Below are positions 1 to 16,672 of a stretch of 16,672 nt of DNA, piece by piece. Below the pieces are notes generated by a model. The model made no database searches. It saw only the letters and a list, made by a program, of their open reading frames with translations, and was not told where the DNA came from. How positions within the stretch are numbered: the stretch's first letter is position 1; each line of letters starts with the position of its first letter. The position numbers were made by a program, and so were the translations under genes. Source of the stretch: an uncultured Eubacteriales bacterium (GTDB taxonomy: Bacteria > Bacillota > Clostridia > Peptostreptococcales > Anaerovoracaceae); NCBI GenBank assembly GCA_902797195.1, contig CADBRY010000256.1:1-16672 (forward strand), in the 5' to 3' direction.

Positions 1-102
1 AAATGATGTTTTATATGCTTAAAAGTGATATGATTCTTTCATTTTTCAAAAAATATCCAAAATAATCAAAGTGTAGGCACAAAGCCGTTAGGGAATTCAA
101 GA

Positions 103-2109
103 TTATTGACCGACCTGTGCAATCGTTCGCCCATCCAGCTTCGTCCATTCTTTTCTACCATTAGCAGATCGTCCAAGAATAACCGCAGCTGCGGCAGAAA
201 CGCTGTCAAACAGACAATCTACTACAAACGTATTATTGACAATAGTACCGTTTCGAATCAGTTCTTGCCGGAGATCATAAGAGCTCTTCTGAATTCCCTC
301 TGTACTTGTTGCAGCGATAATGCTTCCCGCTTTTATAAGGATGGCATCTCCTCCCTGCAAGAAACCAATTGCGTTGCTACCACGCCCAGCCAGATACCAT
401 TCTGCTCCATCCTGTTGATCTGAAACTTTCAAATTCCATTTTTCCTCAAATACGGAAAGAAGGTATTGCTGCCGTTTGCTGACAACCTCTGGAGTCCATT
501 TTTCCTCATTGATTACCTGTGTTGTTAATGTATATGATGATGTCCCGTTTTTGGACTTGAAATACTTTGCCTTCTTAATGGCAAAATCATAGTTTTGTGC
601 AGCAGAATTCCGTTGTCTGGTAAGGGGAACCAAGTTGCCTATTCGATTCAGCCAATATTTTCGTATATTAGGCTCTGGCCAGAGAGTGATCCATTCTCCA
701 CCATCCCGTAAACTCTGCGGTAATACATGCTCAATCGTAAACAGTTTTACGTTATAAGAAGCACCCCCATCGCTCACAAAGGAATCAAGTCGCTGGATGA
801 TATAATTACGCCTCATGGGAGGCATTGAATATACCTCGCCGTTGAGTGCATCCATAAATTCCCGCTTTTCCCATTCTGTGAGTTCAATTGATGTCAAAGG
901 ATCTTTGGCACCGGTAGCTGACCTCGCTTCCATTTCAACAAGAAGCCACTTATATCGATCCATACGATGATTGACATCACGTCCGGTTACCAGAAGGTAG
1001 GATGCCAAACGCTCCAGCTTGCTTAAGAACCACAGCATGTAACGGGAATCATTATGGTATAATGAAAAAAATTTGATAGCAGGAGGCATCCAGTCATAGT
1101 TATTAGTCTTATTCAGCCAGAATAAACACCGGTTGATCTCCTCTGCATATTGAGTAGAAGAATATTCACAGTTCTTTAACTGGATATATGCCTCCGAATA
1201 CGGAACCAGATACTGATCAATCAACTCGATCGGTTCGATATGGTTGGTAACATACTCTCTGAACTCATCCAACAGGTTTTTCTTTGGCCGTTCTTTTGAA
1301 AAAATCGTTTTTGTATGCGTAAAAAGCTCGTTGTATCCTTCACGTCCTGTGTCATTTTCAAGTTCTTCCCATTTATCCGTGTATTCCCGCTGTAATTCAC
1401 GTGGGAGTCTGCCGATCGTTTCTGACTTTATGATATCCGTCGGAAGCAAATCCAGCCCTCTGCTGTTCATGACTGAGAAAATACGGAACGCTGATTCCTG
1501 GTTATTCGTCGATACTCCAACAAGAAAACACTGGTTGAGTAAAAATGAAGAAAACTTCAGAAGATCTTCTTCTCTCGGAAAATTCTCTGCAAGTTTCTCT
1601 CTCAGTAGCTTTGCATTACTCTGTATATGACGCTTTGAATCTGTATCTAGCGTGACAGGATCAATTTCTAAAAGGGCATCAAAATTGACATTCTGAATGT
1701 ATTGGCAGAAGAACGGCTGATCCCATTCACGTAAAAACATTCGTGGCTGTGCTTTTATTCTGGCGAGTTCATCCCCAGGCTCCTGTAGCCGCTTCATACA
1801 GGATTCTTTGCGTCTCTCTGTAAAGCGTTCTGCCATTGCAGCAAAAAGGATAGACAGGGTAGTAAGCCGTTGCTGCCCATCAATCACATCGGCATAACGT
1901 TTATTTTCATCTTTGATCATGACAATACTGCCCAGAAAATAGTTTTCTGCTGAGCGAGTACTGAAAAAGTCATTAAGGTCATCGAAAAGCTTGCCCGTCT
2001 CATCTTCCGTCCAAGCGTAGGGACGTTGATACACAGGAATATGATACTCAAAATCTGAACTGAATATCTTATCCAGCGGATATTCTTTCCCGGTAATTTG
2101 ATTGCTCAC
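103..2109 (-). CDS. DUF262-DUF1524-DUF4357 protein, GmrSD-like nuclease (fifth gene of defence operon)
   Basis: 668 aa protein, probably a nucleotide-dependent DNA endonuclease of the GmrSD (type IV restriction) group. Seen: an N-terminal DUF262 domain with YQRPYAW (27-33) and the signature DGQQR (77-81). A C-terminal DUF1524-type His nuclease region follows, with TIEHVLPQ (458-465, His461) and NRIGNLVPL plus NSAAQN (about 488-506). The last ~90 residues (about 575-660) resemble DUF4357, including the GRSANGRKEW signature. Family knowledge: in GmrSD and BrxU the DUF262 part binds and hydrolyses nucleotide and the DUF1524 part cuts DNA, often modified DNA. The start is GTG at 2109, with GGAGG at 2117-2121 seven bases upstream; the nearest upstream ATG (2123) is out of frame and stops at once. 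The gene follows the helicase after 131 bases on the same strand. Its last codon is 102 bases from the window edge and I see no terminator there. Role as the system's effector is inferred. Confidence 0.9.
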   Translation of the reverse strand: MSNQITGKEYPLDKIFSSDFEYHIPVYQRPYAWTEDETGKLFDDLNDFFSTRSAENYFLGSIVMIKDENKRYADVIDGQQRLTTLSILFAAMAERFTERRKESCMKRLQEPGDELARIKAQPRMFLREWDQPFFCQYIQNVNFDALLEIDPVTLDTDSKRHIQSNAKLLREKLAENFPREEDLLKFSSFLLNQCFLVGVSTNNQESAFRIFSVMNSRGLDLLPTDIIKSETIGRLPRELQREYTDKWEELENDTGREGYNELFTHTKTIFSKERPKKNLLDEFREYVTNHIEPIELIDQYLVPYSEAYIQLKNCEYSSTQYAEEINRCLFWLNKTNNYDWMPPAIKFFSLYHNDSRYMLWFLSKLERLASYLLVTGRDVNHRMDRYKWLLVEMEARSATGAKDPLTSIELTEWEKREFMDALNGEVYSMPPMRRNYIIQRLDSFVSDGGASYNVKLFTIEHVLPQSLRDGGEWITLWPEPNIRKYWLNRIGNLVPLTRQRNSAAQNYDFAIKKAKYFKSKNGTSSYTLTTQVINEEKWTPEVVSKRQQYLLSVFEEKWNLKVSDQQDGAEWYLAGRGSNAIGFLQGGDAILIKAGSIIAATSTEGIQKSSYDLRQELIRNGTIVNNTFVVDCLFDSVSAAAAVILGRSANGRKEWTKLDGRTIAQVGQ

Positions 2110-2240
2110 AACGTTGCCTCCATTTCAAGTTTTTACTGTTCGCCTTTTTCAGATTTCATCTTCCCGTTTTCCATTGTTTTTTCCCTCAGAAATATGTGAT
2201 CTTATTCTGCCTTCCGAAACGGATTCCCTGCGCCATAATA

Positions 2241-5012
2241 CTACCAGCCTTTCATGAGCTCTGCAAATTTCTCCCGTTTATCAAGAACATCCGTGCATTT
2301 TTCCCAATCACCACAGTCAGGAATTTCCATTTCATACTTGATAATAAACGGATTCTTCTGTGGTACCTTGTTGATCGCCTCCAGCGCTCTCTGTTCATCA
2401 TCCTGCGCCATAGCAACCCATACATCCTCCAGGACTTCTGGGATCTGTCCAAACATATCATAGATGGCCTGAAGTCGATCCGAGAGCTTTTTATGGACCT
2501 TGTCCTCCACACTGTCCTTATATCGCATGTTGTAAATCAATATCGTATCTGCCATCTGGCCAATTCGCTGAATCCTTCCTTTGCGCTGCTCCAGTCTGGT
2601 TGGATTCCAGGGCAGGTCCACATTGATAAGCGTCTGCAGCGTCTGCAGATTCAAGCCTTCACTTGCTGCATCCGTTCCTACCAGCACTTTTATCGTACGC
2701 GCTTTCACCATAGCCTTCAGTTCTTCTTTAGCGCATTTTTTGAATAGCCCGTTCCGATAAATCCCGCTCTTATCTCCTCCTGCATAAAGACCTATGTCGG
2801 TATTCTCAAATTCAAGGCTCAGAAGTTCTGCAATATAATTTGCACTGTCATAATACTGAGAGAATATGATGCATCCCTTTTGTAACCAGCCCCCCTCATC
2901 TTCAACTCCATTCTCAAGGATTGATTTAACCCGAAGGTACTTCGGGTCTGTATCACGATTGCTGTTCAGAACATCGACCAGACGTGCAAGACAATCCTCT
3001 TCTTCCGGTGTCAGCTGCTTAACTTCGCTGAGTTCCTCCTTATCCGAGCCCTCATCGCTATCATCCTCATCTGTTAAGGTATCATAAACGTTCTGTAAGG
3101 TTTGCTTACTATCTCTGGTCCAGGCAAGCATCTTCTTGGCGGTGTTTTCACCCGCGAGCATCGTGCTTCCAATACGCTTGAGCATCAGGGTGGACATGAA
3201 TCCCCCGCCTTTTATGCGTTTGGAAAGCAAGTGACAGAACTCCTCCGCTATTCGATATGCCTGAAGCAGATAACCGGACAGTTCCAGCGCCTCATCGTCC
3301 TTTTCTCCCAAGAGATGGACGTTAATCTTCTTCAGATATGGTTCGCCGGTTTCCTTGTTGATCGTATTTTCCAGAAACTCTCGTGTACGGCGAACGATAC
3401 AACGCACATAGGGATTCAGTGTCAACACAAATTGGTCATCCTGATACAGTTCTCTAATTTTCATCTGCAAAGAGCGTCGCAGTGTATCAAATCTGTCCTG
3501 AGAAAGCACGGATACTTCGTCCGGAATATCCATCTGATCCCGCAGAGTTCCAATTCTGCGGTTGCTCTCCGTGCGAGCCGGAAATGGATTCCGCACAATT
3601 TCCCACATTTCAGGATCACTGGCAGGTGGCAACGCAGCCTGTGAAATATAGTCCAGACCGGTTTGCGGCGTTTTTCGCCATACGCTGTAACTGTCGCCAA
3701 TCACCTTGCTGGCTTGTTTCGGACGGCCCAGTGCCTCCAGAAGATCGAACGCTTCAATGGGATGAATCTGTACCGGTGTAGCCGTTGCCAGCAACATGCT
3801 GTGCGTCTGAAACGTTATTTCCTGCAGGAATCGGAGCAGGTTATTTGGCTGTGCCTTATGCGCGTTGGCATCCTTCCCAATGTTCTTTCTTCGCGCACGA
3901 TGTGCCTCATCCAGGATGACACATTCATACTTAAGCTGTTTCAGCAATTCGGCTGCCTCTGTTTTGGCTGTAATGATTCCCTGTGAGACAATACCGATTT
4001 TGCGTGGACACTTCAGAATGCCGCGTACACTGTCACACACGTAATCAAAGCCATTTTCATCGCGCCAGCATTTACCGGTCCATACCGCTGCCGGGATATC
4101 CAGCATGGTAAAAATCTCATCCTGCCACTGGTACAAAAGCGTCTTTGGAACGATGATCAGAACAGGCTTATCTCCATAGAGGGCCATGAGCTTTGCAGAC
4201 ATGGCCAGCTGCAGCGTCTTTCCCAATCCAACCATGTCCGCAAGAACCAGCCGAGCGCCGCCTTTCGTCTTGTGCTCCTCAAATGCCCGCATGACAAAGT
4301 ATTTCTGATGAGCCCATAGGCCATATTCATTTCTGTATACTGGCTCTTCTGCTGCAACTGACGCAACATCCGCCTCCTGGTTTTCACGCCAGCTTTTCAG
4401 TGTTATGGGATGACGATTGGCAATACGCCTGATATCCTCAATCACAAAATCACTGAGGGGCACCGCACACTTATGATCCCAGAAATAATCAAACTCATCC
4501 TGCACCCAGTCTGCAGATTCCCGGCTGTCATCTTCCCAGACAATTTCATAATTCGTCGTCAGGGCACTCTTCGTCTCATTCATGCTGCCGATGAACGCGA
4601 TGCGGTGGCCATCCTCATATGTGATGACCCCCGCTTTTCCATGCATCAAGCCATACACATCATCCGGCAGAACACGGATCTCCATTTTCCCGGATACCAG
4701 AAAACCGTAGAAGCGTTGCAATCGCTCCATCTCCTCCGGGGTAGTGAACTGCTCCTCCGGCTTAAACTGGCACCATTCCTGTTTTAGCCGCATTGCCGCC
4801 AAACCGGCCACCTTGACATCATCCGGTGCCAGACCGCTATTGCAGATGATCCGGATTTTGCCGGGAATTTCCTGCATTGCCTCCCCGGCAATTTCCAGAA
4901 CAGAAGAACAGAAATACCCAGCGATACGATCATAGGAAACAGCCCCCTTCAGGCGATCCACAAGATACTGCTTTCCAAGATCGGTCTTACGGGAGGAAAA
5001 ACGTTGCAGCAT
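2241..5012 (-). CDS. PLD-like/SNF2-family helicase of anti-phage system
   Basis: 923 aa from the chosen start. The N-terminal ~200 residues form a phospholipase D-like domain with a single HxK motif (MHGKAGVI, about 123-130) followed by GSMNET (142-147), as in PLD nucleases that dimerise. An SNF2/RapA-like helicase follows: Walker A ADMVGLGKT (258-266), DEAH (368-371), motif III ATATP (409-413), and the C-terminal lobe with VGTDAASEGLNL (778-789) and QRKGRIQRIGQ (809-819). A short acidic linker (DEDDSDEGSDKEE) separates the lobes. The likely role is ATP-driven movement on, and possibly cleavage of, phage DNA; DISARM DrmD and DrmC carry comparable activities as separate proteins. Start choice: the open frame extends to a TTG at 5066, but that TTG has no Shine-Dalgarno sequence and the extension lies over a hairpin. 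ATG 5012 has AAAGGAG six bases upstream. The stop is TAG. The gene lies 178 bases after the methylase. Confidence 0.92.
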   Translation of the reverse strand: MLQRFSSRKTDLGKQYLVDRLKGAVSYDRIAGYFCSSVLEIAGEAMQEIPGKIRIICNSGLAPDDVKVAGLAAMRLKQEWCQFKPEEQFTTPEEMERLQRFYGFLVSGKMEIRVLPDDVYGLMHGKAGVITYEDGHRIAFIGSMNETKSALTTNYEIVWEDDSRESADWVQDEFDYFWDHKCAVPLSDFVIEDIRRIANRHPITLKSWRENQEADVASVAAEEPVYRNEYGLWAHQKYFVMRAFEEHKTKGGARLVLADMVGLGKTLQLAMSAKLMALYGDKPVLIIVPKTLLYQWQDEIFTMLDIPAAVWTGKCWRDENGFDYVCDSVRGILKCPRKIGIVSQGIITAKTEAAELLKQLKYECVILDEAHRARRKNIGKDANAHKAQPNNLLRFLQEITFQTHSMLLATATPVQIHPIEAFDLLEALGRPKQASKVIGDSYSVWRKTPQTGLDYISQAALPPASDPEMWEIVRNPFPARTESNRRIGTLRDQMDIPDEVSVLSQDRFDTLRRSLQMKIRELYQDDQFVLTLNPYVRCIVRRTREFLENTINKETGEPYLKKINVHLLGEKDDEALELSGYLLQAYRIAEEFCHLLSKRIKGGGFMSTLMLKRIGSTMLAGENTAKKMLAWTRDSKQTLQNVYDTLTDEDDSDEGSDKEELSEVKQLTPEEEDCLARLVDVLNSNRDTDPKYLRVKSILENGVEDEGGWLQKGCIIFSQYYDSANYIAELLSLEFENTDIGLYAGGDKSGIYRNGLFKKCAKEELKAMVKARTIKVLVGTDAASEGLNLQTLQTLINVDLPWNPTRLEQRKGRIQRIGQMADTILIYNMRYKDSVEDKVHKKLSDRLQAIYDMFGQIPEVLEDVWVAMAQDDEQRALEAINKVPQKNPFIIKYEMEIPDCGDWEKCTDVLDKREKFAELMKGW

Positions 5013-5018
5013 AAAACG

Positions 5019-5025
5019 CTCCTTT
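5019..5025 (-). promoter_or_regulatory. Ribosome binding site fixing the helicase start
   Basis: On the minus strand the sequence reads AAAGGAG, then six bases, then ATG at 5012. It decides in favour of the shorter helicase reading frame over the TTG at 5066. Only four bases separate it from the 3' arm of the hairpin at 5029-5059, so folding of that hairpin could affect ribosome access. Confidence 0.75.
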
Positions 5026-5028
5026 TTG

Positions 5029-5059
5029 AGCAGCGGCCCGATTTTTCGGAGCCGCTGCT
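5029..5059 (-). promoter_or_regulatory. Strong intercistronic hairpin upstream of helicase
   Basis: The arms AGCAGCGGC-CCGA (5029-5041) and TCGG-A-GCCGCTGCT (5046-5059), plus-strand notation, pair over 13 GC-rich base pairs with one bulged base and a four-base loop. In the operon mRNA (minus strand) the stem is followed by CAAAAAGGAG, with no U-run, so it is not a simple terminator in that direction. On the plus strand it is followed by TTTTCC, so it could stop antisense transcripts. In the mRNA it could act as a processing or stability element between the methylase and helicase cistrons, or as a translation modulator. Confidence 0.7.
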
Positions 5060-5190
5060 TTTCCAATATTCAACTTTGACAAATCAACTATACGTCGTGC
5101 AGGTTCTATTGTGCGTCTCTTCGTTGGCTATTCGCTCCCTCTGCATTGCCAAATTTGAAAATGCATCTCAGTTCGACATGGCCAAATGTA

Positions 5191-8064
5191 TCAGATATGA
5201 TCGTTATCAATTAACGTATAAATATGCCCAGCCATTGCACCAGCTTCATGCCAGTGCCCCATGGTATCGATGTTTTCTGTATCCCGGAGGAACGACAACA
5301 GCTGCCGAAGCATATCGCGCTTGTTCCAGTAATCCGAGAGATTGTTTTTAATATGCCAGAATCCCTTTTCCGGTTTTTCATCTTCCTTGATTGCCACATG
5401 AATCGCAGCCAGCACAAGGCGAAGAATGGACTGCTCAAATTCCGGTATCTCGCTGACGGTACGCATCGCGAATTCCTGCGGCGTCTTCAGCCGCGCCGTA
5501 TTGGCGCGTTCAGAGGCCATCAGCTGGCTATACCCACTCAGGCCAAAGCCACGTGCATACTCCTGGTATGTGCTTATCTGATAGTTCCCGTGTTTCTCCG
5601 CTTCCAGTCCCTTCACATAGAACCGCTCCGCAGGACAAAGTTCACGCCACAAGAAGTTATCAAAGTCCAGCGGGATGATAAAGTCATAGGCAATCTTCTT
5701 GGCTCGCTCAATCAGCTTCACGACCTCAGACTTGCTTGGATCATGAATTGCCTGATCCAGCTCATAATCCAGGTCAATTTCACCAATAGATTTATATCCT
5801 GTCAGCACTTTCAGGGATGCAGCATATGCCGCCAACACATAATCCGGATCTGAGAAATTCGGATCTTCCATGTCATCCAGTTTCTGCATGGATTCGATCT
5901 GACGCTTTACCTCCGCCTTGATGTCAGCAGCCAGTTCATCCAGAAACGCCTCTTCATCCCCATGCTGTTTGCGCAGTACCAACAGAACGGTTCCTTTCAC
6001 GTAGTTACCGTCCTTCAGGCCACTAGCATCTGTTTCTGTAGCTATATTCCAAGCTGCGGTAACAGCAAGTCCTGCTTTCCACATAATCAATGCCAACTGT
6101 GCCCATACAGCAGGATCTGAGTGTGTGAACATGACGATCTGCATCCCATCGTCACTCATGTGACGAGTCAGGTTACTATAGATATCAATCATGGTCTGAC
6201 TGAATTGTTCATCTCCACGGACTGCTAAGATGCGTTTACTATCTGTATACCAATCAGGGAACGCTTTGTTAAGGAAAGCCTTGTCCCATGCAAGAAAAAA
6301 TTCAGACAATTCATGATAATTGACTGCATCTGCATAAGGAGGATCCGTTAACCAAATATCTGCTATATGATCACAATCGCATGCGTCTACTAATGTTATA
6401 TTGCTATTTGGATTCAGTTTATATGTTTTTCCTACCGTGAACCATAAAGTTGATAATAGAGGAAGGGTCTTGACTCCATAACTCATCAGTGTATTTAAAG
6501 CCTGGTTGTAAAATGTCTGTTCTGATTTGTCACAGCCAGCATGCCATCTGCACAGTTTCGACTGGTAATCAACACACTTGTTATATCCTAATATGGATGC
6601 TCTAAGTACAAAATCATCACTAGCTAATTGCATTTGCTTTCCAAATAATGCAAGCATAAAAATTCCACGTGCGTTAAAAAGCTGATGCCAATAACTCCAA
6701 CCACGTTCACGAATAAGTTGATCTGTATTATAACCGTTTTCGATCTCCATTGAAGGAATCAGCCCCTGTTCTTGCCACTCAGCAAAATGGTTTACCACAA
6801 GATCATGAACTTTTTTTTCATTTAATAGATCACGTTCACTTGGCGCACAGTAATAACGCTTTCCATCCGACGTTTCATAACGGATAGCATACAGACGCTC
6901 GTGATATACATCATCAGGACGTGATTCAAATTCATGTTTTTCCCAACGCCGAAGACCGTAAATAACATTTCCCTGATCATCCACGCGATCATGCCGCAAT
7001 GAAGATATAGGAGTAGATTTGCCGCAGTGTGGACAAATCATGCTGTTATTCTTACTTGTTCCATTTTTTTGAGCTTCCGCAAGTTCTGCAGTAGAAACAT
7101 TGTCATGAATGGTAATATCGAATTTACCATTCGCCTCATGGAGTCTGGCAATTACTCGGCCTGCTCGAATTCCTACGACATAAGAAGGAAGAAGAGGAAC
7201 ACGCCATCCACACTCAGGACAATCCGCCTCAACACAATATAGATATGACAGTGCACGGTCTCCCTTTTCATTGTGTTCAATCCCCAGTGCACAGATTTCC
7301 TTATCAATAGAATCATAGGCTTTCTGTTGAAAATCTTTGGTTCTATTGATTTCTTCGGGTGAGGCCCCACAGATATGCAGGTCAGCCCATGTCAGAAGAC
7401 CGGCAATTGGATTCAGATCACTGGCGTAGGTGTCACAGCCCATACGGGCTGCCTCAAATGGAATGGAGCCTCCGCCGCAAAAGCAATCACCCACCATTAC
7501 ATTGTGACCAAATTTCATTATAGATAGCTGATTGATCAACTCAGATAAACTACGCGCATTCGTCCCAAGATGATTGTTGATGTCCGCCCATGCTTTATCA
7601 GAGATGGCATCCAGCTGCTCTGGACGCATGCACATGGCAATTTTCTGATCATAGCTGAGGGTACTAAAAGCAGCTTCCTCCATTTCGGCACGAGGCGCAC
7701 CGACAATGAGCTTAGGCTTAGCTGATGTGTCATCAAACCATCCGCCATATTGAGTCCAAAGTTTCCGATGCTCTTTCAGAATTGACATCAAATCAGAGCT
7801 GGAGAACTTCTTTTCTTTCCTCAGAAGCAGGCCTTCATTGTCCATGCTCATAATTTTCAAAAAGATCTCCATGTCCTTCTCAGGATCATCTGTAGAGGGA
7901 AGAAGGCAACCCAAGATAGCAGCTCGCACAAGCACCAGTGGCTTTCTTCCCCACCATTTTCCAAGACCCGTTATTGTCTGTCCCTGAGAGGATTTTCTCT
8001 CTTTATAGCTTTCCTTGCTAACCTTTGATACTGGAAACTGACGTTCAATAAAAGCTTGGGTCAT
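5191..8064 (-). CDS. DUF1156 DNA methyltransferase of anti-phage system
   Basis: 957 aa, probable SAM-dependent DNA amino-methyltransferase (N6-adenine or N4-cytosine) that marks host DNA. Seen: an N-terminal DUF1156 segment (about 7-56, with GKWWGRKPL at 35-43), a SAM-binding motif around DCFCGGGSIPFEAARMG (193-209), then the catalytic DPPY at 574-577. Between them are two Cys clusters, CVEADCPEC (277-285) and CPHC (344-347), that could form a zinc ribbon. The motif order (SAM site before DPPY) is that of alpha/gamma-type enzymes. The start ATG overlaps the DUF3780 stop (ATGA) and has AGGAGG at 8075-8080, ten bases upstream. Odd feature: about 6240-7350 (residues roughly 240-600) is clearly AT-richer than both flanks, suggesting that the specificity region was acquired separately. 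The catalytic motifs are intact, so I expect an active enzyme. The recognition sequence cannot be read from sequence. Confidence 0.92.
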   Translation of the reverse strand: MTQAFIERQFPVSKVSKESYKERKSSQGQTITGLGKWWGRKPLVLVRAAILGCLLPSTDDPEKDMEIFLKIMSMDNEGLLLRKEKKFSSSDLMSILKEHRKLWTQYGGWFDDTSAKPKLIVGAPRAEMEEAAFSTLSYDQKIAMCMRPEQLDAISDKAWADINNHLGTNARSLSELINQLSIMKFGHNVMVGDCFCGGGSIPFEAARMGCDTYASDLNPIAGLLTWADLHICGASPEEINRTKDFQQKAYDSIDKEICALGIEHNEKGDRALSYLYCVEADCPECGWRVPLLPSYVVGIRAGRVIARLHEANGKFDITIHDNVSTAELAEAQKNGTSKNNSMICPHCGKSTPISSLRHDRVDDQGNVIYGLRRWEKHEFESRPDDVYHERLYAIRYETSDGKRYYCAPSERDLLNEKKVHDLVVNHFAEWQEQGLIPSMEIENGYNTDQLIRERGWSYWHQLFNARGIFMLALFGKQMQLASDDFVLRASILGYNKCVDYQSKLCRWHAGCDKSEQTFYNQALNTLMSYGVKTLPLLSTLWFTVGKTYKLNPNSNITLVDACDCDHIADIWLTDPPYADAVNYHELSEFFLAWDKAFLNKAFPDWYTDSKRILAVRGDEQFSQTMIDIYSNLTRHMSDDGMQIVMFTHSDPAVWAQLALIMWKAGLAVTAAWNIATETDASGLKDGNYVKGTVLLVLRKQHGDEEAFLDELAADIKAEVKRQIESMQKLDDMEDPNFSDPDYVLAAYAASLKVLTGYKSIGEIDLDYELDQAIHDPSKSEVVKLIERAKKIAYDFIIPLDFDNFLWRELCPAERFYVKGLEAEKHGNYQISTYQEYARGFGLSGYSQLMASERANTARLKTPQEFAMRTVSEIPEFEQSILRLVLAAIHVAIKEDEKPEKGFWHIKNNLSDYWNKRDMLRQLLSFLRDTENIDTMGHWHEAGAMAGHIYTLIDNDHI

Positions 8065-8693
8065 TTCGGCGTATCCTCCTCATCCAGATTGTCAAACATG
8101 GATATCTGTGGCTTTTCACGGATTGGATTTTCACACAGCGCAAAGCGAAGCGCTGTGCGCCAACCCTTTTTGTCATTGAGCCCGCCGGTGGAGGCGTTGG
8201 TGGTGGTATACAGCCACCAGCGCTCCTCGGGCATGAGTCCTTTCCAGTTACGAACTGCGGTTGGAATGTTACTCGGGTCGCAGTCTTCAATGCCCCAGAG
8301 CAATACCATCATTTCTTTCCCAAATAGGCGTTCAACAGGGGTCCCTCCTATGACAAATTTCCCTGCTGACAGCTTTTTTTCTTTCAGACGGGCATTGAAC
8401 TCCGCTGTGAAATCTTTTTGGAGTTGACTCCACTTATGCCTCGATATCTGGAGACGCAGAACATCACCTCGCTGAATCACCTGTCCATTCGCATATACAG
8501 TCAGAGCGTTTATATCCTTCACACCAGCCTTGGTCATCAGTTCCTCTTTGCTTAGTCCCTCAGGGATCCAGGCATAACGTTCATATATCTCAATTGGCTG
8601 TTCTGAGCCTTTTGGTGGGATGACCACATAGAAATGATTCTGAGATTCTGCGGGATCGTATCCAAAGCCGAATATCTGCTTCTTTACGCTCAT
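8061..8693 (-). CDS. DUF3780 protein of anti-phage system
   Basis: 210 aa, DUF3780-like, with no catalytic motif that I recognise. The best conserved-looking part is the C-terminal half: LLWGIED (about 130-136), RWWLYTTTNA and GWRTALRFALCENP (about 158-190). The family is known almost only from gene clusters with DUF499 and DUF1156 proteins, so a structural or adaptor role in a methylation or ATPase complex is likely but inferred. The last 15 residues are acidic and contain QISMF (196-200), which fits the bacterial sliding-clamp (DnaN) binding consensus QL[SD]LF. It overlaps its neighbours by four bases at both ends (ATGA), with GGAG at 8704-8707 ten bases before the ATG. The three proteins are therefore probably made in a coupled way and may act together. 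Confidence 0.9.
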   Translation of the reverse strand: MSVKKQIFGFGYDPAESQNHFYVVIPPKGSEQPIEIYERYAWIPEGLSKEELMTKAGVKDINALTVYANGQVIQRGDVLRLQISRHKWSQLQKDFTAEFNARLKEKKLSAGKFVIGGTPVERLFGKEMMVLLWGIEDCDPSNIPTAVRNWKGLMPEERWWLYTTTNASTGGLNDKKGWRTALRFALCENPIREKPQISMFDNLDEEDTPK

Positions 8694-11600
8694 TGTTTAA
8701 TATCTCCATATTTATTAATCTCATTCAAGTCCAGTTTATTCAGCTCAACCCACCGCTTGAAAGCTGCTCCGGTTGCAAAATGAATCGCTTTATATTCAAA
8801 TTCTACAACTGCTTCCCGTCCGGCAAATGCCGACTCACGGATCAGGTCCACGGTTGCCTGCAAATTACCTGCATCATTCGGAACGGTGGCCGTCGTGATT
8901 TCCATATAGTTATTGGAATTCCCTTTTTCTGAAATTACAACCGTGAAATGCTTCACAAGCGTTCCAGGAAGTGATTTTAGAAGGTTAAATTCCTGATACG
9001 CTTCTGCAGTATCCGAGCATTTTTTCATCGTTTTTAATGTGAATTCAAGAGGAATCGTATCGTTTATCTTCTTTTCCCCTAGAGATATAACATTTTCTTT
9101 TACCGGAATGTCCTTTTCCTCTACCAGCACTCCGTTGTTGTACACCGCCGTCCGGACAAACTTGCAGCCTTTAGGGATGACGAACTCACCAACATATTTT
9201 CCTCCGGATTCCTTTGGATTGGATCCATCCGTGGTATAGCGCACCTCAAAATGCGGATGTGTCTCAAGCTGCATCACATCACCTTTGCTCGTTCCTCTCT
9301 GCTCATAGCGGAGTGGAACGGTGCACATAAAATGCTTTGCATCACCCGTCGGATGAGGATCTCCGTGGGATTGATCCACACACAGGAACCATAGATCGGT
9401 CTCTTTGGTTACAAAAGGATTGGAGGCAACGGCAGAAGCTTCTGTGGGCTCGGCGCCAACATCATAATAAACAGTATTTCCATAAACACCGCGTACTTTC
9501 AGAGTAAATTCACCGGTCTTCGGGTCATATGAAAGCTGATCGACCGTTACCTCCGTCGGTTCCTTCTCGAAGGGGCCTTTCTGCAGGTAACCGCCAATAT
9601 CGCGCCAGATATCCCGATTTAGACAGTCTTTGCGCAGCTGTGCCATCTGATCCGGATGATACCACTGCCAGGATACTTCGGTGGCTGCCCGTTCCAGAAT
9701 CTGATTCCACGTCATTTCCTTCTGCGTGAAAATACGTGCCTCACACTTTTTCCGCAGCGTTTCAAGGAAGCGGTCATCCGTGGAGAAATCCTGGAATTTC
9801 TGTGCTTCCGCAAGTGTTTTTACAATCTGATCTTCCCCGTTGAATTTATTTCCCGCAAATTCCAGCTTAAAATCATCACTCGTCAGACCGCCCTTCGTGG
9901 GGTAATAGAGCGTGATAAACGTCTCGCGAATCGTTGAAAGCAAAGCAGTCAGCGCTTTATCTTCCTGTGCCTGTGCCTCGCGGTACTGCTGATCTGTTTC
10001 AGGCACATGCTCCTCTTTCATGCTGGCGATAATCTGCCGTATAGCAGAGAGACGCTTGCTGTTTTCGAACAGTTTCCGCATGACACTGCGCTGTCCAGTC
10101 AGGAACATAACCCGGTTCTTAAATGGAGCATTCCGATAAAATGCTTCCAGATCGGGGTGCATTCCGCTGCCCTCAAATGGCTCATAAATCACCAGAGCAA
10201 CTTTATGCTGGTCCAGGTTGATCTCATCAATTGCCGGCATGACATAAAGCAGTTCATAACATTTTTTCAGTTTCGGGGCAAAGGACTGTTCCAGGAACTT
10301 CCGTAAATCTTTCCGTGCCTGTTCATCGCTGTAACTGTCAACCAGGGTATTCATCTCCGCAACCATGTTCTTCGTGTTCTGGAAATAGAACCGGCCACGA
10401 TTATCCATCTTTAAATACCAGCACTGTCCCTTAATCTCTTCCAAGACTTTCTTGAACTGATTCATATCCAGTTCAGGCGCGCTAAGGTAACCTAATATTT
10501 CAGAATCACTGAGACCCTGCAGTCCGTGAGCTGTTTCGTTCAGTGAGGAAACCAGCAGAATTTTCGACACAGTCTGTGCGTAAGGGAAGTGAAAATCCTC
10601 TTCATACTGTGCATCAATCATCTCCGCGACAGCTTTTCCGTGCTGCGCAATATCATGGTTAATGGCGTTATCCAGAGAAGGCTTGATCTCCTTTATCATA
10701 TTGAGCATCATCTGATTATTGAGATCAACGTCAAATACATTAACCAGATACGAATTCTGAGCATTGCCGCTCTCATAGAACTGACGGATGATCTGTCTCA
10801 TCAGACGAATCAAGCCACGTGTCTGCTGAAAGCCCTGGTTTTCCTTAAAACGGGCGTAAAGGTCTTTGATAGAGGGATGGAAAGGATACGAATCTCTGAT
10901 TCCCACAAAGACCTTGTCAGCGGAATAGGACGTAAGTCCGGATTTGCCCGCCCGTGCAACAGCTTCTTTGAAACCTTTTGCGACCTCAATCACATCTAAG
11001 CTTTCCGCCGAAGGAAATGATTCAAACAGGCGTTTCTTGAGGATGTCGTAAATCTCATCGGAGTTTAACGCGACCGGTTCGATATTCAGTGCAATGCGGC
11101 CTGCCTCGTTCTCAAGTTCCTTAAAAGAGGACTGAAGCAGAGCGCTTCCCGATTCGTATGTCGCTTTCAAATCTGAAAAAACAAGACAGACGTTTGCCAG
11201 CTGTGCTTTTCCCAGTGCGCTGAACAAATTTGAAAGAGCCGTAATCGTAACCTGACACAAGTCAGAATGCCCGACTGAGATCGAACGCGCATTCTCCAGG
11301 TACGGAGGAAGCTCATCCAACAGAATCAGGGTTTTCTGCCCCTGAAGAAGGTTAATCCACGCAGACTCTCCCGGTGCTTTTAATGGAGAGTAATAGGAAG
11401 CAAATGCCTCTTTTTTGCCGAGTTGTTCTGCCAGACTTCCCCATATACCAAATTCAGCGTCGCTCTCACGTCCCGAAAAGGCAATCACTTTAATCGGGCC
11501 AATCGAATCATAGGAAACCCCTAGAATCTTCTTTCTGAGAGCAGGACTGGCACACAAAAGTGCCAATGCCAGCATGTTATGTGTTTTTCCACCGCCCATT

Positions 11601-11821
11601 GACTGAGTCAGTTTAACTACGCTGGCAGCAGATTTTCCATCAAAGCGATTAAATACCGTATTGAAGAGAATATCCATTCCTCTCGTTTTGAAATTCTCAT
11701 CGAAGAAACGTTCCGGATCAATACGACCTTCAATCAGATCGCTGAGATTGAGTACATCATCCCGTGTAGTATCGACAAAAACACTGTCGCGTGGCTTACA
11801 CAGTTCGGCAACGGGTTTCAT
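8690..11821 (-). CDS. DUF499 P-loop ATPase of anti-phage system (first gene of operon)
   Basis: 1043 aa from the chosen start. Seen: Walker A MGGGKTH (75-81) and Walker B TLILLDELPPYL (about 164-175), so a P-loop ATPase of the DUF499 family. A predicted beta-rich section near the C-terminus (about 852-904, with VRYTTDGSNP) resembles the small chitobiase-C-terminal-like or Fn3-like folds. Family knowledge: DUF499 proteins are large cytoplasmic ATPases that sit beside DUF1156 methylases and helicases, in a role that may parallel the BREX ATPase BrxC/PglY. Start choice: the frame is open to TTG 11896 and ATG 11878, neither with a Shine-Dalgarno sequence. ATG 11821 has GGAGG at 11833-11837, eleven bases upstream, and gives the family-like N-terminus MKPVAELCKPRDSV. 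As the promoter-proximal gene it may set expression of the operon. It ends in an ATGA overlap with DUF3780. Confidence 0.92.
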   Translation of the reverse strand: MKPVAELCKPRDSVFVDTTRDDVLNLSDLIEGRIDPERFFDENFKTRGMDILFNTVFNRFDGKSAASVVKLTQSMGGGKTHNMLALALLCASPALRKKILGVSYDSIGPIKVIAFSGRESDAEFGIWGSLAEQLGKKEAFASYYSPLKAPGESAWINLLQGQKTLILLDELPPYLENARSISVGHSDLCQVTITALSNLFSALGKAQLANVCLVFSDLKATYESGSALLQSSFKELENEAGRIALNIEPVALNSDEIYDILKKRLFESFPSAESLDVIEVAKGFKEAVARAGKSGLTSYSADKVFVGIRDSYPFHPSIKDLYARFKENQGFQQTRGLIRLMRQIIRQFYESGNAQNSYLVNVFDVDLNNQMMLNMIKEIKPSLDNAINHDIAQHGKAVAEMIDAQYEEDFHFPYAQTVSKILLVSSLNETAHGLQGLSDSEILGYLSAPELDMNQFKKVLEEIKGQCWYLKMDNRGRFYFQNTKNMVAEMNTLVDSYSDEQARKDLRKFLEQSFAPKLKKCYELLYVMPAIDEINLDQHKVALVIYEPFEGSGMHPDLEAFYRNAPFKNRVMFLTGQRSVMRKLFENSKRLSAIRQIIASMKEEHVPETDQQYREAQAQEDKALTALLSTIRETFITLYYPTKGGLTSDDFKLEFAGNKFNGEDQIVKTLAEAQKFQDFSTDDRFLETLRKKCEARIFTQKEMTWNQILERAATEVSWQWYHPDQMAQLRKDCLNRDIWRDIGGYLQKGPFEKEPTEVTVDQLSYDPKTGEFTLKVRGVYGNTVYYDVGAEPTEASAVASNPFVTKETDLWFLCVDQSHGDPHPTGDAKHFMCTVPLRYEQRGTSKGDVMQLETHPHFEVRYTTDGSNPKESGGKYVGEFVIPKGCKFVRTAVYNNGVLVEEKDIPVKENVISLGEKKINDTIPLEFTLKTMKKCSDTAEAYQEFNLLKSLPGTLVKHFTVVISEKGNSNNYMEITTATVPNDAGNLQATVDLIRESAFAGREAVVEFEYKAIHFATGAAFKRWVELNKLDLNEINKYGDIKQ

Positions 11822-12067
11822 TTTCAGATTTTCCTCCTTTATAAGCAGCAACCTTTTTTCGGTGTCACTGTTGTTCATTTGCTCAAATCGAATCAACCGA
11901 CGGTCTGGTATCAGGTTCTCCTCTGTTAATTATCCTATGTCGAAACCGAATAATCTACCTCTGTTTTTTCAAACAATCAGCGGAGAATCAAAAGAATTCC
12001 GGCTTTGCTCTTGCATAGTTTTTCCACTTCTAAAGCACATCAAATAGCGTTCAAAATGTTTGTGACA

Positions 12068-12096
12068 ATTCTACACGATATCAAAACAAAATTCAA
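12068..12096 (-). promoter_or_regulatory. Putative sigma-A promoter of the defence operon
   Basis: Reading the minus strand: -35 TTGAAT (12096-12091), a 17-base spacer, then -10 TAGAAT (12073-12068). The -35 matches TTGACA at four of six positions and the -10 matches TATAAT at five of six. Transcription would start near 12061 and give a leader of about 240 nt before the DUF499 ATG at 11821. Identified by eye; other weaker boxes exist closer to the gene. Confidence 0.45.
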
Positions 12097-12097
12097 G

Positions 12098-12129
12098 ACA
12101 ATACCGGTACATCACACTGTATCGGTTGT
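12098..12129. promoter_or_regulatory. Imperfect dyad next to the defence-operon promoter (candidate operator)
   Basis: ACAATACCGGTACA (12098-12111) and TGTATCGGTTGT (12118-12129) are imperfect inverted repeats separated by six bases; aligned with a two-base gap they share ACAA and CCGnTACA. Two perfect 8-base palindromes are embedded: TACCGGTA (12102-12109) and TTGTACAA (12126-12133). The dyad abuts the upstream edge of the minus-strand -35 box and lies between the two divergent promoters, where a repressor or activator could act on both. No cognate regulator is in the window. Confidence 0.35.
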
Positions 12130-12169
12130 ACAAAATTACCAATCTTCTCTTTCCTTGATAGGATCAAAG

Positions 12170-12178
12170 TGTTATAAT
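12170..12178 (+). promoter_or_regulatory. Putative extended -10 promoter for the lipoprotein pair
   Basis: TGTTATAAT gives a perfect TATAAT at 12173-12178 preceded by TG one base upstream, the extended -10 pattern. No good -35 lies at 16-18 bases; the nearby TTGATA (12155) is only 12 bases away. If used, transcription would start near 12185 and give a leader of about 350 nt that includes the interleaved inverted repeats. Confidence 0.4.
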
Positions 12179-12207
12179 TCTGCCGAATATTGAATTTCTC
12201 ACCCCGA

Positions 12208-12281
12208 ACATGCCTGTAAAAAAGCCTGATCCAGCAGATTACAATGATTACCAACTCCCCAAACCAGGCATGTAGATCAGG
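12208..12281. repeat. Two interleaved inverted repeats (possible pseudoknot)
   Basis: The first pair is ACATGCCTG (12208-12216) with CAGGCATGT (12265-12273), nine perfect bases. The second pair is CCTGATC (12225-12231) with GATCAGG (12275-12281), seven perfect bases. The pairs cross: the second left arm lies inside the first loop and its right arm lies outside. In RNA this is pseudoknot topology, with an 8-base first connector, 33 bases in the middle and one base between the two right arms. It could equally be a DNA-level site or chance. Confidence 0.4.
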
Positions 12282-12534
12282 GAATTTCTTCATAGCTTTT
12301 GCAAGATCATATTCTCTATTGATTCTGCAAACTTATTAACAGTTCTTGCATGATTGTATGTGATTCTGTTCGATTTCCCTCAAATGTTCATCCTCCGTAA
12401 GCAACAACGTTGTCATTCCCAGCATTGTTCTTTGATGGGGCACAGATTGGGCAATTGTCGCTTGAGAACGAGTCACAATTTGAAGTCTTTTCGGATCTCT
12501 CACTCAGTTCAATTTTCCGCTTGGAGGTCACTTT

Positions 12535-14502
12535 ATGAAGACAACAAGAAAAAGCTTTCTACGTTTATCCTCCGGATTATTTGCTTTAATGTTCCTTCTG
12601 ACAGGGTGCAGCACAAAGGAACCCGTACCAACCGCCGAACCAACTGTTACGATCACTGCTACAAATACACCTGCGCCTACCCCGACAAACACTGTCGTTC
12701 CGCCAGACACACCCACCCCGACGCCAATTCCGACACCAACCCCGACGCCTGTACCTACTCCTACTCCAACGCCTGCACCGACACCAACACCATCACCAAC
12801 GCCAGACCCCGTAAGCAGATTATCAGACACTCAACGTAACTCGATCAACATGCTTAACTGGCTTACTTATCTATCTCGGGAAATCAATGCTGCAAGCAAT
12901 AACCGTCTGTACATTGAAGATGTCTATTCGCTAATTGTGAACGAGACCTACCCCAATGCTGTTGATATACACACACAAGATCGTTTAAGAGGCATTCGCC
13001 AGGCATTATCTCGGTATCGAATGGTAGATGTAAAACGTGAGCGGATTGAATACCTGTATGAACAGAATAAAGCAGCTGCTATTCGGTCGGCTATTCCAGA
13101 TCCTTTATCCATCCTGACTGCAGTTCGGGCACCATCTCTTGCCGGTCTCGCCACCACGGTTGTCTATATGGCAATTAACTCGCTGAACAGCTATCAGTCA
13201 GCTTCTTCCCAGGCAGATCTCCAGTTCCTAAACAGCGGTTGGGATTTAGAGGATGAAGCCCGTGAAGTTTTCGATGCCATCCGCTCAGATGCATATGACT
13301 ATATGCTGGATATTGTACGTGAATATGATCTTCCAGGGTATATGACCCTCAACGAAAACGCAGTGGACGAGTTTGTTTCATGGAAGAAAAATGATAATGT
13401 TGTCCGCAGAATCCAGTTTCTGGAATCAACGGTTGAAACATATAAAGGCTTCAGGAACTACTGGCTTGTGCTCGCGGAAAGCTATTTCAAAAATGGAGAC
13501 TATGAAAAGTGTCTGGAAGCCATTCATTCCTATGAGAAGTTAAACACAAGAATTTTTCGGCACGATATGGAATACGCAAAGATTCTGCCTTTGGTAATAG
13601 CAGCGGGTCAAAACAGCCTCAAAAAATCAGACTATATCCCCTTTGCTGAAAAGTATGCCAACCTGATTCTTGAAAACATTGGGACCGGCGACTGGGAGCT
13701 TCGTTATTTCGCCGCTCAGACGTTCGTTGACCTTTATAAGTCAACAGATGATATTGACTATCTTTGGAAAGCGTATGAAGAACTAAAAGATAATGTGAAT
13801 AACCTCGTTGATAAACAGAATGAATTGAACACTTCCTATCTTGCCGCTGTCAAAGACGAACCGATACCATCCGGAACAAAAAAAGATACAGAGGAACAGA
13901 TCAAAAGTTATAATAAGCTCCGCAAAGAGAAACGCAAAACTGAATTGCCCCCTGTCTATGAACCCTTGCTTATGAACTGCGACCTGCTTTTTGCTTTAGC
14001 TGAGCAGCTTGGTATTTCCAAAGCCGAGCAGACAACAATCAATAAAATTCTGAGGACGGAAGACGGTAACCTATTTCTTGTCGATAGTCTGGAAAGCAAA
14101 TATAGTTTCCCGCATGCGAACAGCATGAATTCGGACGATGGAAATGAGCTATTATATAATGGCAGTGAAATCACGATCCCTGCAAAATGGATATCTGAAG
14201 ATTATCAGATCACTCTATCCGTCACTGGGAATCACTCGGCTGAATTTACCGATTGGGTTGTAAAGAAAGTAAATCGTAAGACCGAAGGCGATCTTGCTTC
14301 CTTTACTGCTACTTTAACCAGCAAAGAGGCATCTGAATTCAAACACGAGCCCGGCGAAACAATAACAATTACCATTAATCCACATAGCAGTTATTGTGCA
14401 GATACATACCTTGTCAAATATAAAACCGTTGATGCGAAACCGAATTGGTATGATCACATAGTCATTTGGAACAATGACATCGGTTTTGAAAGGATCGAGT
14501 AA
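12535..14502 (+). CDS. Lipoprotein with Pro/Thr-rich linker, function unknown
   Basis: 655 aa. The N-terminus is a lipoprotein signal peptide: basic MKTTRK, a hydrophobic core and lipobox LLTGC with the lipidated Cys at 25. A Pro/Thr-rich spacer (about 45-92) then lifts the rest away from the membrane, as in many Gram-positive surface lipoproteins. The remainder is soluble: a mostly helical part (about 95-480) with a TPR-like stretch near 295-350 (ESYFKNGDYEKCLEAIHSYEK), and a probably beta-rich last ~120 residues. I recognise no enzyme motif. The start ATG has GGAGG at 12523-12527, seven bases upstream. The next gene begins two bases after its stop, so the two are probably co-transcribed and the products may work together outside the cell. 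It is divergent from the defence operon and nothing in the sequence ties it to that function. Confidence 0.88.
   Translation: MKTTRKSFLRLSSGLFALMFLLTGCSTKEPVPTAEPTVTITATNTPAPTPTNTVVPPDTPTPTPIPTPTPTPVPTPTPTPAPTPTPSPTPDPVSRLSDTQRNSINMLNWLTYLSREINAASNNRLYIEDVYSLIVNETYPNAVDIHTQDRLRGIRQALSRYRMVDVKRERIEYLYEQNKAAAIRSAIPDPLSILTAVRAPSLAGLATTVVYMAINSLNSYQSASSQADLQFLNSGWDLEDEAREVFDAIRSDAYDYMLDIVREYDLPGYMTLNENAVDEFVSWKKNDNVVRRIQFLESTVETYKGFRNYWLVLAESYFKNGDYEKCLEAIHSYEKLNTRIFRHDMEYAKILPLVIAAGQNSLKKSDYIPFAEKYANLILENIGTGDWELRYFAAQTFVDLYKSTDDIDYLWKAYEELKDNVNNLVDKQNELNTSYLAAVKDEPIPSGTKKDTEEQIKSYNKLRKEKRKTELPPVYEPLLMNCDLLFALAEQLGISKAEQTTINKILRTEDGNLFLVDSLESKYSFPHANSMNSDDGNELLYNGSEITIPAKWISEDYQITLSVTGNHSAEFTDWVVKKVNRKTEGDLASFTATLTSKEASEFKHEPGETITITINPHSSYCADTYLVKYKTVDAKPNWYDHIVIWNNDIGFERIE
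12709..12810 (+). repeat. Pro-Thr codon repeat (lipoprotein linker)
   Basis: Degenerate CCNACN hexamer-like repeat coding for a run of TP/PT dipeptides (residues 59-92), broken by occasional I, V, A and S. Codons vary, so it is not a fresh identical-unit expansion, but such tracts can change length by slippage. The opposite strand is open too and reads as a Gly-Val repeat, an artefact of the composition. Confidence 0.85.
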
Positions 14503-14503
14503 T

Positions 14504-15388
14504 TTGAAATATATGCAACTGCCTTTGTTGTTCTTCGTCGTTCTATACCTTTTTATTCCCGTTTCTGTTCTTGCTTCAAACAGAATGGAGCATGACAAGC
14601 AGCTCGAAAGGATTGTTTTTGGCAGAGAAAATTACTATGCTTCCCAGCCAAAAAACCAAAAAAAGGCAGTTGAAGCTCTTGAATGTGCTGTTTTTCTGTG
14701 TATAGACCAATACAATAATACCGGCAATAATGACCTCCGAACTCTCAAGGAATACGGTGTGCCTGGGCTGCCGGAAAATATAAACGCAATCAATTATACA
14801 GCCGGTTATGATCACAGAAAGTACACACATATAGGTTGGGTACCCATAATGCACCCTGAAAAAGGGGAATGGAATATAAGAAAAGAAATTCTGCTTTCAA
14901 CTGTCAATAAAGTCTTTGATTTCGGTCTATTCACGGATGTTAACATTTTGGGGTTAAAACCGGCTTACACACCCCAATGTGATGCGTTCAGTGCATTGCT
15001 TTACTATATTCATATTCTTGAGGACCTTGCTGCTCTAAAAGATTATGGACAATACAAATTAGAAGGTGCCTATGTCCTTCCACTCGCACGAGCACATGCT
15101 GATACAAATTCACCGGATATTTTATGGGATCTGACAACGCTGTATTTCCCAAATCTTTTTTCCAAGAGTGTAAAGGAATCCTTTGAATACAACGAGTTAA
15201 TGCAAAAATCGGGATCTTTAGCCCAAAGTGCACGATCTCTCGTCCAAAGAACAGGTGGAATTTATAACGAGGAGCGCTTTCTTGAATATAAAAATTACAC
15301 GCTTGAATTCTTGTTGTTATTACAGGATTACATTCCGAGACTTTTGCGAAAGGAATCTTTTTTTACCAGTATATTTCCTCCTGAATGA
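14504..15388 (+). CDS. Secreted protein of unknown function, partner of the lipoprotein
   Basis: 294 aa from the TTG start. The first 24 residues are a signal peptide (M-K-Y, a hydrophobic core and a V-L-A cleavage site before SNRMEHD), so the product is probably exported. Start choice: TTG 14504 lies nine bases after AAAGGA (14489-14494), which sits inside the end of the previous gene. ATG 14513 is too far from that site (18 bases), and ATG 14474 would add ten polar residues before the signal with only a weak ribosome site. The middle is rich in aromatic and His residues (YTHIGW, IMHPEKGEW), followed by a helix LLYYIHILEDLA and then ARAHAD. The H-x3-D in that helix loosely recalls zinc-dependent phospholipase C or S1/P1 nuclease folds, but I would not assign a function. 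Translation is probably coupled to the lipoprotein gene, whose stop is two bases before. Confidence 0.8.
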   Translation: MKYMQLPLLFFVVLYLFIPVSVLASNRMEHDKQLERIVFGRENYYASQPKNQKKAVEALECAVFLCIDQYNNTGNNDLRTLKEYGVPGLPENINAINYTAGYDHRKYTHIGWVPIMHPEKGEWNIRKEILLSTVNKVFDFGLFTDVNILGLKPAYTPQCDAFSALLYYIHILEDLAALKDYGQYKLEGAYVLPLARAHADTNSPDILWDLTTLYFPNLFSKSVKESFEYNELMQKSGSLAQSARSLVQRTGGIYNEERFLEYKNYTLEFLLLLQDYIPRLLRKESFFTSIFPPE

Positions 15389-15468
15389 GAATTCTCTCCT
15401 GTAAAATCCCCGCAGGGTTATTATTCCGTGCACTCTATGCTTCTTTCTTTCGAAGTCATCCTATAAAC

Positions 15469-15524
15469 AAAATGTCTGTCGCTTGAATCATGCTGAGACA
15501 CGCATTTCAAGAGGCAGACATTTT
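15469..15524. terminator. Probable bidirectional rho-independent terminator
   Basis: The left arm (15469-15487, AAAATGTCTGTCGCTTGAA) pairs with the right arm (15506-15524) over 19 positions with one mismatch and one G-U wobble; the loop is 18 bases. The A-tract on the left and T-tract on the right give a U-run on either strand. It lies 80 bases after the secreted-protein stop and also downstream of the minus-strand genes that end at 15749, so it can serve both directions. Confidence 0.65.
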
Positions 15525-15595
15525 TGTTACATGCACACTGATAGATGAATACCAAGTAATTTGAAATATCTCTCCCTGCTATGAAAGGCAGTCCT

Positions 15596-15628
15596 ATCAA
15601 CGAAGTGAGCTCAACGTGCTTCGTTGAT
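15596..15628. repeat. Perfect 10-bp inverted repeat
   Basis: ATCAACGAAG (15596-15605) and CTTCGTTGAT (15619-15628) are perfect inverted repeats around a 13-base loop that itself contains the palindrome GAGCTC. No T-run follows on either strand, so it does not look like a terminator. It could be a protein-binding dyad or the remains of a mobile element. Confidence 0.55.
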
Positions 15629-15748
15629 TTGTCGAACATGGGCAGTGAAAACTCGCCGAGAACGAACGGCCAGATTGCTCCTCATAAAACAGATATCTAT
15701 TGCACTATAAGTTCTCCATTCAGTATCACACGTTCAAAAACAGTATGC

Positions 15749-15919
15749 CTATTCGAGAAACCAGCAATAGCTTCCTATCAATTCATTGTGCCATGTCAGA
15801 CAGCATTGTCTTGCCAATGTCTGCCACTGTTGTCCTAAGACAAACGCGATATTCTGGGCCAGATCAAAGCTGTACCTACCACGTTTATCATAGTTTTTGA
15901 CTATATGTTTTCCGTTCAT
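15749..15919 (-). CDS. Small protein, 56 aa, downstream of the DUF4869-like pseudogene
   Basis: The frame starts with ATG at 15919, six bases after the stop of the DUF4869-like gene, and ends with TAG at 15749. The peptide begins MNGKHIVKNYDKRGRYS and ends in WHNELIGSYCWFLE, with a helical middle (DLAQNIAFVLGQQW). The composition is protein-like: Trp, Tyr and balanced charge. Its position directly behind the upstream gene suggests a two-gene unit. No clear Shine-Dalgarno sequence is seen, so it may depend on coupled translation. I do not recognise the family. It could be a full small protein or the 5' part of a longer gene cut short by a stop; other frames after the TAG do not continue it convincingly. 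Confidence 0.5.
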   Translation of the reverse strand: MNGKHIVKNYDKRGRYSFDLAQNIAFVLGQQWQTLARQCCLTWHNELIGSYCWFLE

Positions 15920-15925
15920 GTTACT

Positions 15926-16363
15926 TCAGACATATTCGCCTGCAAGCAATACAAGCTCTCGCATATTGTGAACAATCTTCTTTTTATTCATTACCATGAT
16001 CTTGAACTCCCCATCACCGAAATTCATAAGGTGTCGGAGATTCACAACAACTTTTTTATCTGCTGCGATCCGCAGAAGCCATTTGGCGCAGTTATCTCCG
16101 CAATGTGACGCATTGAACACCTGATCTCTGACCTTGTTGATCAGGATCAGCGTCTTAACGCCACGAGACAATTACACCGGAGAAATAGCACCAAGGATAG
16201 GGCTTTGAATCAGATTGCAGCTGATTACCTCAGATTTATCCACATCGCGTATCATCTCTACCGACAGCGGTTCTGTAATCCATTTGTCCCTATACGTATG
16301 ATTGAAATAAGTGGACGTTGCATAGATGACATTGGGCATAGCGCCAAACCACACATTCAGCAT
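15926..16363 (-). pseudogene. DUF4869-like protein gene interrupted by an in-frame TAA
   Basis: A 145-codon frame runs from ATG 16363 (MLNVWFGAMPNVIY) to TGA at 15926, with a single in-frame TAA at codon 64 (16174-16172). Both halves are in the same frame. The ATG has AGGAGG at 16370-16375, six bases upstream, so the gene was once well translated. Segments such as KWITEPLSVEMIRDVDKSEV before the stop and GVKTLILI, FNASHCGDNCAKWLL and VNLRHLMNFGDGEF after it look like one continuous DUF4869-type protein of normal length (about 145 aa); the family call is from memory. The function of the family is unknown to me. A TTG directly follows the TAA, so restart of the second half is possible in principle. 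The TAA is one C-to-T change from CAA (Gln). Confidence 0.65.
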
Positions 16364-16672
16364 ATTCGGCCTCCTGGTTTCAAAATCGACGCTCTGAAGG
16401 CACTGGATACAACGCATAAGATTGCTGCGCCCCATAGGTATTGCAACAAAAGGGTTCTTTCTCCTCTTGTCCACACCAACGCTGGTTTGTTTTCAAAGAG
16501 GCCCGCAATACTAACGATGGTTCTTTGAAAGGGCATGGTATTCTTTGTCTCCCTGGCGTCGTCTGCCATTGGCAAGACCAGGATGATTATGGTACGACAC
16601 CCTGTAATGATCCGTTCTTCCCTTTTTGACTGGATCGTCCCCACCTTTTCAGACAGATTTTTGGCCGTCAGG
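16364..16672. other. Right edge, no supported gene
   Basis: 309 bases upstream of the DUF4869-like gene. Several frames are open on the minus strand. One ends at a TGA about ten bases before the AGGAGG, with C-terminal residues ALYPVPSERRF, and might be the tail of an upstream gene of the same unit. Another open frame extends beyond the window edge. I recognise none of them and cannot choose a frame, so nothing is called. Confidence 0.5.

Follow-up and report, generated by a model that had tools for sequence, protein, structure and literature searches.

The closest described relatives of the locus analyzed here are the Type-2 BREX-related (BR) systems, for which a recent survey reports occurrence in 1120 taxa, with DUF3780 in 98% and an HKD-helicase in 83% (Rakesh and Krishnan 2026, PMC12839542). 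As described there, these systems combine a DUF499 protein containing an FnIII-like region, a stand-alone DUF3780 protein, a DUF1156 N6-methylase, and a SNF2 helicase to which an HKD (PLD) domain is fused in place of TUDOR. GmrSD-type enzymes are placed among the auxiliary effectors of BREX and BR systems (section 35 of the same source), and such effectors are argued to be 'not sporadically acquired' across both. A full-text literature search, with most subscription papers and preprints outside its reach, found DUF3780 named in PMC12839542 alone. A second point of comparison is Hma, a helicase-methylase-ATPase defense system in whose clusters GmrSD-like genes are embedded as a semi-independent layer (Payne 2024, as cited in PMC11411939 and PMC12988326).

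The window, meaning the whole stretch of DNA analyzed, is one complete contig (G000:C256, 16672 b) from a genome assembly of 1.55 Mb that is 78% complete. According to the open reading frame (ORF) list and Pfam, five uninterrupted minus-strand genes fill positions 11821-103, given here in gene order and followed by the C-terminal module of the last:

8690..11821, minus strand: DUF499 AAA+ ATPase with an FnIII-like region; its ORF, 8690-11896, is open from a TTG at 11896, and the likely start is 11821 or 11878
8061..8693, minus strand: DUF3780 protein (Pfam DUF3780, E 2.8e-45)
5191..8064, minus strand: DUF1156 N6-adenine DNA methylase (NF042963, 1282 bits; Pfam DUF1156; DPPY motif)
2241..5012, minus strand: PLD(HKD)-SNF2 helicase (NF042964, 1235 bits); its ORF, 2241-5066, is open from a TTG at 5066
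103..2109, minus strand: GmrSD-type restriction enzyme with DUF262, DUF1524 (HNH), and DUF4357 domains by Pfam; GTG start
106..432, minus strand: RAMA-like C-terminal module of the GmrSD protein (the DUF4357 tail, residues 560-668)

The first four genes reproduce the published Type-2 BR core, including the HKD-SNF2 fusion, and the window differs from that core in the GmrSD gene added after it, an HNH enzyme of the kind that PMC12839542 counts as an auxiliary effector. Hma, as far as it is described in the citing papers, lacks DUF3780 and carries its GmrSD genes embedded, whereas the window has DUF3780 and the PLD form of the helicase, with GmrSD behind the core; Hma seems to be the counterpart of other systems built around DUF499. 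The gene calls and coordinates given in a preliminary description of this DNA were right, and all five genes are intact. Its phrase 'five-gene operon' stands as far as five intact same-strand genes are concerned, while co-transcription, and with it a single operon, is something we infer. Adjacent genes overlap by 4 b at the DUF499/DUF3780 junction and again at the DUF3780/methylase junction; methylase and helicase are separated by 124 b if the helicase begins at its TTG and by 178 b if it begins at 5012, and 131 b lie between the helicase stop and the GmrSD start. A terminator scan placed no site in this last gap, though its total of 12 sites against a shuffle mean of 13.9 represents no excess.

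Several other observations concern the layout of the window. The methylase-helicase gap (5013-5190) measures 124-178 b here and is at most 100 b in 33 of 50 four-gene genomic loci, and several other loci carry an inserted gene at this junction; the gap in the window is possibly a scar or a promoter. Neither tRNA genes nor tandem repeats that could mark an island border were found in the window. Two plus-strand ORFs of 655 and 304 aa (12535-15388) are without a Pfam or PADLOC match. The larger resembles the SslE lipoprotein metalloprotease only weakly in NCBIfam (17.9 bits, cut-off 3000) and was rejected as a defense island mate, being by appearance a proline/threonine-rich predicted lipoprotein.

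Profile searches support the assignment of each core protein, with differing margins. Both Pfam DUF499 (E 3e-24) and Fn3_assoc exceeded their cut-offs in the ATPase, which contains GGGKT and LLDE motifs and scored 602 bits with the PADLOC DUF499 model and 746 bits with NF042962 (DUF499_antiphage), under the cut-off of 1200 for the latter. Since the family models begin at residues 26-29 of ORF 8690-11896, position 11821 (Met26) is a plausible start. The DUF3780 protein passed its Pfam cut-off and reached 150.6 against a cut-off of 200 with the NCBIfam model, covering only model positions 40-159 of 184; its structure model (pLDDT 90.7) gave no convincing PDB match and no known fold was found. 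The methylase passed the cut-off of 1000 for NF042963, an 'anti-phage' family according to NCBI, and the helicase that of 1100 for NF042964, with the family match running from 5012. By eye, the catalytic motifs of the genes are intact in the translations. In a Pfam scan of ten proteins from the window, no PglZ model was matched. In all 63 of the fetched loci where profiles found all four genes, the order was DUF499-DUF3780-methylase-helicase on one strand, so the four-gene set is not a chance assembly.

The preliminary description had proposed that the GmrSD-like gene might supply a missing nuclease. Our data do not support this idea: the helicase has a PLDc_2 domain at residues 36-196 (Pfam) whose HxK...GSxN core (H124, K126, G142-S143-x-N145, and E156) is invariant in 17/17 aligned sequences, and the HKD-helicase is named the primary effector of Type-2 BR in PMC12839542. 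Because the core is intact and has this published role, no nuclease is missing from the set, and the PLD-SNF2 helicase is presumed from its sequence to be the primary nuclease effector.

Taken together, these features make it likely that the locus is a Type-2 BR operon whose 3' end carries one optional accessory, a largely independent type IV nuclease. The core has been described before as a system; its gene content and intact motifs are observed directly, as are the rarity and divergence of DUF262 genes behind related helicases, the GmrSD relatives lacking the system, and the modelled tail, each described below. Once the operon is assigned to a named system, the puzzle of the missing nuclease disappears. 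As the families suggest (after Rakesh and Krishnan 2026), self DNA would receive an N6-methyladenine mark from the DUF1156 methylase, the DUF499 ATPase together with DUF3780 would assemble on incoming DNA and inspect it, and the PLD-SNF2 helicase would move along the DNA and cut where the mark is absent. The DUF262 domain of the GmrSD enzyme might then sense a foreign base modification and gate the HNH domain, so that the GmrSD layer could still cut phages that evade the core through their modified DNA, with the RAMA-like tail adding duplex DNA binding and perhaps tuning the enzyme to methylated surroundings. The comparison with BrxU-like layering drawn in the preliminary description is a fair one. 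A type IV layer of this pattern has been published for loci of the BREX, Hma, and BR types.

The GmrSD protein itself is well defined, with Pfam matches to GmrSD_N (1.4e-35, 123.7 bits), GmrSD_C (1.1e-25, 90.5 bits), and DUF4357 (3.8e-15), and PADLOC matches to Orf5, a model listed without a system name (488 bits, the best), and HEC-06 (221 bits). Its translation contains QR, DGQQR, FxxxN, and EHVLPQ motifs, the first three of which are listed for the GmrSD family in PMC11411939. Like the members of that family (GmrSD, BrxU/HEC-05, HEC-06, TgvAB, and SspE), it joins DUF262 motifs to a DUF1524 HNH-type domain; it differs from them in a C-terminal DUF4357 (RAMA-like) tail, and its cleavage of modified DNA is only predicted. 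A GmrSD with a C-terminal DUF4357 was noted as an architecture in 2015 (PMC4619093). The juxtaposition of a modification-dependent nuclease and a methylase had raised the question of how self DNA is spared. This puzzle is weaker than it was put: according to PMC11411939, BrxU acts on modified cytosines and SspE senses phosphorothioate, and the operon methylase is adenine-type by family, so by analogy the adjoining methylase would pose no evident self-cutting problem for the GmrSD enzyme.

To count how often a DUF262 gene follows the helicase in related loci, we collected 173 helicase relatives from one-genome-per-species contigs and fetched the best 80 with up to 10 kb on each side; in 69 of these 80 the sequence continued for at least 1 kb beyond the helicase, and the 11 with less were set aside. 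The slot was searched with our own profile and a GQQ[RN] motif, a search that a divergent gene outside the Pfam-scanned slot could escape. A DUF262 gene started within 300 b downstream on the same strand in 3/69 genomic loci from the best 80 of 173 (4%; 95% interval 1.5-12%), namely L043 (Butyrivibrio), L059 (Thermoanaerobacter wiegelii), and L098 (a Chloroflexi assembly), and within 5 kb in 5/69 of the same set, adding L069 and L091. The two genome loci closest by helicase identity, L032 (83%) and L033 (79%), had no DUF262 gene in the slot and no PF03235 in their whole genomes. Among viral-collection loci, 24 were found and the slot held a DUF262 gene in 1/18 (L124), with L128, L130, and L133-L135 left out for a weak, broken, or distant helicase and one more for having less than 1 kb; L130 served for its tail protein only. 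A same-strand DUF262 gene followed the helicase in 0/7 plasmid loci opened of 17 found, and one plasmid locus (L150) had a DUF262 gene 1.3 kb away on the other strand.

A Pfam scan of 59 slot proteins recovered GmrSD_N in five (the window, L043, L059, L098, and L124), the same as our own profile. Slot contents otherwise varied and included Mrr-type nucleases (4/59) and AAA_21/AAA_15 proteins (3/59). AAA_15/AAA_21 proteins were also present in 8/54 ORFs between core genes (54 of 59 such ORFs were scanned, five overlapping ORFs in L093 and L110 being dropped), where GmrSD_N was absent among the 25 of 127 families listed.

These counts bear directly on the status of the GmrSD gene. The preliminary description was correct that a DUF262 gene lies downstream on the same strand in the window, 131 b after the helicase stop. 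An obligate component would be expected in most related operons, and the frequencies found, 3/69 within 300 b and 5/69 within 5 kb, lie close to the 'almost never' at which that description would have called the gene a neighbor rather than a component; relatives of the GmrSD protein without the system exist as well. GmrSD is therefore unlikely to be an obligate component of the set. The question has now been counted, and DUF262 genes emerge as cargo that is rare behind Type-2 BR helicases yet recurs there. The slot genes share 22-43% identity with the window GmrSD, mostly over short stretches, and have different tails (DUF4357 in the window, AlbA_2 in L098, DUF4268 in L069). Because they diverge so strongly, their sequences look like the product of repeated, separate recruitments, although PMC12839542 argues against sporadic acquisition of auxiliary effectors. 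The L098 protein (L098:12788-14893), whose tail is of the Schlafen/AlbA_2 type, lies immediately behind the helicase. Tandem DUF262 pairs after the Type-2 BR helicase (L043:12772-17131 and L091:13948-18209) are reminiscent of the two-protein TgvAB as it is presented in PMC11411939.

Across 50 carrier genomes, hand-chosen from the 80 loci and mostly those with longer contigs, DUF262 density was 68 matches in 206.5 Mb, giving 0.0025 expected same-strand starts within 300 b of the helicase versus three seen in 50 loci, about a thousandfold over a baseline that is a genome mean and not island-matched. Seven of the 68 matches were at BR loci, two tandem pairs among them; a comparison of 3/7 with this recounted share gave p 0.046. 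This recurrence on the same strand could indicate coupling and so counts against an optional layer, but clustering in defense islands explains it equally well.

The feature that argues for closer wiring of GmrSD is its tail. The DUF4357 region has a confident predicted structure that appears RAMA-like, and similar tails are common to GIY-YIG-like proteins in the post-helicase slot of some other Type-2 BR loci and occur in the PADLOC model of long DUF3780 proteins, the latter again speaking for coupling and against a merely optional layer. PDC-S14, a PADLOC putative defense candidate found in that slot in some Type-2 BR loci, has a homologous C-terminal module and a GIY-YIG-like head instead of DUF262-DUF1524. 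The tail could wire the nuclease to the Type-2 BR system: it would read DUF1156 methylation or dock in the manner of the DUF3780-RAMA fusion, with the nuclease exchangeable and the tail a common connector. We consider such a wired component unlikely. Most DUF4357 genes lie elsewhere, and BR core genes adjoined 0/37 DUF4357 loci in Blautia-family genomes; the tail was absent from every DUF3780 protein in the fetched loci, its fusion to DUF3780 being represented here only by the PADLOC model and by published descriptions; GIY-YIG exceeded the Pfam cut-off in 0/5 BR-linked proteins; and DNA binding by the MPND RAMA domain was reported to be sequence-independent and not raised by 6mA (PMC9963953). 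Still more doubtful is the specific version in which the exchangeable tail ties the slot nuclease to DUF1156-written adenine methylation, like the RAMA fusion on DUF3780, and self DNA is spared by read-out on the nuclease. If the tail were a methylation reader common to accessory nucleases and DUF3780, it would nevertheless offer a testable rule for the attachment of extra nucleases to BREX-related systems without damage to the host.

The optional layer must also be weighed against the possibility that GmrSD is a mobile restriction gene that merely sits behind the operon in a defense island, sharing neither regulation nor function with it. The 131 b gap before GmrSD, compared with the 4 b overlaps of the first three core genes, fits such a gene, as do the settings of its relatives. 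The nearest of these share 67-85% identity and were compared as proteins alone. Relatives at 49-61% identity occurred in 4/397 Blautia-family genomes, and none of the four had DUF499, DUF3780, DUF1156, or the PLD-helicase beside it in the 8-20 kb fetched. One was two genes removed from a preceding MmeI-type enzyme (L142), one adjoined another DUF262 gene on a 7.8 kb contig (L143), and one stood at a contig end (L144), the surroundings of these last two being partly visible; the fourth, without a detectable DUF4357 tail, lay among apparent housekeeping genes (L145). A further GmrSD-DUF4357 gene (L155) accompanied a FokI-type enzyme and a D12 adenine methylase in the L097 genome, on a contig other than that of its BR locus. 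Among 349 host-family genomes, a window-type GmrSD (E 1e-40) was found in one, the window's own, in further agreement with a mobile gene. Set against this are its same-strand position immediately behind the helicase, an arrangement that several unrelated loci repeat, and the enrichment over the genome mean described above, and we judge it very unlikely that the gene is nothing but a passenger.

A helicase over the cut-off was likewise confined to 1/349 host-family genomes, again the window's own, and since each gene is so restricted, GmrSD and helicase both probably arrived by transfer. A 73% GmrSD relative (P0007) and a 78% helicase relative (P0144) each came from a 29361 b contig, a hint that at least one near relative retains the pairing and a point against a merely optional layer. 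Searches of an E. coli collection at megablast sensitivity and of a phage collection with the GmrSD protein (E 1e-30) returned no match. Elsewhere in the host family, L146 (G007:C11:50344-51111) contains only a C-terminal piece of a related helicase (model positions 639-895); the 18.6 kb fetched there yielded no further BR core gene.

The 37 DUF4357 loci comprised 33 fetched from 55 matches in 49 genomes (frame of at least 150 aa, over the cut-off) and four others; G791:C19 and G916:C73 fit the same definition and were left out. The idea that DUF4357 always lies beside a DNA methylase was rejected after a crude test, in which a methylase motif fell within 4.5 kb in 8/37 loci versus 4/20 arbitrary regions from the same genomes, 3/4 of the control motif contexts being not methylase-like by eye. 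Under a post hoc definition (HsdR/HsdS/MmeI/D12 seeds and a stricter motif), 15/37 DUF4357 loci scored versus 1/20 controls, or 13/35 versus 1/20 without the seed-supplying L142 and L154, some HsdR-type matches being on short ORFs that may belong to other helicases. These figures are a weak sign that DUF4357 genes favor restriction-modification loci. Type I restriction genes (hsdR, and in L156 also hsdS) directly adjoin the DUF4357 genes of L154:612-4693 and L156:5009-11548, whose heads are GIY-YIG-like and exceed the Pfam cut-off in L154 alone.
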